From an uncultured Erysipelotrichaceae bacterium (lineage in GTDB: Bacteria; Bacillota_I; Bacilli_A; RF39; UBA660): DNA of 62,223 nucleotides. Both the position numbers and the translations under genes were made by a program. The DNA lies in NCBI GenBank assembly GCA_902789425.1, contig CADANX010000003.1, forward strand, positions 1 through 62,223, read 5' to 3'. Below the pieces are notes generated by a model. It saw only the letters and a list, made by a program, of their open reading frames with translations, ran no database searches and had not been told where the DNA came from. This document shows positions 1 through 62,223 of the stretch, in pieces. Positions within the stretch are counted from its first letter, which is position 1. Each line of letters begins with the position of its first letter.

Positions 1-2
1 GA

Positions 3-125
3 ATCGGCATAATGGCAAATGGTAAGTTAATAGATATTGGAACTTCACAGGAGTTAATAAAAAAGACTAAAGCTAAAAACTTTGAAGATGCTTTTGTATT
101 TATTGCAACTGGAGGTGAATTATAA
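3..125 (+). CDS. ABC transporter ATPase, C-terminal end (partial)
   Basis: This is the last 40 codons of a gene that begins before the window. The frame is open from the first bases and ends in a TAA that overlaps the ATG of the next gene (TAATG). The tail, with a short beta-strand MANGKLIDIG followed by a FEDAFVFIATGG ending, is typical of the C-terminus of NatA/CcmA-type ATPases that work with ABC-2 permeases. The overlap with an ABC-2 permease supports this. The Walker motifs lie outside the window, so the call rests on the tail and context only. Confidence 0.7.
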   Translation: MGIMANGKLIDIGTSQELIKKTKAKNFEDAFVFIATGGEL

Positions 126-835
126 TGAGAATGATTAATTTTGCTAATAGAAATTTTAAGGAATTAATTAGAGATCCGTTAAGTTTAATATTTGAAATAG
201 CTTTACCATTATTCTTATTATTTATCTTTCAACAATTTAATATTCCAGCAGAAAATTATAGATTAGAAAACTTCACACCATCTATAATTCTATTTGGATT
301 TTCATTTATTACAATGTTTACTGCTACATTAATTGCAAAGGATAGAACTTCTTCGTTATTAATTAGACTTGGAACTTCTATTTTAGGATATATATTATCA
401 TTACTACCTATAGTACTAATTCAAAATGTTTTATTCTTTATAACTGCAATTGCTATGGGGTTAGAATTTACAATTAGTATAATACCAACTATATTAATAT
501 CAATGATTATTTCTATTTTCTTTATATCATTAGGTATATTAATAGGTAGTTTAGTTAGTGAAAAAGGAACAGGTGGATTAGGAAGTATAATTGTTCAATT
601 AGTATGCTTTACAAGTGGCATGTATTTTCCTAAAGAAGTAATGGGTGGAGTATTTGAAGTTATATGTAAATCATTACCATTTGAAGCGTGTTTAACTATA
701 ATTCAAGGAACGTTACATAATGATTTTAGTAATTTAACACTTCTTCATATAATAGTATTTTTAATTTATTTCATAACAGTTATTTTCTTGTCAATTATTA
801 CATTTAAAAAGAAAATGATTAGTGATAATAAATAG
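125..835 (+). CDS. ABC-2 type exporter permease
   Basis: A 236-residue integral membrane protein with about six hydrophobic segments, starting after a short cytoplasmic N-terminus (RNFKELIRDPLSL) typical of ABC-2 permeases. The pattern FTSGMYFPKE in the last third, followed by a LPFE segment, matches the conserved ABC-2 permease turn before the final helices. It overlaps the stop of the upstream ATPase by one base, so the two are translationally coupled and form one exporter. Substrate cannot be told from sequence. The gene is the last cargo before the first composite SEC-C repeat of the array. Confidence 0.85.
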   Translation: MRMINFANRNFKELIRDPLSLIFEIALPLFLLFIFQQFNIPAENYRLENFTPSIILFGFSFITMFTATLIAKDRTSSLLIRLGTSILGYILSLLPIVLIQNVLFFITAIAMGLEFTISIIPTILISMIISIFFISLGILIGSLVSEKGTGGLGSIIVQLVCFTSGMYFPKEVMGGVFEVICKSLPFEACLTIIQGTLHNDFSNLTLLHIIVFLIYFITVIFLSIITFKKKMISDNK

Positions 836-867
836 TTCGCAATATTTTGATTTATTTAATTGGATTT

Positions 868-1141
868 TTTTAGATAAGTAGATAAGTTCTACGAAAAAAA
901 CTTACAATAAGCGAATAAAAAATTATAAATTTAAAATAAAAAACACCAACTTAAAAGGAAAAAATTACCTGGTTGTTTTAATATTTTACCATGTGGCAGT
1001 GGTAAAAAATACAAACAATGTTGTGGTAAGTAAGAAAAGTCCCATAAAATAAGGGCTTTTTTGATGCCTAAAATTAAAAATATTTTTTAGATACCTTTTT
1101 GGATACCTTCCGCTGAGTATCTAAAAGGTATCTAGATACCC
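868..1141 (+). repeat. Composite SEC-C site A
   Basis: Left arms are two overlapping TAGATAAG copies at 871-886. The next ~100 nt resemble sites C and E (GTACG-like box, then an A-rich stretch). An open frame at 935-1033 ends in PCGSGKKYKQCCGK and TAA; it has no start codon. A terminator hairpin follows (1035-1062, AAGTCCC/GGGCTT then T6). The right side is unusual: AGATACC and GGATACC (period 12, then TTCCG) are followed by inverted copies, so TAGATACCTTTT (1088-1099) pairs perfectly with AAAAGGTATCTA (1123-1134), and GATAC pairs with GTATC inside. Core to right arm is 100 nt. From 1142 to the Nudix promoter near 1318 I see nothing else. Confidence 0.7.
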
Positions 1142-1350
1142 AAAAATGGGGTGAAAATACAAAATTTTTGTACGGCTAAAAATTGCATTATTTCCTTTAT
1201 TTATAAGGCTTTGTAGGAATTTATTCAAGAAAAAAGATGAAATTGTGTCCAGTGCCAAAATGACATAGAACACTTATATTATTTATTGCTTTTTAATAAA
1301 AAAATAGTGGTTATTTGTGGTATAATATTTAAAGAAAGTGAGGTACATAT

Positions 1351-1824
1351 ATGGAAAGAGAAAAATTTCTATCTTCAATATATTTAATTATAAAAAACGA
1401 CAATGGAGAGGTTTTACTACAAAGAAGACAAGGAACAAAATTGTGGCCAGGATATCTTGCATTACCAGCAGGACATATTGATGAAGGTGAAAATGCATAC
1501 GAGGCTGCAATTAGGGAGTCGAGAGAAGAACTGGGAATAGAAATACAGGTAGAAGATATTATTGATACTTTTGTCGCAAATAGAAAAAACAAATCATTAC
1601 CACCATATTATGATGTATATTTTGAAATATCAAAATATGATGGTGATCTAAAAATAGCTGAACCTGAGAAATGTTCTGAATTAGTGTGGTGTAATCCAAG
1701 TAATTTACCTGATGATATGATAGATTTTGAAAAAGAAGCAATGAAAAATAATGCTAATGGAATTAAATTTAGCGTTACTTACGCCGATAATGAAAAGAAG
1801 TTAGTAAAAATAAAGAGTAATTAA
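1351..1824 (+). CDS. Nudix hydrolase
   Basis: A 157-residue Nudix protein, probably cleaving a nucleoside diphosphate linked to another group. The Nudix box occupies residues 41-63: G41, E47, R55-E56, E59-E60 and G62 fit GX5EX7REUXEEXGU exactly, giving the Mg-binding helix. The rest is the short alpha/beta fold of small MutT-like enzymes. It has its own promoter, with an extended -10 (TGTGGTATAAT) about 20 nt upstream and an SD-like AAAGTGAGG. It is the first gene of the module between sites A and B and is followed after 20 nt by dinD. Substrate is unknown. Confidence 0.9.
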   Translation: MEREKFLSSIYLIIKNDNGEVLLQRRQGTKLWPGYLALPAGHIDEGENAYEAAIRESREELGIEIQVEDIIDTFVANRKNKSLPPYYDVYFEISKYDGDLKIAEPEKCSELVWCNPSNLPDDMIDFEKEAMKNNANGIKFSVTYADNEKKLVKIKSN

Positions 1825-1844
1825 ATATATATAGGAGGTTTTGA

Positions 1845-2669
1845 ATGAATAGTATAGAGCAATACACTGAAAAGACTTTTGAAAATATTAAACATATTGA
1901 CGAATATGGAAATGAATATTGGGAAGCAAGGGAATTGATGCCATTACTTGAATATAGTAAATGGGAGAATTTCCATAAAGTAATTAAGAGGGCTATGATT
2001 GCATGTCAAACCAGTAATAATAATATTTTAGATCACTTTCCTGAATTCAGGAAACCGATAGTAGGTGGAAAAGGCAATGTTCAAAATGTTATAGATTATC
2101 ATTTATCTAGATATGCTTGCTATTTAATTGTACAAAATGCTAATCCTAGAAAAAAGTCAGTAGCGTTAGGCCAAACTTATTTTGCCATACAAACTAGAAA
2201 ACAAGAGATTACCGAAATAGAGTATTCTAAATTATCAGAAGATGAAAAAAGATTATATACTAGAATTTTAGTTAATAATAAAAATAAGTATTTATTTAAA
2301 ACAGCAAAAGAGGCAGGCGTAGAAAATTTTGGCAAGTTTAATAATTTTGGATATAGAGGTCTTTATAATGGTGAAACTGCTAAACAAATTGCTAAACGAA
2401 AAAATATAAATGAAAACGAAGATATTCTCGATTATATGGGAAGTGAGGAATTGGGTGCCAATTTGTTCCGTATAACTCAAACGGAGGCTAAGTTAAAAAA
2501 AGATAATATAGATAATGAAGCTGCTGCATGTCAAACTCATTATAATGTAGGAAAAACTGTAAGAAAGGCAATTGAAGAGCTTGGCGGTAATATGCCTGAA
2601 ACACTACCAACTCCAGAAAAGTCCATAAAGGAATTAGAAAAAGAAGAATTGAAAAAAATAGCAAATTAA
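1845..2669 (+). CDS. dinD: DNA damage-inducible protein D-like (BRO-N family)
   Basis: This 274-residue protein has the same length as E. coli DinD and matches its landmarks: an early YWEARELMPLLEY segment (BRO-N/antirepressor fold), the invariant stretch LSRYACYLIVQNANPRKK, GQTYFAIQTRKQE, DYMGSEELGANLFRITQTE, and the ending ELGGNMPETLPTPEKS. In E. coli DinD is LexA-regulated and affects RecA filaments. No LexA-type operator is visible here; the gene follows the Nudix gene after 20 nt with a good SD (TAGGAGGTTT) and is probably co-transcribed with it. It ends about 50 nt before the left arms of site B. Confidence 0.9.
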   Translation: MNSIEQYTEKTFENIKHIDEYGNEYWEARELMPLLEYSKWENFHKVIKRAMIACQTSNNNILDHFPEFRKPIVGGKGNVQNVIDYHLSRYACYLIVQNANPRKKSVALGQTYFAIQTRKQEITEIEYSKLSEDEKRLYTRILVNNKNKYLFKTAKEAGVENFGKFNNFGYRGLYNGETAKQIAKRKNINENEDILDYMGSEELGANLFRITQTEAKLKKDNIDNEAAACQTHYNVGKTVRKAIEELGGNMPETLPTPEKSIKELEKEELKKIAN

Positions 2670-2718
2670 TTAAAAAATAAGCAATACTAATTTTTCTCGA
2701 AAAAAGTCAATTTTCGAA

Positions 2719-2994
2719 TTTTAGATACCTTTTTAGATACCTTCCGAGTAAATTCTTGGGTGCTGAGGAGTACTATCAAGTGCAAAAAAGTGCATTTAAA
2801 CGCTATAAAATGCTATCAAGTGTACTCAAAAACCCCAAATCTTTTCTCCATGTGGCAGTGGACGCAAGTATAAACAGTGTTGCGGAAAATAAGCTCGTAA
2901 AGCCTTATAAATAAAGGGCTTGCGAGCTTTTTACTACTTACAATTTTTAGGTAATTTTACCTCAAAAAAGGCGTTTAGATACGTTTTAGATACG
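2719..2994 (+). repeat. Composite SEC-C site B
   Basis: Left arms are two AGATACC copies (2723 and 2735, period 12) followed by TTCCG, 106 nt before the core. The core at 2848 reads PCGSGRKYKQCCGK then TAA (2848-2892). A strong terminator follows (2891-2932, AAGCTCG...CGAGCTT then T5). Next come a small palindrome AGGTAATTTTACCT (2949-2962) and right arms, two AGATACG copies (2977 and 2988, period 11), exactly 129 nt from the core. The region between left arms and core is like site D, not A/C/E. Just upstream, TCGAAAA/TTTTCGA (2697-2717) forms a hairpin after dinD. Confidence 0.7.
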
Positions 2995-3059
2995 TTTTTT
3001 TGCCCCGATTAGCCTTAAAATGAGGTGTGTATGATATAATTAAAAAGGAAGTGATAATT

Positions 3060-3989
3060 ATGGATAAAATTATAGATTTAATAATAAAAAACAATGAATT
3101 ATTATTTGGAACAAATCCAAGAGTTGAAAAAATAAATGTTGGATTTACAAATACTTTATACAGGGTAAATGATTCTTACATAGTCAAAGTATGCACTGAT
3201 GTGGATAATGAAGAAGAATTTAAAAAAGAAATTGCATTTTACAATTCCAATAAAGATAATAGTTTAATACCTAAGTTATACTATTCAAACACAGATAAGA
3301 TAGATGTTCCTTATTTTTATGAAATTCTTGAAAAAGTAAATGGAGTTTCGTTATATAATGTTTGGCATACTTATACAGAAGAACAAAGAGAGGATATAAT
3401 AAGACAATTATGTGACGCTATGAAACAAATGCATAGTATAAAAGGCGATAGATACAACTGGACTGAATATATGAAAAAAGAATTTAATCCCTTATATGAA
3501 AAAGCTAAGGAATTAAATATTTTTAGTGATGAAGAACAACAATTGTTAGAACAGGCATATTCAGATTTTGATAAATATCTTGAATCCGATGAGTTTGTTT
3601 TAGTACATAATGATCTTCACTTTGATAATATATTTATAGATAATGGAAGAATCAAAATAATAGATTTTGAAAGATCAATGTATGCACCAAGAGATTTTGA
3701 ATTAGATATATTTTATAGAATGATAAGAAAACCATGGAAGTTTGCTAGTGAAGAAACAGAAGAATATACAGAAGCAGGTCAGTATTCAAATATAATGTCA
3801 TATGTTAATAGATATTATCCGGAAATAGTTAATACTCCAAATTTGTATGAAAGATTAGGAATATATGATATAGTTTATTTTTTAGCACAGTTAGTAAGAC
3901 ATCCTGAATTAGATGAATTAAAAAAAGATGTATTATCAGCTGCTAAAATTGTTACTTCAAGGGATAAAAATATTATAAAAAAGTGGTGA
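3060..3989 (+). CDS. Aminoglycoside phosphotransferase/choline kinase-like protein
   Basis: A 309-residue APH-fold kinase. The catalytic loop is HNDLHFDN at residues 183-190 (D185 base, N190 metal) and the Mg-binding DFE is at residue 202. The N-lobe has the short nucleotide-binding strands with IVKV and the Glu of the C-helix region. I chose the ATG at 3060, not the GTG at 3027, because the longer frame would run through the promoter -10 (GATATAAT, 3033-3040); AAGGAAG lies 8 nt before the ATG. It heads the module between sites B and C. Antibiotic resistance is possible but a small-molecule or homoserine/choline kinase role is equally likely. Confidence 0.85.
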   Translation: MDKIIDLIIKNNELLFGTNPRVEKINVGFTNTLYRVNDSYIVKVCTDVDNEEEFKKEIAFYNSNKDNSLIPKLYYSNTDKIDVPYFYEILEKVNGVSLYNVWHTYTEEQREDIIRQLCDAMKQMHSIKGDRYNWTEYMKKEFNPLYEKAKELNIFSDEEQQLLEQAYSDFDKYLESDEFVLVHNDLHFDNIFIDNGRIKIIDFERSMYAPRDFELDIFYRMIRKPWKFASEETEEYTEAGQYSNIMSYVNRYYPEIVNTPNLYERLGIYDIVYFLAQLVRHPELDELKKDVLSAAKIVTSRDKNIIKKW

Positions 3990-3993
3990 TGAT

Positions 3994-4314
3994 ATGAATC
4001 CTATTGAAAAAGAAATTATAGAATTTAGTATATTAAAAGAACTATCGTATAATTGTAATGTTCCAACTTCCAAAAATTATAATATTGATGAAGACTCTTA
4101 TGTATCCTTATTTAGAGATATGGTCAATAAACATTTTATAAACCCCAAAAGAGTATTGTTTAACATTTTAGGTTGTGTACAAATTGAAAACAAACTTGAT
4201 TTAGTTACAAGTATAGGGAATCAATTTATTGAATCACATGAAGGGTGGAATAAAATATATAATGATTTAAATGATTTAAATAAACTTCTAGACAAGGAGG
4301 TAAAGAATGATTGA
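3994..4314 (+). CDS. Small hypothetical protein, possibly YjcQ-like
   Basis: A 106-residue soluble protein with no motif I can name firmly. Size, the N-terminal NPIEKEIIEFSILKEL helix, a central strand pair (ILGCVQIENK) and the final helix resemble the small winged-helix YjcQ family found in prophages, but this is a weak resemblance. It starts 4 nt after the kinase gene stop, and its stop overlaps the start of the next small gene (SD AAGGAGG inside its last codons), so the four genes of this module read as one operon. Confidence 0.6.
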   Translation: MNPIEKEIIEFSILKELSYNCNVPTSKNYNIDEDSYVSLFRDMVNKHFINPKRVLFNILGCVQIENKLDLVTSIGNQFIESHEGWNKIYNDLNDLNKLLDKEVKND

Positions 4315-4477
4315 TTTTATACAAAGTAATTGGAAAGATTTGTTAGAAATCTTTATTAGTTTAATTATAGGATTTTTAGGTGGTATTACTTTTACAAATG
4401 TTAAAAGTAAAAACAGTTCTAAGATAAAAGGAAATAATAATACAGTAATTCAAAAAGGAAGTAAGTATAATGAATAA
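4307..4477 (+). CDS. Small single-pass membrane protein with C-terminal GNNNTV motif
   Basis: This 56-codon gene starts at an ATG with a near-perfect SD (AAGGAGG, 7 nt away) and overlaps both neighbours by 8 nt. Residues 12-34 form one hydrophobic segment (LLEIFISLIIGFLGGIT). The tail carries IKGNNNTVIQKG. The same motif, IKGNDNIVNQ, opens the next protein, so the pair share a short Asn/Gly-rich element at the end of one and the start of the other. Function is unknown. Translation coupling and the shared motif argue that it is real in spite of its size. Confidence 0.7.
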   Translation: MIDFIQSNWKDLLEIFISLIIGFLGGITFTNVKSKNSSKIKGNNNTVIQKGSKYNE

Positions 4478-4856
4478 GAAAAATGAAGTTAACATTAAAG
4501 GCAATGATAATATAGTTAATCAAATAGAGAAGCAAGTAAATTTTTATAATTTTAATAATTCAAATGAATATCTTCCGGATGAATATGCTTCTAAACTTTT
4601 GAAGGAAACTATTGAAGATGAAAAAAATCCTACAATTATTTATGTAAAAACGCTTAGTGGTCGCACAATACAATGTGGTTCTGCTAGATTTTCAGTAGGA
4701 TCATCATCAAAAACTGAAAGGGAAATGTCATACTGGGAAGATGCTTTAAGAAAACTTGAAGATTACAATTATATATCTGATGTTGGTTATAAAGGAGAAG
4801 TGTTTAAAATAACAAAAAAAGGCTATGATTATTATGATGCTTATTTAAATAAATAA
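4470..4856 (+). CDS. Hypothetical protein with N-terminal IKGNDNIV motif and C-terminal winged-helix-like domain
   Basis: A 128-residue protein. Residues 6-16 carry the IKGNDNIVNQ motif shared with the tail of the preceding small membrane protein. A linker follows, then a domain of roughly residues 70-128 (EDALRKLEDYNYISDVGYKG, then FKITKKGYDYYDAY) that looks like the helix-wing end of a winged-helix domain used as a C-terminal module in phage and defence proteins. Its TAA stop is immediately followed by the left arms of site C, with no separate terminator. I do not recognise a specific family. Confidence 0.65.
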   Translation: MNKKNEVNIKGNDNIVNQIEKQVNFYNFNNSNEYLPDEYASKLLKETIEDEKNPTIIYVKTLSGRTIQCGSARFSVGSSSKTEREMSYWEDALRKLEDYNYISDVGYKGEVFKITKKGYDYYDAYLNK

Positions 4857-5128
4857 TTTTAGATACGTTTTTAGATACGTTGTACGAAAAAAACTTGCAA
4901 TTATTAGATAAAAAATTATAGATTTTGAATAAAAAAGTCCACTTTAAAAGGAAAAAATTACTCGGTTGTTTTAATTTTTTACCATGTGGCAGTGGTAAAA
5001 AATATAAACAATGTTGTGGCAAATAAGCTCGCAAACACGCATAAAATAAGGGGAAACGCGAGTTTTTTCTTTGCTAAAAAATTGCGAGTTTATATGTTTT
5101 GAACCACTTTAGATACCTTTTAGATACC
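4857..5128 (+). repeat. Composite SEC-C site C
   Basis: Left arms are two AGATACG copies (4861 and 4873, period 12) followed by TTGTACG, directly abutting the previous stop codon and 102 nt before the core. The open frame runs from 4922 to 5026 and includes HFKRKKLLGCFNFL before PCGSGKKYKQCCGK; it has no ATG or GTG. A terminator (AAGCTCGC / GCGAGTTTTTT) ends near 5067. Right arms are two AGATACC copies (5111 and 5122, period 11), exactly 129 nt from the core. The next promoter -10 (GATATAAT) lies near 5170-5177. Confidence 0.7.
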
Positions 5129-5195
5129 TTTTTCTGTTTTTTTTAAATGAAATTATGAATACAAAACATGATATAATAGTATTGGAGTTGATACA

Positions 5196-6242
5196 ATGAG
5201 TAAATATGTTAGAGTAATGGATGGATTGAAATCTAATGCTGGTGGATTTGAATATAAAATTGATGAAGTTAATGTTACCGATAATTGTAATCCTAACAGT
5301 TTAGAAACTGAAGAAATGGGGGGATTTAATTTTGGTACTGAAGATAAGATTCTAAGATGGTTACATAGAGGAGACACTATTTATGATGTTATAATTCCTG
5401 ATGATGCAGAAGTGATTAAGGTTGATGATGAAAAAGGCGTATATAGATCAAACAAAATCATTGTAACTAATCCAAGAAAAGTAACGGATAATATGGTAAT
5501 AGAATTATACAAAAAAAGTACTTTATCAAATAAAATAGTTGCTCAATGTTTATTAACACTAATATGGAAAAATAGAATAGAAATATCTAAGTATATAATT
5601 AAAGATAGAGTCAAATTAGATAATGCTGATGAAATATTAGAAGAATTTGTTAATTATGCTGGTGACAAGAATTTAGCATATGAAAGCACTCAGGAAATAT
5701 ATAATATTTTAAAAGAAATACAAAGTCCAATTGATATAAGTTTATATGTTGATAAAGAACCATATATTAAAGATTTGACAAATGATAAAATCATCAACTT
5801 AACAGGACAAAGTGGATCAGGTAAATCTGATACTGATGAAATATTATCTGAACATAGATTTGAAAATAGCAATGGTATTAATAAAGAATTAGGGAAATAT
5901 TTTAGAAGCAAATATAAAGAGTTACCCAATTGTGGGGATGATTTTGATCTAATATATACTGAGATATTAGAGTATTGTAAAAAATATGATAAAACAATTG
6001 TTATTGATTGCGCGCAGTTTCATTGCATTAAAGATATCAATCTTTTAAAGGGAAAAATAATTATAATTAGAACTTGCATTGATACTTGTTACAATAGGAC
6101 TATAAGTAGATTTAAAGACAATAATCCGAATTATATAGATGAAGAATTAGAAAAATATATGGAGAGAAAGAAAGCAATATTTAAATGGTATAAATTTTCA
6201 AATGAATTTATAGAAAAAATTGATAAGATAAGTAGTTGCTAA
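5196..6242 (+). CDS. Two-domain protein: unknown N-terminal domain plus P-loop kinase
   Basis: A 348-residue protein. Residues 1-100 form a beta-rich domain starting YVRVMDGLKSNAGGFEY and ending with IIVTNPRKV, similar in layout to small DUF7666-type domains that mark cargo proteins of accessory regions. Residues 198-348 are a P-loop NTPase: Walker A GQSGSGKS at 204-211, a Walker B-like strand TIVIDCAQ, then IIIIRTCIDTCYNRTISRF, which resembles the LID/base-recognition part of nucleoside and shikimate-type kinases. A nucleotide or metabolite kinase is likely; the substrate is unknown. It is the only gene of the module between sites C and D. Confidence 0.7.
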   Translation: MSKYVRVMDGLKSNAGGFEYKIDEVNVTDNCNPNSLETEEMGGFNFGTEDKILRWLHRGDTIYDVIIPDDAEVIKVDDEKGVYRSNKIIVTNPRKVTDNMVIELYKKSTLSNKIVAQCLLTLIWKNRIEISKYIIKDRVKLDNADEILEEFVNYAGDKNLAYESTQEIYNILKEIQSPIDISLYVDKEPYIKDLTNDKIINLTGQSGSGKSDTDEILSEHRFENSNGINKELGKYFRSKYKELPNCGDDFDLIYTEILEYCKKYDKTIVIDCAQFHCIKDINLLKGKIIIIRTCIDTCYNRTISRFKDNNPNYIDEELEKYMERKKAIFKWYKFSNEFIEKIDKISSC

Positions 6243-6271
6243 AAAATTACGAAAAATCGTTAAAAAAGTAA

Positions 6272-6545
6272 TTTAGATACCTTTTTAGATACCTTCCGGT
6301 CAAACTCCGGGGTGCTGTCGGAAGCTACCAAGTGCATTCAATAGCCAAAAAGTGCTACAAAATGCTCTCAAGAACTCCCAAAAACCCCAAATTAAAAGCC
6401 ATGTGGAAGTGGACGCAAGTATAAAATGTGCCATGGTAAATAAGCCTACAAACCCGCATAAAATAAGGGATTACGGGCTTTTTCTTGATTACAATTTTTA
6501 GGTAATTTCACCTCAAAAAAGGTGTTTAGATAAGTTTTAGATAAG
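6272..6545 (+). repeat. Composite SEC-C site D
   Basis: Left arms are two AGATACC copies (6275 and 6287, period 12) followed by TTCCGG, 105 nt before the core. The core at 6399-6443 reads PCGSGRKYKMCHGK then TAA: the Cys-Cys of other copies is Cys-His here, the other allowed SEC-C zinc ligand. An in-frame TAA lies just upstream of the core. A terminator follows (AAGCC...GGGCTTTTT, to about 6483). A palindrome AGGT...ACCT and right arms, two AGATAAG copies (6528 and 6539, period 11), follow, exactly 129 nt from the core. It is close to site B over its whole length. Confidence 0.7.
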
Positions 6546-6659
6546 TTTTTTTGATCAATAGAAGCGCTTTTTAATCATAAAATTTGTATTAACGTGAACA
6601 AACATATTAATGTTAGAATATTAGTTGTTTGTGATATAATTATTAGAAGGAGGGATACA

Positions 6660-7166
6660 ATGGAATTATTGGATGTCTATGATAGTAATGGCAATGTAAC
6701 TGGTAGAAAAATAATAAGAGGTGATAAAACTACAGTATTAGACGAAAATGAACATATTGCAGTAGCAGTAATTTTTATTGAAAATGACAATGGTGAATTT
6801 TTAATTCAAAGAACATCGCAAGAAAAAGGCGGAGAATTTTCTTCCACTGGAGGACATGTTGATAGCGGAGAAACATCAATGGAGGCTATAAAAAGAGAAG
6901 TTAAAGAAGAATTAGGATTTAACGTTGACGATGAAAAAATAGAAGAATATGGCTTTATGTTATATGATAAGCCTATTAGATATTTATATTATTTAAAGAA
7001 AAATATTCCATTGGATAAGTTAGTTATTCAAGAAGATGAAGTTGCATATGTTGAGTATATGAGTGTTCCTAAAATTAATGAATTAATTGAAAGTGATCAA
7101 ATGTTAAAATCTCATGGAATAATGTTTAACGAATTAATGGCAAAAAGAAAAAAATTAAAAAAATAA
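6660..7166 (+). CDS. Nudix hydrolase, isopentenyl-diphosphate isomerase-like
   Basis: A 168-residue Nudix protein. It starts LLDVYDSNGNVTGRKI, the opening seen in Idi-like Nudix enzymes (YfcD type), and its Nudix box at residues 65-87 is complete (G65, E71, R79-E80, E83-E84, G86). I chose the ATG at 6660, preceded by GAAGGAGGG, over an upstream GTG at 6594 that would read through the promoter (-10 GATATAAT). It is the only gene in the module between sites D and E. The 45 nt after its stop resemble the sequence after the CYTH gene at 8230, so the two modules share a 3' end. Confidence 0.85.
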   Translation: MELLDVYDSNGNVTGRKIIRGDKTTVLDENEHIAVAVIFIENDNGEFLIQRTSQEKGGEFSSTGGHVDSGETSMEAIKREVKEELGFNVDDEKIEEYGFMLYDKPIRYLYYLKKNIPLDKLVIQEDEVAYVEYMSVPKINELIESDQMLKSHGIMFNELMAKRKKLKK

Positions 7167-7207
7167 AATGATTGGAAGATTAAGATATAACGATATAGCT
7201 AATTAGA

Positions 7208-7455
7208 TTTTTTAGATAAGTTATTAGATAAGTTGTACGAAAAAAACTTACAATAAATGAATAAAAAATTATAAATTTTAAATAAAAAATACCAATTTAA
7301 AAGGAAAAAATTATCTGGTTGTTTTAATATTTTACCATGTGGCTCTGGTCGCAAATATAAGCAGTGCTGCGGAAAGTAAGTAAAATCAAGGGTTTGCGAA
7401 AATCCGAAAGTGAAGAAATGTGAAAAAACGTGAATTAGATACTTTTTAGATACCC
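7208..7455 (+). repeat. Composite SEC-C site E
   Basis: Left arms are two AGATAAG copies (7214 and 7226, period 12) followed by TTGTACG, 102 nt before the core. The frame reads QFKRKKLSGCFNIL then PCGSGRKYKQCCGK and TAA (core 7335-7379). Compared with sites A and C, it uses TCT in place of AGT for Ser and CGC for AAA, with other third-base changes. There is no clear terminator straight after the stop. Right arms are AGATACT and AGATACC (7437 and 7448, period 11), 102 nt from the core, and are followed by CCCTGAAA and a terminator at 7471-7506. Confidence 0.7.
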
Positions 7456-7470
7456 TGAAATTTTATAAAA

Positions 7471-7506
7471 AAAGACTATTCAAAGATATTTTGAATAGTT
7501 TTTTTG
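7471..7506 (+). terminator. Terminator after site E right arms
   Basis: ACTATTCAAA (7475-7484) pairs with TTTGAATAGT (7490-7499) and a T run follows. It insulates the CYTH promoter from upstream transcription. Confidence 0.8.
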
Positions 7507-7584
7507 ATCATAAAGTAGTAATCTTACGATGTAATTAAATTTTAACGATATGTGATACAATAGATTTATATAGGAGGAAATTAT

Positions 7585-8229
7585 ATGGAAACTGAAATAA
7601 GATTTTATTATTCAATAAATAGTAAGGACAAATTAATAGATTATTTTAAACAATTTAATGAACTTAAATATATAGGAAGATATTATGAATGTACAGATCA
7701 ATATAATCATCCAATGAAAGAATTTGATTTTTATGATAAAAAAATTGATGGCCGCTTTAGAGTAAGAAAAACAATTGGGGAGAATATTTCTAAATGCATG
7801 ATAACTTGGAAAAGAAGATTAAAGGATAATGACAAAGAATTGATACATAAAGAAGAGGAAATTGAAGTAAGCATAAATCCTGATGAATATGATAATTTAT
7901 GTTTATTACTTGAAAATGTATTACATTTAAATATGGTAGAAAGTTATGAAAGATATCGTTCAGTTTTTAGTAATGAAGATGTAGAAATAGTAGTAGATGA
8001 ATATCCATTTGGATTATGTGTTGAAATTGAAAACAAAAGTAAAAATAAAGATGCTAATAAAGTAATAGAAGAGTGGATAAAAAAAATAGGATTTAATATT
8101 AATGATGCATATAGATTATCTTGGGATGACAAGTATTCAGAATTATGTAATCAGCAAAATAAAAAAGTAGAAAATATAGTTAGATTTAATAAAGATATGC
8201 CTGTAATTGATACTATATTTGAAAAATAA
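7585..8229 (+). CDS. CYTH domain phosphatase/cyclase-like protein
   Basis: A 214-residue CYTH-fold protein, the family of triphosphate tunnel enzymes such as thiamine triphosphatase and class IV adenylyl cyclase. It starts METEIRF, an ExExR version of the usual ExExK signature, and has the alternating charged strands expected of the tunnel: GRFRVRK, ITWKRR, HKEEEIEV, RYRSVF, VEIVVDEYPFGLCVEIE. The substrate is likely an inorganic or organic triphosphate. SD TAGGAGGAAA precedes the ATG. It lies between site E and the partial site F, so I treat it as cargo of the array. Confidence 0.8.
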   Translation: METEIRFYYSINSKDKLIDYFKQFNELKYIGRYYECTDQYNHPMKEFDFYDKKIDGRFRVRKTIGENISKCMITWKRRLKDNDKELIHKEEEIEVSINPDEYDNLCLLLENVLHLNMVESYERYRSVFSNEDVEIVVDEYPFGLCVEIENKSKNKDANKVIEEWIKKIGFNINDAYRLSWDDKYSELCNQQNKKVENIVRFNKDMPVIDTIFEK

Positions 8230-8265
8230 AATGCTCGGAATATTAAGATGTTACGAACAGTAAAA

Positions 8266-8286
8266 TTAGATACCTTTTAGATACCC
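8266..8286 (+). repeat. Partial arm-type site F
   Basis: Two AGATACC copies (8268 and 8279, period 11) followed by CCCTGAAA, the same ending as the right arms of site E. There is no SEC-C core near it on either side, so this may be a truncated site or the edge of the array. The sequence between the CYTH stop and this site resembles that after the Nudix gene at 7167. Confidence 0.6.
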
Positions 8287-8298
8287 TGAAAAAGTAAA

Positions 8299-8323
8299 TA
8301 AAAAGACCAAAACGGTCTTTTTT
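8299..8323 (+). terminator. Terminator before add
   Basis: AAAGACC pairs with GGTCTTT across AAAAC, then a T run. A TATAAT-type promoter (GATATAATTATT, near 8339) for the next gene follows. Confidence 0.85.
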
Positions 8324-8373
8324 GATTATTAATAATTATGATATAATTATTAATAATAAGAAAGAGGTTTATT

Positions 8374-9378
8374 ATGATAAATGATTTATTAAATAAAATT
8401 GAGAATATGAATAATCTTGTTGAATTGCATCTACATTTAGATGGAGCTTTATCAGTTGATAATTGTAGAAAACTTGCTGAATTACAAAATATTAATATTC
8501 CATCAGATGATAATGAACTTTTAAGTATTATAAGCGTTTCTAAGAATTGTCATGACTTAAATGAATTTTTAACAAAATTTGAATTTCCTTTATCATTACT
8601 TCAAACAACTGAAAGTATTAAATTATCAATTAAGAATCTTCAAGAAGAATTGATAAAACAAGGATTAATATATGCAGAAATTAGATTTTCACCACAATTA
8701 CATACAAAAAAAGGATTAACTCAAGAAGAAGTTGTTCAAGCCGCTATTGAAGGACTTAACTTATCAAAATTAAAATGTAATTTAATATTATGTTGTATGA
8801 GAGGAAAAAATAATAATAAAGAAAATATTGATACAATTAAGCTTGCAAGTAAATATATTAATAGAGGAGTTTGTGCAGTAGACCTTGCTGGCGCAGAAGG
8901 GTTATATTCTACATCTGAATATGAAAATTTATTTAAACTTGCAAATGAATTAAATGTTCCATTTACTATTCATGCAGGTGAAGCAGATGGAGCAAATAGT
9001 GTTTATGATGCTATTCGCTTTGGTGCAAAAAGAATTGGCCATGGTGTAAGATCATCAGAAGATTCTAAAGTGCTTGACTTAATTAAAGAAAAAGAAGTTA
9101 CTTTAGAAATATGTCCTACAAGTAATATTTGTACATCAGTATATGAAAAAATAAGTGATATGCCAATTAAAATGTTTTTAGATAATCATATAAAAATAAC
9201 TATAAATACAGATGATCCAATTATTTGTAATACTAATTTAAAGGAAGAATTAAAAAAAATAGCTGTCGTTTTTAATTTGAATTATGATAATATTATTAAT
9301 TTTCAATTAAATGCAGTTAATGCATCGTTTGCAAGTAAAAAACTAAAAGAAGAATTAATTGATTTATTAAAGAATTAA
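8374..9378 (+). CDS. add: Adenosine deaminase
   Basis: A 334-residue enzyme that hydrolyses adenosine (and deoxyadenosine) to inosine in purine salvage. The zinc and catalytic residues are all visible: HLHLDG (H19, H21), HAGE with H200 and E203, H223 in GHGVR, CPTSN, and the NTDDP pair D280-D281. Length fits the family. It has its own promoter after a terminator and an AGAGG SD. Whether it is host sequence or the last cargo of the array cannot be decided, because site F lacks a core. Confidence 0.93.
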   Translation: MINDLLNKIENMNNLVELHLHLDGALSVDNCRKLAELQNINIPSDDNELLSIISVSKNCHDLNEFLTKFEFPLSLLQTTESIKLSIKNLQEELIKQGLIYAEIRFSPQLHTKKGLTQEEVVQAAIEGLNLSKLKCNLILCCMRGKNNNKENIDTIKLASKYINRGVCAVDLAGAEGLYSTSEYENLFKLANELNVPFTIHAGEADGANSVYDAIRFGAKRIGHGVRSSEDSKVLDLIKEKEVTLEICPTSNICTSVYEKISDMPIKMFLDNHIKITINTDDPIICNTNLKEELKKIAVVFNLNYDNIINFQLNAVNASFASKKLKEELIDLLKN

Positions 9379-9404
9379 TCAAAAAAGGTTAATTCATTTT
9401 TTTT
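9372..9404 (+). terminator. Terminator of add
   Basis: GAATTAA (9372-9378, including the stop) pairs with TTAATTC (9389-9395), followed by T8. Confidence 0.8.
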
Positions 9405-9414
9405 ATTTAATATA

Positions 9415-9486
9415 AAATAACAAACGTTATTTAAATTTGACAAAAAAACCAATATAGTGTATATTATTAAATAACAAATGTTATTT
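9415..9486 (+). promoter_or_regulatory. TetR promoter with two palindromic operators
   Basis: AAATAACAAACGTTATTT (9415-9432) and AAATAACAAATGTTATTT (9469-9486) are 18-bp sites with perfect 7-bp arms. Between them lies a consensus-like promoter: TTGACA at 9437-9442, a 17-nt spacer, and TATATT at 9460-9465. One operator abuts the -35 and the other starts just after the -10, so binding of the downstream TetR protein would block transcription. Autoregulation is inferred from the position and symmetry. Confidence 0.85.
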
Positions 9487-9509
9487 TTAATATTTGTGAG
9501 GTGATATAT

Positions 9510-10064
9510 ATGGCTAGAAAAATTAAATTTACTAAAGAGGATATTCTTAATAAAAGTGTTGATTTTATTAAGAAATTTGGTTATTCAAAACTAACTGTTA
9601 GAGAATTATCAAAATATGTTGGATGTTCTACAGGTCCTATATTTAAAAACTATACTAATTTTGATGAATATAAGGATGATTTAAAAACTTATTTGAGAAA
9701 AGATTATACATCTTTTATTAATCAGTATATTGATAAAGAAGATTATCTTTTTACAATAAGTTTTGCTTATGCATTATATGCTAAAAAAGAACCTAATGTT
9801 TTTTCTTCGTTATTTATGACAGATCTTGCTGGTTCTAGAACAGTAAATGAAGTAATAAATACAGATAGAAATAGAGAAACAATTATGTCCATGGTAAGTA
9901 AATATAATATATCACTTGAAAAAGCTGAAAGAATATATCGTGAAGTAAGATTTTATACTCATGGTATTGCAACTCAGCTATGTGTTAAAAGTATAATTTT
10001 AACAGAAGATGAAATTAAATATTTAATCATGAATAATATAAAAATGAATTTAGGGGTGAATTAA
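9510..10064 (+). CDS. TetR family transcriptional regulator
   Basis: A 184-residue regulator. Residues 1-50 form a TetR helix-turn-helix: TKEDILNKSVDFIKKFGYSKLTVRELSKYVGCSTGPIFKNYTNFDEY, quoted here in outline, with the SKLTVRELSKYVGCSTGPIF part as the recognition unit. The rest is helical ligand-binding domain. ATG 9510 follows GAGGTG by 6 nt; a GTG at 9501 would put the SD inside the gene. It is followed after 1 nt by a methyltransferase gene, and two matching palindromes flank its promoter, so it likely controls this pair. Confidence 0.88.
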   Translation: MARKIKFTKEDILNKSVDFIKKFGYSKLTVRELSKYVGCSTGPIFKNYTNFDEYKDDLKTYLRKDYTSFINQYIDKEDYLFTISFAYALYAKKEPNVFSSLFMTDLAGSRTVNEVINTDRNRETIMSMVSKYNISLEKAERIYREVRFYTHGIATQLCVKSIILTEDEIKYLIMNNIKMNLGVN

Positions 10065-10065
10065 A

Positions 10066-10695
10066 ATGAATTTATATGAAAGAAATCAAAAACAAAGAGT
10101 ATTCTTCAATGAAAAAATTGATTCGTACGATGATACACATCATACATATATGGATACAAAAAAAGTATTAGCTGATAATCTTGATAAAGATACTATAAAA
10201 ATACTTGATTTAGGTGCAGGGACAGGTCTAGAATTAATTCATTTATTTGAACTATTTCCAGATGCTAGAGTGACTGTGATTGATATTACAGAAAAAATGT
10301 TAGAAAGATTAAAACAAAGAGATTTTTCTAATAAAGTTGAAACAATATGTGGTGATTTTTTTGAAGTGGATTTTGGAAATGAATATGATGCAGTTATCTC
10401 TACATCAGCACTTCATCATTTTAAAAAAGATGAAAAAATTAAACTATATCAAAAAGTATATAATTGTTTAAAAGAAAATGGTCAATTTATAAATTGTGAT
10501 AAAATTGCTTTAACAGATGATGTTGAAGAAAACCAGTTACATGAACTTGAACATAATATTGATAATTATAAACATATAGATACACCATTAACTGTTGAAC
10601 ACGAAATAGAAATATTAGAAAAAATAGGCTTTAAAAATATTGCTTCAAGTAATGTTGATAAAGATGATTATAAACTTATCATGTCTAGAAAATAA
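10066..10695 (+). CDS. Class I SAM-dependent methyltransferase
   Basis: A 209-residue Rossmann-fold methyltransferase. Motif I is ILDLGAGTGLE, motif II ends in VIDITEKML (acidic residue binding the ribose), and the motif IV region is YDAVISTSALHHF. These bind S-adenosylmethionine. It starts 1 nt after the TetR stop, using AGGGGTGAA inside the TetR end as SD, so it is co-transcribed and presumably induced when TetR is released. The methyl acceptor is unknown; small-molecule detoxification is a reasonable guess given the regulator. Confidence 0.85.
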   Translation: MNLYERNQKQRVFFNEKIDSYDDTHHTYMDTKKVLADNLDKDTIKILDLGAGTGLELIHLFELFPDARVTVIDITEKMLERLKQRDFSNKVETICGDFFEVDFGNEYDAVISTSALHHFKKDEKIKLYQKVYNCLKENGQFINCDKIALTDDVEENQLHELEHNIDNYKHIDTPLTVEHEIEILEKIGFKNIASSNVDKDDYKLIMSRK

Positions 10696-10729
10696 TAATT
10701 TAGATTTTATAAATTATTATTTTTTTTTC
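10691..10729 (+). terminator. Terminator of the TetR operon
   Basis: AATAATAATTTA (10691-10702) pairs with TAAATTATTATT (10710-10721) before a T9 run. The rest of the gap up to the promoter at 10892 is AT-rich and shows nothing I can name. Confidence 0.75.
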
Positions 10730-10891
10730 ATTTATTTAACACATAGTTTTTTTCAATTGTTTATTATTAAATATAAAATGATACAATATAAGAGATAAAA
10801 GAATAATTATAAGATGATTAATAAGTAATATATCTAACAATTATTTTAAATAAAAGATAGGTTTAATCCCATTTTTATATTATTTTAATTC

Positions 10892-10920
10892 TTGATTTTT
10901 TAAGTTAAATTAACTATAAT
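10892..10920 (+). promoter_or_regulatory. Promoter of 10953 gene
   Basis: TTGATT (10892-10897), a 17-nt spacer and TATAAT (10915-10920). Confidence 0.75.
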
Positions 10921-10952
10921 TATAAAAGAAGGTAAAATAAAAAGGTGTTAAT

Positions 10953-11549
10953 ATGAATAAAGGAAAAAAAATAGCAATATTTATACTACTTATTTTATTA
11001 ATTGGAATAATAGTATTTGAAGCTTTATATTATACAGGTTTTTTTGAAAAAACATTTAAGTTAGACTTAGGTGAAGACGAAAAAACATACAATAAGGTTG
11101 AATTAGATGGATATAATTTTAGTTTGTCTAGTGATCAAAAATATAGATTAATTGATAATAAATATGTTGCATATGAAAATGAAAAAATTGGTTACTATGC
11201 CTACTTTCAACCAGTAGTTGAAGAATTTAATGAAGATAATTTTAATCTGTTAAAAACTACATTAAAGAATAATGGATTAATTGTTTCTGATGAATTTATT
11301 TATGAATTAGGTGAAAAAAAATATAATGTGCTTGAAGGCTCATTAAAAGGTATTAATGCGTATGTTATATATGGTACATTACAAGAAAATTCAGTTGTTG
11401 GATATTTTGTATTAGAAGATGGAGATACTATTGATAAAGTATATGATGATTTTTATGATATTATTTCAAGATCTAATTTAGATTCTCAAACTTCTACATC
11501 TATTCAAAACATTGTTTTACCTAACAACTTATATAATCCAATTAAATAA
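10953..11549 (+). CDS. Hypothetical membrane-anchored extracellular protein
   Basis: A 198-residue protein with a positively charged start (MNKGKKIA) and one hydrophobic segment at residues 7-29, most likely an uncleaved N-terminal anchor. The remaining ~165 residues are predicted extracytoplasmic and rich in Asp, Glu, Tyr and Asn with alternating short strands (KVELDGYNFSLS, KIGYYAYFQPV, NVLEGSLKGINAYVIYG, VVGYFVLEDG). No family recognised. It has its own strong promoter and terminator and precedes a large Ig-like surface protein, so an envelope role is plausible. Confidence 0.75.
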   Translation: MNKGKKIAIFILLILLIGIIVFEALYYTGFFEKTFKLDLGEDEKTYNKVELDGYNFSLSSDQKYRLIDNKYVAYENEKIGYYAYFQPVVEEFNEDNFNLLKTTLKNNGLIVSDEFIYELGEKKYNVLEGSLKGINAYVIYGTLQENSVVGYFVLEDGDTIDKVYDDFYDIISRSNLDSQTSTSIQNIVLPNNLYNPIK

Positions 11550-11572
11550 AACTAACTAATGTTAGTTTTTTA
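11548..11572 (+). terminator. Terminator
   Basis: AAAACTAAC (11548-11556) pairs with GTTAGTTTT (11561-11569), then T. Confidence 0.85.
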
Positions 11573-11601
11573 TTTACAAAAAACCTGTATTATTTTATAA
11601 T
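11573..11601 (+). promoter_or_regulatory. Promoter of the Ig-like protein gene
   Basis: TTTACA (11573-11578), a 17-nt spacer, TATAAT (11596-11601). Confidence 0.75.
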
Positions 11602-11633
11602 AATATATATAAAATAGAATAGGAGAATAGTAT

Positions 11634-14600
11634 ATGAATAGCAATTTTTATAAGAAAATAATTATTTTTATGATAGCATTTTTAGCTACTTTTGCATTTG
11701 CAACTGAAAATTTTACATATATAAATGCACATGCAGAAGAAACAACTGATGCAGAGCAAGCAGAAGCAGATGCTCAAGATGCCGCAGATGAAGATTTAGA
11801 AGATGAAGAGGATAATAATAGTTCTATAAATACTGATATAGGTGACATAGAAGATATTGATGATGTTGATTATCTAGATAGATTAGATAATGATATGGAT
11901 GCAGATGGCGATGATATACAAGCGTTAGATATGGGAGCATCTGATTCAGATACTAAAGCATCTTGTTCAAAACCAAAAATCATTTGTCCTTCAAAATATT
12001 CCTATATTACAGTATCAGGACAACAAGTTAGCGTAACAAATAGGGTAACAATAGGAAAAGATAGTAAGATATTTCCTGTAAGATTTACAAGAGATTATAG
12101 TTATTTATTTTTTAGTGTTAAATCTGGTGGATCATCTTATGTAAGTGTTAATAGTTCCACTGGTCAAGTAAAAGGTTTAAAAGCAACAGGAAATAATAAG
12201 GTATATATAACAGTAAGTGCAACAGTAGATGGTAAAACATATTCAAAGAATTGCCAAGTAAGAGTTTATAAAGAAAAAAGTAAATATGCAGAAACAGATG
12301 AAGTAATAAAAACATCAAATGCAGCAGTAGATGCATTTAAAGTTGAAGCAACAGCTCCATGTAGTGGAACAGGTGTTGTAAACGATGGCGGTGGAAGTGT
12401 TACATGTAAAAATATAACAATTACAAAAGGTAAGACTAAAACAGTTTATTCTAAGAAAAATGGAGTAATAAAACCAAATGCAAAAGTGTTTACAACAAAA
12501 ATTAAGAATAAAAATATTAAAAGTGTAACAGTAAAATTAATAAATAATTCAAAAAAGAATGTAGCTAAACAAAGTTCTGGTAAAAAACTAAAGGGAAATA
12601 AGGCTGGAACAATTAACTACCAAATAGTAGTAAAAAAGAAAAAAGGTAGTGAATATAGTAGTGGAACATGTACTATAAAAGTAAAAAAGAAAAGCTCAAA
12701 AAAATCATCTAAAACTACTAAAAAGAAGTCTAAAAAAACAAAGAAAAAAACATCTAAGAAATCTAGCAAGAAAACAAAGAAAAAATCTAGTAAAAAAACA
12801 TCAAAGAAGAAAAAATCATCAAAGAAAACTACTAAAAAGAATTCAAAGAAAAATAATAAATCAAGTAGTAAGAATAAAACATATCCAGCTCCATCCGTTT
12901 CATATACTATAAATGAAGGTACTGGTGATGTAACTTATAAAATTAAATTTAAATATAATGTAAAAGATGCAACCAAAATGGTAGTTAAATGTAAATCAAT
13001 TAAAACAAACAATTCTTGGATTTATCCTGACGCTAGCGGTATAAGTGGAAAAAATTGGCCAAAGAAAAGTAGTAGTAAAACTTATATTACAAGTGGAGGA
13101 GCAACAGCAACATGTAAATTTGTTGCTCATTATAAAGATGGTAAATCTGACCCAACTACATTAAAAATTTCGGCATCAAATATTAAAAAGAAAAAGAGTG
13201 GATCAAGTAAAACTTCTCCAAATTCTATAACTATAAGTCATTTAAGTTCAAAAATGAATGTTGGTGACAGAGTAACAGCTGTTGCAAATATAACTCCAAC
13301 TACAGCTAGTCAAAAAGTTAAATGGTCATCAAGTAATAAGAGTGTTGCAACAGTATCTGCACAAGGTGAAGTTGTAGCTAAAAAAGCAGGAACAGTTAAA
13401 ATAACAGCAACTTCAAGTAGTAATAAAGATGTTAAGAAAACTAAAACTATTAAAGTATCAAAATCAATAGCAGGATTATCTACAACTGATACGAGCGTAG
13501 TTCTTCCTGAAACTATAAATGTTAGTGTTAAAGGAACTAAAACAATTAATGCAAAACTAATGCCTTCTAACACTAGTGATAATAAAGTATTAACATGGAA
13601 ATCAAGTGATAATAAAATAGTTACAGTATCAAGTAAAGGTGTAATAACTGGTATAAAAAAAGGAACAGCAACAATAACAGCAACAATTCCATCAAATGGA
13701 TACAGTGCTTCAACAACAGTTACTGTTGGTGATACAGTTAATGTTTCAAGTGTAACAGCAAGCCCAAGCAGTATGAAAATTGGTGTTGGAGAAAACAAAA
13801 CAATAATGGTAACTGTTTCACCTGCAAATTCTTCAACAAGAGCAGTTACATACAAATCAAGTGATAAAAAAATAGCATCTGTCTCTTCAAATGGACAAGT
13901 TTCTGGTAACAAAAAAGGAACAGCAACAATTACTATTACATCAAAAAATGATACTACTAAGAAAGCTAAAGTAAAAGTAACTGTTACTAAATTAAATACT
14001 GATGTTTCTGATATAACTGACTTTACTATGGATGAAAGCATGAATCTTGAAAGAGGTCAAAGTAATAAATTAACAATTAATGGTATAAATCCTAAAGTAA
14101 TTACATTTAGTGTTGATAATAAGATCATAACTGTTGATAGTGACGGAACAGTAAATGCTATTAAAATGGGAACAGCAACAATAACTGCAAAAGCAGGTAA
14201 CTTTGTGAAAACATGTCTTGTAACAGTATCTAACAAAGTGAATGTTTCTGATGTTACTGTAAATGGTTCGACAAACACTATAGGAAAGGGACAAAGTGTA
14301 ACATTAATTGCAACAGTGGCACCAGAAAATGCAACAAATAATAGTATAAAATGGTCAACAAGTGATAAAAAAATAGCAACTGTTAAAGATGGTGTTGTTA
14401 CAGGTGTTAAAAAAGGAACAGCAACTATAACTGTTACATCTAAATCTGATACTACTAAAAAAGCAACATTTGACATTAATGTAGTTAACGAGCAAGTTAA
14501 ATTAGATGAAGAAGTAAAAGAAGAAGTTAATGATGGAAAATGGGAAAATAATCCAAACGATACAAGTGAATACACAACAACACTTCAAGTTGGTAACACA

Positions 14601-15734
14601 ACTTATGCTCCATGGCATGAAGATGGAACATATAGTAAAATTGCTGATCAATTTGAGATTGTTGTATTAAATAAAGAAGTTGCAGATATAGATGATGATG
14701 ATTTAATTTCTGCAAACAATGTGGGAACTGCTGTTATCGAATTAAGAAGAAAAGAGGTTACAACTACAGAAGAGGAAACAAATTTAACTGAATCAACAAC
14801 TTCTGAAAGTACTGAACAAACAAGTCAAGAAACGACACAAACTACTACTAAACAAACAAATGATAATAATGTTGTTGAAAGATTAACAATTACTGTTGTA
14901 GAGAAAAAACAAGAAACTACTACGAGTTCAATTGATGGTACTACTGAAACTAATAATACAGCAAACACACCAAAATCTAATCCAAAATCAATAAGCATTA
15001 CAATAAAAAGTAAAAAAATAACAGTTAAAAAATCAAGAACTGCTAAAGCAACAGTTAGTCCAAGTAGTGCTTCTCAAACAGTTAAATGGTCAACAAGTAA
15101 TAAAAAAGTAGCTACTGTTACAAAATATGGTAAGATTGTAGGTAAGAAAGTTGGAACAGCAACAATAACAGCTACTTCAACTACAGATTCAAAAGTTAAG
15201 AAAAGTATAAAAATTACAGTTAAAAAAGCATCTAAAAAGAAAACATCTTCAAGTAGTTCAACTAGTTCTTCAACAGGATCATCTAGTTCTTCTACTGGAG
15301 GATCTACTATAACAACAACTAGTACAAGTACAACAACTGGCGTAGCATCTCCAACTTGCCCTGAAGGTGTTGCAGAATCACAATATTCTGAATATTGTAG
15401 TGTTAAAACAGGTTCAAAATATGTGTGTCCAAATGATTATTATTCTACTGGAGGAAGTACACCATTGTGTAAAAAGACTGAAGAAACAACAGCTTTAGTT
15501 GAACATTCAGAATTAAAGCCAATTTCTTCAGATGCAATAAGAATAAATTCAACAGGTAATTGGTATTATTGTAGTTACGGTAAAATTAAAACTGATAGTA
15601 CAACAGGAGAATATAAATGTACTAGTGTTGTAACAAAAGGTTCTAAAAAAGAAAATACTTTTAAAAAAGTAAAAAAAGTTTGTTCAACAGGTACTTTAAC
15701 ACATAATGCTAATGGTGTTGTTGTTTGTCAATAA
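11634..15734 (+). CDS. Large secreted protein with bacterial Ig-like (BIG2) repeats
   Basis: A 1,366-residue surface or secreted protein. Residues 1-34 are a signal peptide ending NAHA. An acidic segment (35-105) is followed by a divergent Ig-like domain, then a 65-residue Lys/Ser tract (about 349-416), another beta domain, and a run of at least six BIG2 domains. These are marked by repeated WSSSNKSVATVS and GVVTGVKKGTATITVTS-type motifs up to about residue 1200. A Ser/Thr linker and a Cys-containing C-terminal region (about 1240-1366) end the protein. There is no LPXTG motif, so attachment may be ionic through the Lys-rich tract. BIG2 domains are common in adhesins. Confidence 0.88.
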   Translation: MNSNFYKKIIIFMIAFLATFAFATENFTYINAHAEETTDAEQAEADAQDAADEDLEDEEDNNSSINTDIGDIEDIDDVDYLDRLDNDMDADGDDIQALDMGASDSDTKASCSKPKIICPSKYSYITVSGQQVSVTNRVTIGKDSKIFPVRFTRDYSYLFFSVKSGGSSYVSVNSSTGQVKGLKATGNNKVYITVSATVDGKTYSKNCQVRVYKEKSKYAETDEVIKTSNAAVDAFKVEATAPCSGTGVVNDGGGSVTCKNITITKGKTKTVYSKKNGVIKPNAKVFTTKIKNKNIKSVTVKLINNSKKNVAKQSSGKKLKGNKAGTINYQIVVKKKKGSEYSSGTCTIKVKKKSSKKSSKTTKKKSKKTKKKTSKKSSKKTKKKSSKKTSKKKKSSKKTTKKNSKKNNKSSSKNKTYPAPSVSYTINEGTGDVTYKIKFKYNVKDATKMVVKCKSIKTNNSWIYPDASGISGKNWPKKSSSKTYITSGGATATCKFVAHYKDGKSDPTTLKISASNIKKKKSGSSKTSPNSITISHLSSKMNVGDRVTAVANITPTTASQKVKWSSSNKSVATVSAQGEVVAKKAGTVKITATSSSNKDVKKTKTIKVSKSIAGLSTTDTSVVLPETINVSVKGTKTINAKLMPSNTSDNKVLTWKSSDNKIVTVSSKGVITGIKKGTATITATIPSNGYSASTTVTVGDTVNVSSVTASPSSMKIGVGENKTIMVTVSPANSSTRAVTYKSSDKKIASVSSNGQVSGNKKGTATITITSKNDTTKKAKVKVTVTKLNTDVSDITDFTMDESMNLERGQSNKLTINGINPKVITFSVDNKIITVDSDGTVNAIKMGTATITAKAGNFVKTCLVTVSNKVNVSDVTVNGSTNTIGKGQSVTLIATVAPENATNNSIKWSTSDKKIATVKDGVVTGVKKGTATITVTSKSDTTKKATFDINVVNEQVKLDEEVKEEVNDGKWENNPNDTSEYTTTLQVGNTTYAPWHEDGTYSKIADQFEIVVLNKEVADIDDDDLISANNVGTAVIELRRKEVTTTEEETNLTESTTSESTEQTSQETTQTTTKQTNDNNVVERLTITVVEKKQETTTSSIDGTTETNNTANTPKSNPKSISITIKSKKITVKKSRTAKATVSPSSASQTVKWSTSNKKVATVTKYGKIVGKKVGTATITATSTTDSKVKKSIKITVKKASKKKTSSSSSTSSSTGSSSSSTGGSTITTTSTSTTTGVASPTCPEGVAESQYSEYCSVKTGSKYVCPNDYYSTGGSTPLCKKTEETTALVEHSELKPISSDAIRINSTGNWYYCSYGKIKTDSTTGEYKCTSVVTKGSKKENTFKKVKKVCSTGTLTHNANGVVVCQ

Positions 15735-15759
15735 GAGATTATTATTTAATCTCTTTTTT
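15733..15759 (+). terminator. Terminator of the Ig-like protein gene
   Basis: AAGAGATTA (15733-15741) pairs with TAATCTCTT (15747-15755) before a T run. Confidence 0.85.
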
Positions 15760-15815
15760 CATAGACTTTTTATAGTATTTATGATAATATTATATATAAT
15801 AAGGAGGCTTCTAAG

Positions 15816-16040
15816 ATGAATGATAATATTGTTGTAGATGGTAATGTTTGTACTGTGTTAAATACGACTAATGTTGAAGGAAAAGATTATTTATATTTAG
15901 CAAAATTAGATGAAGAAAATGATATAACTGGTGATTTTTTTGTTTATGAAAAAAATGTTGAAACCGGTGAATTAAAAAAAGTAACTGATTCTGAAGAACT
16001 AAAGAAAGTGTTATTAGTAATAACATCTAATTTAATGTAA
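15816..16040 (+). CDS. DUF1292-like small protein
   Basis: A 74-residue acidic protein with the strand pattern of DUF1292 (CTVLNTTNVEGKDYLYLAKL, then a FFVYEKN strand and a VTDSEELKKV helix). DUF1292 proteins are small cytoplasmic proteins of Firmicutes with unknown function. It has a strong SD (AAGGAGGCTT) and ends 12 nt before the 904-residue protein gene. A second copy of the same type lies just downstream of that gene, so the three form one operon. Family assignment is by pattern only. Confidence 0.65.
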   Translation: MNDNIVVDGNVCTVLNTTNVEGKDYLYLAKLDEENDITGDFFVYEKNVETGELKKVTDSEELKKVLLVITSNLM

Positions 16041-16052
16041 AGGAGATAAACT

Positions 16053-18767
16053 ATGAATAATTTAACGATTGAAGAATTAGAATCTATTTTATCTTCATAC
16101 ACAAATGAAGATATATATCAAAATTTAATTATTAGATTAGAAGATGGAACAGGAGTAGGTTTATCTGAATTACAAGAAAGATATAATGAACTTTTAGATC
16201 AAAAGAATTCTAACAATATAAATAATACTAGTACAAATACTTTAGAAAATTTAACATTAGATGAACTAGGTGCAATACTAGATTCATACACAAATGAAGA
16301 TATATATCAAAATTTAATAATTAGATTAGAAGATGGAACAGGAGTAGGTCTATCAGAAATACAAGAAAGATATAATGAACTTATTAATCAAACACAAAAA
16401 GTAATTAATCTAGAAGAACTTAGTTTAGATGAACTTATAAATTTATATGCATCTAATAGTATTAGAATTACTTCTATTACTGCAAATTCTGGTAGTCTCT
16501 TTTCTTACGGTTTAAGTAAAGCTGATGAAGAAGAATTATCAAATCTTAGAAAAATGCAAGATAAGATAGTAGATGAAATTAGAAAAAATATAACTATTTC
16601 AGATGTTTATTTAGGCTTATCTAATGATGAATTATTAGCACTTAGATCTAATGCATATTCTGAATTAGAAAGTTTATCTGTAAGTGTAATGGATTCAGGA
16701 GAAGCCTCTAATCAAGCATTAGATAATTTAAGAGATGATTTAGTAAAAAAACTTAAAGAAATTGATAATATCTTATTACTTAAAAATAAACAATTAGAAA
16801 TTAAAAATAATATGGTAAACATTATTAAAGATGAAAAAGTAGATGTAAATAATGTTGTTGACATTGATATAAATGAATATAAAGAACAAAAGAATTTAAC
16901 AGATGAAGAAATAGAATCATTTAATAGAGAAAAAGTTAAATTTGATTTATTAAATAGTTTTTTAACAAGTAAAAAAGAAAATGTTATAGATAATAATGAA
17001 AAAATAGATGAATTATTAATTAGATATGCAAACATAAGTGAAAAAATAGCTAATCTTATGTTTAGTGGTAATTTAACAGATGAAATCAAAAAAAATATAA
17101 GTGATTTACAATCAGAACAAAAATTAATAATTGACAAAATAAATGATTATTTTAGACTTACTGAAGAACTAGAAAAATTATCTATTGAAGAATTAAAGTC
17201 ACTTGAAGAAAATACAATTCAAAAATTAAATGATTTAATTAATCCTGTAATGGATTCAGGAGAAGCAGCTACTGAAGAAGAACAAAAAATGAAAGATGAA
17301 CTTACTAATACTTTAAAAAGTATAAAAAGTGAATTTGAATTTAGAAGAATAAAAGATGAACTAATGCAAAGAATGGCTGATTTATTAAATAATGCAGTAG
17401 ATGTTGATGGAAATACTGTAAGTATTAATAATTATTCTAAAGAAGAAGCATTAAACATTGATCCAAATAATGCTAGTAGTCAACTAGATGAAAATGATAA
17501 AGATTTATTTAATAGAAATAAAACAATAGTTAGTTTATTAAATACATTAAACAGGGATAAGAAAGTACAAAAAGAAAAAGATAAAGATGTTGGTGTTGAA
17601 TTTGATGATAAAAAAGAAATAATTCCAATGTCTGAAATAGTTGATGAGTCAAGATTACTTGATCCACCATCTGATGAAATAAAATTAAAAGAATCTTCTG
17701 ATGTAGTCGAAGTTGATAGTACAGAAATAATTACAGTATCATTTATGAATTGCGGTAGAGCAATTGAGAATTATTATGATCTTAAAGTACCTGTTGGTCA
17801 AATAATACATGGACCAGTTTATGATCCTGAACCATTAAATAATGAAGGTAAACCTAAAAAAATAACTGCAAAAGTATTTGATTGTTGGGTAGATCAAAAT
17901 GGTAATCAAGTAGATTTAAGTCAACCAATTACTTCCAATGTTGTTTTAAGTGCTCAATATAAATTTGATAAGAAAAAAGCTGTGTCTGTAGGACTAGGTG
18001 CAGCAGTAGGTACTGTAGCTTATATTTCAGACTTAGCTGTGCCAACTCCAGTCCCTGTTGTATCTATGGTAGGAGCTGCTGGTTTCTCATTTGCATCAAG
18101 AAAAGTAAGTAAGAATTTAAAAAATATTCAAACTGAATTAAAGGGTAAGGCAATGGAAATTTCTGCCTTTGAAGAAATACCAGAAGAATTAAAAGAAGAA
18201 ATAGAAGAAGCAAAAAATACTGGTTATTTTAATACATTTTTAAAAACAGCAGCTATTGCATGTACTGTATCATCAGCAGCACATGGCATTAAAAATAGAA
18301 TAGATGCATCTAATGCAACAAAAGTAGCTAATCCCAATATGGATGTTAATCATACAGTAACAATGGATGGTTCAACTAATCCACCTATAGATAATCCGGT
18401 AGTTGATACTTCATCTATTCCAACACCAACAACTGGTTCAGAAAATGTAACTCAAGTATTTAATGGTTATACACCAGATGGAAAAGTGTTTAAGACTGCT
18501 CAAGATGCTCTTAATAATGTTGGTGGACTTAATGCATATACACCTGCATTTAACGGAAATGAAACATTTGAAGTTTTATATAATGGAGTTCGTTATCCTA
18601 TTGAAAAAGGTCAAAGTATCTCATCTATTTTAGAATCAATAGGTGCTACAGATCCTAGTCAAGTTGCGGTTAATGTAATGAACGCTGACGGTGTTCCATT
18701 AACATGGCAAAGTCTTGCAGATTTAACTGTTAATGCTGCAGATAAAGTATCAGGCATAATTAAATAA
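16053..18767 (+). CDS. Large helical protein with N-terminal duplication and putative membrane segments
   Basis: A 904-residue protein I cannot assign. Residues 15-46 (EDIYQNLIIRLEDGTGVGLS) are repeated at 78-109; the DNA copies (from 16095 and 16284) are nearly identical over 96 bp, so this is a recent in-frame duplication. Another pair of helical repeats carries VMDSGEA (near 212 and 402). The middle is charged helix. Around residues 560-640 is a domain like InlB/Flg_new repeats (FMNCGRAIENYYDLKVPVGQ). Hydrophobic, Ala/Gly-rich segments follow at about 640-685 and 729-747, then a Pro/Thr linker and a C-terminal domain. It lacks a signal peptide. Confidence 0.75.
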   Translation: MNNLTIEELESILSSYTNEDIYQNLIIRLEDGTGVGLSELQERYNELLDQKNSNNINNTSTNTLENLTLDELGAILDSYTNEDIYQNLIIRLEDGTGVGLSEIQERYNELINQTQKVINLEELSLDELINLYASNSIRITSITANSGSLFSYGLSKADEEELSNLRKMQDKIVDEIRKNITISDVYLGLSNDELLALRSNAYSELESLSVSVMDSGEASNQALDNLRDDLVKKLKEIDNILLLKNKQLEIKNNMVNIIKDEKVDVNNVVDIDINEYKEQKNLTDEEIESFNREKVKFDLLNSFLTSKKENVIDNNEKIDELLIRYANISEKIANLMFSGNLTDEIKKNISDLQSEQKLIIDKINDYFRLTEELEKLSIEELKSLEENTIQKLNDLINPVMDSGEAATEEEQKMKDELTNTLKSIKSEFEFRRIKDELMQRMADLLNNAVDVDGNTVSINNYSKEEALNIDPNNASSQLDENDKDLFNRNKTIVSLLNTLNRDKKVQKEKDKDVGVEFDDKKEIIPMSEIVDESRLLDPPSDEIKLKESSDVVEVDSTEIITVSFMNCGRAIENYYDLKVPVGQIIHGPVYDPEPLNNEGKPKKITAKVFDCWVDQNGNQVDLSQPITSNVVLSAQYKFDKKKAVSVGLGAAVGTVAYISDLAVPTPVPVVSMVGAAGFSFASRKVSKNLKNIQTELKGKAMEISAFEEIPEELKEEIEEAKNTGYFNTFLKTAAIACTVSSAAHGIKNRIDASNATKVANPNMDVNHTVTMDGSTNPPIDNPVVDTSSIPTPTTGSENVTQVFNGYTPDGKVFKTAQDALNNVGGLNAYTPAFNGNETFEVLYNGVRYPIEKGQSISSILESIGATDPSQVAVNVMNADGVPLTWQSLADLTVNAADKVSGIIK

Positions 18768-18776
18768 GGAGATATT

Positions 18777-19010
18777 ATGGATTTAAAATATAAAAAAATA
18801 AAACTAGGTAATGGTGAAGAATATGTTATTCTTGATCAAACTGAATACAATAATGAAACATATTATTTAGGAAGTGAGTATATTAATAATGCTCTTGGAG
18901 ATGATATAGCAGTGTTTACTATTAAAAAAGAAAATGGAGTAGATATGTTAGTCATTGAACCTAATATTGATATATGTGAAAAAGTAATAACTCAAATAAA
19001 TTCAAAATAA
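18777..19010 (+). CDS. DUF1292-like small protein, second copy
   Basis: A 77-residue protein with the same plan as the 74-residue gene at 15816: a short strand with GNGEEYVILDQTEYNNETYY, a central acidic part, VFTIKKENG and a final helix DICEKVITQI. It starts 9 nt after the 904-residue protein stop with SD AAGGAG and ends in a strong terminator, so it closes the operon. Two small related proteins flanking one large partner suggest they bind it or are regulatory; this is inference. Confidence 0.6.
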   Translation: MDLKYKKIKLGNGEEYVILDQTEYNNETYYLGSEYINNALGDDIAVFTIKKENGVDMLVIEPNIDICEKVITQINSK

Positions 19011-19030
19011 AGCTATGCTTTATTTTTTTT
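19005..19030 (+). terminator. Terminator
   Basis: AAATAAAGC (19005-19013) pairs with GCTTTATTT (19017-19025) with T6 after it. Confidence 0.85.
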
Positions 19031-19065
19031 ATAAAGTATGATATATTATTCTTGGAGGATATATT

Positions 19066-19692
19066 ATGGATTATATAGTAAATAAACTAAAAAGTATGTA
19101 TAGAACTACAATAGTTTTATCAATTATTTTAATTTTTGTAGGTATATTTTTATTAATTAAGCCAGAAACAACTTTGCATGCAATTTCATATATTATAGGA
19201 ACTGGATTAATTATATGGGGACTTGTTCCAATTGTTTCATTTTTTACTAATAAAGAATCACAAAACTATTTAGAATTAAGTTTTGTAGTTGGAATTTTTA
19301 CATTTTTATTTGGTCTTGTTGTAATAATAGATCCTGAACTTATTGGAAGTATAATTCCATTACTTCTTGGTATTTGGATGATAATAAATGGTGCTATTAA
19401 ACTATATTATTCATTCATTATAAATAATAAAGCTTTTTCTATAGTACCAGTAGTTGTATCATTAATAATATTATTATGTGGTCTTGTACTTGTAATAAAT
19501 CCATTTGATGGAGCAGTTGTTATGACTCAATTAATTGGTATTTCATTTATTGTTTATTCTGTACTTGATTTAATTGAATGTTTTTCTATACATAAATCAT
19601 ATAATAATATTAAAACTGAAGAGCCATCAAAAGAAAATGTTAAAATAATTGAAGCCGAGTATAAAGAAAAAAAGGATAAGAGTAAAAAATAA
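19066..19692 (+). CDS. HdeD/DUF308-like membrane protein
   Basis: A 208-residue protein with six hydrophobic segments in three pairs, each pair carrying a Gly-rich turn (LIIWGLVPI, GIWMIINGAIKLYYS, FIVYSVLDLIECF). That is the arrangement of DUF308/HdeD proteins, linked to acid stress in enterobacteria but of unknown role in Firmicutes. A charged tail follows after residue 180. It has its own SD (TTGGAGG) and lies just upstream of prfB. Confidence 0.8.
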   Translation: MDYIVNKLKSMYRTTIVLSIILIFVGIFLLIKPETTLHAISYIIGTGLIIWGLVPIVSFFTNKESQNYLELSFVVGIFTFLFGLVVIIDPELIGSIIPLLLGIWMIINGAIKLYYSFIINNKAFSIVPVVVSLIILLCGLVLVINPFDGAVVMTQLIGISFIVYSVLDLIECFSIHKSYNNIKTEEPSKENVKIIEAEYKEKKDKSKK

Positions 19693-19748
19693 TTGCTCAT
19701 GTCCTTTTTATTTTCGACAAAATATGTTATAATTTTTATGGTGATAAT

Positions 19749-20814
19749 ATGGTAGAGAGAATAAATCTTCTTGAAGATAAATTAAGTATTATTTGGAGGT
19801 TACTTTGAAGTAGATAATAATAAAGAATTATTAAAAAAACTTGAAAGTGAAACAATGGATCCTGGTTTTTGGGATGATAATGAAGAAGCAACTAAGAAAC
19901 TTAAAAAAATTGGTGATTTAAAAAAAATAATAGAAAATATAGATGCATTAAAAAAGGAACTTAATTCATATAAAGAAATAGTTGATCTTGATGATGAATC
20001 TTTATATGATGATGTACTTAAAGGTATAATAGAACTTGAAGATAAAATTAATAAGCTTGAAATGCAAACAAAGCTAAGCGGAAAAAATGATAAATGTAAT
20101 GCAATTTTAGAACTTCATTCAGGAGCAGGTGGAACAGAAGCTTGTGATTGGGTATCAATGCTTCTTAGAATGTATGAAAGATGGGCTGAAGAAAATGATT
20201 ATTCATATGAAATATTAGATGAACTGCCTGGTGAAGAAGCAGGTATAAAAAGAGTAAGTTTACTAATAAATGGTCTTAATGCTTATGGATATTTAAAATG
20301 TGAAAGAGGTGTTCATAGACTTGTTAGATTATCACCTTTTGATTCAGCAAACAGAAGACATACATCTTTTGCATCTGTTGAAGTTACACCTGAAATAGAT
20401 GATGATATAGATATTGAAATAAAAGAAACAGATTTAAAAATAGATGTTTACCGTAGTAGTGGAGCTGGTGGACAAGGAGTTAATACAACTGATAGTGCTG
20501 TTAGAATTACACATATTCCAACAAATACAGTTGTTACTTGTCAAAACGAAAGAAGTCAGCTTAAAAATAAAGAACTTGCTATGAAGGTACTTAAGAGTAA
20601 ATTGTACGAATTAGAAGAAGAAAAAAGAAAAAAAGAAAATGATGAAAAAATTGATAGTCAATCTGATATAAATTTTGGATCTCAAATAAGAAGTTATATT
20701 ATGCATCCATATTCAATGGTTAAAGATCATAGAACAAATTATGAAACAAGTAATGTTAATAAAGTTTTAGATGGTGATATAAATGAATTTATTGAGGCTT
20801 ATTTAAGGAGGTAA
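19749..20814 (+). CDS. prfB: Peptide chain release factor 2 with programmed +1 frameshift
   Basis: RF2 recognises UAA and UGA and releases the finished chain. The first frame runs from ATG 19749 to CTT 19803-19805 and meets TGA at 19806-19808; the second continues from GAA at 19807 to 20814, giving 354 residues in all. The SD-like GGAGG (19795-19799), three bases, then CTT TGA reproduces the classic RF2 autoregulatory slip site. GGQ is in SGAGGQGVN and the UGA-reading SPF motif is in LSPFDSANRRHTSF. A shorter start at 19855 would lose the N-terminal helix. It is followed after 2 nt by a yitT-like gene. Confidence 0.95.
19794..19808 (+). promoter_or_regulatory. RF2 programmed frameshift site
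   Basis: TGGAGG TTA CTT TGA: an internal SD three bases before the slippery CTT and an in-frame UGA. Slow UGA reading by scarce RF2 favours the +1 slip, so RF2 level controls its own synthesis, as known in E. coli and B. subtilis. Confidence 0.93.
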
Positions 20815-20816
20815 AA

Positions 20817-21725
20817 ATGGGGTTATTTAAAAGAAAATTAGTAGATGAAGATATACTAGGAATAATTGAGAAAAAAGATATTATTAAAAGATATATTATG
20901 TTTACAGCAGGAATATTTATATATGCAATTGCTTATAATGTGTTTTTCTTAAAATATAATTTAGTATATGGTGGAACAGGTGGCCTTGCAACAATTCTTC
21001 AAGAATATATAGATCCATCAATTACAATACTTTTATTTTCATTCATAATGTTTGTTATAACTTATATATTTTTAGATAAAAAATCAGCGATGAATACATT
21101 GTTTGGAATGATAATCTTACCAATATTTGTTAAATTAACTGCAGGATTTGAAATAGATATACCAAATGATGATTTAATGCTTATTGCAATATGTGGTGCT
21201 GTTATAGCTGCATTTGGAAATGGACTTGCTGGTAAGACAGGATTTAGTAGCGGAGGAATGGATGCGCTTGTTCATTTAATTGAAGTTAAATTTAAAGTAC
21301 CATATGGAAAAGCTTTTTCCACAGTAAATGGTTTAATTGTAATATGTGGTGGATTTAAATTTGGGTGGAGAACTCTTTTATATGCACTAATCATTATTTA
21401 TATAATGAGTATAGTTGCTGATAAAGTAATACTCGGTATTTCATCAAATAAAACTTTCTTCATTGTTACACAAGAAGAAGATAAAGTTAAAGAATATATT
21501 CATAAAAATCTATCAAGAGCACTAACAGTACTTGATGCTCATGGTGGATTTACAAATGGAAAGAAAAAAGTAATTATGCTTGTTATACCAACTAATGAGT
21601 ATTACAAAGCGAAAGAAGGAATCTTAGAAATAGATCCAAATGCATTCTTCACAATATGTGATTCATATCAAGTTTATAATGCATTTAATAAAAATCAAAA
21701 GGAGGATAATAATGGAATTTATTAA
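20817..21725 (+). CDS. YitT family membrane protein
   Basis: A 302-residue protein with five or six N-terminal membrane segments, including the conserved motifs YNVFFLKYNLVYGGTGGLAT and GKTGFSSGGMDAL, then a soluble C-terminal DUF2179 domain (about residues 215-300, with SRALTVLDAHGGFTNGKKKV and a final ITFCD-like strand FFTICDSYQVYN). YitT proteins are widespread in Firmicutes; their function is not settled. It lies between prfB and ftsE, and its 3' end overlaps the ftsE start by 14 nt, so expression is coupled. Confidence 0.88.
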   Translation: MGLFKRKLVDEDILGIIEKKDIIKRYIMFTAGIFIYAIAYNVFFLKYNLVYGGTGGLATILQEYIDPSITILLFSFIMFVITYIFLDKKSAMNTLFGMIILPIFVKLTAGFEIDIPNDDLMLIAICGAVIAAFGNGLAGKTGFSSGGMDALVHLIEVKFKVPYGKAFSTVNGLIVICGGFKFGWRTLLYALIIIYIMSIVADKVILGISSNKTFFIVTQEEDKVKEYIHKNLSRALTVLDAHGGFTNGKKKVIMLVIPTNEYYKAKEGILEIDPNAFFTICDSYQVYNAFNKNQKEDNNGIY

Positions 21726-22458
21726 ATTAAGAAACGTTGAAAAAGTATATCCAACTGGAGTAACAGCTATATATGGATTAAATTTAGATATTAAAAAAGG
21801 AGATTTTGCATTTATTATTGGTGCATCTGGAAGTGGAAAATCAACACTTATAAAAATGCTTTATCGTGAAGAAAAAGCTACTAATGGTGAAATAATAATT
21901 GGTGGTGTTCAAGTAGGAAGACTTAAAAATAGAAAAGTATATAAATTAAGAAGAAAACTTGGTATAGTATTCCAAGACTTCAAATTGTTACCAAGACTTA
22001 CAGCTTATGAAAATGTAGCATTTGCACTTGAAATGTATGGACTTCCAAAAGATGAAGTTAGAATGAAAACTTTAAAAGCATTAGACTTAGTTGGATTAAA
22101 AGAAAAAGTAAAAAGTTATCCTAATGAATTATCTGGTGGAGAACAACAAAGAGTTGCAATAGCAAGAGCAATTGTAAATGCACCAAAACTATTAATATGT
22201 GATGAACCTACAGGTAACTTAGATAAAAAGACATCACTAGAAATAATGAAAGTTCTTGAAGTTATTAATAATTTAGGAACAACAGTAATTGTAGTTACTC
22301 ATGATAGTGATATAGTTAATAAAATGAAAAAACGTGTAATATTAATTGATCAAGGTAGAGTTAAAAAAGACTTTGAAAAAGGAACTTATGATAAAAATGA
22401 TTTTACAAAGGATGAAGATGTACAAAAAGCTTTTGTAAAAAATGAGGATGGTGAGTAA
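21712..22458 (+). CDS. ftsE: Cell division ATP-binding protein FtsE
   Basis: A 248-residue ABC ATPase that works with FtsX to activate peptidoglycan hydrolases at the septum. Walker A is GASGSGKS, the Q-loop is VFQDFKLLPRLTAYENV (typical FtsE), the signature is LSGGEQQR, and Walker B ends LLICDEPTGNLD. The start ATG 21712 has AAGGAGG 7 nt upstream; a longer frame from 21640 would begin inside yitT without an SD. It is followed directly by ftsX and an M23 hydrolase, the expected partner set. Confidence 0.95.
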   Translation: MEFIKLRNVEKVYPTGVTAIYGLNLDIKKGDFAFIIGASGSGKSTLIKMLYREEKATNGEIIIGGVQVGRLKNRKVYKLRRKLGIVFQDFKLLPRLTAYENVAFALEMYGLPKDEVRMKTLKALDLVGLKEKVKSYPNELSGGEQQRVAIARAIVNAPKLLICDEPTGNLDKKTSLEIMKVLEVINNLGTTVIVVTHDSDIVNKMKKRVILIDQGRVKKDFEKGTYDKNDFTKDEDVQKAFVKNEDGE

Positions 22459-22459
22459 G

Positions 22460-23359
22460 ATGAAGACATTTAGAATACTTGTTAGAAATATTAGAGATGG
22501 TTTAAAAAATGTAGTTAGAAATCTTTCTTTATCATTTGCCTCTATATCATGTATAACTGTTACACTATTATTAGTTGCAGTATCAATGATTGGTTCTTTA
22601 AACGTTGAAAACTTTACTAAAACAATTAGAGATGATTTTACAATAGTTACATATATGAATAATGAACTTACTGAAGATCAAGAAAATGAAATAAAAGCAC
22701 AAATTCAAAAAATAAATAATGTTGAGTCTATTACTTTTGAATCTAAAAAAGAAATAGCTGAACAAATGAAAGAAGAATCAGAAGTATTTAATAATATAAT
22801 TACTTCTTGGAGTGATTCTGAAAATCCTTTATATGATACTTTTAAAGTAAAAGTTAAAGATTCAGAAAAAATATCTGATACAGCAGAAAAAATTAAAAAG
22901 ATTGAAGGAATAGCTCAAGTTAAATATGGTGAAGGAATGATTGATTCACTAATGACTATATTTAATATAATAGAAAAAATATTGATAGTAGTTGTAATAT
23001 CTCTTGTAGTAGTTACAGCATTCTTAATTGTTAATACAATTAAAATTACTATATTTAGTAGACAAGAAGAAGTTGAAATTAAAAGACTTGTTGGAGCATC
23101 TAATTTTTCAATTAAACAACCATTTGTTATTGAAGGTCTATTCTTAGGATTACTTGGTTCTATAGTACCAGTATTAGTAACAATTTATGCTTATTCATTC
23201 TTTTATGAAAAAACAGGTGGAATATTATTCTCACACTTTATTAAATTAGTAGATCCATATCCATTTGTATTTATTATTTCAATTATACTTGTAGTAATAG
23301 GAATTATAGTTGGTATGTTTGGTAGTAGTAGAGCTGTAAGGAGATATTTAAAAATATAA
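22460..23359 (+). CDS. ftsX: Cell division protein FtsX
   Basis: A 299-residue membrane protein with the FtsX plan: N-terminal cytoplasmic helix (LVRNIRDGLKNVVRNLSLS), TM1 near residues 25-45, an extracellular domain of about 130 residues, then three TM helices at the C-terminus with FSRQEEVEIKRLVGAS between TM2 and TM3. Of three clustered ATGs (22442, 22448, 22460) the last has GGTGAG at good spacing and gives the usual FtsX start. It senses FtsE ATP hydrolysis and activates the downstream hydrolase. Confidence 0.93.
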   Translation: MKTFRILVRNIRDGLKNVVRNLSLSFASISCITVTLLLVAVSMIGSLNVENFTKTIRDDFTIVTYMNNELTEDQENEIKAQIQKINNVESITFESKKEIAEQMKEESEVFNNIITSWSDSENPLYDTFKVKVKDSEKISDTAEKIKKIEGIAQVKYGEGMIDSLMTIFNIIEKILIVVVISLVVVTAFLIVNTIKITIFSRQEEVEIKRLVGASNFSIKQPFVIEGLFLGLLGSIVPVLVTIYAYSFFYEKTGGILFSHFIKLVDPYPFVFIISIILVVIGIIVGMFGSSRAVRRYLKI

Positions 23360-24543
23360 TGAAGAAAATAAAATTATTAATTATATTAATTATGACAATT
23401 GTTTTAGTACCATTTAATGTTGATGCTAAAACACTAGGAGATTTAAAAAAAGAAAATGATAAATTACAATCTCAATATAAAGCTGCCAACCAAAAAAAGA
23501 AACAAAATGAAACTGATATTTCAAATACTAAAAATAGAATAGAAAGTATTTATTCTGAAATAAGTGAAGCTCAAACTGAAATTACAAATATTAATACAGA
23601 TATTGAAAAACTAAATGAAGAAATAGATAAAAAGAGTGATCAAGTAAAAGAACTTATGAAATTTATGCAAGTTTCTGAAGGTGAATCTGTTTATCTTGAA
23701 TATATATTTAAAGCAGAAAGTATTACTGATTTTATATATAGATTATCAGTAACAGAACAATTAACTTCATATAACAATAAATTAATAAGTGATATGAATG
23801 CTATGATTGAAGAAAATAAAAAGAATATTACAAAACTTCATCAACAAGAAGCAGATTTAAAAGATTTACAAGATGAACTTAGAGGAAAACTTGTAACATT
23901 GCAAGAAGAAAAAGAGGCAATTAGTGAAGAAGAAGCAACTTTGGAAGAAGATTTAGAATATCAAAGAAAAATAATTGATTATTTTATAAAATCAGGATGT
24001 AAAGAAAATGAAGATATTTCTACATGTGCTAGAAATCAATTACCAGTAGGTACAAGATTCTGGAGACCACTTCAATCTGGTCTTATGTATAGTACTTGGA
24101 GATCTGATAGAATGAGAGATGGAAGTTGTAGAACTCATGCGGGTGTTGATATTGCTGCAGACTATGGAACTCCAATCTATGCTATATCAGATGGAAAAGT
24201 AGTGCTTGCAGAAAACTCTGGTGATGGTTATGGTAATAAAGTTGTAATATATCATAACATTAATGGTAGTGATTATAGTTCATTATATGGACATATGAGT
24301 TCTATAGCTGTTAAAACTGGTGATATAGTTACAAAAGATACTGTAATTGGTTACGTAGGTAGTACAGGACATAGTTATGGTAACCATTTACACTTAAATG
24401 TTTGTGTAGGTCATCAAGGTTGTGGATATTGGGCTACTACATCAGATCCAGGAGCTTATATTAATTTCCCTGCTGATAAAGAATGGTTTTATGATAGAAC
24501 AACTTATTATTCAGGTTATTATTCAAATCCTTGTAGATATTAA
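23359..24543 (+). CDS. M23 peptidoglycan endopeptidase with coiled coil (FtsEX-activated type)
   Basis: A 394-residue secreted enzyme. A signal peptide (residues 1-24, ending VDA) is followed by a long coiled coil (about 25-215) and a C-terminal LytM/M23 domain. Zinc and catalytic residues are seen in THAGVDIAADYGTP (His and Asp), SSLYGHMS and NHLHLN (HxH). The coiled-coil-plus-LytM plan matches EnvC and related FtsX partners, and its ATG overlaps the ftsX stop (TAATG). It likely cuts cross-links at the division site when FtsEX signals. The Cys pairs in the catalytic part (CKENEDISTC, SGCGYW-like) may form disulfides. Confidence 0.9.
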   Translation: MKKIKLLIILIMTIVLVPFNVDAKTLGDLKKENDKLQSQYKAANQKKKQNETDISNTKNRIESIYSEISEAQTEITNINTDIEKLNEEIDKKSDQVKELMKFMQVSEGESVYLEYIFKAESITDFIYRLSVTEQLTSYNNKLISDMNAMIEENKKNITKLHQQEADLKDLQDELRGKLVTLQEEKEAISEEEATLEEDLEYQRKIIDYFIKSGCKENEDISTCARNQLPVGTRFWRPLQSGLMYSTWRSDRMRDGSCRTHAGVDIAADYGTPIYAISDGKVVLAENSGDGYGNKVVIYHNINGSDYSSLYGHMSSIAVKTGDIVTKDTVIGYVGSTGHSYGNHLHLNVCVGHQGCGYWATTSDPGAYINFPADKEWFYDRTTYYSGYYSNPCRY

Positions 24544-24569
24544 GTATAGATTTACTCTATACTTTTTTT
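24542..24569 (+). terminator. Terminator of the prfB-ftsEX operon
   Basis: AAGTATAG (24542-24549) pairs with CTATACTT (24557-24564), then T7. Confidence 0.88.
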
Positions 24570-24645
24570 AGTAAAGTTACATATAATTATAATGAATTAA
24601 TTAAAAATACATGTTATAATTACTTTAGATAGCTTGGAGGAAACT

Positions 24646-25395
24646 ATGGCGGTAATAAAAGAAATTACTTCACTTGATGAATACTTAAACAATTCAAAGT
24701 TTATTGGTATTGGTACAACAGCAATTTGCTATCTCATGCAAGATGGTAATGTAATTAAAGTATTTAGAGATACATTTAATACAAGACTTTTATTTGAAAG
24801 AAAAGATATATTTGATCATTTTGTAAAACTTTGTGATCTTGGAAATGAATCTTATATAGCACCACGTGAATTACTTGTAAAAGATAGAAAAGTTATTGCT
24901 TATACTTATCCATATGTTAAAGCAAAAACATTATTATTTTTAAGTAAAAAAACAAAAGTAAGAGATACTTTAAGAAATTATAATAGATTAATAAATGATA
25001 CAAAAGAAATATCTAATATGAATTATAAATTATATGATACAACAAATAGAAATATATTATTTAATGATCGTTTTAATATAATAGATATAGATAGAGGAAA
25101 GTTTTTGAATAATAATGAGAGTAAATGTTATGATTTAAAAAAATATAATATACGCCAAATAGTTGATACTTATATGAGAAAACTATTTGGAATTAATAAT
25201 ATTGATTTTTATAACTTTTATAATTATTATTTAGATGAACAATTCAGAAATGTAGATTGGTTGGATGAAAAGTCAGTATATGATTTTTTCGAAGAATTAT
25301 TTTCATATATAAATAATCCAAATCCAACAATTAAAGAAGTAAGAAAGCATATGCTTATAAGAAAAGAATTTAATAGTTATTATAAACCATTTTAA
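24646..25395 (+). CDS. Protein-kinase-fold protein of unknown substrate
   Basis: A 249-residue protein with a reduced protein-kinase/APH-like layout. The early FIGIGTTAICYLM resembles a glycine-rich loop, NVIKVF carries the putative ATP-binding Lys, and YDTTNRNILF with IIDID later correspond to a catalytic loop (Asn conserved, HRD His absent) and the Mg-binding Asp. Activity is uncertain because the loop is degenerate. ATG 24646 has GGAGG 5 nt upstream. It opens a three-gene operon with an M14 peptidase and a YkuD-type protein. Confidence 0.65.
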   Translation: MAVIKEITSLDEYLNNSKFIGIGTTAICYLMQDGNVIKVFRDTFNTRLLFERKDIFDHFVKLCDLGNESYIAPRELLVKDRKVIAYTYPYVKAKTLLFLSKKTKVRDTLRNYNRLINDTKEISNMNYKLYDTTNRNILFNDRFNIIDIDRGKFLNNNESKCYDLKKYNIRQIVDTYMRKLFGINNIDFYNFYNYYLDEQFRNVDWLDEKSVYDFFEELFSYINNPNPTIKEVRKHMLIRKEFNSYYKPF

Positions 25396-25411
25396 ATAGA
25401 AAGGATTAAAT

Positions 25412-26758
25412 ATGAGTAGAATACTAGACTATGAACAAGTTTTAGAAAAATTAGATTTTATTTCAAATGTAGGACCTATTAAAGTAGAACAAGATTTAGC
25501 TACAACTAAATTTAATCTTCCTATTAAATATTATACCGCTGGTAATGGTAGCCTTGATATTGTTATAAGCGGTGCTACTCATGGGCAAGAAATAATAACA
25601 ACTGATTTTGTTCTTAAATTAATGGAAGATATTGTTAATAATGAAAGTAAGTGGAATTTAATACTTAATGAATTTAAACTACATTTTATTCCTATGCTTA
25701 ATCCTGAAGGTTACTTAATAACATCAAGTGCTGTTAGAACTAAAATTCCAAGAGATATACCTATTGATTTAGAAGAAAAACTATGTGAAGAATATTATTT
25801 AGCCTGTAAAAAGGATTCTCTTGAAGAAGATAATAATGATCCTAAAAATCATTCACTATTCTTCGATAAAGTTGATTATACATGTATAGATGAAAAATAT
25901 AATTCTCTTAGAGAAAATGTTAAAAGTATTTTAGATAAGTATCCAGATTTACCAAAGAATTGTCTTTATATGTGGAGTGCTAATGGAAGTGGAATTGATC
26001 TTCAAGCAAATTCAGAATTTAATCCAGTTATATCTAGAATTATGGAAAATGAAGAAGTTTTTATGTCAACAAAAAGATTTGATAATATAATGATGTCTCA
26101 TCCAGGACCTATAAATTGTCCTTTAGATAAAGAAGTTGGTTTTAAAACAGAAATAGAAACTAAAACTATTTCATCATTACTTGAATCTTTACATAAAAAG
26201 GGAAGCTTATATGCATATTTAAATTATCATAGTACGGGTTCAATAATTTTTAATCGTCCAGCTGAAGTTCCAAAAGAATTAGATGTTTCCGAAGAAGAAC
26301 AATTAAAAAAAGAATTAGTAAATTATATGTTTGCAAAAGTGTATTCAGATAAAACATACAAAAATAATGGAATAAATAAATATGGAATAGATTTAAGAGA
26401 GACATCAAAATATAAAATAATTACTAATAAATCAAAAGCAACATCAAGCAATGATATATTTAGATTACTTTATAATCAAAATATACTTGTAGAATTATCT
26501 GCTCTTGGTGGAAATCCAATTGCACCATTTTGTAATATAGATAATTTATATAATAATATTATAGATTCTAATTTAGATGCAGTAAATCATACATTAAAAG
26601 TTTCTAGTTTAGCTAAAAAAATATCTGAGGAATTTTATGAAAAAGTAAAAGATTTACCAGATTATGATTATGAAGAAGTAGTAAGACTTGAGGATATTAT
26701 ATATGAAGAATTTAATAAAAAAATATTAGAATTAGAAAACAAAGGAAAGACTAGATAA
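25412..26758 (+). CDS. M14 family zinc carboxypeptidase
   Basis: A 448-residue cytosolic-looking protein (no signal peptide). Zinc ligands fit M14: H57 and E60 in ATHGQE, and H273 in NYHSTG; the catalytic Glu is probably E361 in VELSALGG. Between them LHFIPMLNPEGY is the usual M14 segment. M14 enzymes of this type cut C-terminal residues from peptides, including peptidoglycan stem peptides. It ends one base before the YkuD gene, suggesting linked roles in wall peptide processing; without a signal peptide it would act on internal peptides. Confidence 0.8.
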   Translation: MSRILDYEQVLEKLDFISNVGPIKVEQDLATTKFNLPIKYYTAGNGSLDIVISGATHGQEIITTDFVLKLMEDIVNNESKWNLILNEFKLHFIPMLNPEGYLITSSAVRTKIPRDIPIDLEEKLCEEYYLACKKDSLEEDNNDPKNHSLFFDKVDYTCIDEKYNSLRENVKSILDKYPDLPKNCLYMWSANGSGIDLQANSEFNPVISRIMENEEVFMSTKRFDNIMMSHPGPINCPLDKEVGFKTEIETKTISSLLESLHKKGSLYAYLNYHSTGSIIFNRPAEVPKELDVSEEEQLKKELVNYMFAKVYSDKTYKNNGINKYGIDLRETSKYKIITNKSKATSSNDIFRLLYNQNILVELSALGGNPIAPFCNIDNLYNNIIDSNLDAVNHTLKVSSLAKKISEEFYEKVKDLPDYDYEEVVRLEDIIYEEFNKKILELENKGKTR

Positions 26759-26759
26759 T

Positions 26760-27260
26760 ATGAATAATATATATGTAGATATTGATAAAAATTTAAATGC
26801 AACATTATCATATCCAAAATACAATATTAAAACAAAAGCTTATATTGGTAAAAATGGATATACTAGTGATAAAAAAGAAGGAGATAATAAAACACCTCTT
26901 GGCGAGTTTGAACTTGGTGAAAAATTAACAACTCATAATATCGAAGGAATAAAAAAAATAAATGATAAATTGTATTTTGTTGATGATATTAATTCTAAAT
27001 ATTATAACACTATTGTTGAGACTTCAGATACATCTGAGTTTTCATCTGCAGAACATTTAATTGATTATAAAGTTCAATATGAATATTTCATTGAAATAAA
27101 ATATAATAAAGAAAAGATTCCTGGTAAAGGAAGTTGTATTGTATTACATTGTAAAAATTTAGATTACACACAAGGATGTATAGCAGTTTCAAAAGATGTA
27201 ATGAAAGAATTAATTACCTTGATAGATGATAAAACTAAAATTATAATAAGAGAAGTTTAA
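26760..27260 (+). CDS. L,D-transpeptidase (YkuD)-like protein
   Basis: A 166-residue protein built like a minimal YkuD domain: KEGDNKTPLGEFEL near residue 40 and the catalytic stretch with H130 (VLHC) and C140 in TQGCIAVS. In typical YkuD enzymes the segment is SHGC; here the second His is Gln, so activity may be changed. There is no signal peptide or membrane anchor, unlike wall-crosslinking members, and it is coupled to an M14 peptidase gene. It could be a cytosolic carboxypeptidase-like relative. Confidence 0.78.
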   Translation: MNNIYVDIDKNLNATLSYPKYNIKTKAYIGKNGYTSDKKEGDNKTPLGEFELGEKLTTHNIEGIKKINDKLYFVDDINSKYYNTIVETSDTSEFSSAEHLIDYKVQYEYFIEIKYNKEKIPGKGSCIVLHCKNLDYTQGCIAVSKDVMKELITLIDDKTKIIIREV

Positions 27261-27262
27261 TT

Positions 27263-27287
27263 AAATGAGTTTAACCTCATTTTTTTA
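27263..27287 (+). terminator. Terminator before uvrB
   Basis: AAATGAG pairs with CTCATTT across TTTAAC, with a T run. Confidence 0.75.
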
Positions 27288-27351
27288 TTTATATAATAAA
27301 TATATTTGTGATATACTATTAATGAAATTATCTTGTGAGAAGGTGAATACT

Positions 27352-29313
27352 GTGGAAAAAAAATTCAAACTTGTTTCTAGTTATAAACCTGCTGGCGATC
27401 AAGTAAGTGCTATAAAAGAATTAGTTGATGGAATAAATAATAAAGAAAAATACCAAGTATTATTAGGTGCAACAGGTACAGGTAAAACTTTTACCATTGC
27501 AAATGTAATTAATGAAGTAAATAAACCAACACTTATACTTGCACACAATAAAACATTAGCTGGACAATTATATTCAGAATTAAAAGAATTATTTCCAGAA
27601 AATAGAGTAGAATACTTTGTATCTTATTATGATTATTATCAACCAGAGGCATATGTTCCTTCTAGAGACATTTATATTGAAAAAGATGCATCTATTAATG
27701 ATGAAATAGATGAACTTAGACATAGTGCAACATCAGCATTAATTTCAAGAAATGACGTTATAGTTGTTGCATCAGTTTCTTGTATATATAGTTTAGGTGA
27801 TAAAGAAGAATATGAAAAATCTGTATTATCTATTAAAGTCGGAGATGAAATAGCAAAAGATGATATTTTAAAAAAACTAGTTGATATGTTATATGAAAGA
27901 AATGATATGGATTTAGTAAGGGGAACTTTCAGATCGAAAGGTGATACTATAGAAGTAGTTCCAGCATATTCTCATGCAAGTGCTTATAGAATAGAATTAT
28001 TCGGGGACGAAATAGAAAAAATAATAGAATTTGATACAGTAACTGGTGCAATTATTTCACAAAAAATGACAGCAACAATTTTTGCAGCATCTCACTTTGT
28101 AACAAGTGAAGAAAAGTTAAAATTATCTGTTAAAAGAATAAGAGAAGAGTTAGATGATAGTTTAAAATATTTTAAAGAAAATAATAAGTTACTTGAATAT
28201 CAAAGACTTGAACAAAGAACTAATTATGATTTAGAATTATTAGAAGAAACAGGATTTTGCAAAGGTATTGAAAACTATAGTAGGCATTTAACTTTTAGAA
28301 AAGAAGGAGAAACTCCGCCAACTTTAATAGATTTCTTTCCCAAAGATTTTCTACTTGTAATAGATGAATCTCACGTAACACTTCCACAAGTTCGTGCCAT
28401 GTATAATGGCGATAGAATGAGAAAACAAACTCTTGTTGATTATGGTTTTAGACTTCCTAGTGCTCTTGATAATAGACCACTTAAATTTGAAGAGTTTGAA
28501 GATAAAATAAATGAAGTGATTTATGTTTCAGCTACACCAGGTGATTATGAACTAGATAAAACAGATGGAATTATTACAGAACAAATAATTAGACCAACAG
28601 GACTTTTAGATCCAGAAATAGAAGTTAAACCAACTAAGAATCAAATAGATGATTTAATTGATCAGATTAATAAAAGAATTGAAAGAAATGAAAGAACTCT
28701 TGTTACTACTTTAACAATTAGAATGAGTGAAGAATTAACTAATTATTTAAAAAATGCAGATATAAAAGTAGCATATTTACATAACGAAATTAAAACTCTT
28801 GAAAGACTAGAAATAGTTAGAAACTTAAGACTTGGTAAATATGATGTTGTAGTTGGAGTAAATCTTTTAAGAGAAGGAATAGATATTCCAGAAGTAAGTC
28901 TTATTGCAATACTAGATGCTGATAAGCAAGGATTCTTAAGAAGTGAAAGAAGTTTAATACAAACAATAGGAAGAGCAGCAAGAAATTCAAACGGACATGT
29001 AATAATGTATGCTGATACTATTAGTGATGCAATGGATAAAGCAATTAAAGAAACTAATCGTAGACGTAGTGTACAAGATAAATATAATAAAGATAATAAT
29101 ATTACACCAAAAACTATTATTAAACCAATTCCAGAAGTAATTAAAAATATTGATACATCTATTAATGATAAGAAGAGTAGTTTATACACAGCAAAAGATA
29201 AAGAAAAACTATTAAAAGAAATAGAAAAAGAAATGATGCAAGCAGCTAAAGATTTAGATTTTGAAAGAGCTACTGAACTTAGAGATATATTATTTGAATT
29301 AAAGAGTCAATAA
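27352..29313 (+). CDS. uvrB: Excinuclease ABC subunit B
   Basis: A 653-residue nucleotide-excision-repair helicase-like subunit that loads onto damage with UvrA and recruits UvrC. Walker A is GATGTGKT, the beta-hairpin is in [14 protein letters not shown], the DEAD-box-like motif is VIDESHV, motif VI is QTIGRAARN, and a C-terminal UVR helix pair ([21 protein letters not shown]) binds UvrC. GTG 27352 follows GAGAAGG and gives the usual start; a longer frame from 27265 overlaps the terminator and the promoter. uvrA lies 3.3 kb downstream with four other genes between. Confidence 0.96.
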
Positions 29314-29345
29314 AAAAAACAAATGTAGAAATTACATTTGTTTTC
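29311..29345. terminator. Bidirectional terminator between uvrB and the XRE gene
   Basis: AACAAATGTA (29318-29327) pairs with TACATTTGTT (29333-29342), with A-rich and T-rich flanks on both sides, so it serves both converging genes. Confidence 0.85.
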
Positions 29346-29643
29346 TTATTTTTGCATACGTAATAATATCATTTTTTTGTTCTTTATTTAACATGTGAAA
29401 TATACTTAATAATTCATTATCATCATTATTACTAGATGTATTAACAACAGGAATATCAGTTCTATCAAGTAAGTAATCAATTGATACATTTAAGAAGTCA
29501 GCTATTTTTATTAAAGTCTCAGCACTAGGCATAGCTTTACCACTTTCATATGCACTAATCGTTTCTTGAGATACCTCAGCTGCTATAGATAATCTTATTT
29601 GAGTTATACCTTTTTCTTTTCTAATCTTTTTTAAATTCTCCAT
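29332..29643 (-). CDS. XRE family transcriptional regulator
   Basis: A 103-residue regulator on the minus strand. Residues 4-58 are a Cro/CI-type helix-turn-helix (KGITQIRLSIAAEVSQETIS as the DNA-contact part, then KIADFLNVSIDYLL). A short C-terminal helix follows a Ser/Asn/Asp linker. ATG at 29643 has AAGGA upstream on that strand. It is divergent from the 29775 gene, and a perfect palindrome lies in the shared region, so it probably represses itself and perhaps its neighbour. Confidence 0.88.
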   Translation of the reverse strand: MENLKKIRKEKGITQIRLSIAAEVSQETISAYESGKAMPSAETLIKIADFLNVSIDYLLDRTDIPVVNTSSNNDDNELLSIFHMLNKEQKNDIITYAKIRKQM

Positions 29644-29667
29644 ATTTATCAATCCTTTATATTAATT

Positions 29668-29686
29668 TTACAAAAACTATTTGTAA
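29668..29686. promoter_or_regulatory. Palindromic operator candidate in the divergent region
   Basis: TTACAAA-AACTA-TTTGTAA is a perfect 7-5-7 inverted repeat 25 nt upstream of the XRE gene start. Size fits a Cro/CI-type dimer site. A TATAAT at 29704-29709 could serve the plus-strand gene. Confidence 0.65.
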
Positions 29687-29774
29687 TTTTTAGATATGTG
29701 CTATATAATTAATATAAATACAATCTATATATAATATGCGTAATATTTATAAAGATTGAGAAAGGAGTTTGTTT

Positions 29775-30647
29775 ATGGCTGAGAATAACAAAAAGAATAA
29801 TGATGAAATATTAAAAGATGATAACATACCGGCAATAGTAGGTTTTCTTTTTTCATTTTTAGGTCCACTTGCATTTATTGGTTTTATTCTTTCTATTGTT
29901 GGTTTATTTGATGTTAAACAATGTAAAACAAGTAGAAAAAACCTTGCAGTTGCAGGAATCATTATTTCGTGTTTTGTCTTATTAATTTTAACAATTGCTA
30001 TTGCATCATCCAATACTTCACCAGAAGAAACAGCAAGAGAACAAACAAAAACAGAAAAGACTGAACCAGAAAAAATAAAAGTTGTTGATTTTAGTACTAT
30101 GACAATGGGAGAAGCAGAAAAATGGTGTTCAGATAATGATTTGGTTTGCAATTTTACTACTGATTATTCTGATACTGTAGAAAAGGATAAGTTTATTAGT
30201 CAAAGTGTTGAAAAAGATGAGGAAGTTGAAGAATTTGAAAAAATTGAAATTGTTTATTCATTAGGACATAAAAAAACAGAAGCAGAAATAGAGGCAGAAT
30301 TTAAGGCATCATGTTCAACTTTAGATTATAGAGAAGTTCTTCGAAATCCATCAGATTATGCTAACAGACATGTTTATTGGTTTGGAAAGGTAAGTCAGGT
30401 AATAAGTAGTAGTTATGCTAAAAGATATATGATTTATGTTAATTGTCATGAAAATCAATACGCAAGTGGTGGATATATATGTGATGATGCAATGTATGTA
30501 ACTTATTCTGGCCCACTTAATTTGATTGAAGATGATGTAATAGAAATGTGGGGTTCTATGGCTAGTGAAGCTTATACATATACGACAGTTTTAGGTTCAT
30601 CTAAAACTGTACCTGAATTTGAAGCTTCATATGTAACAATTCATTAA
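29775..30647 (+). CDS. DUF4190-type membrane protein with PASTA-like domain
   Basis: A 290-residue protein. Two hydrophobic hairpin segments (about residues 18-45 and 58-80) with VGFLFSFLGPLAFIGFILSI match DUF4190 membrane domains. A PASTA-like unit follows (MTMGEAEKWCSDNDLVCNF to EKIEIVYSLG, about 110-165), then an OB-like beta domain with Cys residues (CSTLDYREVLRNPSDYANRHVYWFGKV). The C-terminal part is predicted extracellular. ATG 29775 has AAAGGAG 7 nt upstream. A paralogue of the membrane part follows at 30676. Confidence 0.75.
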   Translation: MAENNKKNNDEILKDDNIPAIVGFLFSFLGPLAFIGFILSIVGLFDVKQCKTSRKNLAVAGIIISCFVLLILTIAIASSNTSPEETAREQTKTEKTEPEKIKVVDFSTMTMGEAEKWCSDNDLVCNFTTDYSDTVEKDKFISQSVEKDEEVEEFEKIEIVYSLGHKKTEAEIEAEFKASCSTLDYREVLRNPSDYANRHVYWFGKVSQVISSSYAKRYMIYVNCHENQYASGGYICDDAMYVTYSGPLNLIEDDVIEMWGSMASEAYTYTTVLGSSKTVPEFEASYVTIH

Positions 30648-30675
30648 TATGTAATTATGAAAGGAATTAATAATT

Positions 30676-31434
30676 ATGGAAAAAAATAATTTAGATATAA
30701 ATAATAATGTACAATTAAAAGAAAAGAATACACCAGCATTACTTGGATTTATTTTTTCTTTTTTAGGTCCTTTATCTTTAATTGGATTGATATTATCAAT
30801 TATAGGTGTAGCAAATGCTAATAAGTATGAAAAACAAAGAAAAGGTTTGGCAATCGCAGGTATAGTTATTTCAAGTCTTATGTTAATTACTTTGTTTTCA
30901 AATCCTGATTTTACTAATAGTATTACTGAAGACGATAATTCTTCTACATTAGTTTCAACTACTAATAATTCTACTGAAGAAGAAAATTCATCAAGTAGAT
31001 CAACAACTAAAAAGAATGAAGAAAAAATATACAATATTGGAGATACAGTAAAATATAAAAAATTTGAAATAACAATTGAAAATGTTAGTACAAGAGATAT
31101 TGTTGGTGATGAATATTTTAATTCAACACCTGCCGAAGGCGGTATCTATGTTTGTGTAGATTTTAAATATAAGAATATAACAGAAAAACCAATTGGAATG
31201 TTTTCGTTTCCAAGTATTCGTTTAGTAGATTCAAAAGGAACAAGATATTCTACAGATATTAGTGCATCATCATACTATGCAACTGAAATGGATCCTGATA
31301 GAAAAATAGTTAGCGACTTAAATCCTGGAATTACAGTTAAAGATAATGATGTATATGAAATATCATCTGAATCATACAATAATGGTGAGTGGTATTTAGT
31401 TATTGATAATAAAGTTAAGTATAAGATTAAATAG
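30676..31434 (+). CDS. DUF4190/DUF4352-type membrane-anchored protein
   Basis: A 252-residue protein. Residues 17-75 repeat the DUF4190-type membrane hairpin of the preceding gene (LLGFIFSFLGPLSLIGLILS). A Ser/Thr/Glu linker is followed by an Ig-like DUF4352 (telokin-like) domain from about 120 to 252: KKFEITIENVSTRD, GIYVCVDFKYKNITEKPI and the final YLVIDNKVKYKIK. Such proteins are usually surface-exposed and of unknown function. It is coupled to the preceding gene and ends two bases before the RNA leader of the RhuM-Fic gene. Confidence 0.75.
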   Translation: MEKNNLDINNNVQLKEKNTPALLGFIFSFLGPLSLIGLILSIIGVANANKYEKQRKGLAIAGIVISSLMLITLFSNPDFTNSITEDDNSSTLVSTTNNSTEEENSSSRSTTKKNEEKIYNIGDTVKYKKFEITIENVSTRDIVGDEYFNSTPAEGGIYVCVDFKYKNITEKPIGMFSFPSIRLVDSKGTRYSTDISASSYYATEMDPDRKIVSDLNPGITVKDNDVYEISSESYNNGEWYLVIDNKVKYKIK

Positions 31435-31435
31435 A

Positions 31436-31567
31436 CATTAACACGTTGCCTAAAGTTAATGAGACAATTTGTGACGATAGAGTTTATTTTATTAAGGCAA
31501 TAAATAAAATAAACATGATGCGGAGAATACTTCCTTTTGGAAAGAAGAGAGGTATTCTCTTTTTTTT
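31436..31567 (+). ncRNA. Structured RNA leader with kissing loops and terminator
   Basis: Hairpin 1 pairs CATTAAC (31436-31442) with GTTAATG (31455-31461). Hairpin 2 pairs GTTTATTTTATT (31482-31493) with AATAAAATAAAC (31503-31514), 12 perfect pairs. Loop 1 carries TTGCCT (31446-31451) and loop 2 carries its exact complement AGGCAA (31495-31500), so a six-pair kissing interaction is possible. A terminator follows: GAGAATAC (31523-31530) with GTATTCTC (31552-31559) and T8. It sits between a membrane-protein stop and the RhuM-Fic start, so it may be an attenuator or small RNA. I do not recognise a known family. Confidence 0.55.
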
Positions 31568-31597
31568 ATGAAAAAATTTTTAAGAAGGAGAAAAAAT

Positions 31598-32539
31598 ATG
31601 AAAAACGAAATTATTTTGTTTGAAAATCAAGAAGTTAAATTAGAAGTAAATATGAAAGATGAAACTGTGTGGTTATCACAACAACAAATGGCACAATTAT
31701 TTGGTAAGGATAGAAAAACTATAACTAGACATATTCAAAATATTTATAAAGATGGAGAACTTGAAGAAAAACAAGTATGCTCATTTTTTGAGCATACTGC
31801 AAGAGATGAAAAAAAATATAATATTCAGTTTTACAATCTTGATATGGTTATAAGTGTTGGGTATAGAGTCAAATCAAAAAATGGTATTATTTTTAGAAAA
31901 TGGGCTAATAAAGTTTTGAAAGATTATATGATAAAAGGATACGTAATTAATCAAAAGAGACTAGATTATTTAGAAAAAACAGTAAAGTTAATTGATATTG
32001 CAGGAAGAATAAATCATGACATTAGTGGTTCTGAAGCAAAAGAAATAATTAAAGTAATTAATAATTATTCTAATGCTTTAAAATTACTTGATGATTATGA
32101 TCACAGAAGATTAGTAAGACCAAAAGGAACTAAGAGTAGTAATAAAATTACCTATGATGATTGTATGAATATTATTGGTGATCTAAAATTCAATACTGAA
32201 AGTAAAATATTTGCATTAGAAAGAAATGAAGGATTAAAAGAAATCATAGGCGCTATATATCAGACTTTTGGAGGAGAAGAATTATATCCTACAGTTGAAG
32301 AAAAGGCTGCTAATTTTCTATACTTGATAATTAAAAATCATACTTTTATTGATGGTAATAAAAGAATTGCAGCAACATTATTTATATATTTTCTTGAATT
32401 CTATAATATTCTTTATAGAGATTATGAACAAATAATTGATAATAATACTTTAGTTGCAATAACTTTATTAATAGCGCAATCTAATCCAAAAGAAAAAAAT
32501 ATACTGATCGATTTAATTATGAATTTTTTTAATAGATAG
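31598..32539 (+). CDS. RhuM family protein with Fic/DOC domain
   Basis: A 313-residue protein. The N-terminal RhuM part (WLSQQQMAQLFGKDRKTITRHIQNI, given here in outline, and YNLDMVISVGYRVKSKNG) resembles a DNA-binding or antirepressor domain. The C-terminal part carries a Fic motif HTFIDGNKR starting at H248, the AMP- or NMP-transfer loop. No inhibitory helix gene is adjacent. ATG 31598 follows AAGGAG by 7 nt. The gene is typical of genomic islands, and a structured RNA leader precedes it. A toxin or phage-defence role is plausible but unproven. Confidence 0.85.
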   Translation: MKNEIILFENQEVKLEVNMKDETVWLSQQQMAQLFGKDRKTITRHIQNIYKDGELEEKQVCSFFEHTARDEKKYNIQFYNLDMVISVGYRVKSKNGIIFRKWANKVLKDYMIKGYVINQKRLDYLEKTVKLIDIAGRINHDISGSEAKEIIKVINNYSNALKLLDDYDHRRLVRPKGTKSSNKITYDDCMNIIGDLKFNTESKIFALERNEGLKEIIGAIYQTFGGEELYPTVEEKAANFLYLIIKNHTFIDGNKRIAATLFIYFLEFYNILYRDYEQIIDNNTLVAITLLIAQSNPKEKNILIDLIMNFFNR

Positions 32540-32541
32540 AT

Positions 32542-32572
32542 AAAAAATGTAGTTTGTTCGCTACATTTTTTT
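32542..32572 (+). terminator. Terminator of the RhuM-Fic gene
   Basis: AAAAATGTAG pairs with CTACATTTTT, then T. Confidence 0.88.
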
Positions 32573-32615
32573 AATTCTTTTTGGTATAATAACTAGTACA
32601 TGGGAAGTGAAAAAA

Positions 32616-35426
32616 ATGGATTATATTAAAATAAGAGGTGCTAGAGAAAATAACCTTAAAAATATTGATATAGATTTACCTAAAAATAAATTGATTGTAT
32701 TAACAGGTGTTAGTGGAAGTGGTAAAAGTAGTTTAGCTTTTGATACTATTTATGCTGAAGGCCAAAGAAGGTATGTAGAAAGCCTAAGTAGTTATGCTAG
32801 ACAATTTTTAGGTGGATCAGAAAAACCAGATGTTGATTCAATCGAAGGACTAAGTCCAGCTATTAGCATTGATCAAAAAACAACAAATAATAATCCAAGA
32901 AGTACAGTTGGAACTGTAACAGAAATATATGATTATTTAAGATTATTATATGCAAGAATTGGTATTCCTTATTGTCCTAATCATAATATTCCTATATCAA
33001 GTCAATCTATTGAAGAAATGGCTAATAAAATTGAAAAATTAGATGAAGGAACAAAGATCATGATTATGTCACCAGTTGTTGATGGTGAAAAAGGAACTCA
33101 TGCGGATTTACTTTTAAATTTAAGAAAAGAAGGCTTTGCAAGAGCTAGAATAAATGGTGAAATATATGATCTTAGTGAAGATATTAAACTTGAAAAGAAT
33201 AAAAGAGATAAAATAGATGTTATTGTAGATAGATTAATTATAAAAGAAGGTATAAGAAGTAGATTATATGAAGCATTAGAAAGTGCTACTAAATTATCAG
33301 GTGGAAAAGTATTAATTGATGTAATTGGTGGAGAAGAAATTGTAATGAGTGAAAATTTTGCATGTCCTTATTGTAATTATTCACTTAATGAACTTGAACC
33401 AAGAATGTTTTCATTTAACTCTCCATATGGTGCATGTGATTATTGTAAAGGACTTGGATTTAAACTTAGAATGGATGAGGATCTAGTAGTCCCTGAAAAA
33501 GATAAATCTCTTAATGAAGGTGCAATATTACCTTTTAAAAATATGGAAGATACAAATATTTATATACAAAAATTAGAAATATTATGTAGTAAATATGGTA
33601 TTGATATGAATAAACCTTTCTCAAAACTAACTAAGAAAGAAAAAGATATTATTTTATATGGTAATAATGAAGTAATTAGTTATAAATTTAAAACAAAAAG
33701 TGGTAGAAATTACGAAAAAATTGAAGTTAATGAAGGTGTATTAAACGAATTTGAAAGAAGATATATGGAAACAACTAGTACTTTTATTAGTGATTGGTTA
33801 AGAACTTATATGGTAGAACAAGAATGTACTCACTGTCATGGAACAAGACTTTCTGATGAGATACTTAATATATTTATTAACAAGAAAAATATTAGTGAAG
33901 TATGTGATTTAAGTATTAAAGAATTATATAAATTTATTAATGATTTAAAGTTATCCACAGAAGAAGAAAAAATATCAGGTTTAATATTAAAGAATATTAA
34001 AGATAGATTAAGTTTCTTAATAAATGTTGGTCTTGAATATTTAACTTTATCAAGAAGTGCATCATCATTATCCGGTGGAGAAAGTCAAAGAATTCGTCTT
34101 GCAACACAAATTGGTTCTAGATTAACAGGTATACTGTATGTTTTAGATGAACCTAGTATTGGACTTCATCAAAGAGATAATCAAAAATTAATTGATTCTT
34201 TAATTGATATGAAAAATTTAGGTAACACACTTGTTGTAGTTGAACACGATACTGATACTATGAAACAAGCAGATTACCTTGTTGATATTGGACCTGTTGC
34301 TGGAATTGATGGTGGTTACGTTGTTGCAAAAGGTACTCCTGAGGAAGTTATGAATAACGAAAAAAGTATAACAGGTAGATATTTATCAGGTAAAGAAAAA
34401 ATAGATGTACCTACTAAAAGAAGAAAAGGTAATAAGAAGTTTATTGAACTTAAAGGGGCTTGTGCAAACAATTTGAAAAATGTTAATGTTAAATTCCCAC
34501 TTGGTAAATTTATTTGCGTAACAGGTGTTAGTGGAAGTGGTAAAAGTAGTTTGATAAATCAAACTTTATATAAAATACTAAGAAATAATTTGTATAAAAC
34601 AAAAGAAAAACCAGGTAAATATAAATCAATAAAAGGTCTTGAACTTATTGATAAAGTAATTAATATATCACAAGAACCAATTGGCAAAACTCCAAGAAGT
34701 AATCCTGCTACTTATACAGGAGTATTTGATGATATTAGAGATGTTTTTGCAATGACAAAAGAAGCAAAAATAAGAGGATATGCAAAAGGAAGATTTTCAT
34801 TTAATGTTAAAGGTGGAAGATGTGAAGCTTGTTATGGTGATGGTGTTAAAAAAATAGAAATGCATTTCTTACCTGATGTATATGTTCCATGTGAAGTTTG
34901 TCATGGTACAAGATATAATAGTGAGACTCTTCAAATTAAATATAAAGGTAAAAATATAAATGATGTTTTAAATATGACAATTGATGAAGCATATGTATTT
35001 TTTGAAAATATTCCTAAAGTATTTAATAAAATAAAGACATTAAAAGAAGTAGGACTTGGCTATATGAAATTAGGTCAAAGTGCAACAACACTTTCTGGTG
35101 GAGAAGCATCAAGAGTAAAACTTGCAAAAGAACTTCAAAAAAGACCAACAGGTAAAAGTATATTTATTTTAGATGAACCAACTACTGGTCTTCATCAACA
35201 TGATATTAAAAAATTGCTTGCTATATTAAATAGAATAGTTGATAATGGTGATACAGTTATCGTAATTGAACATAATTTAGATGTAATAGCTCAAGCTGAT
35301 CATATTATTGATATAGGACCAGAAGGTGGAGATGAAGGTGGTAATATTATTTTTGAAGGTACACCTGAAGAAATTATAAAAAATGAAAAAAGTTATACAG
35401 GTAAATATTTAAAAGATGTTTTATAA
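32616..35426 (+). CDS. uvrA: Excinuclease ABC subunit A
   Basis: A 936-residue damage-sensing ATPase of nucleotide excision repair. It has two ABC modules: Walker A GVSGSGKSS near residue 32 and again near 641, two signature motifs (LSGGESQR and LSGGEASR), and zinc fingers CPYCNYSL...CDYCKG and CEACYGDG...CEVCHG. The start ATG 32616 follows GGGAAG, and the promoter has an extended -10 (TTGGTATAAT, 32581-32590). uvrA is normally next to uvrB; here four accessory genes lie between. Confidence 0.97.
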   Translation: MDYIKIRGARENNLKNIDIDLPKNKLIVLTGVSGSGKSSLAFDTIYAEGQRRYVESLSSYARQFLGGSEKPDVDSIEGLSPAISIDQKTTNNNPRSTVGTVTEIYDYLRLLYARIGIPYCPNHNIPISSQSIEEMANKIEKLDEGTKIMIMSPVVDGEKGTHADLLLNLRKEGFARARINGEIYDLSEDIKLEKNKRDKIDVIVDRLIIKEGIRSRLYEALESATKLSGGKVLIDVIGGEEIVMSENFACPYCNYSLNELEPRMFSFNSPYGACDYCKGLGFKLRMDEDLVVPEKDKSLNEGAILPFKNMEDTNIYIQKLEILCSKYGIDMNKPFSKLTKKEKDIILYGNNEVISYKFKTKSGRNYEKIEVNEGVLNEFERRYMETTSTFISDWLRTYMVEQECTHCHGTRLSDEILNIFINKKNISEVCDLSIKELYKFINDLKLSTEEEKISGLILKNIKDRLSFLINVGLEYLTLSRSASSLSGGESQRIRLATQIGSRLTGILYVLDEPSIGLHQRDNQKLIDSLIDMKNLGNTLVVVEHDTDTMKQADYLVDIGPVAGIDGGYVVAKGTPEEVMNNEKSITGRYLSGKEKIDVPTKRRKGNKKFIELKGACANNLKNVNVKFPLGKFICVTGVSGSGKSSLINQTLYKILRNNLYKTKEKPGKYKSIKGLELIDKVINISQEPIGKTPRSNPATYTGVFDDIRDVFAMTKEAKIRGYAKGRFSFNVKGGRCEACYGDGVKKIEMHFLPDVYVPCEVCHGTRYNSETLQIKYKGKNINDVLNMTIDEAYVFFENIPKVFNKIKTLKEVGLGYMKLGQSATTLSGGEASRVKLAKELQKRPTGKSIFILDEPTTGLHQHDIKKLLAILNRIVDNGDTVIVIEHNLDVIAQADHIIDIGPEGGDEGGNIIFEGTPEEIIKNEKSYTGKYLKDVL

Positions 35427-35443
35427 CATCTTTTAATTTTTTT
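35411..35443 (+). terminator. Terminator of uvrA
   Basis: AAAAGATGTT pairs with AACATCTTTT around the stop codon, followed by T7. Confidence 0.8.
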
Positions 35444-35463
35444 AAAAGATACACACGAAAACA

Positions 35464-35492
35464 TTGTACTAAAAAATATTATAGTGTATAAT
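35464..35492 (+). promoter_or_regulatory. Promoter of the holin-like/lgt/whiA operon
   Basis: TTGTAC (35464-35469), 17-nt spacer, TATAAT (35487-35492). Confidence 0.75.
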
Positions 35493-35512
35493 ATTAATAT
35501 AGGGATGATAAA

Positions 35513-35932
35513 ATGAAATTAATTTATAAAAAACTTGATAAATATGAGTTAAATAAAGTACTTGATTGGTTATTATATATATTATGTTATACACTTGTTA
35601 TATGTATAAATGATATATTATTTGAATCGTTATATTCAAGAAATATATTTTTTGATTTTTTAGCAGCTGTATTAATTAACATATTAAATAAAACTATAAA
35701 ACCATTTATAGTTAAATTGACAATTCCAATCACTGCATTAACACTAGGTTTATTTTATCCATTTATAAATTTATTTATTTTAAAAATAGTAGATATAGTT
35801 CTATATAAGAATTTTGATGTATATGGTATATTTTGGGGATGTTTAGTAGCATTAATGATCTCAGTAATGAATCTATTTGTTGAATATGTTATTATTAAAC
35901 CAATTATTGCTAAAGGAGAAAAATATGAATAG
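35513..35932 (+). CDS. Phage-holin-4/YvlD-like membrane protein
   Basis: A 139-residue protein with four hydrophobic segments. NKTIKPFIVKLTIPITALTL, continuing GLFYPFINLFILK, is the family hallmark (Pro-rich turn and TLGLF motif). These proteins are common in Firmicutes outside phages and their function is unknown. The gene overlaps the lgt start by 8 nt, so it is the first gene of an operon with lgt and whiA, downstream of uvrA. Confidence 0.8.
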   Translation: MKLIYKKLDKYELNKVLDWLLYILCYTLVICINDILFESLYSRNIFFDFLAAVLINILNKTIKPFIVKLTIPITALTLGLFYPFINLFILKIVDIVLYKNFDVYGIFWGCLVALMISVMNLFVEYVIIKPIIAKGEKYE

Positions 35933-36704
35933 AGTTGCATTTAGTATTTTTAATGTAGATATTTATTATTATTCCTTATTTATATTAACTGGTATTATAA
36001 TTGCTTATTTTTTAATTAAGTTTGAAACAAAAAAGCACAATATTGATTTTAATATAGTTAGTAATTTATTATTTTATACAATTATTATTGGAATACTTGG
36101 AGCAAGAGTTTATTATGTAATATTTAATATTTCATATTATGCAAATAATTTACTTGAAATAATAAATATAAGAAATGGTGGTCTTGCAATACATGGTGGT
36201 ATTATTTCAGCAATCATATTTATTTATTATTATACTAAGAAACATAATTTAAATTTTATTAGAATTCTTGATATATTTGCACCTGGTGTTATAATTGCTC
36301 AAGCAATAGGGAGATGGGGAAACTTTTTTAATCAAGAAGCTTATGGTAAAGCAGTGACTGTTAGTAAATTATATAAATTACATATTCCAAAATTTATTAT
36401 TAATGGTATGAAAATTGATGGAATTTATTATTATCCTACATTTTATTTTGAAAGTATTTGGTGTATAATAGGTTTTATAATAATGATATTTTTAAGAAAA
36501 TATAAAAATTTAAAACTAGGTACTCTAACAGGATTTTATTTAATGTTTTATAGTTTTGGAAGATTTTTTATAGAAACTCTTAGAGTAGATAGTTTAATGT
36601 TATTTAATATAAAAATGGCACAATTTGTATCAGTAATAGGATTTATAACTGGACTTATAATTATTATAATATCTAATAAAAGTAAAGAATTATATAAGAA
36701 GTAG
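35925..36704 (+). CDS. lgt: Prolipoprotein diacylglyceryl transferase
   Basis: A 259-residue membrane enzyme that adds diacylglycerol to the lipobox Cys of prolipoproteins. The Lgt signature is clear: GGLAIHGGIIS and FAPGVIIAQAIGRWGNFFNQE, with the catalytic Arg and Asn residues, and a final SFGRFFIETLRVD. Seven hydrophobic segments fit. ATG 35925 has AAAGGAG 7 nt upstream; longer starts lie inside the previous gene. It implies that lipoproteins are made by this organism. Confidence 0.95.
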   Translation: MNRVAFSIFNVDIYYYSLFILTGIIIAYFLIKFETKKHNIDFNIVSNLLFYTIIIGILGARVYYVIFNISYYANNLLEIINIRNGGLAIHGGIISAIIFIYYYTKKHNLNFIRILDIFAPGVIIAQAIGRWGNFFNQEAYGKAVTVSKLYKLHIPKFIINGMKIDGIYYYPTFYFESIWCIIGFIIMIFLRKYKNLKLGTLTGFYLMFYSFGRFFIETLRVDSLMLFNIKMAQFVSVIGFITGLIIIIISNKSKELYKK

Positions 36705-36715
36705 AGGTGAAAGAA

Positions 36716-37654
36716 ATGACTTATTCATATAAAATTAAAGAAGAAATATCTAAAATTGAATCAAGTAAAGTAGAAAAAATATCTGAATTATCAGGAATGA
36801 TTAGAACCAATTCTGATATTAAAATGTATTCAATTAGAGTACAAACAGAAAATAAAAATGTAGCTAATAGAATATTTAATATAGTAAAAGAAATATATGA
36901 TGTTACATGTAATGTTACTGTAAGAAAAAACTATAACTTTAAAAAGAATGAGATTTATATTGTTGAAATAAAAAGAGATGTTATTAAAATAATAAAAGAT
37001 CTTGGTTTTATTAAAGGTGATAGTATTCAAATGTTGCCAGTACCATCTGAAGAAATAGTGGCTGATGATGAACTTAAAAAAGCTTTCTTAAGAGGTTGCT
37101 TCTTAATTAGTGGTAGTGTTAATGATCCTAAAACTTCTAGATACCATTTGGAGATTATAACTGATACTGATGTTTATGCTAAATTTATTTGTGCTGTACT
37201 TAACTATTTTAAATTAAATGCCAGAACTTATAGAAGAAAAAAAGGATATATGGTTTATATAAAAGAAAGTGAAAAAATCAGTGATTTCCTTAAATTAATA
37301 TCTGCATATGATGGAGTTCTATATTATGAAGATATAAGAGCATTAAGAGAAAAATTAAATAGAGATAATAGAATTAATAACTGTGAACAAGCAAATGTTG
37401 AAAAAACTATTAATACAGCAGTTTCACAAATTAAAGACATTAATTATATTAAAGCAATTGATGCATATGATTTACTTGATGATAAATTAAAAGTAGTTGC
37501 TGAATATAGAGAAAAATATCCAGAATCATCATTACTTGAACTTAGTAATATTATAAGTATTGAAACAGGAAATAAGATGACAAAATCTTGTTTAAATCAT
37601 AGACTTAGAAAAATAAAAGAACTTGCGATTAAGTTAAAAGAAAAAAATAATTAA
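36716..37654 (+). CDS. whiA: WhiA family DNA-binding protein
   Basis: A 312-residue protein with an N-terminal LAGLIDADG-like domain (SYKIKEEISKIE..., FLRGCFLISGSVNDP) and a C-terminal HTH (IKAIDAYDLLDDKLKVVAEY, then RLRKIKELA). In Firmicutes WhiA affects cell division and chromosome segregation. ATG 36716 follows GAGGTG by 6 nt. The order uvrA-lgt-whiA fits a common Firmicutes arrangement. Confidence 0.94.
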   Translation: MTYSYKIKEEISKIESSKVEKISELSGMIRTNSDIKMYSIRVQTENKNVANRIFNIVKEIYDVTCNVTVRKNYNFKKNEIYIVEIKRDVIKIIKDLGFIKGDSIQMLPVPSEEIVADDELKKAFLRGCFLISGSVNDPKTSRYHLEIITDTDVYAKFICAVLNYFKLNARTYRRKKGYMVYIKESEKISDFLKLISAYDGVLYYEDIRALREKLNRDNRINNCEQANVEKTINTAVSQIKDINYIKAIDAYDLLDDKLKVVAEYREKYPESSLLELSNIISIETGNKMTKSCLNHRLRKIKELAIKLKEKNN

Positions 37655-37686
37655 AATAATATAGTTAACTATATTATTTTTTTTGT
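37653..37686 (+). terminator. Terminator of whiA
   Basis: AAAATAATATAGTT is followed directly by its complement AACTATATTATTTT and more T residues, a perfect 14-bp palindrome. Confidence 0.88.
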
Positions 37687-37709
37687 GGTATAATTATATT
37701 GGTGATACT

Positions 37710-38639
37710 ATGGAAATGAATAAAAAGGAATTTGTAACTATTGATGACCAAATTAAAATACTTCGAAATAAAGGTTTGGTAATTAATAATGAAAGTATTG
37801 CAAAAGATGTACTTCTAAGAGAAAACTATTTCTTTATTAATGGTTATAGAACACCTTTTTATACTAAGAATAAAAAGTTTAGTAAAGGAACAACTTTTGA
37901 AGAATTATATTCTTTATTCTTATTTGATAGAGATTTAAGAAATACTTTATTTAAAAACTTATTAATTGTTGAGAATAACATAAAAAGTATAATAAGTTAT
38001 ACTATGTCTAAAAAATATGGTTATAGGGAAAAAGATTACTTAAAAGTATCTAATTTTACTCCAGATATTAAAGAGCAAAGAAGAGTAAATGATGTAATTG
38101 ATAAAATGAAAAGACAAATTAGAGTTAATGGTTCAAAACATACAGCAACACTTCATTATATTAATAATTATGGCTATATTCCAATGTGGATTTTAGTTAA
38201 AGTTTTATCTTTTGGTATTATAAATGAATTATATGGAATATTAAAAAATGATGATAAAAAAGAAATATGTGATGTTTATGGTGTTACAATAGATGAAATG
38301 GAAATATATTTATCAATTTTATCAAATTATAGAAATCTATGTGCTCATGAGGATATTGTTTACGAACATAGAACTCAAAAAGAAATACCTGATACAATTT
38401 ATCACAATAAATTAAAAATAAATAAAGTAGATGGATTATATAAATATGGTAAGAATGATATATTTGCATTAATAATAATTTTAAAAATAATGCTTACAAA
38501 AAATAGATTTAATGATATGATGTTTGAAATAAATGAGGAAATAAAAAAATTATATTTTAATTTAAAATCAATACCACATCAGAAAATATATGAAATATTA
38601 GGTTTTCCAATTAATTATAATGATATAACAAATATTTAG
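37710..38639 (+). CDS. Abi family (Abi_2) HEPN-like protein
   Basis: A 309-residue protein of the AbiD/AbiF type known from lactococcal phage abortive infection. Landmarks are IDDQIKILRNKGLVI at the start, ENYFFINGYRTPF, LFDRDLRN, and R208-N-x-x-x-H213 (RNLCAH), the HEPN RNase motif. HEPN proteins of this family are thought to cut RNA after phage sensing. It has its own extended -10 promoter (TGTGGTATAAT) after the whiA terminator, and ends 12 nt before htrA. It looks like a single-gene insert in a housekeeping region. Confidence 0.85.
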   Translation: MEMNKKEFVTIDDQIKILRNKGLVINNESIAKDVLLRENYFFINGYRTPFYTKNKKFSKGTTFEELYSLFLFDRDLRNTLFKNLLIVENNIKSIISYTMSKKYGYREKDYLKVSNFTPDIKEQRRVNDVIDKMKRQIRVNGSKHTATLHYINNYGYIPMWILVKVLSFGIINELYGILKNDDKKEICDVYGVTIDEMEIYLSILSNYRNLCAHEDIVYEHRTQKEIPDTIYHNKLKINKVDGLYKYGKNDIFALIIILKIMLTKNRFNDMMFEINEEIKKLYFNLKSIPHQKIYEILGFPINYNDITNI

Positions 38640-38651
38640 GAGAGTGATAAC

Positions 38652-39755
38652 ATGGAAAAGAAAACATTAGTAAAAGATAAAAATAAAGCATTAAAATATT
38701 TTTTGGCATATGTATTTGTAATGGTTTCATCAGTATCTGCTGTAATATTATATGTTAAGTATTTTCCAATTAGTTCTAAAGTAATAACAGAACTTAAAAC
38801 GATTAATCAAACAAAATTAACAGAAGAATCAATAGAGGATGCAATTAATAGTGTTTATGATGCAGTTGTAACAGTTGAATCATATAATTCTGGTCAATCA
38901 ATTGGATCAGGAACTGGATTTGTTTATAAAGTAGAAGGAGATAAAGGTTATATTTTAACTAATCACCATGTTATAGATGGTGCATCTAATATAGATGTTA
39001 TTTTATCAAATAATAAAGTTGTTAGTGTTAAGCTTTTAGGTAGTGACGAATATTCTGATTTAGCTGTTTTAGAAATAGATAAAGATAAAGTAATTAAAAC
39101 TGTTACATTAGGTGATAGTGATACTGCTAAAATAGGAAGTACAGTTTTAACTGTTGGAAGTCCGATGGGAAGTGATTATAGTGGATCTGTTACAAGAGGT
39201 ATTGTTTCAGGTAAAGATAGAACTATCGAAAATAATGGTGTTATTACAAAAGTAATTCAAACTGATGCTGCAATTAATCCAGGAAATAGTGGTGGTCCAC
39301 TTGTTAATATGGCTGGTGAAGTTATTGGTATTACATCTATGAAGCTTGCTCAAGAAGAAATAGAAGGAATGGGATTTGCTATTCCAATAAATGATGTAAA
39401 AAAATATGCAGAAAGTTTAGAAAAAGGTAAAGCAATTCAAAGACCAATGATTGGTGTATCTTTAATAAACGTAAGTGATAGATTTAGTTTATTTAGATAT
39501 GGAATTGAAATTGATGAAAGTATTACATCAGGTGTTGTTATTGCAAATATATCAAAAGATGGCAGCGCAGCAAAGGCAGGACTTAAAGTAGGTGATGTAA
39601 TAGTTAAGTTTGATGATGATGAAATAACAAGTGCTTCTAAACTAAGATATTTCTTATATCAACATAAAATTGGAGATAAGATTAAAGTTACATATTTTAG
39701 AGGAAGTAAAAAAGAAACTGTTGAAATGGAATTAATAGAAAGTTCAAATGAATAG
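38652..39755 (+). CDS. htrA: HtrA-like serine protease with PDZ domain
   Basis: A 367-residue membrane-anchored protease for surface protein quality control. One N-terminal TM segment (about residues 18-38), a trypsin-like domain with catalytic H106 (TNHHV), D136 (SDLAV) and S213 (GNSGGP), and one PDZ domain (about 275-365; GVVIANISKDGSAAKAGLKVGD). This is the standard HtrA/DegP layout of Firmicutes. The start lies 12 nt after the Abi gene with SD TAGGAG. It may have its own promoter within the upstream gene. Confidence 0.94.
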   Translation: MEKKTLVKDKNKALKYFLAYVFVMVSSVSAVILYVKYFPISSKVITELKTINQTKLTEESIEDAINSVYDAVVTVESYNSGQSIGSGTGFVYKVEGDKGYILTNHHVIDGASNIDVILSNNKVVSVKLLGSDEYSDLAVLEIDKDKVIKTVTLGDSDTAKIGSTVLTVGSPMGSDYSGSVTRGIVSGKDRTIENNGVITKVIQTDAAINPGNSGGPLVNMAGEVIGITSMKLAQEEIEGMGFAIPINDVKKYAESLEKGKAIQRPMIGVSLINVSDRFSLFRYGIEIDESITSGVVIANISKDGSAAKAGLKVGDVIVKFDDDEITSASKLRYFLYQHKIGDKIKVTYFRGSKKETVEMELIESSNE

Positions 39756-39768
39756 AACTTTCTTTTAT
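39738..39768 (+). terminator. Terminator of htrA
   Basis: GAAAGTTC (39738-39745) pairs with GAACTTTC (39755-39762), then T. Confidence 0.85.
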
Positions 39769-39793
39769 TTGCCTGTAAAATAAAGAAAAACTA

Positions 39794-39822
39794 TTGACTT
39801 TTGATAAAAAATTTAGTATTAT
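39794..39822 (+). promoter_or_regulatory. Promoter of rplM-rpsI
   Basis: TTGACT (39794-39799), a 17-nt spacer and TATTAT (39817-39822). Confidence 0.75.
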
Positions 39823-39847
39823 TTTAACTGGTACATTTATTTATAAA

Positions 39848-39877
39848 CCCACAAAAATTATCGATGGGAAGATAATT
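39848..39877 (+). promoter_or_regulatory. L13 leader-type pseudoknot
   Basis: CCCA (39848-39851) pairs with TGGG (39865-39868), and AATTATC (39856-39862) pairs with GATAATT (39871-39877). The two stems interlock, forming a compact pseudoknot just before the rplM SD. It fits the autoregulatory ribosomal protein leaders found before rplM in Firmicutes, where L13 would bind its own mRNA. Confidence 0.7.
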
Positions 39878-39897
39878 TATTATGAAAGGGAAAGAAA

Positions 39898-40323
39898 ATG
39901 AAAACATTTATGGCAAAAAAAGCCGAAATTAAAAGAGATTGGTATGTTATTGATGCTACTGATCAAACATTAGGTAGACTTGCTTCAAAAGTTGCTAGTG
40001 TATTACGTGGTAAAAATAAACCTATTTACACTCCTAATGTAGATTGTGGAGATTATGTAATAATAATCAATGCTTCAAAAGTTAAACTAACTGGTAATAA
40101 GTTAGAACAAAAAATGTATTATAATCATAGTGGTTATGTTGGTGGTTTAAGAGAAAGAACTGCAAAAGTAATGCTTGAAAAATATCCTGTAGAAATGGTA
40201 GAAAGAGCTGTTAAAGGAATGCTTCCTCACAACAGATTAGGTAGACAAATGGGTAAAAAATTATTTGTTTACGAAGGTAGTGAACATAAACAACAAGCTC
40301 AACAACCAAAGGAATTAAAGTAG
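39898..40323 (+). CDS. rplM: Ribosomal protein L13
   Basis: A 141-residue large-subunit protein, full length. [20 protein letters not shown] at the start, [27 protein letters not shown] and [13 protein letters not shown] are the diagnostic stretches. SD AAAGGGAAAG precedes the ATG. It is followed after 11 nt by rpsI, the universal pair. Confidence 0.97.
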
Positions 40324-40334
40324 GAGGATAAAAA

Positions 40335-40748
40335 ATGGCAAAAGAATATTATGGAACTGGACGTAGAAAAACGTCAATAGCTAAAGTAACTATGGTATCT
40401 GGAAAAGGTAGCATTAAAGTTAATGGCGTAGATGTAAATGAATTTTTTCCATTTAAAACTCTAGTTATGGATTTAATGCAACCATTAGTAGCAACTAATA
40501 TGGTTGATAAATTTGATATTAATGCAACTGTTAAAGGTGGAGGATTCTCTGGACAAGCAGGTGCAGTAAGATTAGGTATTACAAAAGCATTATTAGAATA
40601 TGATATTAATACAGATCCAGCAAGTGAATCTTCATTTAGAAGAATCTTAAAAGCTAAAGGATTTATTACAAGAGACCCAAGAGTTAAAGAAAGAAAGAAA
40701 CCAGGTCTTAAAAAAGCACGTAAAGCACCACAATTTAGTAAAAGATAA
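40335..40748 (+). CDS. rpsI: Ribosomal protein S9
   Basis: A 137-residue small-subunit protein. GTGRRKTSIAKV at the start, GGGFSGQAGAVRLGITKALL in the middle and the basic C-terminal tail ending RKAPQFSKR, which reaches the tRNA in the P site, are all present. It is the second gene of the rplM operon, with SD TAGGAGG. Confidence 0.97.
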   Translation: MAKEYYGTGRRKTSIAKVTMVSGKGSIKVNGVDVNEFFPFKTLVMDLMQPLVATNMVDKFDINATVKGGGFSGQAGAVRLGITKALLEYDINTDPASESSFRRILKAKGFITRDPRVKERKKPGLKKARKAPQFSKR

Positions 40749-40757
40749 TATTTATTT

Positions 40758-40787
40758 AAAAAGAGACCAATTGTTTGGTCTTTTTTT
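40758..40787 (+). terminator. Terminator of rplM-rpsI
   Basis: AGACCAA pairs with TTGGTCT, followed by T7. Confidence 0.88.
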
Positions 40788-40820
40788 ATGTTATAATATA
40801 ATACAATTTATGGAGGAACT

Positions 40821-41333
40821 ATGAATGTAATATTTTTAGATTTTGATGGAGTTTTAATTTCATTTCATGATAATACATCTGAAAAAATTGAAAAAAGAAT
40901 AATATTATTATCTGAAATTTGTAAAGAATATGATTGCAAAGTAGTACTTGAAGCAGCTGTAAAAAATACTATTGACGAAGATTCTATGGTTTCATCATTT
41001 GAATGGGTTAACAATATATTAGATTTACTTAAAAAACATAATATTGATTGTATTGGTATTACGCCATGTATAGGGAAAAAACGTGTATTTAATACGCCAA
41101 TATGGAAAGAAGATGAGATAATTATGTATCTTAAGAAACATCCAGAAATAGATCACTTTTGTATAATAGATGATGATGATAGAATACACATATCCGATTT
41201 GGATAAAGTAAGAGATTATTTAGTAAAACCTATTTTTATTTCTGAAAATTATGAAGAAGAGGGATTACTTTCATGCCATAAAGAAGCTGTTGGTAAAGTA
41301 TTAAGTAAAGTAAACAAATATAAACAAAAATAG
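40821..41333 (+). CDS. HAD-like domain protein (Swiss Army Knife type)
   Basis: A 170-residue protein with HAD motif I at the very start (IFLDFDGVL, nucleophile Asp in DFDG) and motif IV as CIIDDDDR near residue 115. There is no obvious cap domain. This compact form matches HAD domains found alone or in RNA repair proteins of accessory regions; the substrate is unknown. It has its own promoter and SD (TGGAGG) and stands alone between rpsI and trxB. Confidence 0.75.
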   Translation: MNVIFLDFDGVLISFHDNTSEKIEKRIILLSEICKEYDCKVVLEAAVKNTIDEDSMVSSFEWVNNILDLLKKHNIDCIGITPCIGKKRVFNTPIWKEDEIIMYLKKHPEIDHFCIIDDDDRIHISDLDKVRDYLVKPIFISENYEEEGLLSCHKEAVGKVLSKVNKYKQK

Positions 41334-41382
41334 TTTTGATATTATTAAAATATGATGTTATAATTTTTATAAGGAGGATACT

Positions 41383-42273
41383 ATGTTTGATATAATTATA
41401 ATTGGAGCAGGACCTGCTGGACTTACTGCTGCTTTATATGCAGGAAGAGCAGGAAAGAAGGTACTTGTTCTAGAAGCTAAGAATTATGGTGGACAAATAA
41501 TAAATTCTGGTATACTTGAAAACTATCCTGGATTATATAATGTAACTGGATATGACTTTTCCACGACATTATATAAACAAGTTTTAGATGTAGGCGTAGA
41601 AGTCAAGTATGAAACAGTGAAAAGAGTTACAAAAGAATTACTGGTAATTACAGATAAAAATGAATATACATCTAAAGCAATTATTATAGCTACAGGATTA
41701 TCTAGAAAGAAGTTAAAACTAGAAAATGAAGAAGAATTAATAGGCAAAGGTGTATCATACTGTGCTGTCTGTGATGGCAATTTTTATAAAGGAAAAGATG
41801 TAATGGTTGTTGGTGGTGGAAACTCTGCTTTAGAAGAAGCTATATATCTTTCAAACATAGCAAACAAAGTATATCTTGTTCATAGAAGAAATAATTTTAC
41901 TGGTGAAAATACTTATATTGAAAAAATAAAAAGTATAAATAATATAGAAATTTTATATAATAGTACTGTGGAAAAAATTAATAAAAATAATGTGCTAGAA
42001 AGTGTTGATATTAATCTTAATGGAGAAATAAAAAATATAAAAGTATCAGGATTATTTGTTGCAATAGGTCTTGAAGCTAATAATGAAATATTTAAAGATC
42101 TACTTGAATTAAATAGTTTTGGATATATTAAATCTCACGACACTGTATTTACTAGCGTTAAAAACATTTATGTTGCCGGTGATACAAGAGATAAAGAATT
42201 AAGACAATTAACAACAGCTACAAGTGATGGTGCGCTTGCGGCTACAATGGCTATTAAGAATATGGAGGATTAA
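41383..42273 (+). CDS. trxB: Thioredoxin-disulfide reductase
   Basis: A 296-residue flavoenzyme that passes electrons from NADPH to thioredoxin. The FAD-binding GAGPAGLTAALYAGRAG is at residues 7-23, the redox pair is C127-C130 in CAVCDG, the NADPH site is VVGGGNSALEEA, and the second FAD motif is IYVAGDTRD. The gene is followed after one base by trxA, so enzyme and substrate are made together. SD is AAGGAGG. Confidence 0.95.
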   Translation: MFDIIIIGAGPAGLTAALYAGRAGKKVLVLEAKNYGGQIINSGILENYPGLYNVTGYDFSTTLYKQVLDVGVEVKYETVKRVTKELLVITDKNEYTSKAIIIATGLSRKKLKLENEEELIGKGVSYCAVCDGNFYKGKDVMVVGGGNSALEEAIYLSNIANKVYLVHRRNNFTGENTYIEKIKSINNIEILYNSTVEKINKNNVLESVDINLNGEIKNIKVSGLFVAIGLEANNEIFKDLLELNSFGYIKSHDTVFTSVKNIYVAGDTRDKELRQLTTATSDGALAATMAIKNMED

Positions 42274-42274
42274 A

Positions 42275-42571
42275 ATGGTAAAAGAAATAAATGATAAAGA
42301 GTTTGAAGAAGTAATAAAAACAGGTAAAGTTCTTGTTGATTGCTTTGCTAATTGGTGCGGACCTTGTAAAATGCTTTCACCAGTTATAGATGAATTAAGT
42401 AATGAAAAAAAGGATTATTCATTTTATAAATTAGATGTGGATAAATCATCGGATGTAGTAATGAAATATAATGTAATGTCTATTCCTACATTATTAGTTT
42501 TTAATGATGGAAAATTAGTAAATACTATTGTTGGATTAAGAAGTAAATCAGAATTAGAAAATGAATTATAA
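42275..42571 (+). CDS. trxA: Thioredoxin
   Basis: A 98-residue thioredoxin with the active site WCGPC (C28, C31) and the cis-Pro in SIPTLLVF. ATG 42275 has GGAGG 7 nt upstream, inside the end of trxB; the longer frame from 42224 overlaps trxB and has no SD. It is reduced by the trxB product and serves as a general disulfide reductant in the cytoplasm. Confidence 0.94.
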   Translation: MVKEINDKEFEEVIKTGKVLVDCFANWCGPCKMLSPVIDELSNEKKDYSFYKLDVDKSSDVVMKYNVMSIPTLLVFNDGKLVNTIVGLRSKSELENEL

Positions 42572-42600
42572 AATACAATTAAATAATTGTATTTTTTTTT
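42571..42600 (+). terminator. Terminator of trxB-trxA
   Basis: AATACAATT pairs with AATTGTATT, followed by T8. Confidence 0.88.
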
Positions 42601-42660
42601 CGAAATATATTGAAATTGAATATATGTGCCTATATAATATAATTGTAGGGGAGGTAAACA

Positions 42661-43542
42661 ATGGAACAAAAAAATAAAACAATAAAAATAGAAAAAAAGA
42701 CATCAGATTTTAACTCAAAGATAATAATAGAATGCGTTGATGACAAAAATAAGGATAAAATAATTGATTATATAAATAATTCAGATTTTAGTAATATGTA
42801 TGAATTAGTTTTAAATATTAGATTATTACTTGAAAACTGTGGTGAAGAACAAATAATAATTAATTACGAAACTAAAGGTGAAAAAGAATACATAAAGTTT
42901 GAAAAACAAAGATTAACTATGTATGAAAAAAGTATTTCTGAGAATGATTTAATTCTAAAAGGAAAATACTATTTAAACTATGGACTAGATATTTCTTATA
43001 ATATAGAAGATATTTATGCTAAGAAAAATTTTGTTCAAAAACATATCATAGCTATGCTTGATGAAGTTAGTAATCTTCAAAAATATGGAATGATTCCGGT
43101 AAGTGAAGAAGAAAGAAAATTAATTAATTTATATAAGAATTTTTATGATGAACCAATAGATTTTAATGATGAACAAATTAACTTTAAATTACAATCAATG
43201 ATGAATATCTTATCTTATCTTGGTGTAACAATTGAAAAGTATAATTTATTTATTCGATGGAATGATAGAGAAGTACCGACAAATACTAATATAGAAAAAT
43301 CAATTGATAGATTAAAACCATATGGTAAAATATGTGAATTTGATGATACTAAAATAGAAAGAAATGTTGAAAATAAGATTAATTTGGTTAATAGTATCAT
43401 TTATAATAAAGGACCTAGAAATGATATATTACGTAATTTAAGTAATGCTATTGGAGCAAAGAAAAAAATAACTGATGATAATGAAAAAATAAGATTATCA
43501 ACTGCTCATGAATCAATAAAAAAATTATTATTAGAAATGTAA
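42661..43542 (+). CDS. Hypothetical protein
   Basis: A 293-residue soluble protein rich in Lys, Asn, Ile and Glu, with no signal peptide or membrane segment and no motif I recognise. It appears mostly helical in the second half (EEERKLINLYKNFYDEP, IEKSIDRLKPYGKICEF). SD GGGGAGG precedes the ATG. Its last codons and the terminator behind it are copied at 47442-47489, so the region to its right may be an insertion. Confidence 0.7.
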   Translation: MEQKNKTIKIEKKTSDFNSKIIIECVDDKNKDKIIDYINNSDFSNMYELVLNIRLLLENCGEEQIIINYETKGEKEYIKFEKQRLTMYEKSISENDLILKGKYYLNYGLDISYNIEDIYAKKNFVQKHIIAMLDEVSNLQKYGMIPVSEEERKLINLYKNFYDEPIDFNDEQINFKLQSMMNILSYLGVTIEKYNLFIRWNDREVPTNTNIEKSIDRLKPYGKICEFDDTKIERNVENKINLVNSIIYNKGPRNDILRNLSNAIGAKKKITDDNEKIRLSTAHESIKKLLLEM

Positions 43543-43572
43543 AAAAAGGACTTATTTATTAATAAGTCTTTT
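43525..43572 (+). repeat. 48-bp direct repeat, left copy
   Basis: This block holds the last codons of the 42661 gene, its stop, and the hairpin GGACTTATT / AATAAGTCTT. An identical 48-bp copy lies at 47442-47489. The hairpin also terminates the converging minus-strand gene, whose last codons lie in it. Confidence 0.85.
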
Positions 43573-43986
43573 TTCATACCCTTTTTTATTTAATTTGTAT
43601 ATATCATTTTTAAAAATAATACCAGCTTTACTAAATGTTTCATAAATCTTTTTTACTCTACTATCTTCATCTTTTTTTGCAATCCAACTATCTACTTTAC
43701 CTGTACTATTATCATAGTCATATGTAGCATACTGATTATTAGTTAATGCTGTGTAAAAGTTTGGATTAAAACTATCAGAAAATATTACAAACGTATCACA
43801 CATATTATAACAACATCCCATGTATTTGATAGCAATAGTTTCATATATTTCTTCATTAAGAACATTTAATAATATATAATCATTTAATTCATCTTCTGAT
43901 GTAAAAAACTCGTATTTATTCTCGTTTTTTTTATATAATCCGTGTATTTTTATATTTCTATATTCATCCATTATACTACAACTCAC
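43552..43986 (-). CDS. Hypothetical protein
   Basis: A protein of 139-144 residues on the minus strand. The start is either GTG at 43986 or ATG at 43971; the ATG has GTGAG 10 nt upstream and gives MDEYRNIKIHGLY. It contains a Cys pair in MGCCYNMC and an Asn/Tyr-rich centre. No family recognised. Its 3' end lies inside the 48-bp repeat, so its last residues RLINK are encoded by the shared terminator sequence. Confidence 0.6.
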   Translation of the reverse strand: MSCSIMDEYRNIKIHGLYKKNENKYEFFTSEDELNDYILLNVLNEEIYETIAIKYMGCCYNMCDTFVIFSDSFNPNFYTALTNNQYATYDYDNSTGKVDSWIAKKDEDSRVKKIYETFSKAGIIFKNDIYKLNKKGYEKRLINK

Positions 43987-44042
43987 TTTACTTAAATATT
44001 ATATCTAAATAATATTATAAAGTAAATATGACAAAAAATAAG

Positions 44043-44184
44043 TTGACAAACAAAAAAATATAAATATAATATATTACCAAGTGAGGAGATATAAACAATA
44101 TTATTGTGAGCTGTCTCGGGTAAAAACCTACACGAACTTATAAAAGTACGGAGTCACTAATCAGTGAATTACCGTGCTTTTTTT
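44043..44184 (+). promoter_or_regulatory. Promoter and attenuator-like leader
   Basis: TTGACA (44043-44048), 16 nt, TATAAT (44065-44070) start a ~150-nt leader. It contains a small hairpin (TCGGGT...ACC...CGA, near 44115-44135) and a strong terminator: AGTACGG (44145-44151) pairs with CCGTGCT (44172-44178), with an inner TCACT/AGTGA stem and T7. The coding region starts 45 nt later with its own SD, so transcription must pass this terminator. I do not recognise a known riboswitch class. Confidence 0.6.
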
Positions 44185-44228
44185 CTATTTTTGAATGGTA
44201 ATTTGCGAAAAAGAAAGGGAGTGAAAAT

Positions 44229-44654
44229 ATGGAAAAATTAGAAATTGGAAGATTTTATGCAAAATCATTTAAAGGAAGTATTTTTGAATTTATTGTGTAC
44301 AATGATGATACAATGGATTGTCCAACACTTGGTATTAATTCAATTTCTAGAATTATTCTTAAACCAAGATTTGTTTTGTTTGGTGAGGAACTTTACTATA
44401 TTTATAATGAATTAGATAATCCTAATGCATTAAGTAAAAAAGATTTAATAATTAAATATGAAATAAAAGATGATTTATTTAATTATTTAAAATCTATTGG
44501 CATGATTAAATATAGTAATGATATGGCTTATTTATATGGATTTAAAGATACAGATGGTTATGATAAAAATAATTATGGTGTAGGTAGTCCATTTAAATGG
44601 GCAAAGAAAAAGGGTCCTATTTTAATGAAACAAAAAAGAGGAGAGTTCAATTAA
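44229..44654 (+). CDS. Hypothetical protein behind an attenuator
   Basis: A 141-residue protein with no recognised domain. It starts with a beta-rich part (KLEIGRFYAKSFKGSIFEFIVY) and ends with a basic tail (FKWAKKKGPILMKQKRGEFN). SD AAAGGGAG precedes the ATG. The upstream leader contains a terminator, so expression is probably conditional. It lies within the region bounded by the 48-bp repeats. Confidence 0.65.
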   Translation: MEKLEIGRFYAKSFKGSIFEFIVYNDDTMDCPTLGINSISRIILKPRFVLFGEELYYIYNELDNPNALSKKDLIIKYEIKDDLFNYLKSIGMIKYSNDMAYLYGFKDTDGYDKNNYGVGSPFKWAKKKGPILMKQKRGEFN

Positions 44655-44657
44655 TTG

Positions 44658-44689
44658 AAGCACAGTAATATATAAATACTGTGCTTTTT
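44658..44689 (+). terminator. Terminator
   Basis: AAGCACAGTA pairs with TACTGTGCTT, followed by T. Confidence 0.88.
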
Positions 44690-44787
44690 ATATTAAAAAA
44701 ATAATAATGAATATGATATAATTATATAGTAGGCTATCATGAATATGAAAAAAGCAGTCAAGAAGTTTTAAAAAGGGAGTGATATAT

Positions 44788-45768
44788 ATGAATATAATTG
44801 AAGTTAAAAATCTATCAAAAGAATATAAATATAATGTAAAAGATGAAAAAAGGGGCTTTCTATATAATTTATTTAATAGAAAAGAAAAAATAGTAAAAGC
44901 AGTTGATGATATATCACTTAGTGTAAAAGAAGGAGAAACAATTGCATTTATTGGTCCTAATGGTGCTGGGAAATCTACAACTATTAAAATGCTTACAGGT
45001 ATTTTATATCCTACAAAAGGTAGTATTAAAATATGTGGTTTGACTCCTATTAAAGATAGAAATAAATTATCTTTTAAAATAGGCACTGTATTTGGACAAA
45101 GAAGTCAATTATTGCCCAATTTACCATTAACTGAAAGTATGGAAATGTTTGGCGTCATGTATGATATGGATAAAGAGTCAATCAAAAAAAGAATAAAGGA
45201 GTTATCGGATTTATTTGAATTAAATGAATTTATTAATCAACCAGTAAGAAAACTTTCTTTAGGTCAAAGAATGAGAGCAGAAATAGCGACATCATTGATT
45301 CATAGTCCAAGAATTATATTTTTGGACGAGCCAACTATCGGTCTTGATGTTGTATCTAAAAAGAGTTTAAGAGACTTATTGTTAAAAATTAATAAAGAAG
45401 AAAAAGTAACTATTTTTTTAACTAGCCACGATACTGAAGATATTCAAAGTATTTGTGAAAGATGTGTAATAATTAATCATGGAAAGATTATAATCGATAC
45501 TTTAACAAAAAAATTAATCAAGGATTATGTAAAAAATAAAAATATAATAATAACTCCAAATGTTGAATTTATTAAATTTCCAAAATTACCTAATGGAATG
45601 ACTTATACTAAAAAAACAAAAAGTCAAATTATAGTTAGTGTTAATACAGAAAAAATTAATACTCAAAAAGCATTACAAGAATTAATAAAAATGTATGACA
45701 TTGATGATATTAACATTGATAACGAATCTCTTGAAAATATAATAAGGAGTATATATGAAGAAAATTAG
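44788..45768 (+). CDS. ABC-2 exporter ATPase
   Basis: A 326-residue ATPase. Walker A is GPNGAGKS, the Q-loop region VFGQRSQLLPNLPLTES, the signature LSLGQRMRAEIA and Walker B IIFLDEPTIGLD. The C-terminal 90 residues form the regulatory tail seen in exporters of the ABC2_membrane_6 type. ATG 44788 has AGGGAG 8 nt upstream; a longer GTG frame lacks an SD. A TATAAT promoter is near 44716. Two permease genes follow with overlaps, giving a complete heteromeric exporter. The substrate is unknown. Confidence 0.9.
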   Translation: MNIIEVKNLSKEYKYNVKDEKRGFLYNLFNRKEKIVKAVDDISLSVKEGETIAFIGPNGAGKSTTIKMLTGILYPTKGSIKICGLTPIKDRNKLSFKIGTVFGQRSQLLPNLPLTESMEMFGVMYDMDKESIKKRIKELSDLFELNEFINQPVRKLSLGQRMRAEIATSLIHSPRIIFLDEPTIGLDVVSKKSLRDLLLKINKEEKVTIFLTSHDTEDIQSICERCVIINHGKIIIDTLTKKLIKDYVKNKNIIITPNVEFIKFPKLPNGMTYTKKTKSQIIVSVNTEKINTQKALQELIKMYDIDDINIDNESLENIIRSIYEEN

Positions 45769-46552
45769 ATTTGCCATAAATGTCATAAAAATATTTATGA
45801 AAAATCAAGTACAAGATATAACTAATATTTTGCTTGATGTATTTAATATGTTTTCAAGATGTATAGTAGTATTTTTGTTATATGCATATATTTTTAAATT
45901 AAATAATGGAGTAGTTAATGGAGTGGATTTTAAAACTACTATATGGAGTATGTTTATATATTTTTGTATAATGATTTTAAATATTAGAAGATTAGATAAT
46001 ATTATTATGGAAGATGTTCAAAGTGGCAATGTAGAAATGTACATGAATAAACCGACGAGTTATTTAACACTTAGTTTTATGAGAACTTTAGGACAAGGAT
46101 TATTTTCTTTTTTATTAATTAGTTTTATTGGATCAATTATAATGGGATTATTTATTGGAATACCTAAATTAAATTTAGTTATTTTTATACCAACATTTAT
46201 ACTTACATTTATATTAGGTCAAATACTTGGATTATTAATCTATGGCACTATAGGATTACTATCTTTTTTTGTACAAGATATAAGACCAATTCATTGGATT
46301 GTTGATAAGTTTGTTATGATACTTGGAGGTAGTTATTTACCTATTTCTATGTTTCCAAATTTTATGAAAGATTTAGCTTTTATTAGTCCATTTGGTGCAA
46401 TAAATTTTGCATCAAGTACAGTGTTTGATTTTTGGAATAAAGAATTTATAGTAAGATTAATAATTCAAATAGTATGGATAGAAGTATTTGTTGTCATTCT
46501 TTATATTGTTTATAAAAAATCTAAAGAAAAAGCAATGGTAAATGGAGGTTAG
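45755..46552 (+). CDS. ABC-2 family permease, first subunit
   Basis: A 265-residue protein with six hydrophobic segments and the layout of ABC2_membrane_6 permeases: a short N-terminal helix (FAINVIKIFMKNQVQDI), a charged loop with DVQSGNVEMYMNKPTSYL after TM2, and LGGSYLPISMFPNFM before the last pair of helices. It overlaps the ATPase gene by 14 nt and is followed by a second, related permease, so the two probably form a heterodimer. Confidence 0.85.
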   Translation: MKKIRFAINVIKIFMKNQVQDITNILLDVFNMFSRCIVVFLLYAYIFKLNNGVVNGVDFKTTIWSMFIYFCIMILNIRRLDNIIMEDVQSGNVEMYMNKPTSYLTLSFMRTLGQGLFSFLLISFIGSIIMGLFIGIPKLNLVIFIPTFILTFILGQILGLLIYGTIGLLSFFVQDIRPIHWIVDKFVMILGGSYLPISMFPNFMKDLAFISPFGAINFASSTVFDFWNKEFIVRLIIQIVWIEVFVVILYIVYKKSKEKAMVNGG

Positions 46553-46554
46553 TT

Positions 46555-47346
46555 ATGGGAAGTTTAAGATTAGCAGTACTGAATATTAAAAAAAATATTG
46601 CGAATGCAAAAGAATTAAAACTTTCGTTTATGATAACTATTTTTGGGATGGCAATAAACAATATTTCTTTCTTAATAATTTGGTATTATTTTGGTAAAAC
46701 TGTAGGTATAATTAATGGTTGGAAACCGCTAGATATTTTTGGATTATACGGTTTTTCAACAACTGCATATGGAATAATCTCATCTGTTTTTGCAGGAATC
46801 TTTGATATTCCAACCTACATAACAAATGCAACACTTGATAATTTTCTACTAACGCCAAAAAATATATTACTTAAGATATCAACATCAAAAGTAAGAACGA
46901 GTGCATTTGGTGATTTGTTATTTGGAATTATTTGTTTTATAGTATTTACTGTAAGTAATAAGTTTACATTTATCCAATACTTATTAAGTTTATTATTAAT
47001 TATAATAGTATCAATAGTTTTTTATTCCTTCTCATTATTTAGTATGACTGTATCATTTTATTTAATGGATGGACACAATGTTTCTAATGGTTTGTATGGA
47101 ATATTTGTAAGTAATTCTATATATCACGGTGGTGCATTTACTGGAATTCTTAGATTAGTTTTTATAATTTTAGTTCCTTCTTTAGTAGTAGGTGCACTTC
47201 CTGTTGAATTAGTAAAAGATTTTTCACTAATGAAACTATTAGTGATTGGACTTATAGCAATATTTTGGGGTGTAATATCTGTATCATTCTTTTATAAATC
47301 ACTTAAAAGATATGATAGTAATAGTTTATTTGGTTTTGGTAGTTAA
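46555..47346 (+). CDS. ABC-2 family permease, second subunit
   Basis: A 263-residue six-helix permease of the same family. The loop after TM2 has TLDNFLLTPKNILLKISTS, matching the NKPTSYL loop of its partner, and the end has IFWGVISVSFFYKSLKRYDS. It starts 2 nt after the first permease with GGAGG inside its end. It is the last gene before the right copy of the 48-bp repeat. Confidence 0.85.
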   Translation: MGSLRLAVLNIKKNIANAKELKLSFMITIFGMAINNISFLIIWYYFGKTVGIINGWKPLDIFGLYGFSTTAYGIISSVFAGIFDIPTYITNATLDNFLLTPKNILLKISTSKVRTSAFGDLLFGIICFIVFTVSNKFTFIQYLLSLLLIIIVSIVFYSFSLFSMTVSFYLMDGHNVSNGLYGIFVSNSIYHGGAFTGILRLVFIILVPSLVVGALPVELVKDFSLMKLLVIGLIAIFWGVISVSFFYKSLKRYDSNSLFGFGS

Positions 47347-47441
47347 ATAATGATCTAATAATATTAATTTAGTTAATGAATATTTATGAAGATGATATTT
47401 ACTTATTTATAATGCATTCGTCAATACAATTATTATTATTA

Positions 47442-47489
47442 TTATTATTAGAAATGTAAAAAAAGGACTTATTTATTAATAAGTCTTTT
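47442..47489 (+). repeat. 48-bp direct repeat, right copy
   Basis: Identical to 43525-43572: it carries the last codons (LLLEM plus stop) of the 42661 gene and the terminator hairpin, although no such gene precedes it here. A short TTA-repeat tract lies just to its left. The remaining stretch to 47598 has one more hairpin (AAAGTGT / ACACTTT near 47551-47586) and no gene. Confidence 0.85.
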
Positions 47490-47598
47490 CTTATGACAAT
47501 ATTTTAATTAAAAATATCGTTATTAAAAAAATTTCCTAATTTTCTGAATATAAAAAGTGTCTCCTTTCACTGAAAGAAAACACTTTGAAAAATAAAAA

Positions 47599-47622
47599 GT
47601 ACATCATCTCTGACGTACTTTG
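47599..47622 (-). terminator. Terminator of tRNA-Gly
   Basis: AAGTAC pairs with GTACTT, and on the minus strand a T run follows. It lies just after the tRNA 3' end on that strand. Confidence 0.65.
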
Positions 47623-47630
47623 AATTCATA

Positions 47631-47704
47631 TGGAGCAGGTGAGGAGAATCGAACTCCCGTATTTAGCTTGGAAGGCTAATGTTCTACCATTAAACTACAC
47701 CTGC
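47631..47704 (-). tRNA. tRNA-Gly (anticodon TCC)
   Basis: Read on the minus strand, the acceptor stem GCAGGTG pairs with CACCTGC, with T as discriminator and CCA encoded. The D arm has GTTTAATGGTAGAAC, the anticodon stem-loop is TTAGC-CTTCCAA-GCTAA with anticodon TCC (reads GGA and GGN by wobble), and the T arm has GTTCGATTC. Length is 74 nt with CCA. Confidence 0.95.
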
Positions 47705-47820
47705 AAATAAGTACATTATTAATTATACTTATATTTTTATTATTGTCAACAAGTCTTTAAAAAAAATAAATTAAGTTTAGTACTTTATTATGATATAATA
47801 TTTATCTAGGAAGTGATTTT

Positions 47821-48417
47821 ATGAAATTATTATTACATACTTGTTGTGCTCCTTGCTCTATAATGTGTATAGAAAAACTTAGAGAAAAGAATATTGATGT
47901 TACTGGTTATTGGTATAATATAAATATACATCCATATATGGAATATAAGGCTCGTAGAGATTGTTTTAAGGAATATGCTGAACTAATTGATTTACCAGTC
48001 ATATTTAACGATTATTATGGCTTAGATGTGTTTACAAAGTGTGTTTCTGAAAGTATAGATAATAGATGTGCTTTTTGTTATTCATCTAGGCTTAAAGAAA
48101 CAGCTAAATATGCAAAGGAAAATGGATATGATGCATTTACTACAACTTTATTATATAGTCCTTATCAAAAGCATGAACTTTTAAAAGAAATAGCTGAAAA
48201 AATTAGTAAAGAATATGGTATAGAGTTTTATTATGAAGATTTTAGACCTTATTTTAAGGAAGGACAAGAAAAAGCAAGAAAGTTAGAAATGTATATGCAA
48301 AAATATTGTGGATGCATATATAGTGAAGAAGAAAGATATTTAAAGAAGATAAATAAAGATAAAGAAAAGTATGATAAATTAAAAGAAGAAATAGAAGAAA
48401 AATTAAAAAATAAATAA
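47821..48417 (+). CDS. queH: Epoxyqueuosine reductase QueH
   Basis: A 198-residue enzyme of the DUF208/QueH family, the non-cobalamin enzyme that makes queuosine in the last step of this tRNA modification. Cys clusters for the iron-sulfur and metal sites are LLHTCCAPC (C8, C9, C12), RCAFCYSSRL and KYCGCIYSE. Adjacent HPYMEYKARR and LLYSPYQKHE are typical. Its promoter contains TATGATATAAT upstream of the SD AGGAAG. Confidence 0.92.
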   Translation: MKLLLHTCCAPCSIMCIEKLREKNIDVTGYWYNINIHPYMEYKARRDCFKEYAELIDLPVIFNDYYGLDVFTKCVSESIDNRCAFCYSSRLKETAKYAKENGYDAFTTTLLYSPYQKHELLKEIAEKISKEYGIEFYYEDFRPYFKEGQEKARKLEMYMQKYCGCIYSEEERYLKKINKDKEKYDKLKEEIEEKLKNK

Positions 48418-48489
48418 TTTTTCTTTTTTTTAGGGGACTTTTTCCTTTTTTATGCAAATAAAATATATGAAGTAAAAAAGGAGAAGACA

Positions 48490-50160
48490 ATGAAAAATAA
48501 AATAATGTTATTAATTGTAGTATGTTGTTTATTATTTAATATCAAAAATGTAAGTGCTGCTAGACTAGAAAGAGAGTTTATTGATAATGCATGGGCATTT
48601 AGATATAGAGATAATAAAGTTTATACCTATGGTCAACTTAATATAAAGAGATTAGATGGTAAAATAGGTTATTGTATTGAATCAGATGTAAATATATATG
48701 AAGAAAATTATAGTTCCACAGAAGATTGGAGTATTACAGGTTATACTAATCAAGATAAAGAAAAAATGCAATTGTATGCATATTATGGTTATGAATATCC
48801 AGGTCACAATAATATTAAATATTATATGGCTACTCAAGAACTTATATGGTTATTAAGTAAAGATGAAATGATTAAATGGACAAAAGAAGATAATAGTTCA
48901 AGTGAGGTAATAGATGTTTCTAGCGAAAAAAATGAAATACTTAGTTTAATATCTAAACATAATGTAATTCCATCATTTAATAGACAAACATATAAAACAA
49001 CTGCATATGATACTATGATGATTACAGATACTAATAATGTACTAAAGAACTATGATAATGATCAAAATATTAGTTATTCTTCAAATAGATTTTATCTAAA
49101 TGTAAAAAATAAAAAGATAACAATTAATTTTTCTGAAAAAAGTATACTTCAAGATAAAACGAAAGTATTTTATACAAGTGATAATAAATCTCAAAAAATA
49201 GCAGTTCTTGGTAATCCTAATTTAAATAAGGCCGTAGTGTATGTTGAACCAGTTAATGTTAGTATAAAGATAAGAAAGCTTGATTATGATTCTAAAGAAT
49301 TAATAGTGGATAGCGGAATTAAGATAAAACTTAAAGGCGTTGATAATAATACAGAAATAGGACCTATAACTTTTACGAATGGAATAGCAAGAGCAACTAT
49401 ACCAGCAGGAACATATTCAGTTATAGAATTATCAACTTCCTCTGGTTATTCACTTAATACTTCATGTCCTTGGTTTAATGTTACAGTTGATGATAAAGAT
49501 TTTACTTATGATTTTTATAATAAAAAAATAAAAGGAAAAGTAAGAATAAAGAAAACTGATGAATTAGGTAATTATTTAGAGGGTACTGTTTTTAATATAT
49601 ATGATATTAATGATAATTTAGTTGATTCAATTGTAACAACAAAAGAAGAGTATGATGAATCAAAAGAACTTGATCTAGGTGATTATTATGTTAAAGAAAT
49701 AAGTTCATTAAATGGTTATAAAATAGATAATAAAGTATATAATGCAAAATTAGAATATTTTAATGAGAATACACCAATTGTTTATAAAGATATAGAAAGC
49801 ATAAATGAAAAAATAAAATGTGATATAACTATTATTAGTACAGATGAAGATAACAATGAAATTAATTCTAAACATGAAATACATGATAAAAATGATAATA
49901 TAATATATAGTGGTAATGATAAAGAAATAAAGCTGGATTATGGAGAATATTATTTAATTCAAACTGAGGTACCCAATGGTTATAAATTAAATGATAAAAA
50001 GATTTCTTTTAAAGTATCTGATGATTCTTGCTTAACTAATATTAAAATTATTAATAAAAAAGTTAATATGCCTATTACAAGTACAAGTATAAATGTTTTA
50101 TCAGTCTTATTTTTAATTATTAGTTGTGGAATATTTAGATATTATAAAAAGAATAATTAA
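48490..50160 (+). CDS. Thioester-domain surface protein with SpaA-like domains and sorting signal
   Basis: A 556-residue surface protein. A signal peptide (residues 1-23, ending VSA) is followed by a domain with C62 in GYCIES and Q116 in TQELIW; that pair matches the internal thioester of Gram-positive TED adhesins, which bind host surface amines covalently. Two or three SpaA/Cna-B-like domains follow (SIKIRKLDYDSKE, KVRIKKTDELGNYLEG, CDITIISTDEDNNE). The C-terminus has MPITS, a hydrophobic helix and KKNN: a sorting signal in which the usual LPxTG is MPITS. The next gene encodes a sortase. Confidence 0.85.
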   Translation: MKNKIMLLIVVCCLLFNIKNVSAARLEREFIDNAWAFRYRDNKVYTYGQLNIKRLDGKIGYCIESDVNIYEENYSSTEDWSITGYTNQDKEKMQLYAYYGYEYPGHNNIKYYMATQELIWLLSKDEMIKWTKEDNSSSEVIDVSSEKNEILSLISKHNVIPSFNRQTYKTTAYDTMMITDTNNVLKNYDNDQNISYSSNRFYLNVKNKKITINFSEKSILQDKTKVFYTSDNKSQKIAVLGNPNLNKAVVYVEPVNVSIKIRKLDYDSKELIVDSGIKIKLKGVDNNTEIGPITFTNGIARATIPAGTYSVIELSTSSGYSLNTSCPWFNVTVDDKDFTYDFYNKKIKGKVRIKKTDELGNYLEGTVFNIYDINDNLVDSIVTTKEEYDESKELDLGDYYVKEISSLNGYKIDNKVYNAKLEYFNENTPIVYKDIESINEKIKCDITIISTDEDNNEINSKHEIHDKNDNIIYSGNDKEIKLDYGEYYLIQTEVPNGYKLNDKKISFKVSDDSCLTNIKIINKKVNMPITSTSINVLSVLFLIISCGIFRYYKKNN

Positions 50161-50617
50161 AATATTATGCGTATTAAGTATATTATTAATAATAAATCAA
50201 AATAAAATTAAAAGTATTAAATATAATATTAGAACAAAGAAAGAGATTGAAAATAATAATAGTACAAATTATTTAAGAATATATGATAATTATTACATAG
50301 TTAAATCTGGAATAGAAAAAGATGTACTTGATAATAATTATGTTTATTATCTTAATAATAGTACTAGTGATAATATATTTTTGGCAGGTCATAATTCTAA
50401 AGTAGTATTTAATATATTATATAGATTAAATATGTCTGATGAAGTGATTTATCATATTAACAATAGAGATTATGTGTATGAAGTAATAAATAAAGAATAT
50501 ATTGATGTTGATGATTATTCAATATTTTCTAAAAAGAATTTTTCGTCTTTAACATTAATAACTTGTACTTATAATAATCAAAAGAGATATATAGTAATAT
50601 GTAGGAAGAAAGAGTAG
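50126..50617 (+). CDS. Sortase
   Basis: A sortase of up to 163 residues. An N-terminal membrane helix (IIKILCVLSILLIINQ) precedes the sortase fold. Catalytic residues are in FLAGHN (His), LITCTYN (Cys) and RYIVICR (Arg). The gene overlaps the 3' end of the thioester protein gene in another frame; GTG 50126 is the only conventional start I see but it has no good SD, so the true start is uncertain. It probably anchors the upstream protein through its MPITS motif. Confidence 0.8.
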   Translation: MEYLDIIKRIIKILCVLSILLIINQNKIKSIKYNIRTKKEIENNNSTNYLRIYDNYYIVKSGIEKDVLDNNYVYYLNNSTSDNIFLAGHNSKVVFNILYRLNMSDEVIYHINNRDYVYEVINKEYIDVDDYSIFSKKNFSSLTLITCTYNNQKRYIVICRKKE

Positions 50618-50629
50618 TCTTTCTTCTTT
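50605..50629 (+). terminator. Terminator of the surface protein-sortase pair
   Basis: AAGAAAGA pairs with TCTTTCTT, then CTTTT. Confidence 0.75.
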
Positions 50630-50704
50630 TCACATATTTTCACATATTTTAAATATTTTTATTACATATTATTATTTTATCATTGAAGTATGAGGAGGGA
50701 TAAG

Positions 50705-52126
50705 ATGTTAAGAAGAGCTTATCTAAGTGTGATTAGAAGAAAAACAAAAACAACGATATTATTTCTATTTTTATTAATAATATCAACATTAGTTTTATCG
50801 ACTATTTCAATAAAAAATGCAACAAAAAAATCTATGGAGGTAGCAAGAAAGTCATTGGCTACAGAAGTTACTTTATCAATGGATATGAGTAAACTTAGAG
50901 ATAGTTTTAAAAATGAAGATAATGCATCAATGAGTGATAAAAAAGAGATGATGGAAAACATGCATGATAAAATGAGTAACAATTCACCAAAGATGTCAGA
51001 TGTAAATAAGTTAAAGAAGAGTAAATATGTAGTTGATGTAAAATATTCATTTAGTGTTAATGCATCTGAAGAAGATTTTGAATTATATTCTACAGATAGT
51101 GATGATAATAATGAAAATTCATTTATGGGTGGCCCTATGCCTATGAATAGAAATAATTCTCTTGAAGTGGAAGCGATTAATACATTTAAATTACTTGATG
51201 AATATCAAAATAAAACTATTACATTAGAAAGCGGAGAAGCTTTTGATGAAGATGATAAAGATGCTGTTATTATTTCATATGAACTGGCAACAACAAATGA
51301 TTTAAAAGTAGGTGATACTATAACAGTAAAAGATACTTCTGATAAATCACATAAATTAACTATAAAAGGAATATATCAAAATAGTGAAACTAAAGGATTT
51401 AATACAAGTTATAACAAGATATATATTAATGCTTCTACAGCAGAAAGCTTTATGACTGAAGATGAATATAATGATGGAAATTATATATTAAAAAGTGCAG
51501 TTTTTTATCTAGATGATCCTGAAAATTCAAATAAATTTATTTCTGAATCAAAAAATATAATTACAGACTTAGAAGATAGAAATCTTACATTAGATATAGA
51601 TACAAGAACTTATGAACAAATGACTTCTTCAATTCAAAATGTTGCTAAGTTATCAACAGTAATACTTGTTATTGTAATAATTGCAGCAATAGTAGTAATT
51701 AGTTTAATAACAATAAATTCATTAAAAGACAGAAATTATGAACTTGGAGTTTTACTTGGACTTGGTGAAAAGAAAATAAAAATTGTTAGTCAGTTTATTG
51801 CTGAAATTGCATTATTAGCAACGATATCATTTGTATGTGCAATATTTTCTTCTAAACTAATTAGTCAAAAACTTGCTGATACTATTATTACTTCACAACA
51901 ACAAACTGAAGAAAAAATGGTTATGGGTCCAGGTATGGATAGAGGAAATGGTATTAAAGCTATGACTAATGTTAATGAAATAAAAAATGTAGATGTAAAT
52001 GTAAGTACAAAAGATATAGGATACTTATTTATTGTGGGATATGGAATAATTATTATTTCAAATATAGTTCCTTCAGTAAAAATAATTAATAGTGATCCGA
52101 AAGATATATTATCAAGAAAGGAGTAA
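50705..52126 (+). CDS. MacB/FtsX-type ABC permease
   Basis: A 473-residue permease. The N-terminal TM (about residues 15-37) follows RRKTKTTILFLFLLII; a large extracellular domain (about 40-310) comes next, including a Met/Asn-rich stretch FMGGPMPMNRNN. The C-terminal FtsX domain has three TM helices and NYELGVLLGLGEKK. Such permeases usually sense or export peptides. ATG 50705 has GGAGGG 6 nt upstream. It is followed by its ATPase and a two-component system. Confidence 0.85.
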   Translation: MLRRAYLSVIRRKTKTTILFLFLLIISTLVLSTISIKNATKKSMEVARKSLATEVTLSMDMSKLRDSFKNEDNASMSDKKEMMENMHDKMSNNSPKMSDVNKLKKSKYVVDVKYSFSVNASEEDFELYSTDSDDNNENSFMGGPMPMNRNNSLEVEAINTFKLLDEYQNKTITLESGEAFDEDDKDAVIISYELATTNDLKVGDTITVKDTSDKSHKLTIKGIYQNSETKGFNTSYNKIYINASTAESFMTEDEYNDGNYILKSAVFYLDDPENSNKFISESKNIITDLEDRNLTLDIDTRTYEQMTSSIQNVAKLSTVILVIVIIAAIVVISLITINSLKDRNYELGVLLGLGEKKIKIVSQFIAEIALLATISFVCAIFSSKLISQKLADTIITSQQQTEEKMVMGPGMDRGNGIKAMTNVNEIKNVDVNVSTKDIGYLFIVGYGIIIISNIVPSVKIINSDPKDILSRKE

Positions 52127-52129
52127 TTT

Positions 52130-52789
52130 ATGGATAAAATAAAAGTAACTAACGTGTCACATTATTATCAAGATGGTGTTAAGAAAAAAAGAGTGCTAAA
52201 AGATATTAATGTTGAATTTGAAACCGGAAAATTTTATGCGATACTTGGTGAAAGTGGTAGTGGAAAAACTACAATGCTTTCACTAATATCTGGACTTGAT
52301 ACATATCAAGAGGGAGAAATTACTTTTAATGATAAAACAGTAAAAGAAATAGGATTAAATAATTATAGATTAAAATATGTAAATATTATTTTTCAAAGTT
52401 ATAATTTAATTCCATATATGACAGCAATAGAAAATGTTATTATTATGATGGATATAATGAAATTAAAATATAAAAACAAAAAAGAAAGGGCATTAAAAAT
52501 ACTTAATTCACTAGGTATAGATAATGACACTGCATCTAGAACAGTTTTAAAACTATCAGGTGGAGAACAACAAAGAGTTGCGATTGCAAGAAGTTTGGTT
52601 GGTGATGTACCATTTATTATGGCGGATGAACCAACTGGGAACTTAGATGAAGATACAGAAGAAAAAATAATTAGCATTTTTAAAGATCTTGTTAAGAAAG
52701 GAAAAGGTGTTATAGTTGTAACTCACTCTAAAAAAGTAGCACAAAATGCTGATGTAGTTTTAAACATTAAAGGGGGTGATATTAAGTAA
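52130..52789 (+). CDS. MacB-type ABC ATPase
   Basis: A 219-residue ATPase. Walker A is GESGSGKT, the Q-loop is IFQSYNLIPYMTAIENV, the signature LSGGEQQR and Walker B FIMADEPTGNLD. This is the LolD/MacB branch that pairs with FtsX-like permeases. It starts 3 nt after the permease gene with AAAGGAG. It forms an exporter or sensor with the preceding gene. Confidence 0.93.
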   Translation: MDKIKVTNVSHYYQDGVKKKRVLKDINVEFETGKFYAILGESGSGKTTMLSLISGLDTYQEGEITFNDKTVKEIGLNNYRLKYVNIIFQSYNLIPYMTAIENVIIMMDIMKLKYKNKKERALKILNSLGIDNDTASRTVLKLSGGEQQRVAIARSLVGDVPFIMADEPTGNLDEDTEEKIISIFKDLVKKGKGVIVVTHSKKVAQNADVVLNIKGGDIK

Positions 52790-52831
52790 AATAAAGAAAA
52801 AATATGATATAATAATGGTGTAGGTGATGGT

Positions 52832-53494
52832 ATGTTTAAAATTTGTTTAGTCGAAGATGAAAAATCATTAAATAGTTTAATAAAAAGCTATTTAGAAAAA
52901 GAAGACTATGAAGTTATAAGTTTTACCAAAGGCCAGGATGCACTAGATTATATAGAGAATAATGATGAAGCTAATCTTTGGATCTTAGATATAATGCTTG
53001 AAGATGATGTGACTGGTTATGATATTATTAAACAAATTAGAAGTAAAAATGAAGAAATACCAATAATTTTTAGCTCTGCTAGAGATCAATCTATTGATAA
53101 AATTATGGGATTAGAACTTGGCGGAGATGATTATATCGCTAAACCTTATTCACCAAAAGAGCTTGTTCTAAGAGTTAAAAATATTTTAAAGAGAGTATAC
53201 AATAATGAGTATAAAAAAATAAAGTATAATAACTATGAAATTGATGTTGAAAAAAGAACTATCCAGGAAAATGATAATGATATTAAACTTACAACTCTAG
53301 AGTTTGATTTGTTACTGTTTTTCATAGAAAATAAAGGAAAATCCCTAGATAGAGAAACTATTTTATCTAAGGTTTGGGGTGAAGATTATTTCGGAAGTGA
53401 TAGAGTAGTTGATGATTCAATAAGAAGACTTAGAAAGAAAATGAAAAATTTAGATTTAAGTACAGTTTATGGATATGGATATAGATTATTATGA
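52832..53494 (+). CDS. OmpR-family response regulator
   Basis: A 220-residue two-component regulator. The receiver domain has the acidic pair (VEDE near residue 8), the phosphorylated Asp in LDIMLED (about residue 53) and KPYSPKEL with the conserved Lys. The C-terminal winged helix ends GYGYRLL, as in OmpR/PhoB proteins. A TATAAT-like -10 lies in the 42-nt gap before it. Its stop overlaps the kinase start by four bases. It probably controls the adjacent ABC transporter. Confidence 0.93.
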   Translation: MFKICLVEDEKSLNSLIKSYLEKEDYEVISFTKGQDALDYIENNDEANLWILDIMLEDDVTGYDIIKQIRSKNEEIPIIFSSARDQSIDKIMGLELGGDDYIAKPYSPKELVLRVKNILKRVYNNEYKKIKYNNYEIDVEKRTIQENDNDIKLTTLEFDLLLFFIENKGKSLDRETILSKVWGEDYFGSDRVVDDSIRRLRKKMKNLDLSTVYGYGYRLL

Positions 53495-54771
53495 GAAAAA
53501 TAAGTTTTAGTTTAACAAAACAATTATTCATAATTACAATTGTTTCATTTTCAATACTATTTATCTCCTTAATCATAGTATTACCAAAATCATTAACACC
53601 CTTTTTTGAACAAACAGTTTATAGTTATTTAGAGCAACCTCTTGAAATATTTGATATAGATCAGTTTCAGGATACTTATTTTAAAGATATAGTATATATT
53701 CAATATAAAGATGACGAGACGTTTGTTTCGATTAATTATAAAAAAGTATTAAAAGTAAATGATTATAAAAAATTGTTAGAATATATTGATTCAGATTCTA
53801 ATCATGCTAGAGGAAAATTCGAATACAAAAATAAAGTCTATTACTATATTGTTTCTAATAGAGGTATTGATAAAAAAATTGCTATTACTAGTGATTCATA
53901 CTTTAATTCGTTAAGAAACAATATGTATGCTACTATACTACCATTAATAGTAATTACATTCCTTATTATCTTACTCTTACTACTTTTATGGAGCGATTTA
54001 CTATTAATAAAAATTGGAAAACTAAAATTGAAAATTAATAATATGACTGATGAAAATTTTAATGTTACTAAAAATAGATTAGAATTTAATGACGAATTAA
54101 AACTCTTAGATGAAACAGTTGATGATATGAAAGAATTAATATTATCAAATGAAAAATATAGAAGAGAAATGTATCAAAATATATCTCATGATTTTAAAAC
54201 ACCAATAACTGTAGTTATATCTTATGTTGAAGCGTATCATGATGGAATAAAAGACGCAGATTCTGTAATAGATGTTTCTGAAGAACAAATGAATAAACTT
54301 GAAAAGAAAGTAAAAACTCTATTAGATTTTAATAAAATAACATATCTACAAAACTCCTATAAAAATGATACTAGTATAAACATAATTCCTTTAATAAATA
54401 ATTGTATTGAAAAATATAAAGTTATAAATAATAAGTTAGAATACATAGTTAAAAAAGATTCTGACAAATGTATTTATAAAGGTAATGAAGAAATATGGGA
54501 ATCTGTTGTAAATAATTTATTAAATAACGCAATAAGATATGCAAAAAAACAAATAATAATTACAGTTAAAAATGATAAAATTATCTTTTACAACGATGGT
54601 GATAATATAGATAAATCAATTATAAATGAAATATTTATGCCATATAAAAAAGGAAAGAAAGGTGAAAATGGATTAGGATTATCTATAGTAAAAGGTAATA
54701 TAGATTTACTAAAATATAAGATTAACGTAAAAAATAAAAAGGTTGGTGTAGAATTTATCATTACTAAATAA
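53491..54771 (+). CDS. Sensor histidine kinase
   Basis: A 426-residue kinase. Two TM helices (about residues 9-31 and 146-168) enclose an extracellular sensor of about 115 residues. The H-box is NISHDFKTPIT, the N-box NNLLNNAIRYAKK and the G-box GENGLGLSIVKG. It overlaps the response-regulator stop. The sensor is longer than in BceS-type kinases that rely on a partner permease, so it may sense a ligand itself. Confidence 0.92.
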   Translation: MRKISFSLTKQLFIITIVSFSILFISLIIVLPKSLTPFFEQTVYSYLEQPLEIFDIDQFQDTYFKDIVYIQYKDDETFVSINYKKVLKVNDYKKLLEYIDSDSNHARGKFEYKNKVYYYIVSNRGIDKKIAITSDSYFNSLRNNMYATILPLIVITFLIILLLLLLWSDLLLIKIGKLKLKINNMTDENFNVTKNRLEFNDELKLLDETVDDMKELILSNEKYRREMYQNISHDFKTPITVVISYVEAYHDGIKDADSVIDVSEEQMNKLEKKVKTLLDFNKITYLQNSYKNDTSINIIPLINNCIEKYKVINNKLEYIVKKDSDKCIYKGNEEIWESVVNNLLNNAIRYAKKQIIITVKNDKIIFYNDGDNIDKSIINEIFMPYKKGKKGENGLGLSIVKGNIDLLKYKINVKNKKVGVEFIITK

Positions 54772-54796
54772 AAAAGGCTAAAAAAGCCTTTTTTTT
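54771..54796 (+). terminator. Terminator of the two-component operon
   Basis: AAAAAGGCT pairs with AGCCTTTTT, followed by T. Confidence 0.88.
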
Positions 54797-54843
54797 GTTA
54801 TATAAATTAATTTTTTGAACAAATTATAATTGAAGGAGGAATT

Positions 54844-55035
54844 ATGACAGAAAAAGAATTGTTATATATTGAAGATGCTATAAAACACGAAGAAAGTTTA
54901 ATTATGATTTGCGATGATATTTCAAATAAAGTTACTGAAGAAGAACTTGTAACCTTTTTTAATAATGAAATAAAAAAACACGAAAAATACCATAATAAAT
55001 TAATAAATTATATGGAGGATAAAAGTGATGAATGA
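54844..55035 (+). CDS. Small ferritin-like/Coat_F-related protein
   Basis: A 63-residue helical protein (TEKELLYIEDAIKHEESLIM, EEELVTFFNNEIKKHEKYHN). The pattern of a two-helix bundle with regular Glu and His residues resembles the first half of a ferritin-like/spore coat F fold. It has a strong SD (GAAGGAGGA) and overlaps the next gene by 8 nt, so the two may together make one four-helix bundle. Confidence 0.6.
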   Translation: MTEKELLYIEDAIKHEESLIMICDDISNKVTEEELVTFFNNEIKKHEKYHNKLINYMEDKSDE

Positions 55036-55270
55036 TAGATTAATGATGGAAAATTATTTACTTTTACTAAAAGCAAATACTGAAGTTTATGTTCATGGTA
55101 CTTTAGAAAGTTCCAATGTTGAAAATAGAAAAATCTTAAAAGAAGGTTTAGATAATACATTAACAAGTCAAGCTGATATTTTTAATAAAATGGAGGAATA
55201 TAATTATTATAATGTTAGTAATGTAAATGCATCTGATATAAGAAAAAAACTTAATGAAATTAATAATTAA
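55028..55270 (+). CDS. Coat_F-like small protein
   Basis: An 80-residue protein with the Coat_F landmarks: LLLLKANTEVYVHGTLES, NVENRKILKEGLDNTLTSQ and a final FNKMEEYNYYNV. In spore formers such proteins are coat components, but related forms are widespread in non-sporulating species. ATG 55028 has GGAGG 9 nt upstream. It forms a pair with the 54844 gene. No other sporulation gene is in the window. Confidence 0.72.
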   Translation: MNDRLMMENYLLLLKANTEVYVHGTLESSNVENRKILKEGLDNTLTSQADIFNKMEEYNYYNVSNVNASDIRKKLNEINN

Positions 55271-55289
55271 GTTTTTCTTTACATTAAAA

Positions 55290-55331
55290 TTAGCACTCTG
55301 TATTGACAAGTGCTAAAAAAAGTGGTATAAC
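55290..55331 (+). promoter_or_regulatory. CIRCE operator and htpG promoter
   Basis: TTAGCACTC (55290-55298), nine bases, AAGTGCTAA (55308-55316) is a CIRCE element with one mismatch in the right arm (consensus GAGTGCTAA). It overlaps the -35 TTGACA (55303-55308), which is 17 nt from TATAAC (55326-55331). HrcA binding would block the promoter and heat would release it. Confidence 0.93.
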
Positions 55332-55373
55332 TGAGTTGTAAATGGATAATATCCATTATAAGGAGGAATGCCA

Positions 55374-57212
55374 GTGAAGAAACAATTTAAATCAGAATCT
55401 AAAAGATTACTTGATTTAATGATTAATTCAATATATACAAATAAAGATATTTTTTTAAGAGAATTAATATCTAATTCAAGTGATGCTTTAGATAAATTAT
55501 ATTTTAATTCATTTACTGATAAAAAATTAAAAGTAGATAAAGATAAACTTGAGATTAATATAAAAGTAAATGAAGAAAATAGAACTATTACTATTAGTGA
55601 TAATGGTATAGGAATGAATAAAGAAGAGTTAGAGAATAATTTAGGTACAATAGCAAAAAGTGGATCACTTGCTTTTAAAGAAGCAAATTCAGATAAAGAA
55701 ACAATTGATATAATTGGTCAATTTGGTGTTGGATTTTATTCTGCTTTTATGGTTAGTGATAAAATAACAGTTATTAGTAAATCAAATGATGATAAGGCTT
55801 ATATGTGGACTTCTGAAGGAGCTGATGGCTATACAATAAGTGAAACAGAAAAAGAAAATATTGGTACAGATATTATTTTACATATCAAAAATGATACTGA
55901 TGAAGTAAAATATAGTGATTATTTAACTGAATTTAAAATTAGAAATTTAGTAAAAATTTATTCAGATTATATCCGATATCCAATTAAAATGGAAGTTTCA
56001 GTTGATGATAAAAAAGAACAGCAAGTTCTAAATAGTATGATTCCTTTATGGAAGAAGAACAAAAATGAAGTTAAAGAGGACGAACTTAACAATTTTTATA
56101 TTGATAAATACTATGATTATGAAAAACCTTTAAAGGTGATTCAATCATCGGTTGAAGGTTTAACATCATATAAATCGTTATTATTTATACCATCACATGC
56201 GCCTTTTGATTATTATACAAAAGACTATGAAAAAGGTCTTAGTTTATATTCTAATGGTGTATTAATTATGGATAAATGTAGTGAACTATTACCAGATTAT
56301 TTTAGCTTTGTAAAAGGCGTTGTTGATTCTGAAGATATTTCTTTAAATATAAGTAGAGAACTTCTTCAAAGTACAAAAAGTGTATCAATAATAGCAAAAA
56401 ATATAGAAACTAAAATAAAAAAAGAACTTGAAGAAATGCTTGAAAAAGATAGAGATAATTATATCAAATTTTTTAATGCTTTTGGTTCTCAATTAAAGTT
56501 TGGTGTTTATAATAATTATGGTATGGATAAAGATAAATTAAAAGACCTATTATTGTTTTATTCTTCTGTATCAAAAAAACTTATAACTTTAAAAGAATAT
56601 ATAAATAATATGAAAAAAGATCAAGAATTTATATATTATGCATCAGGTAATTCTGTTGATGCTATAGACAATTTACCACAAGTAGAAAAAGTAAAAGATA
56701 AAGGATACGAAATTTTATATTTTACTGATTATTTAGATGAATTTGCTATAAATGCATTGATGGAATATGAAAATAAAAAATTTATAAATGTTAGTTCAGA
56801 TGAATTAGATATAGATGATGAACAAGAAAAAGAAAAAACTAATAAATTAAATGAAGAATGCAAAGAATTACTAAATGAAATGAAAGAATTATTAAATGTT
56901 ACAGATGTTAAATTTACTAGTAGACTTAAAAATCATCCAGTTTGTTTAACAACAAAGGGTAATATTTCAATTGAAATGGAAAAAGTAATTAATGCGATGC
57001 CAACTGATGAAAAAGTAAATGCCCAAACTGTATTAGAAATAAATGAAAATCATCCTATAGCTAATAAAATGAAAGATTTATATAAAACTGATAAAAAAGA
57101 ATTTGAAAAGTATACAAAAATTCTATATTCAGAAGCAAGATTAATTGAAGGATTACCGTTAGATAATCCAAGTGAAATAAGTAATTTAATATGCGAGGTA
57201 ATTTCTAAATAG
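55374..57212 (+). CDS. htpG: Chaperone HtpG (Hsp90)
   Basis: A 612-residue Hsp90 chaperone. N-terminal ATP-binding motifs are FLRELISNSSDALDK, ISDNGIGM and GQFGVGFYSAFMV; the middle domain has SLYSNGVLIMD and the catalytic Arg region LNISRELLQ; the C-terminal dimerisation part is present. GTG 55374 lies 7 nt after AGGAGG, whereas ATG 55368 is too close to it. CIRCE control is visible upstream. It is co-transcribed with hsp20; CIRCE on htpG is less common than on groESL or the hrcA-dnaK operon. Confidence 0.95.
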   Translation: MKKQFKSESKRLLDLMINSIYTNKDIFLRELISNSSDALDKLYFNSFTDKKLKVDKDKLEINIKVNEENRTITISDNGIGMNKEELENNLGTIAKSGSLAFKEANSDKETIDIIGQFGVGFYSAFMVSDKITVISKSNDDKAYMWTSEGADGYTISETEKENIGTDIILHIKNDTDEVKYSDYLTEFKIRNLVKIYSDYIRYPIKMEVSVDDKKEQQVLNSMIPLWKKNKNEVKEDELNNFYIDKYYDYEKPLKVIQSSVEGLTSYKSLLFIPSHAPFDYYTKDYEKGLSLYSNGVLIMDKCSELLPDYFSFVKGVVDSEDISLNISRELLQSTKSVSIIAKNIETKIKKELEEMLEKDRDNYIKFFNAFGSQLKFGVYNNYGMDKDKLKDLLLFYSSVSKKLITLKEYINNMKKDQEFIYYASGNSVDAIDNLPQVEKVKDKGYEILYFTDYLDEFAINALMEYENKKFINVSSDELDIDDEQEKEKTNKLNEECKELLNEMKELLNVTDVKFTSRLKNHPVCLTTKGNISIEMEKVINAMPTDEKVNAQTVLEINENHPIANKMKDLYKTDKKEFEKYTKILYSEARLIEGLPLDNPSEISNLICEVISK

Positions 57213-57229
57213 TGAAAGGAGATGTTAGT

Positions 57230-57607
57230 ATGTTACCAAGTAGAATATTTTTTGATGATATGTTAGATGAATTTAAATTTGATGAAAAAATGAAATGTGA
57301 TATTTACGAGAAAGATGGAAAATATAATGTAGAAACAGCAGTTCCAGGATTTGATAAAGATGATATTAAAATTGAAGTAGATAAGGGAACTTTAACTATT
57401 ACTGCAGAAAAGAAAGAAGAAGAAAAAGATTCTTCTAAAAAATATATAAGAAGAGAAAGAATGTTTCATGGTAAATATCAAAGAAGCTTCTATCTAGGAG
57501 ATATAGATGAAGAAAGTATTAAAGCAACATTTAATAATGGTATTTTAAAAATAACAGTACCTCAAAAAGAGATACCAGATACTAAAAAGACAATTGAAAT
57601 AAAATAA
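57230..57607 (+). CDS. Small heat shock protein Hsp20
   Basis: A 125-residue alpha-crystallin protein. The conserved strands are YNVETAVPGFDKDDIKIEV, LTITAEKKEE, RRERMFHGKYQRSFYLG and the closing ATFNNGILKITVPQKE. It holds unfolding proteins for refolding. ATG 57230 has AAGGAG 8 nt upstream; a longer GTG frame from 57212 would overlap the SD. It follows htpG closely and shares its CIRCE promoter. Confidence 0.93.
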   Translation: MLPSRIFFDDMLDEFKFDEKMKCDIYEKDGKYNVETAVPGFDKDDIKIEVDKGTLTITAEKKEEEKDSSKKYIRRERMFHGKYQRSFYLGDIDEESIKATFNNGILKITVPQKEIPDTKKTIEIK

Positions 57608-57612
57608 TAAAG

Positions 57613-57634
57613 ACTTCCAAAATGGAAGTTTTTT
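57613..57634 (+). terminator. Terminator of htpG-hsp20
   Basis: ACTTCCA pairs with TGGAAGT, then T. Confidence 0.85.
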
Positions 57635-57767
57635 ATTTGACTAAAAATAAAAGAAAATAAGGAGAGTAAAAAAATAAAATAAGAACCTAGTTAAAAAGAG
57701 ATAAAAAGTGTCTAAAAAAGGCCTAAAAAAGTCCTTGAGAGGGATATAAAAATACTCTTATAATTAC

Positions 57768-57803
57768 ATGTGGTAGAGTTGTACAAATGTGTATTGCAAA
57801 ATA
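57768..57803 (+). pseudogene. Possible decayed SEC-C tail
   Basis: TGTGGTAGAGTTGTACAAAT, followed by GTGTATTGCAAAATAAG, resembles the SEC-C core of site D with a few deletions and substitutions (CG, then a broken middle, then C and AK-stop). The preceding A-rich stretch is faintly like sites B and D. No AGATAC-type arms are near. The likeness may be chance. Nothing else is seen in this 260-nt gap apart from the promoter at 57816. Confidence 0.3.
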
Positions 57804-57815
57804 AGACTAAATCAC

Positions 57816-57844
57816 TTGTTATGAAACGCAAAAAATGCTATAAT
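57816..57844 (+). promoter_or_regulatory. Promoter of the giant protein gene
   Basis: TTGTTA (57816-57821), a 17-nt spacer and TATAAT (57839-57844). Confidence 0.75.
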
Positions 57845-57870
57845 AATTATATAAAATAGGAGTGTTAAAA

Positions 57871-60800
57871 ATGGACAAATTTTTCTTAAAGAAAATTTAT
57901 AAATTTGTTCTTATGTTAATAGTGATATTAACAGTTTTTTGCATTCCAAATAAAAAAGTAAAAGCAGGTGATTTAACTTCTCTAGAAGTAATAGGTTATG
58001 AAAATGATTTGGTTCCTGCATTTTCTTCGAATACTTATGATTATTCAATTGAAATTCCAAGTACAGAAATTGATTTATTATTTAATTATGAAAAAGCAAA
58101 TTCTTCTGATACAGTCTTTATTTCAAATAATAAATACTTAAAAAATAATAATGGTTTAATAAAAATAAATGTTTCAGGTACTGAATATAAGATTGCTTAT
58201 AATAAAATCGATGTATCTAGTTATGTCAAGAATTATTCATTTATAAATAATTATCAAACATTTACATCAAATATAAATGGTAGATACAAAATTGAACTTT
58301 GGGGAGCTTCTGATAGTACTAATACTTCTCTTGTAGGTTATGGAGCTTATACATCAGGTTATATAAATCTTAAAAAAGGTGAAACATTATATGTATATGT
58401 AGGTGAATCTAATGATACTATCACTGCTACTTATAATGGTGGAGGGGCTTGCACTGGTAGTTGCTCTGCTGGTGGAGGAGCCACAGATATCAGATTCTTT
58501 AGCAGTGAACCGATAGAAGATGATTTGAATTGGAATAGTACTAAAGGTTTAAAAAGTAGAATAATGGTTGCTGCCGGAGGTGGTGGATATAATCCATATT
58601 CATCAGGATATTATGGTGGTTCAGCAGGTGGACTTACTAGTTATGTAGGTAATGGTGATAGCCCTGCAGGTGTAGCAACTCAATTATCAGCTGCTATCTC
58701 TAATAACAATGTTGCAAGTCGAAATGGTCAATTTGGTATCGGAGGATATGGTGACTATTGGGGCGGCGGCGGAGGCGGCGGCTACTGGGGTGGAGCTGGT
58801 GGAAGAAATAGCTCTACTGGTAATGGTGGTTCTGGAGGATCATCATATATTTCAGGACATACTGGTAGTATTGCAATTACTTCAGAGGAAAGCATAAGTC
58901 CAAAATCAGGTTGTAAAGAATATACAAATAATGTGGAATGTTCTTATCATTATTCAAATAAAATATTTAAAAATACAAATATGATTGATGGTAAAGGATA
59001 TAAATGGACTAATATTAAAAAAACTCAAGAACAAATGCCTAACCCATTAGGCGGCCTATATGAAATTGGTAAAGGACATATTGGTAGTGGTTATGCAAGA
59101 ATATCATTTGAACAACCTTTAAATAATGATAATTATCTTTCTTCTTTAACATCATCACAAGGTACATTTAGTAGTTCATTTAATCCTGTAGTAACAAATT
59201 ATAATTTAAATTTATCAAAATATGAAAATGGATTTATATTGAATGCTACATTGTCAGATGAAAATGCATATGCTACTGGATTAAATGAAAAATACAATGT
59301 TGAATTAGGTGAAACTATTGATGTGGATGTTGCAGTTATTAGTGAATCAGGTAATATACAAATATATAATGTTTCAGCAACAAGAGCTAATTATACTGAA
59401 ACTGATCATAGTACTAAACTTAAAAATATTATTATAAATAACGGAAATATTTTACTAAATGATTTTCAACCAATAAATTTAAACTATAATATTTTGTTAC
59501 CTTCAAGTGATGCATATGTTTTAATAGATGTAGAAAAATTCGATAATACAGCATCTGTAAAAATTACAGGTAATGAAAATCTTCAAAACAGTGGATCAAT
59601 TAGTATTAAAGTAACGGCTTCAGGTGTACAAGATACAATATATAATATTAATTATGAAAAATCTATTGTCGAGAAAGAATATAATTATAATTACACCGGA
59701 AATTTTGTAACTTTCAAAACTCCATATACCGGCAAATATAAAGTGGAACTTTGGGGAGCACAAGGAGGAACTGTATTTGGAGATTCAAGTTTACAAGGTG
59801 GATATGGAGGTTACACAAAAGGAGAAATAACTTTAATTAAAGATACTGAACTTTATATATATGTTGGAGAAGCAGGACATGATTATTACGAAAGAGCTGA
59901 TAATTATGGTGGCTGGAATGGCGGCGGTAATATTCATTATCCTTATGAAGGCGACGGTGGACAATATACATGTACTGGAGGAGGAGCAACTGATATAAGA
60001 CTTATTTCAGGTGAATGGAACAATGCTGATTCTTTAAGAAGTAGAATAATGGTTGCCGGAGCCGGAGGAGGAGCTTCAAAACAAGATAGTAACTGGTATA
60101 CAGACGGTGGTTCTGCAGGTGGACTTACTGGTAATATTAGAACTATCGCATCTAAAAGTGCCGCACCATATTATGGTGGAGGTGGAACACAAACATCAGG
60201 TGGTATTGCTAACAACTATGCTAACCGTATTGGAGGCCAAAACGGTGGATTTGGCTATGGCGGTTATGGCGCATACCAAGATGAAGGATCTGCCGGAGGT
60301 TCTGGTTGGTACGGCGGCGGAGGAACTAATGTCGATGGTGGCGGCGGCGGCGGCTCATCATACATCTCAGGACATACAGGATGTATAGCCGTAAATTCTA
60401 AGACTGATAGTTCACCAAAAGGTGGATGTTCAAACGGAACAAATGATAATGAATGTAGTATTTCACCATTTGAATTTATTTTTGAAAATACAAAAATGAT
60501 AGATGGCTTAGGTTATGAGTGGACCTCTTCTAAAGGTAGTGTTACCAAAATGCCTTCACCATCTGGTGAATTATACAATAGTAATATAGGCCAAAAGGGA
60601 AATGGATATGCAAAAATAACTCCATTATACAATACGTTAAGTAAAAATTATTATTTAAGTAATTTGGAAACAGATACAGGAACATTAAGTCCAACTTTTG
60701 ATCCTGCTATTAAATCTTATGATTTAGTACTAGACTCTTATGATAATAGTTTTACTCTAACAGGAGAACTTGCTGATGAAAATTCTTCAGTTACTGGACT

Positions 60801-62223
60801 TAATCAAAAATACTATGTAAATTATGGTGAAATTCTTACTGTTAGAATTATTGTAACTAGTGAATATGGTGAACTAAATACTTATACTATTACAGCATCA
60901 AGAACACCAATATCAGAAAATGAACATAGTAGTAAATTATCCAAATTTATAATTAAAGGTTATGAAAAAGGAATACTACCTGATTTCCATTCTTCTATAT
61001 ATGAATATGAATTAAAACTAATGCCAAATGAACTTTATGTAGATATAGTTGCTGAATCATATGATTCTGAGGCTATCATAACAATAACTGGCAACAAACT
61101 TATGCTTGAAGATGAAGGAAATATAATAGTAGTAGTTCATGAACCACATGTTGTAGATACTGAATATGTTATACATTATAGAAAAGTAGAATTAGAAGAA
61201 TTATATAATTTTCCATATACCGGATCATCTCAAGAATTTATAGTACCAATTAGTGGTAAGTATAAACTTGAAGTTTGGGGTGCAAGTGGAAGTGGTAATT
61301 GGCAAGATGCTAATAATGATATAGGTATAGCTGGAGCTGGTGGATATTCAGTAGGTTATGCAAATTTAAAAGAAGGCGATATATTAAAAATATATTCGGG
61401 AGGTGCAGGTAAATATAATTGTAATACTTACACATTAGTTGCTGGTGGTTTCAATGGAGGCGGTACAGCGTACTCTTCATCAAGTAATGGTGCTGGGAAC
61501 TGTGTAATGTCTGGTGGAGGATCATCGGATATTAGAGTTAATAGTGATTCCCTTTATTCAAGAATTATCGTTGCTGGCGGCGGTGGAGGCGGCGGTGAAG
61601 ATTATGGTAAAGGTGGAGAGCCTGGAGGAGCCGGTGGTGGACTTGAAGGAATTGTTTTTGAAAATTCTCAAGCAAAATCGGGTGAACCTGGTACTCAAAT
61701 ATCTGGATGGAGTTTTGGTCAAGGATTCTCGTGTAATTCTGAGAATTATTTAACTTACGGTGAAGCTGCTTGGGGTTGTATAGGAGCCGGCGGAGGCTGG
61801 TACGGTGGAGGTATTCCATCTAAAAAATATTATGGCTGGCAAGGAGGCGGCGGTGGATCTGGATGGATTTATACCGAGGATTCATATAATTATTGGATAG
61901 AAAACACAAATTCTGAAAATGAAGAAAATTGGCTTCTTACTTCTGATTATTATTTAAGTCAAGCACAAACAATAGCTGGTAATTCACAATTTAAATCACC
62001 AACAGGAACACTTGAAACTGGACATATTGGTAATGGCTATGTAAGAATTACTCCATTCACATTGTCTAAAGATAATTATTTATCAACATTAATAACAGAT
62101 GTCGGTGATTGGAATAAGTCTTTCGACATGACTGAAAGTAATTATAGAATTACTCTTGGTGAATTTGATACTAAGATAAATATAAGTGGAAGACCAAGTA
62201 GTGACTTAACAACTATCGAAGGT
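57871..62223 (+). CDS. Giant secreted protein with glycine-rich and cadherin-like repeats (partial)
   Basis: An open frame of 1,451 codons with no stop before the window ends, so the protein is longer. A signal peptide ends near residue 33 (KKVKA). Three units follow. Each has a glycine-rich domain beginning Y-K-(I/V/L)-E-(L/V)-W-G-A (residues 139, 623, 1131), with GGGATDIR, SRIMVAAGGGG and GGSSYISGHTG motifs like the glycine-rich domain of ALK/LTK-type proteins. Each continues into a cadherin-like beta-sandwich (NYLSSLTSSQGTFSSSFNP; YYLSNLETDTGTLSPTFDP). Gly runs use GGC and GGA, making local GC islands in AT-rich DNA. A surface or matrix role is likely. SD TAGGAGTG precedes the ATG. Confidence 0.85.
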   Translation, partial: MDKFFLKKIYKFVLMLIVILTVFCIPNKKVKAGDLTSLEVIGYENDLVPAFSSNTYDYSIEIPSTEIDLLFNYEKANSSDTVFISNNKYLKNNNGLIKINVSGTEYKIAYNKIDVSSYVKNYSFINNYQTFTSNINGRYKIELWGASDSTNTSLVGYGAYTSGYINLKKGETLYVYVGESNDTITATYNGGGACTGSCSAGGGATDIRFFSSEPIEDDLNWNSTKGLKSRIMVAAGGGGYNPYSSGYYGGSAGGLTSYVGNGDSPAGVATQLSAAISNNNVASRNGQFGIGGYGDYWGGGGGGGYWGGAGGRNSSTGNGGSGGSSYISGHTGSIAITSEESISPKSGCKEYTNNVECSYHYSNKIFKNTNMIDGKGYKWTNIKKTQEQMPNPLGGLYEIGKGHIGSGYARISFEQPLNNDNYLSSLTSSQGTFSSSFNPVVTNYNLNLSKYENGFILNATLSDENAYATGLNEKYNVELGETIDVDVAVISESGNIQIYNVSATRANYTETDHSTKLKNIIINNGNILLNDFQPINLNYNILLPSSDAYVLIDVEKFDNTASVKITGNENLQNSGSISIKVTASGVQDTIYNINYEKSIVEKEYNYNYTGNFVTFKTPYTGKYKVELWGAQGGTVFGDSSLQGGYGGYTKGEITLIKDTELYIYVGEAGHDYYERADNYGGWNGGGNIHYPYEGDGGQYTCTGGGATDIRLISGEWNNADSLRSRIMVAGAGGGASKQDSNWYTDGGSAGGLTGNIRTIASKSAAPYYGGGGTQTSGGIANNYANRIGGQNGGFGYGGYGAYQDEGSAGGSGWYGGGGTNVDGGGGGGSSYISGHTGCIAVNSKTDSSPKGGCSNGTNDNECSISPFEFIFENTKMIDGLGYEWTSSKGSVTKMPSPSGELYNSNIGQKGNGYAKITPLYNTLSKNYYLSNLETDTGTLSPTFDPAIKSYDLVLDSYDNSFTLTGELADENSSVTGLNQKYYVNYGEILTVRIIVTSEYGELNTYTITASRTPISENEHSSKLSKFIIKGYEKGILPDFHSSIYEYELKLMPNELYVDIVAESYDSEAIITITGNKLMLEDEGNIIVVVHEPHVVDTEYVIHYRKVELEELYNFPYTGSSQEFIVPISGKYKLEVWGASGSGNWQDANNDIGIAGAGGYSVGYANLKEGDILKIYSGGAGKYNCNTYTLVAGGFNGGGTAYSSSSNGAGNCVMSGGGSSDIRVNSDSLYSRIIVAGGGGGGGEDYGKGGEPGGAGGGLEGIVFENSQAKSGEPGTQISGWSFGQGFSCNSENYLTYGEAAWGCIGAGGGWYGGGIPSKKYYGWQGGGGGSGWIYTEDSYNYWIENTNSENEENWLLTSDYYLSQAQTIAGNSQFKSPTGTLETGHIGNGYVRITPFTLSKDNYLSTLITDVGDWNKSFDMTESNYRITLGEFDTKINISGRPSSDLTTIEG

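Follow-up and report, generated by a model that had tools for sequence, protein, structure and literature searches.

A shared Asn/Gly-rich peptide across a gene junction as a candidate pairing tag between a winged-helix-like protein and a small membrane protein

Introduction

The closest described systems to the gene pair reported here are those built on bacterial amyloid signalling sequences (BASS), for which the cited part of PMC7889193 describes a motif carried C-terminally by one protein and N-terminally by its neighbour. In the RHIM, fungal PP and BASS3 motifs, the core is given as G-(I,V)-Q-(I,V)-G in the cited part of PMC7885112. Two further kinds of protein enter the comparison, namely the conflict-system proteins in which a Ser/Thr/Tyr kinase domain is joined to a wHTH, as described in part of PMC7159879 and possibly with another wHTH than the one met below, and the abortive-infection protein AbiTii, whose mode of action is called enigmatic in a passage of PMC3710099. 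Portions of PMC12261475 and PMC8195603 are also cited beside the reading of such tags.

Here we analyse a window, meaning the whole stretch of 62,223 nucleotides of contig CADANX010000003.1 from an uncultured Erysipelotrichaceae bacterium, in which a 56-residue predicted membrane protein (P0001) and the 128-residue protein encoded next to it (P0002) share an Asn/Gly-rich peptide in the geometry described for BASS, as the first-pass annotation had pointed out. We consider that there is about an even chance that this peptide acts as a homotypic, cognate tag for pairing, of the Asn/Gly type that forms beta structure, and joins a winged-helix-like protein to a membrane partner.

Results

The motif shared by the two neighbouring proteins is real, both peptides being present and in frame (Table 1). 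The initial wording, that one protein ends in the motif and the next begins with it, is right in placing the copies near the termini and slightly loose in that 7 residues (KGSKYNE) separate the first from the stop and 8 (MNKKNEVN) precede the second. P0001, with the sequence MIDFIQSNWKDLLEIFISLIIGFLGGITFTNVKSKNSSKIKGNNNTVIQKGSKYNE, is a predicted single-pass membrane protein, in agreement with the earlier description; its single-sequence model has a helix at residues 2-34 and a coiled tail at 35-56 (pLDDT 52-57 in the tail blocks), and hydropathy reaches its maximum of 2.06 at residues 12-30. The Lys-rich side following the helix suggests, by the positive-inside rule, a cytoplasmic C-terminus, and the length of 56 residues is short for a BELL domain. 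No family was assigned to P0001 in Pfam (E up to 1), NCBIfam or PADLOC, and tblastn gave no match; PHROG matches at E 0.077 and 0.1 were put down to chance.

Table 1. Positions of the features discussed (window numbering, except that loci with an L number are numbered on their own records)
Feature	Position	Strand	Basis
Left boundary repeat of cassette	2720..3002	+	paired TTAGATAC repeats around untranslated SEC-C-like remnant
APH-fold phosphotransferase, 309 residues, first of four-gene run	3060..3989	+	Pfam APH E 2.7e-24
P0003, 106-residue protein	3994..4314	+	ORF; overlaps P0001 gene by 8 bases
P0001, 56-residue single-pass membrane protein with C-terminal tag	4307..4477	+	ORF, translation, model, hydropathy
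Predicted transmembrane helix of P0001, residues 12-30	4340..4396	+	hydropathy, model
C-terminal tag IKGNNNTVIQ	4424-4453	+	within P0001 ORF
P0002, 128 residues, N-terminal tag and winged-helix-like domain	4470..4856	+	ORF, model, VIA-align
N-terminal tag IKGNDNIVNQ	4494-4523	+	within P0002 ORF
Winged-helix-like domain of P0002, residues 34-128	4569..4853	+	VIA-align
Right boundary repeat of cassette	4857..5136	+	repeat comparison
L134, AbiTii gene with matched-tag membrane protein gene	985-1862	-	pair scan of genome_contigs
L331, XRE-type repressor and neighbour, matched GNNN..AGRD tags	5329-6118	-	viral pair scan
L003, kinase with conserved N-terminal region and winged-helix-like C-terminus	1501-2985	-
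L004, kinase with conserved N-terminal region and winged-helix-like C-terminus	268-1824	+

The downstream protein P0002, which starts MNKKNEVNIKGNDNIVNQ, is winged-helix-like according to VIA-align, as had been proposed. Its model (mean pLDDT 73) is confident over an alpha/beta C-terminal part and of low confidence over the N-terminal part (residues 1-30 averaging 42, 54 and 51 by block), and many winged-helix chains, 1stz, MepR, MarR and RosR among them, rank at the top with Z up to 8.2 over ~77 residues, Z near 8 being common for models without a clear match. Foldseek alone returned no match to the model at E<=0.001, and no known fold is claimed from it. Pfam searches (E up to 1) gave only a weak DUF5580_C match and no NTPase or repeat family, that is, no NLR, while a ComGC pilin model matching residues 2-34 (window 4470-4571) at 18.8 bits with a cut-off of 75 was judged a chance hit. 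In the monomer models, the tag is coil in P0001 and low-confidence helix in P0002; beta structure at the tag is absent from them, and monomers could not show it.

Two predicted Ser/Thr kinases (L003 and L004; Pkinase E 1.1e-31 and 1.3e-32) have the same winged-helix-like domain at the C-terminus, as does a DUF4062 protein from Synechococcus (L226; 36.8 bits with a profile built without L226, in a local frame set). None of these three fused proteins carries the tag, and the sole stand-alone relative of P0002 (L002), which starts behind a stop at the end of its contig and has no visible tag, is uninformative. The best PADLOC matches of the two kinases are the defence kinases mad6, PD-T4-6 and Stk2, probably through the kinase domain. 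In the family search, 9 of 386 genomes, the own genome included, gave a match at E<=0.01; L002, L003 and L004 were kept, while L005 and L007, one 541-residue ORF read as arginyl-tRNA synthetase, and L006, L008 and L009, unrelated frames by eye, were dropped. The P0002 profile A1 matched, mostly weakly, in 6 of 385 genomes of the order and 4 of 392 of the phylum, and tblastn found five Synechococcus plasmid records (E 0.02), all copies of one plasmid, and no match in phages. The pattern searches for P0002 returned 32 stretches in genome_contigs and 4 in viral_contigs, with none confirmed in either set. No orthologue of the whole P0001/P0002 pair was found in the pattern, tblastn, family, order and phylum searches.

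The two genes overlap by 8 bases (4470-4477) and presumably constitute the end of a co-transcribed four-gene run, in which the APH gene ends 4 bases before the P0003 ORF; a ribosome-binding-like site precedes each of the three following genes, with AAGGAGG at 4294-4300 upstream of the P0001 gene and AAGGAAG at 4455-4461 upstream of that of P0002. The search for an intrinsic terminator between 2600 and 5300 gave none. P0003 has no Pfam family at E<=1 and no tblastn match; its AcrIIA4_fam match (window 3994-4314; 15.4 bits) lies far under the cut-off of 40. The run is bounded by repeats of ~280 bases, in each of which two paired direct repeats of the TTAGATAC type enclose what seems to be the remnant of a SEC-C protein end; they recur at 6272-6553 and 7210-7455, and the SEC-C-like remnant PCGSGKKYKQCCGK is present at 992 and 4985. 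For the paired 23-base repeat, the genome has six occurrences, two of them outside this contig, and the reversed control none. From these repeats, the region between ~870 and 8290 resembles a succession of single- or few-gene cassettes separated by repeats of ~170-290 bases, and the tag pair would thus travel together with the APH gene as one cassette. Of 12 genomes from the genus, 4 have the 22-base paired repeat (loci including L212, L213 and L215); it lies next to a SEC-C-like remnant again in L212 and L213 with other genes between, and may represent a site-specific integration or cassette system of the lineage. Elsewhere in the window, positions 11634-15734 encode a protein of 1366 residues that looks secreted and has Ig-like repeats as well as long stretches rich in Lys, Ser and Thr.

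The sharing of the tag is very probably more than chance. The BLOSUM62 local score between the last 25 residues of P0001 and the first 25 of P0002 is 44, the top value and unique among the 44 adjacent plus-strand ORF pairs of the window, the other 43 scoring 25 or less. This score was attained by 20 to 25 of 20,000 composition-preserving shuffles, and is thus unlikely but not astronomically so from composition alone, a modest figure attributable to the abundance of Asn and Lys in both ends. Across all six reading frames of the window, counting open stretches of at least 30 residues, the pattern [IVL]xG[NDGS][NDGS]Nx[VI] has no site other than these two, and the core DNA pattern has four sites in the 1.03-Mb genome versus seven in the reversed control, two of the four being the tags themselves, 70 bases apart at this junction. 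The paired DNA pattern was found in one of 386 family genomes, namely this one, with none in the reversed control among the matches listed. We consider that the comparison with other gene pairs, together with the independent pairs described below, weighs more than the shuffle figure.

Two independent matched pairs were obtained by scanning for two cores flanking an ATG, with the core fixed and the flanks free, a design that imposed the C-terminal-then-N-terminal geometry so that no other could be found. In an uncultured Clostridia bacterium (L134), an AbiTii gene (Pfam E 4.5e-24), whose product has the C-terminal end IGNDNSIEKSNF / TTIGNDNSIEKSNFSS, is followed by an overlapping gene for a 68-residue membrane protein that begins MGIHIGNNNNISNSNF / MGIHIGNNNNISNSNFN; this may be a two-gene abortive-infection unit. 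The membrane protein has no tblastn match, and for its AbiTii partner the count was 1 of 39 relatives, namely itself. In a viral contig (L331), an XRE-type repressor (HTH_3 E 9.9e-11) with the C-terminal end ITGNNNIIAGRD / ITGNNNIIAGRDAKK is followed by a small helical protein of 123 residues carrying IIGDNNTVAGRD near its start. All three pairs share the core G-[ND]-[ND]-N-x-[VI] and have pair-specific flanks, VxQ in the window, SNF in L134 and AGRD in L331. Outside the core, the flanks match with BLOSUM62 sums of +10, +18 and +25 in the cognate pairs, the three highest of 15 comparisons, versus -19 to +6 in the 12 cross comparisons. This cognate-specific matching in L134 and L331 leads us to favour a real pairing function. 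In these pairs, the motif is not tied to a membrane effector with the C-terminal copy, because the membrane protein of L134 has the N-terminal copy and L331 is without an obvious membrane protein.

Of the 51 matches obtained by the scan of genome_contigs, 8 were not in one frame, and only L134 was kept from these; L137 (4), L142, L145 (split acyltransferase-like frames) and L170 were dropped. In the viral contigs, the GGA scan gave 106 matches (no credible pair among the 7 not in one frame), the GGT scan 108 (5 not in one frame; L331 kept, and L291, L295 and L335 (2) dropped), the GGAGAY scan 49 (none not in one frame), and the GGTGAY scan at least 120, with one not in one frame among those listed (L458), which was ambiguous in having a second frame without an ATG ahead of the core and was left unused. 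The five scans together thus gave at least 434 matches, with 21 not in one frame and two kept among the matches listed. A single-core viral scan gave 30 loci and no pair; nine re-examined viral loci contain one unpaired core each, which is C-terminal in L193 and L209 and ~18 residues from a Met in L188, L200 and L211.

Between the two tag copies, pS is 0.56 and pN 0.19 (Fisher P 0.0016), the pN value being biased low by the pattern, which fixed the core, and identity falls to the background level in the DNA flanking the motif (8-11 of 30 and 13-16 of 45 bases). These values support, without proving, the view that the copies are old and have been kept alike at the protein level, and the high pS and low pN together with the unlike flanking DNA argue against a recent functionless duplication.

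The AbiTii family was sampled as 14 proteins, 12 from 30 plasmid records plus those of L134 and L174, and the strict core occurs in two of them. In a Rhizobium AbiTii (L219), a GNNNRV core lies inside one chain ahead of a C-terminal hydrophobic stretch; the L174 AbiTii carries a membrane helix of its own at the C-terminus (hydropathy 2.71); several others show, by eye, Asn/Gly-rich linkers at the equivalent place; and in Enterococcus (L178), the AbiTii gene overlaps a membrane-protein gene without a tag. As judged from these predicted helices, the association of AbiTii with a membrane helix is recurrent both in cis and in trans, the tag being one way to achieve it, and fusion and pairing look interchangeable. 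Since the winged-helix domain is fused to kinases and to DUF4062 where the tag is absent, a tag with its partner may take the place of a domain fusion. On a Lysinibacillus plasmid (L179; 1019-2379, +), a TIR-domain gene is directly followed by a short AbiTii gene, and on Lactococcus plasmids the TIR gene is divergent from AbiTii.

Discussion

The results described above are consistent with a pairing tag, to which, as stated, we give about an even chance. In the predicted sequence of events, the overlapping genes would yield P0001 and P0002 together, and the tail tag of P0001 would bind the matching copy on the head of P0002, where the two would form stacked beta arches. This pairing may proceed through a small, stable beta assembly or through templated cross-beta growth, of which amyloid signalling would be a special case. 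Binding would bring the winged-helix domain, a likely sensor or regulator, to the membrane partner. P0001 would then be the likely output, as a small membrane effector or as an anchor alone, and the output may be membrane damage or defence. Sequence-level support comes from the matched tags, the gene overlap, the predicted membrane helix, the winged-helix-like fold and the two unrelated pairs of the same build with their pair-specific matching; evidence against a pairing tag is that there are only three pairs in all, that the searches gave no orthologue of the window's pair, that the core also occurs unpaired, and that among AbiTii proteins the strict core is present in just two of 14 and the L178 gene overlaps a membrane-protein gene with no tag.

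The first-pass annotation had proposed amyloid signalling, with the membrane protein as effector and the winged-helix protein as its partner. In a full amyloid-signalling reading, the tag of a triggered P0002 would adopt a cross-beta state and template the tail of P0001 as in a BASS system without NLR, after which P0001 would permeabilize the membrane and the cell would be killed or arrested. The shared motif, the geometry, the predicted membrane partner, the winged-helix-like fold and the two further cognate-specific pairs uphold part of the first proposal, the geometry, adjacency, short Asn/Gly-rich motif, membrane partner and pair-specific matching being in agreement with the description in the cited parts of PMC7889193 and PMC8086366, and BASS motifs with non-BELL partners are also described in PMC7889193, as cited in part. 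Nevertheless, the NLR is absent, the RHIM/PP core is missing in all six paired proteins, Pfam gave no match for P0001 and only the weak DUF5580_C one for P0002, the host group is, as far as known, presumably neither filamentous nor multicellular, and the L331 pair has no obvious membrane protein, and we regard true amyloid signalling as unlikely. Slightly less unlikely, to our mind, is a constitutive anchor, in which the tags would form a small stable hetero-oligomer holding a regulator at the membrane and P0001 would have no toxic output. Such an anchor fits the direct fusion of AbiTii to a membrane helix in L174, the fact that P0001 is almost nothing but helix and tag, and the DNA-binding repressor found as partner in L331, although it leaves unexplained why a tagged membrane partner is encoded separately instead of being fused.

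A toxin-antitoxin-like pair, with P0001 as the toxin and the winged-helix protein as its repressor or neutralizer, is suggested by the tiny hydrophobic protein encoded beside a DNA-binding-like protein by overlapping genes in a mobile cassette. That reading alone does not explain the shared tag, and Pfam, NCBIfam and PADLOC contain no matching toxin or antitoxin family, small toxins often falling outside their coverage; we therefore hold it to be quite unlikely. The tags may also be a scar of gene fission or local duplication, left functionless after the splitting of one gene into two had duplicated a linker. All three pairs indeed straddle a gene junction, and the tag copies are identical at 24 of 30 bases, versus a best of 23 in 200 random adjacent blocks; against this, the synonymous sites have diverged, the peptide has stayed alike and identity ends at the motif edges, an observation subject to ascertainment bias, so that a scar appears very unlikely. 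Finally, chance likeness between two termini rich in Asn and Lys, the genome being AT-rich, draws on the shuffles that attain the score and on the tag pair having been picked by eye from a 62-kb window. The gap between 44 and the next best 25 among the 44 adjacent pairs and the same core in two independent pairs make this highly improbable.

Beyond the pairing tag of this locus, one may imagine a general NLR-free 'split protein' device for anti-phage defence in use across bacteria, in which a common core with pair-specific flanks would link a soluble module (winged helix, AbiTii or XRE repressor) to a separate partner, often a one-helix membrane effector, by templated stacking; in this general form the idea is a long shot. 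We recognized no description of such NLR-free tag pairs or of an AbiTii tag among the open-access papers listed by our searches. If the pairing tag is real, wiring of the amyloid or beta-tag type would reach beyond NLR systems into small modules without NLR, in a Bacillota-like lineage with a reduced genome, and would be linked to the AbiTii abortive-infection family; further cases could then be sought by a simple rule, a core with pair-specific flanks on the two sides of a gene junction.

The candidate pairing tag is worth comparing with the known systems. The kinase- and DUF4062-winged-helix conflict proteins have the same C-terminal domain as P0002 (L003, L004 and L226), but the domain is fused in one chain there. 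AbiTii, the second protein of lactococcal AbiT (PF18864), has in L134 a relative bearing the same kind of C-terminal tag, whereas P0001, P0002 and P0003 show no PF18864 match (Pfam E<=1, PADLOC E<=0.1). The tags resemble the RHIM, fungal PP and BASS3 motifs in being short and Asn/Gly-rich with hydrophobic residues alternating with polar ones, although the central G-phi-Q-phi-G core is found in none of the six paired proteins. Unlike the BASS pairs, the window has a 128-residue winged-helix-like protein in the place of an NLR and a membrane partner of only 56 residues. Nevertheless, like BASS 1-10 of the BELL/NLR pairs, as far as the cited part of PMC7889193 describes them, adjacent and overlapping genes of the window share a short Asn/Gly-rich motif, C-terminal in the first product and N-terminal in the second, and one of the two products is a small membrane-helix partner.

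Follow-up and report, generated by a model that had tools for sequence, protein, structure and literature searches.

The usual view of a structured RNA that precedes a defence toxin is that of an antitoxin dedicated to a single protein. In C. difficile, the locus of RCd22 (abiF RNA) comprises a SigA promoter, a structured RNA of ~130 nt, a Rho-independent terminator and a promoterless toxin gene, and for RCd22-abiF both attenuation by the terminator and binding between RNA and protein have been shown (PMC12373285). Judged from a comparison of architectures, this locus is the nearest known arrangement to the unit presented here. The aba element of BstA seems to work at the level of DNA; it overlaps the start of the coding region and is tied to its cognate BstA only (PMC8585504). 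A set of structured RNAs from the human microbiome mentions ToxN-linked candidates (PMC8040213); ORF6N, KilA-N and RhuM are absent from the main text of that paper, and a prior unnamed listing in its supplementary tables is possible. Here, we describe one covariation-supported class of kissing-loop RNA with partners from seven or more protein families, found even within a ToxIN operon.

The window analysed, i.e. the whole stretch of 62,223 nt, belongs to contig CADANX010000003.1 (GCA_902789425.1) of an uncultured Erysipelotrichaceae bacterium; positions are given on its plus strand, on which all features of the RNA unit lie. The conserved core of the RNA occupies 31435–31525 (91 model positions, matched by covariance model R2 with 94.6 bits). 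It begins immediately 3' of the upstream stop codon, one nucleotide before the start at 31436 given in the first-pass annotation. The P1 hairpin (31436–31461) is formed by CATTAAC (31436–31442) and GTTAATG (31455–31461) and presents UUGCC in its loop. It is followed by the unpaired linker J12 (31463–31480), which column conservation marks as conserved (family consensus ACAAUUU...CG[A/C]UA[A/G]), by the P2 hairpin (31482–31514) with the loop AAGGCAATA presenting GGCAA, and by the conserved tail CATGATGCGG (31514–31523), the final Gs of which join the stem of an intrinsic terminator (31522–31567). In this terminator GAGAATAC (31523–31530) pairs with GTATTCTC (31552–31559) ahead of a T8 run. The features that had drawn attention to this site are all found in the sequence: two hairpins with exactly complementary six-base loops (TTGCCT, 31446–31451, kissing AGGCAA, 31495–31500), a perfect 12-bp stem in one of them (P2, 31482–31493 with 31503–31514), and the terminator followed by a Shine-Dalgarno sequence (about 31581–31590). 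The impression of more structure than expected by chance was also correct, since the 132-nt stretch reaches a minimum free energy of -33 kcal/mol versus -19.2 ± 2.7 kcal/mol for dinucleotide shuffles (z -5.0; none of 200 reached this stability). The RhuM-Fic gene behind it (31598–32539) encodes a RhuM N-terminus and a Fic/Doc domain with HTFIDGNKR (Pfam; PADLOC PDC-S23/S05). Its start is more likely ATG 31598 than the in-frame ATG 31568 because the latter abuts the T-run of the terminator and has no Shine-Dalgarno sequence.

The promoter of the window copy is atypical for the family. A weak promoter-like match at 31403–31432 (TTGATA 31403–31408, 18 nt spacer, TTAAAT 31427–31432) lies within the 3' end of the DUF4352 ORF that precedes the RNA, whereas promoter statistics show a good TATAAT for most relatives, placed 6 nt ahead of the RNA. 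P1 has C-G pairs at positions that are U-A or U-G in most relatives, and on the RNA tree the copy sits on a long branch (0.37); its stems are intact, with compensatory differences from those of the relatives. It may be transcribed from the weak promoter or by read-through, or it may be partly decayed because no strong promoter stands at the usual place and its branch is long. The region between uvrB and the RNA (29769–31434) contains two adjoining DUF4190 paralogues, one with PASTA and one with DUF4352, and the uvrB–uvrA gap of relatives holds other genes, among them a NUDIX-like ORF in G001. Elsewhere in the window (37683–38639) an Abi_2 (AbiF/AbiD-like) gene has a TATAAT-like box just 5' of it; abiF RNA was not detected there.

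A compensatory-change test on homologous loci had been proposed in the first-pass annotation, and its outcome is the opposite of the unchanged stems and loops named there as refuting: the two stems as well as the kissing loops covary strongly. In the alignment A8, comprising 83 distinct copies and 26 pairs, 94.6% of the cells in these pairs are standard pairs (35–54% in controls with slid pairings) and two-sided changes occur in 23 of the 26 pairs (6–13 in the slid controls). Over the 83 copies P1 is paired in 97.5% of cells with two-sided changes in 6/8 pairs, P2 in 91.5% with two-sided changes in 12/12, and the kissing helix in 96.5% with compensation in 5/6. Since the covariance models never contained the kissing helix, the alignment was not fitted to it. 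The loop–loop pairs can be read directly from individual copies, e.g. UUACC/GGUAA (L025), CUUGUC/GACAAG (L041), CUAGCC/GGCUAG (L118) and UCUAGC/GCUAGA (L089). Two RNA subtypes differ in their tails (UGCAUG[A/C]UGCGG and UAUCUAUUCGGG), and among the unpaired segments ACAAUUU, CG[A/C]UA and the UGCG tail show the highest conservation. Columns 58 and 103 of A8 covary, with linker CGA or CGC accompanying tail GAUGCGG or GCUGCGG; this A/C coupling suggests a tertiary contact or may be an effect of ancestry. A short leader ORF (AUGACAAUUUGG) was rejected as not conserved, its AUG being absent or followed by an early stop in several copies. The structure is real, and the small-RNA family of which it is a member has apparently not been described before.

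When 60 related genomes were searched at the DNA level, three copies turned up in a single congeneric genome and one in another. The genes behind these first homologues encode Bro-N (L021, L023, L024), a DUF1016/YhcG nuclease followed by RhuM-Fic (L022), and KilA-N (L025, L026). In L026 (2368–4191) an ORF6N gene is split after ~27 codons by the KilA-N gene inside it, and in L025 a related KilA-N gene sits before an apparent Bro-N remnant. Covariance model R1, built from five copies, detected 58 full-length copies when run on 291 genomes of the bacterial family of the window, 40 of which contain the RNA. The second model R2, run on 288 genomes of the order, had matches in 25, every one in that same family. 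Samples of other families in the class and phylum, searched with strict filters, gave no copy beyond one short match (50 nt in G417, a different family, E 0.007) that was judged spurious. Named records with the RNA are nearly all metagenome-assembled genomes titled Bacilli, Bacillales or Erysipelotrichaceae, many of them from sheep, goat, deer, cattle, reindeer or rabbit. The range seen so far in sequence collections is thus apparently one family of uncultured, mostly animal-gut bacteria. Rfam returned no consistent match at gathering or permissive thresholds, only weak ones at chance level (PyrR, freshwater-2 and others). Three pattern scans of viral contigs gave eight matches, none confirmed by the covariance model, and the phages and plasmids searched contained no copy. 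Pattern matches in Robiginitomaculum, Acidobacteria, an archaeon, Rubripirellula and other unrelated taxa all failed the covariance model as well.

Promoter, RNA and terminator form a unit in fixed register, with a gene following ~24 nt on. An intrinsic terminator separates RNA and gene in all 84 copies with enough sequence, and its 5' arm begins at one register in 74 of them; a -10 box matching at least five of six positions is present in 72 of 84 and lies 6 nt before the RNA in 59. The distance from the T-run to a start codon with Shine-Dalgarno sequence has a median of 24 nt (<40 nt in 57/81), and all assigned downstream genes are co-directional with the RNA. As this leaves no room for another promoter, the gene would depend on read-through in most copies. 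Typical components of an attenuator are therefore present: a conserved structured 5'UTR leader with covariation, and an intrinsic terminator as expression platform for a gene whose dependence on read-through follows from the lack of promoter room. An alternative antiterminator structure, common in attenuators and not obligatory (linchpin- or factor-controlled ones do without it), was not seen: pairing of the terminator 5' arm with its own upstream RNA (0.297) carried no signal compared with swapped partners (0.315). In the absence of a classical antiterminator a switch would need a linchpin, a protein or a polymerase contact.

On evidence that is comparative throughout, this RNA is probably a cis-acting attenuator: a portable 5'-leader that precedes toxin- or defence-like genes. 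The first-pass annotation had suggested an attenuator beside an antitoxin-like RNA and a phage-sensing element, and the attenuator has gained support from the terminators in fixed register in 84 of 84 copies, the lack of promoter room in most of them and an insertion into the 5'UTR of toxN described below. In the proposed mechanism RNA polymerase would make the kissing-loop RNA, in which P1 and P2 are joined by a 6-bp loop–loop helix next to the conserved linker and tail. By default the polymerase would presumably halt at the terminator fused 3' of the RNA, leaving the downstream gene with little expression. The folded core would recognise a signal, be it a metabolite, a protein or an altered RNA polymerase, that frees the polymerase and turns the gene on; one and the same module is coupled to many unrelated effectors.

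Genes were assigned to 81 copies, a few near-duplicate loci being counted twice. Forty encode ORF6N proteins, 17 RhuM-Fic, seven Bro-N, six YhcG and six KilA-N; one unknown protein occurs twice, and a PBECR3 nuclease, a ToxN and another unknown protein once each (Pfam). The partners belong to at least seven unrelated protein families, many of them toxin- or nuclease-like. The earlier description of the RNA as an element before a RhuM-Fic gene is correct for the window and does not hold as a specificity, since ORF6N, Bro-N, KilA-N, YhcG, ToxN and PBECR3 genes follow it too. The RhuM-Fic protein of the window matches PADLOC PDC-S23 and PDC-S05, which are phage-defence candidates and not proven systems, and the only solved chain it matched is a death-on-curing family protein. 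Several copies of the RNA are followed by decayed genes. For ORF6N the AlphaFold model is only fair (pLDDT 69), and weak Foldseek matches to proteins of the PLD fold (Zucchini, MITD1), in agreement with a C-terminal HDRFIIID motif, are at most a lead. Proteins without a known family, candidate new effectors, are encoded directly 3' of the RNA in L099 (1707–2456, no Pfam match), L101 (3598–4416) and L151 (past 5613).

The phylogeny of the RNA appears largely independent of the type of effector. The 17 RhuM-Fic rows of the RNA tree call for 16 label changes (15.6 when shuffled) and the six YhcG rows for six, and all labels together need 35 changes versus 37.9 when shuffled, a value as low being reached in 10 of 200 shuffles. 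This tree is built from few columns and many of its forks are open; its starred branches alone force at least 12 RhuM-Fic changes. The ORF6N label is partly clustered (17 changes versus 26.3 shuffled), which could reflect co-inheritance with the gene or specific binding. On the ORF6N tree the proteins with RNA form one large clade and scattered cases (at least four changes), and in a clade of 20 proteins the RNA is always present; many ORF6N genes in RNA-bearing genomes do without it. Two contigs of one metagenome-assembled genome (L118, L150) carry identical RNAs, one before RhuM-Fic and one before ORF6N. The KilA-N genes of G001 and G031, from two genera, are 85% identical from the Shine-Dalgarno sequence to just beyond the stop only, and their RNAs differ, so genes evidently move without their leader. 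Taken together the RNA can be considered an effector-agnostic module.

This independence bears on the best surviving alternative, that the terminated RNA accumulates as an antitoxin, which binds and blocks the downstream protein, the terminator setting the ratio of RNA to toxin. Such a role, also suggested in the first-pass annotation, would fit the architecture of RCd22-abiF (PMC12373285) and of type III loci, the frequency of toxin- or nuclease-like genes downstream and the constancy of the RNA in the ORF6N clade of 20 proteins, and a plain small RNA would agree with the absence of an antiterminator. We nevertheless regard it as unlikely, as the proteins encoded behind this one RNA class come from at least seven unrelated families, which its phylogeny largely ignores, identical RNAs precede two different effectors in the same genome, ORF6N genes often lack the RNA, and the window copy has no tandem repeats. 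A canonical ToxIN operon of G223 (L074 4420–4850, minus strand; L258) adds to this. There the RNA with its own terminator lies between the -10 box and the Shine-Dalgarno sequence of toxN, and upstream of it the operon has kept its 34-nt ToxI array intact, together with the terminator of that array and the -10 box of toxN; aligned relatives have no such insert. ToxI arrays were found at 24 of the 28 ToxN loci whose upstream sequence sufficed, and the RNA convincingly at only one of 30 (G223). A function as ToxN antitoxin was rejected after the intact array had been found: with this array present and the RNA so rare at ToxN loci, it is not needed in that role. In general, ToxI arrays (33–37 nt, 2–3 copies) precede most toxN genes in the family of the window (L259–L287), and for many toxN genes a TATAAT-like box in the stretch that follows the ToxI terminator suggests a second promoter, which would yield toxin mRNA without antitoxin.

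Next comes the possibility that the short terminated RNA acts in trans on other RNAs or a common host protein, the gene being reached by leaky read-through. Its own promoter and terminator, the strong conservation of the unpaired ACAAUUU and CG[A/C]UA and the presence of several similar copies in some genomes would suit this role, which we hold to be quite unlikely, because neither a constantly close co-directional gene nor the insertion into a 5'UTR is expected of a free small RNA. Still less probable is an element for constitutive processive antitermination or RNA polymerase binding (HK022 put-like or EAR-like) that fixes the level of read-through. The kissing-loop RNA presumably resembles put and EAR elements, being a two-hairpin RNA at the transcript start with fixed geometry to the terminator and no antiterminator, but an antitermination signal followed immediately by a conserved strong terminator would make little sense without regulation. 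A site with variable occupancy is the interval between TlyA and a ZIP transporter, which holds RNA-BroN-YhcG in G004, RNA-KilA-N and an apparent Bro-N remnant in G001, and nothing in G003. Together with the patchy distribution this site could point to a structural RNA of a mobile element that moves with its gene as a unit, a reading we find scarcely credible because RNA and genes move independently (genes without RNA, and RNA inserted in front of a toxN gene that is standard in other respects), no common 3' end was noticed and none of the viral, phage or plasmid searches gave a confirmed copy.

Beyond the attenuator itself, we tentatively raise a broader and rather doubtful idea: one class of RNA sensor may be a general portable alarm switch that connects one infection-linked signal to a repertoire of unrelated toxins. 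These would include Fic, PDDEXK, ToxN RNase, PBECR nuclease and DNA-binding effectors, and exchange of the effector gene behind the RNA would then create a new infection-triggered defence system. If the RNA is a switch, many phage-defence candidates of uncultured gut Bacilli, whose protective role is itself putative, would have a common input signal, and to identify this signal would be a step towards understanding how they are triggered.

Compared with transcription-attenuating riboswitches and protein-binding leaders, the RNA is alike in having a conserved structured core and conserved unpaired nucleotides fused directly to an intrinsic 5'UTR terminator; it differs from both in that an antiterminator was not detected, no known ligand can be assigned and the genes share no metabolic theme. 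What it has in common with aba is the position of a non-coding element where a KilA-N-like defence gene begins; here, in contrast with the overlapping, cognate aba, RNA covariation, a promoter and a terminator are present, and the element lies wholly upstream and is effector-agnostic. Type III RNAs (ToxI, antiQ, CptI, TenpI) show the same order of RNA, terminator (84/84 here) and toxin, tertiary pairing of loops and putative abortive-infection toxins downstream. They form H-type pseudoknots, however, instead of kissing hairpins, and their tandem repeats of ~34–37 nt do not occur in positions 31380–31620 of the window; the 34-nt array of L074 is a separate element upstream of the kissing-loop RNA, so that in L074/L258 the RNA coexists with a genuine ToxI array. 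Instead of ToxN, CptN or TenpN the window has RhuM-Fic, and ToxN stands behind only one of 81 copies; instead of cognate pairs of RNA and toxin, RhuM-Fic and YhcG distribute much like shuffled labels, with ORF6N partly clustered. With abiF RNA (RF03085) the unit shares the order promoter, RNA, terminator and toxin, without a covariance model match in gathering or permissive scans. The fold differs, with two kissing hairpins here against two repeated abiF motifs there, and many unrelated effectors, with no Abi_2 gene directly 3' among those classified, take the place of the one toxin. Because of this effector independence, RNA–protein binding is unlikely to be the general rule in the family described here.
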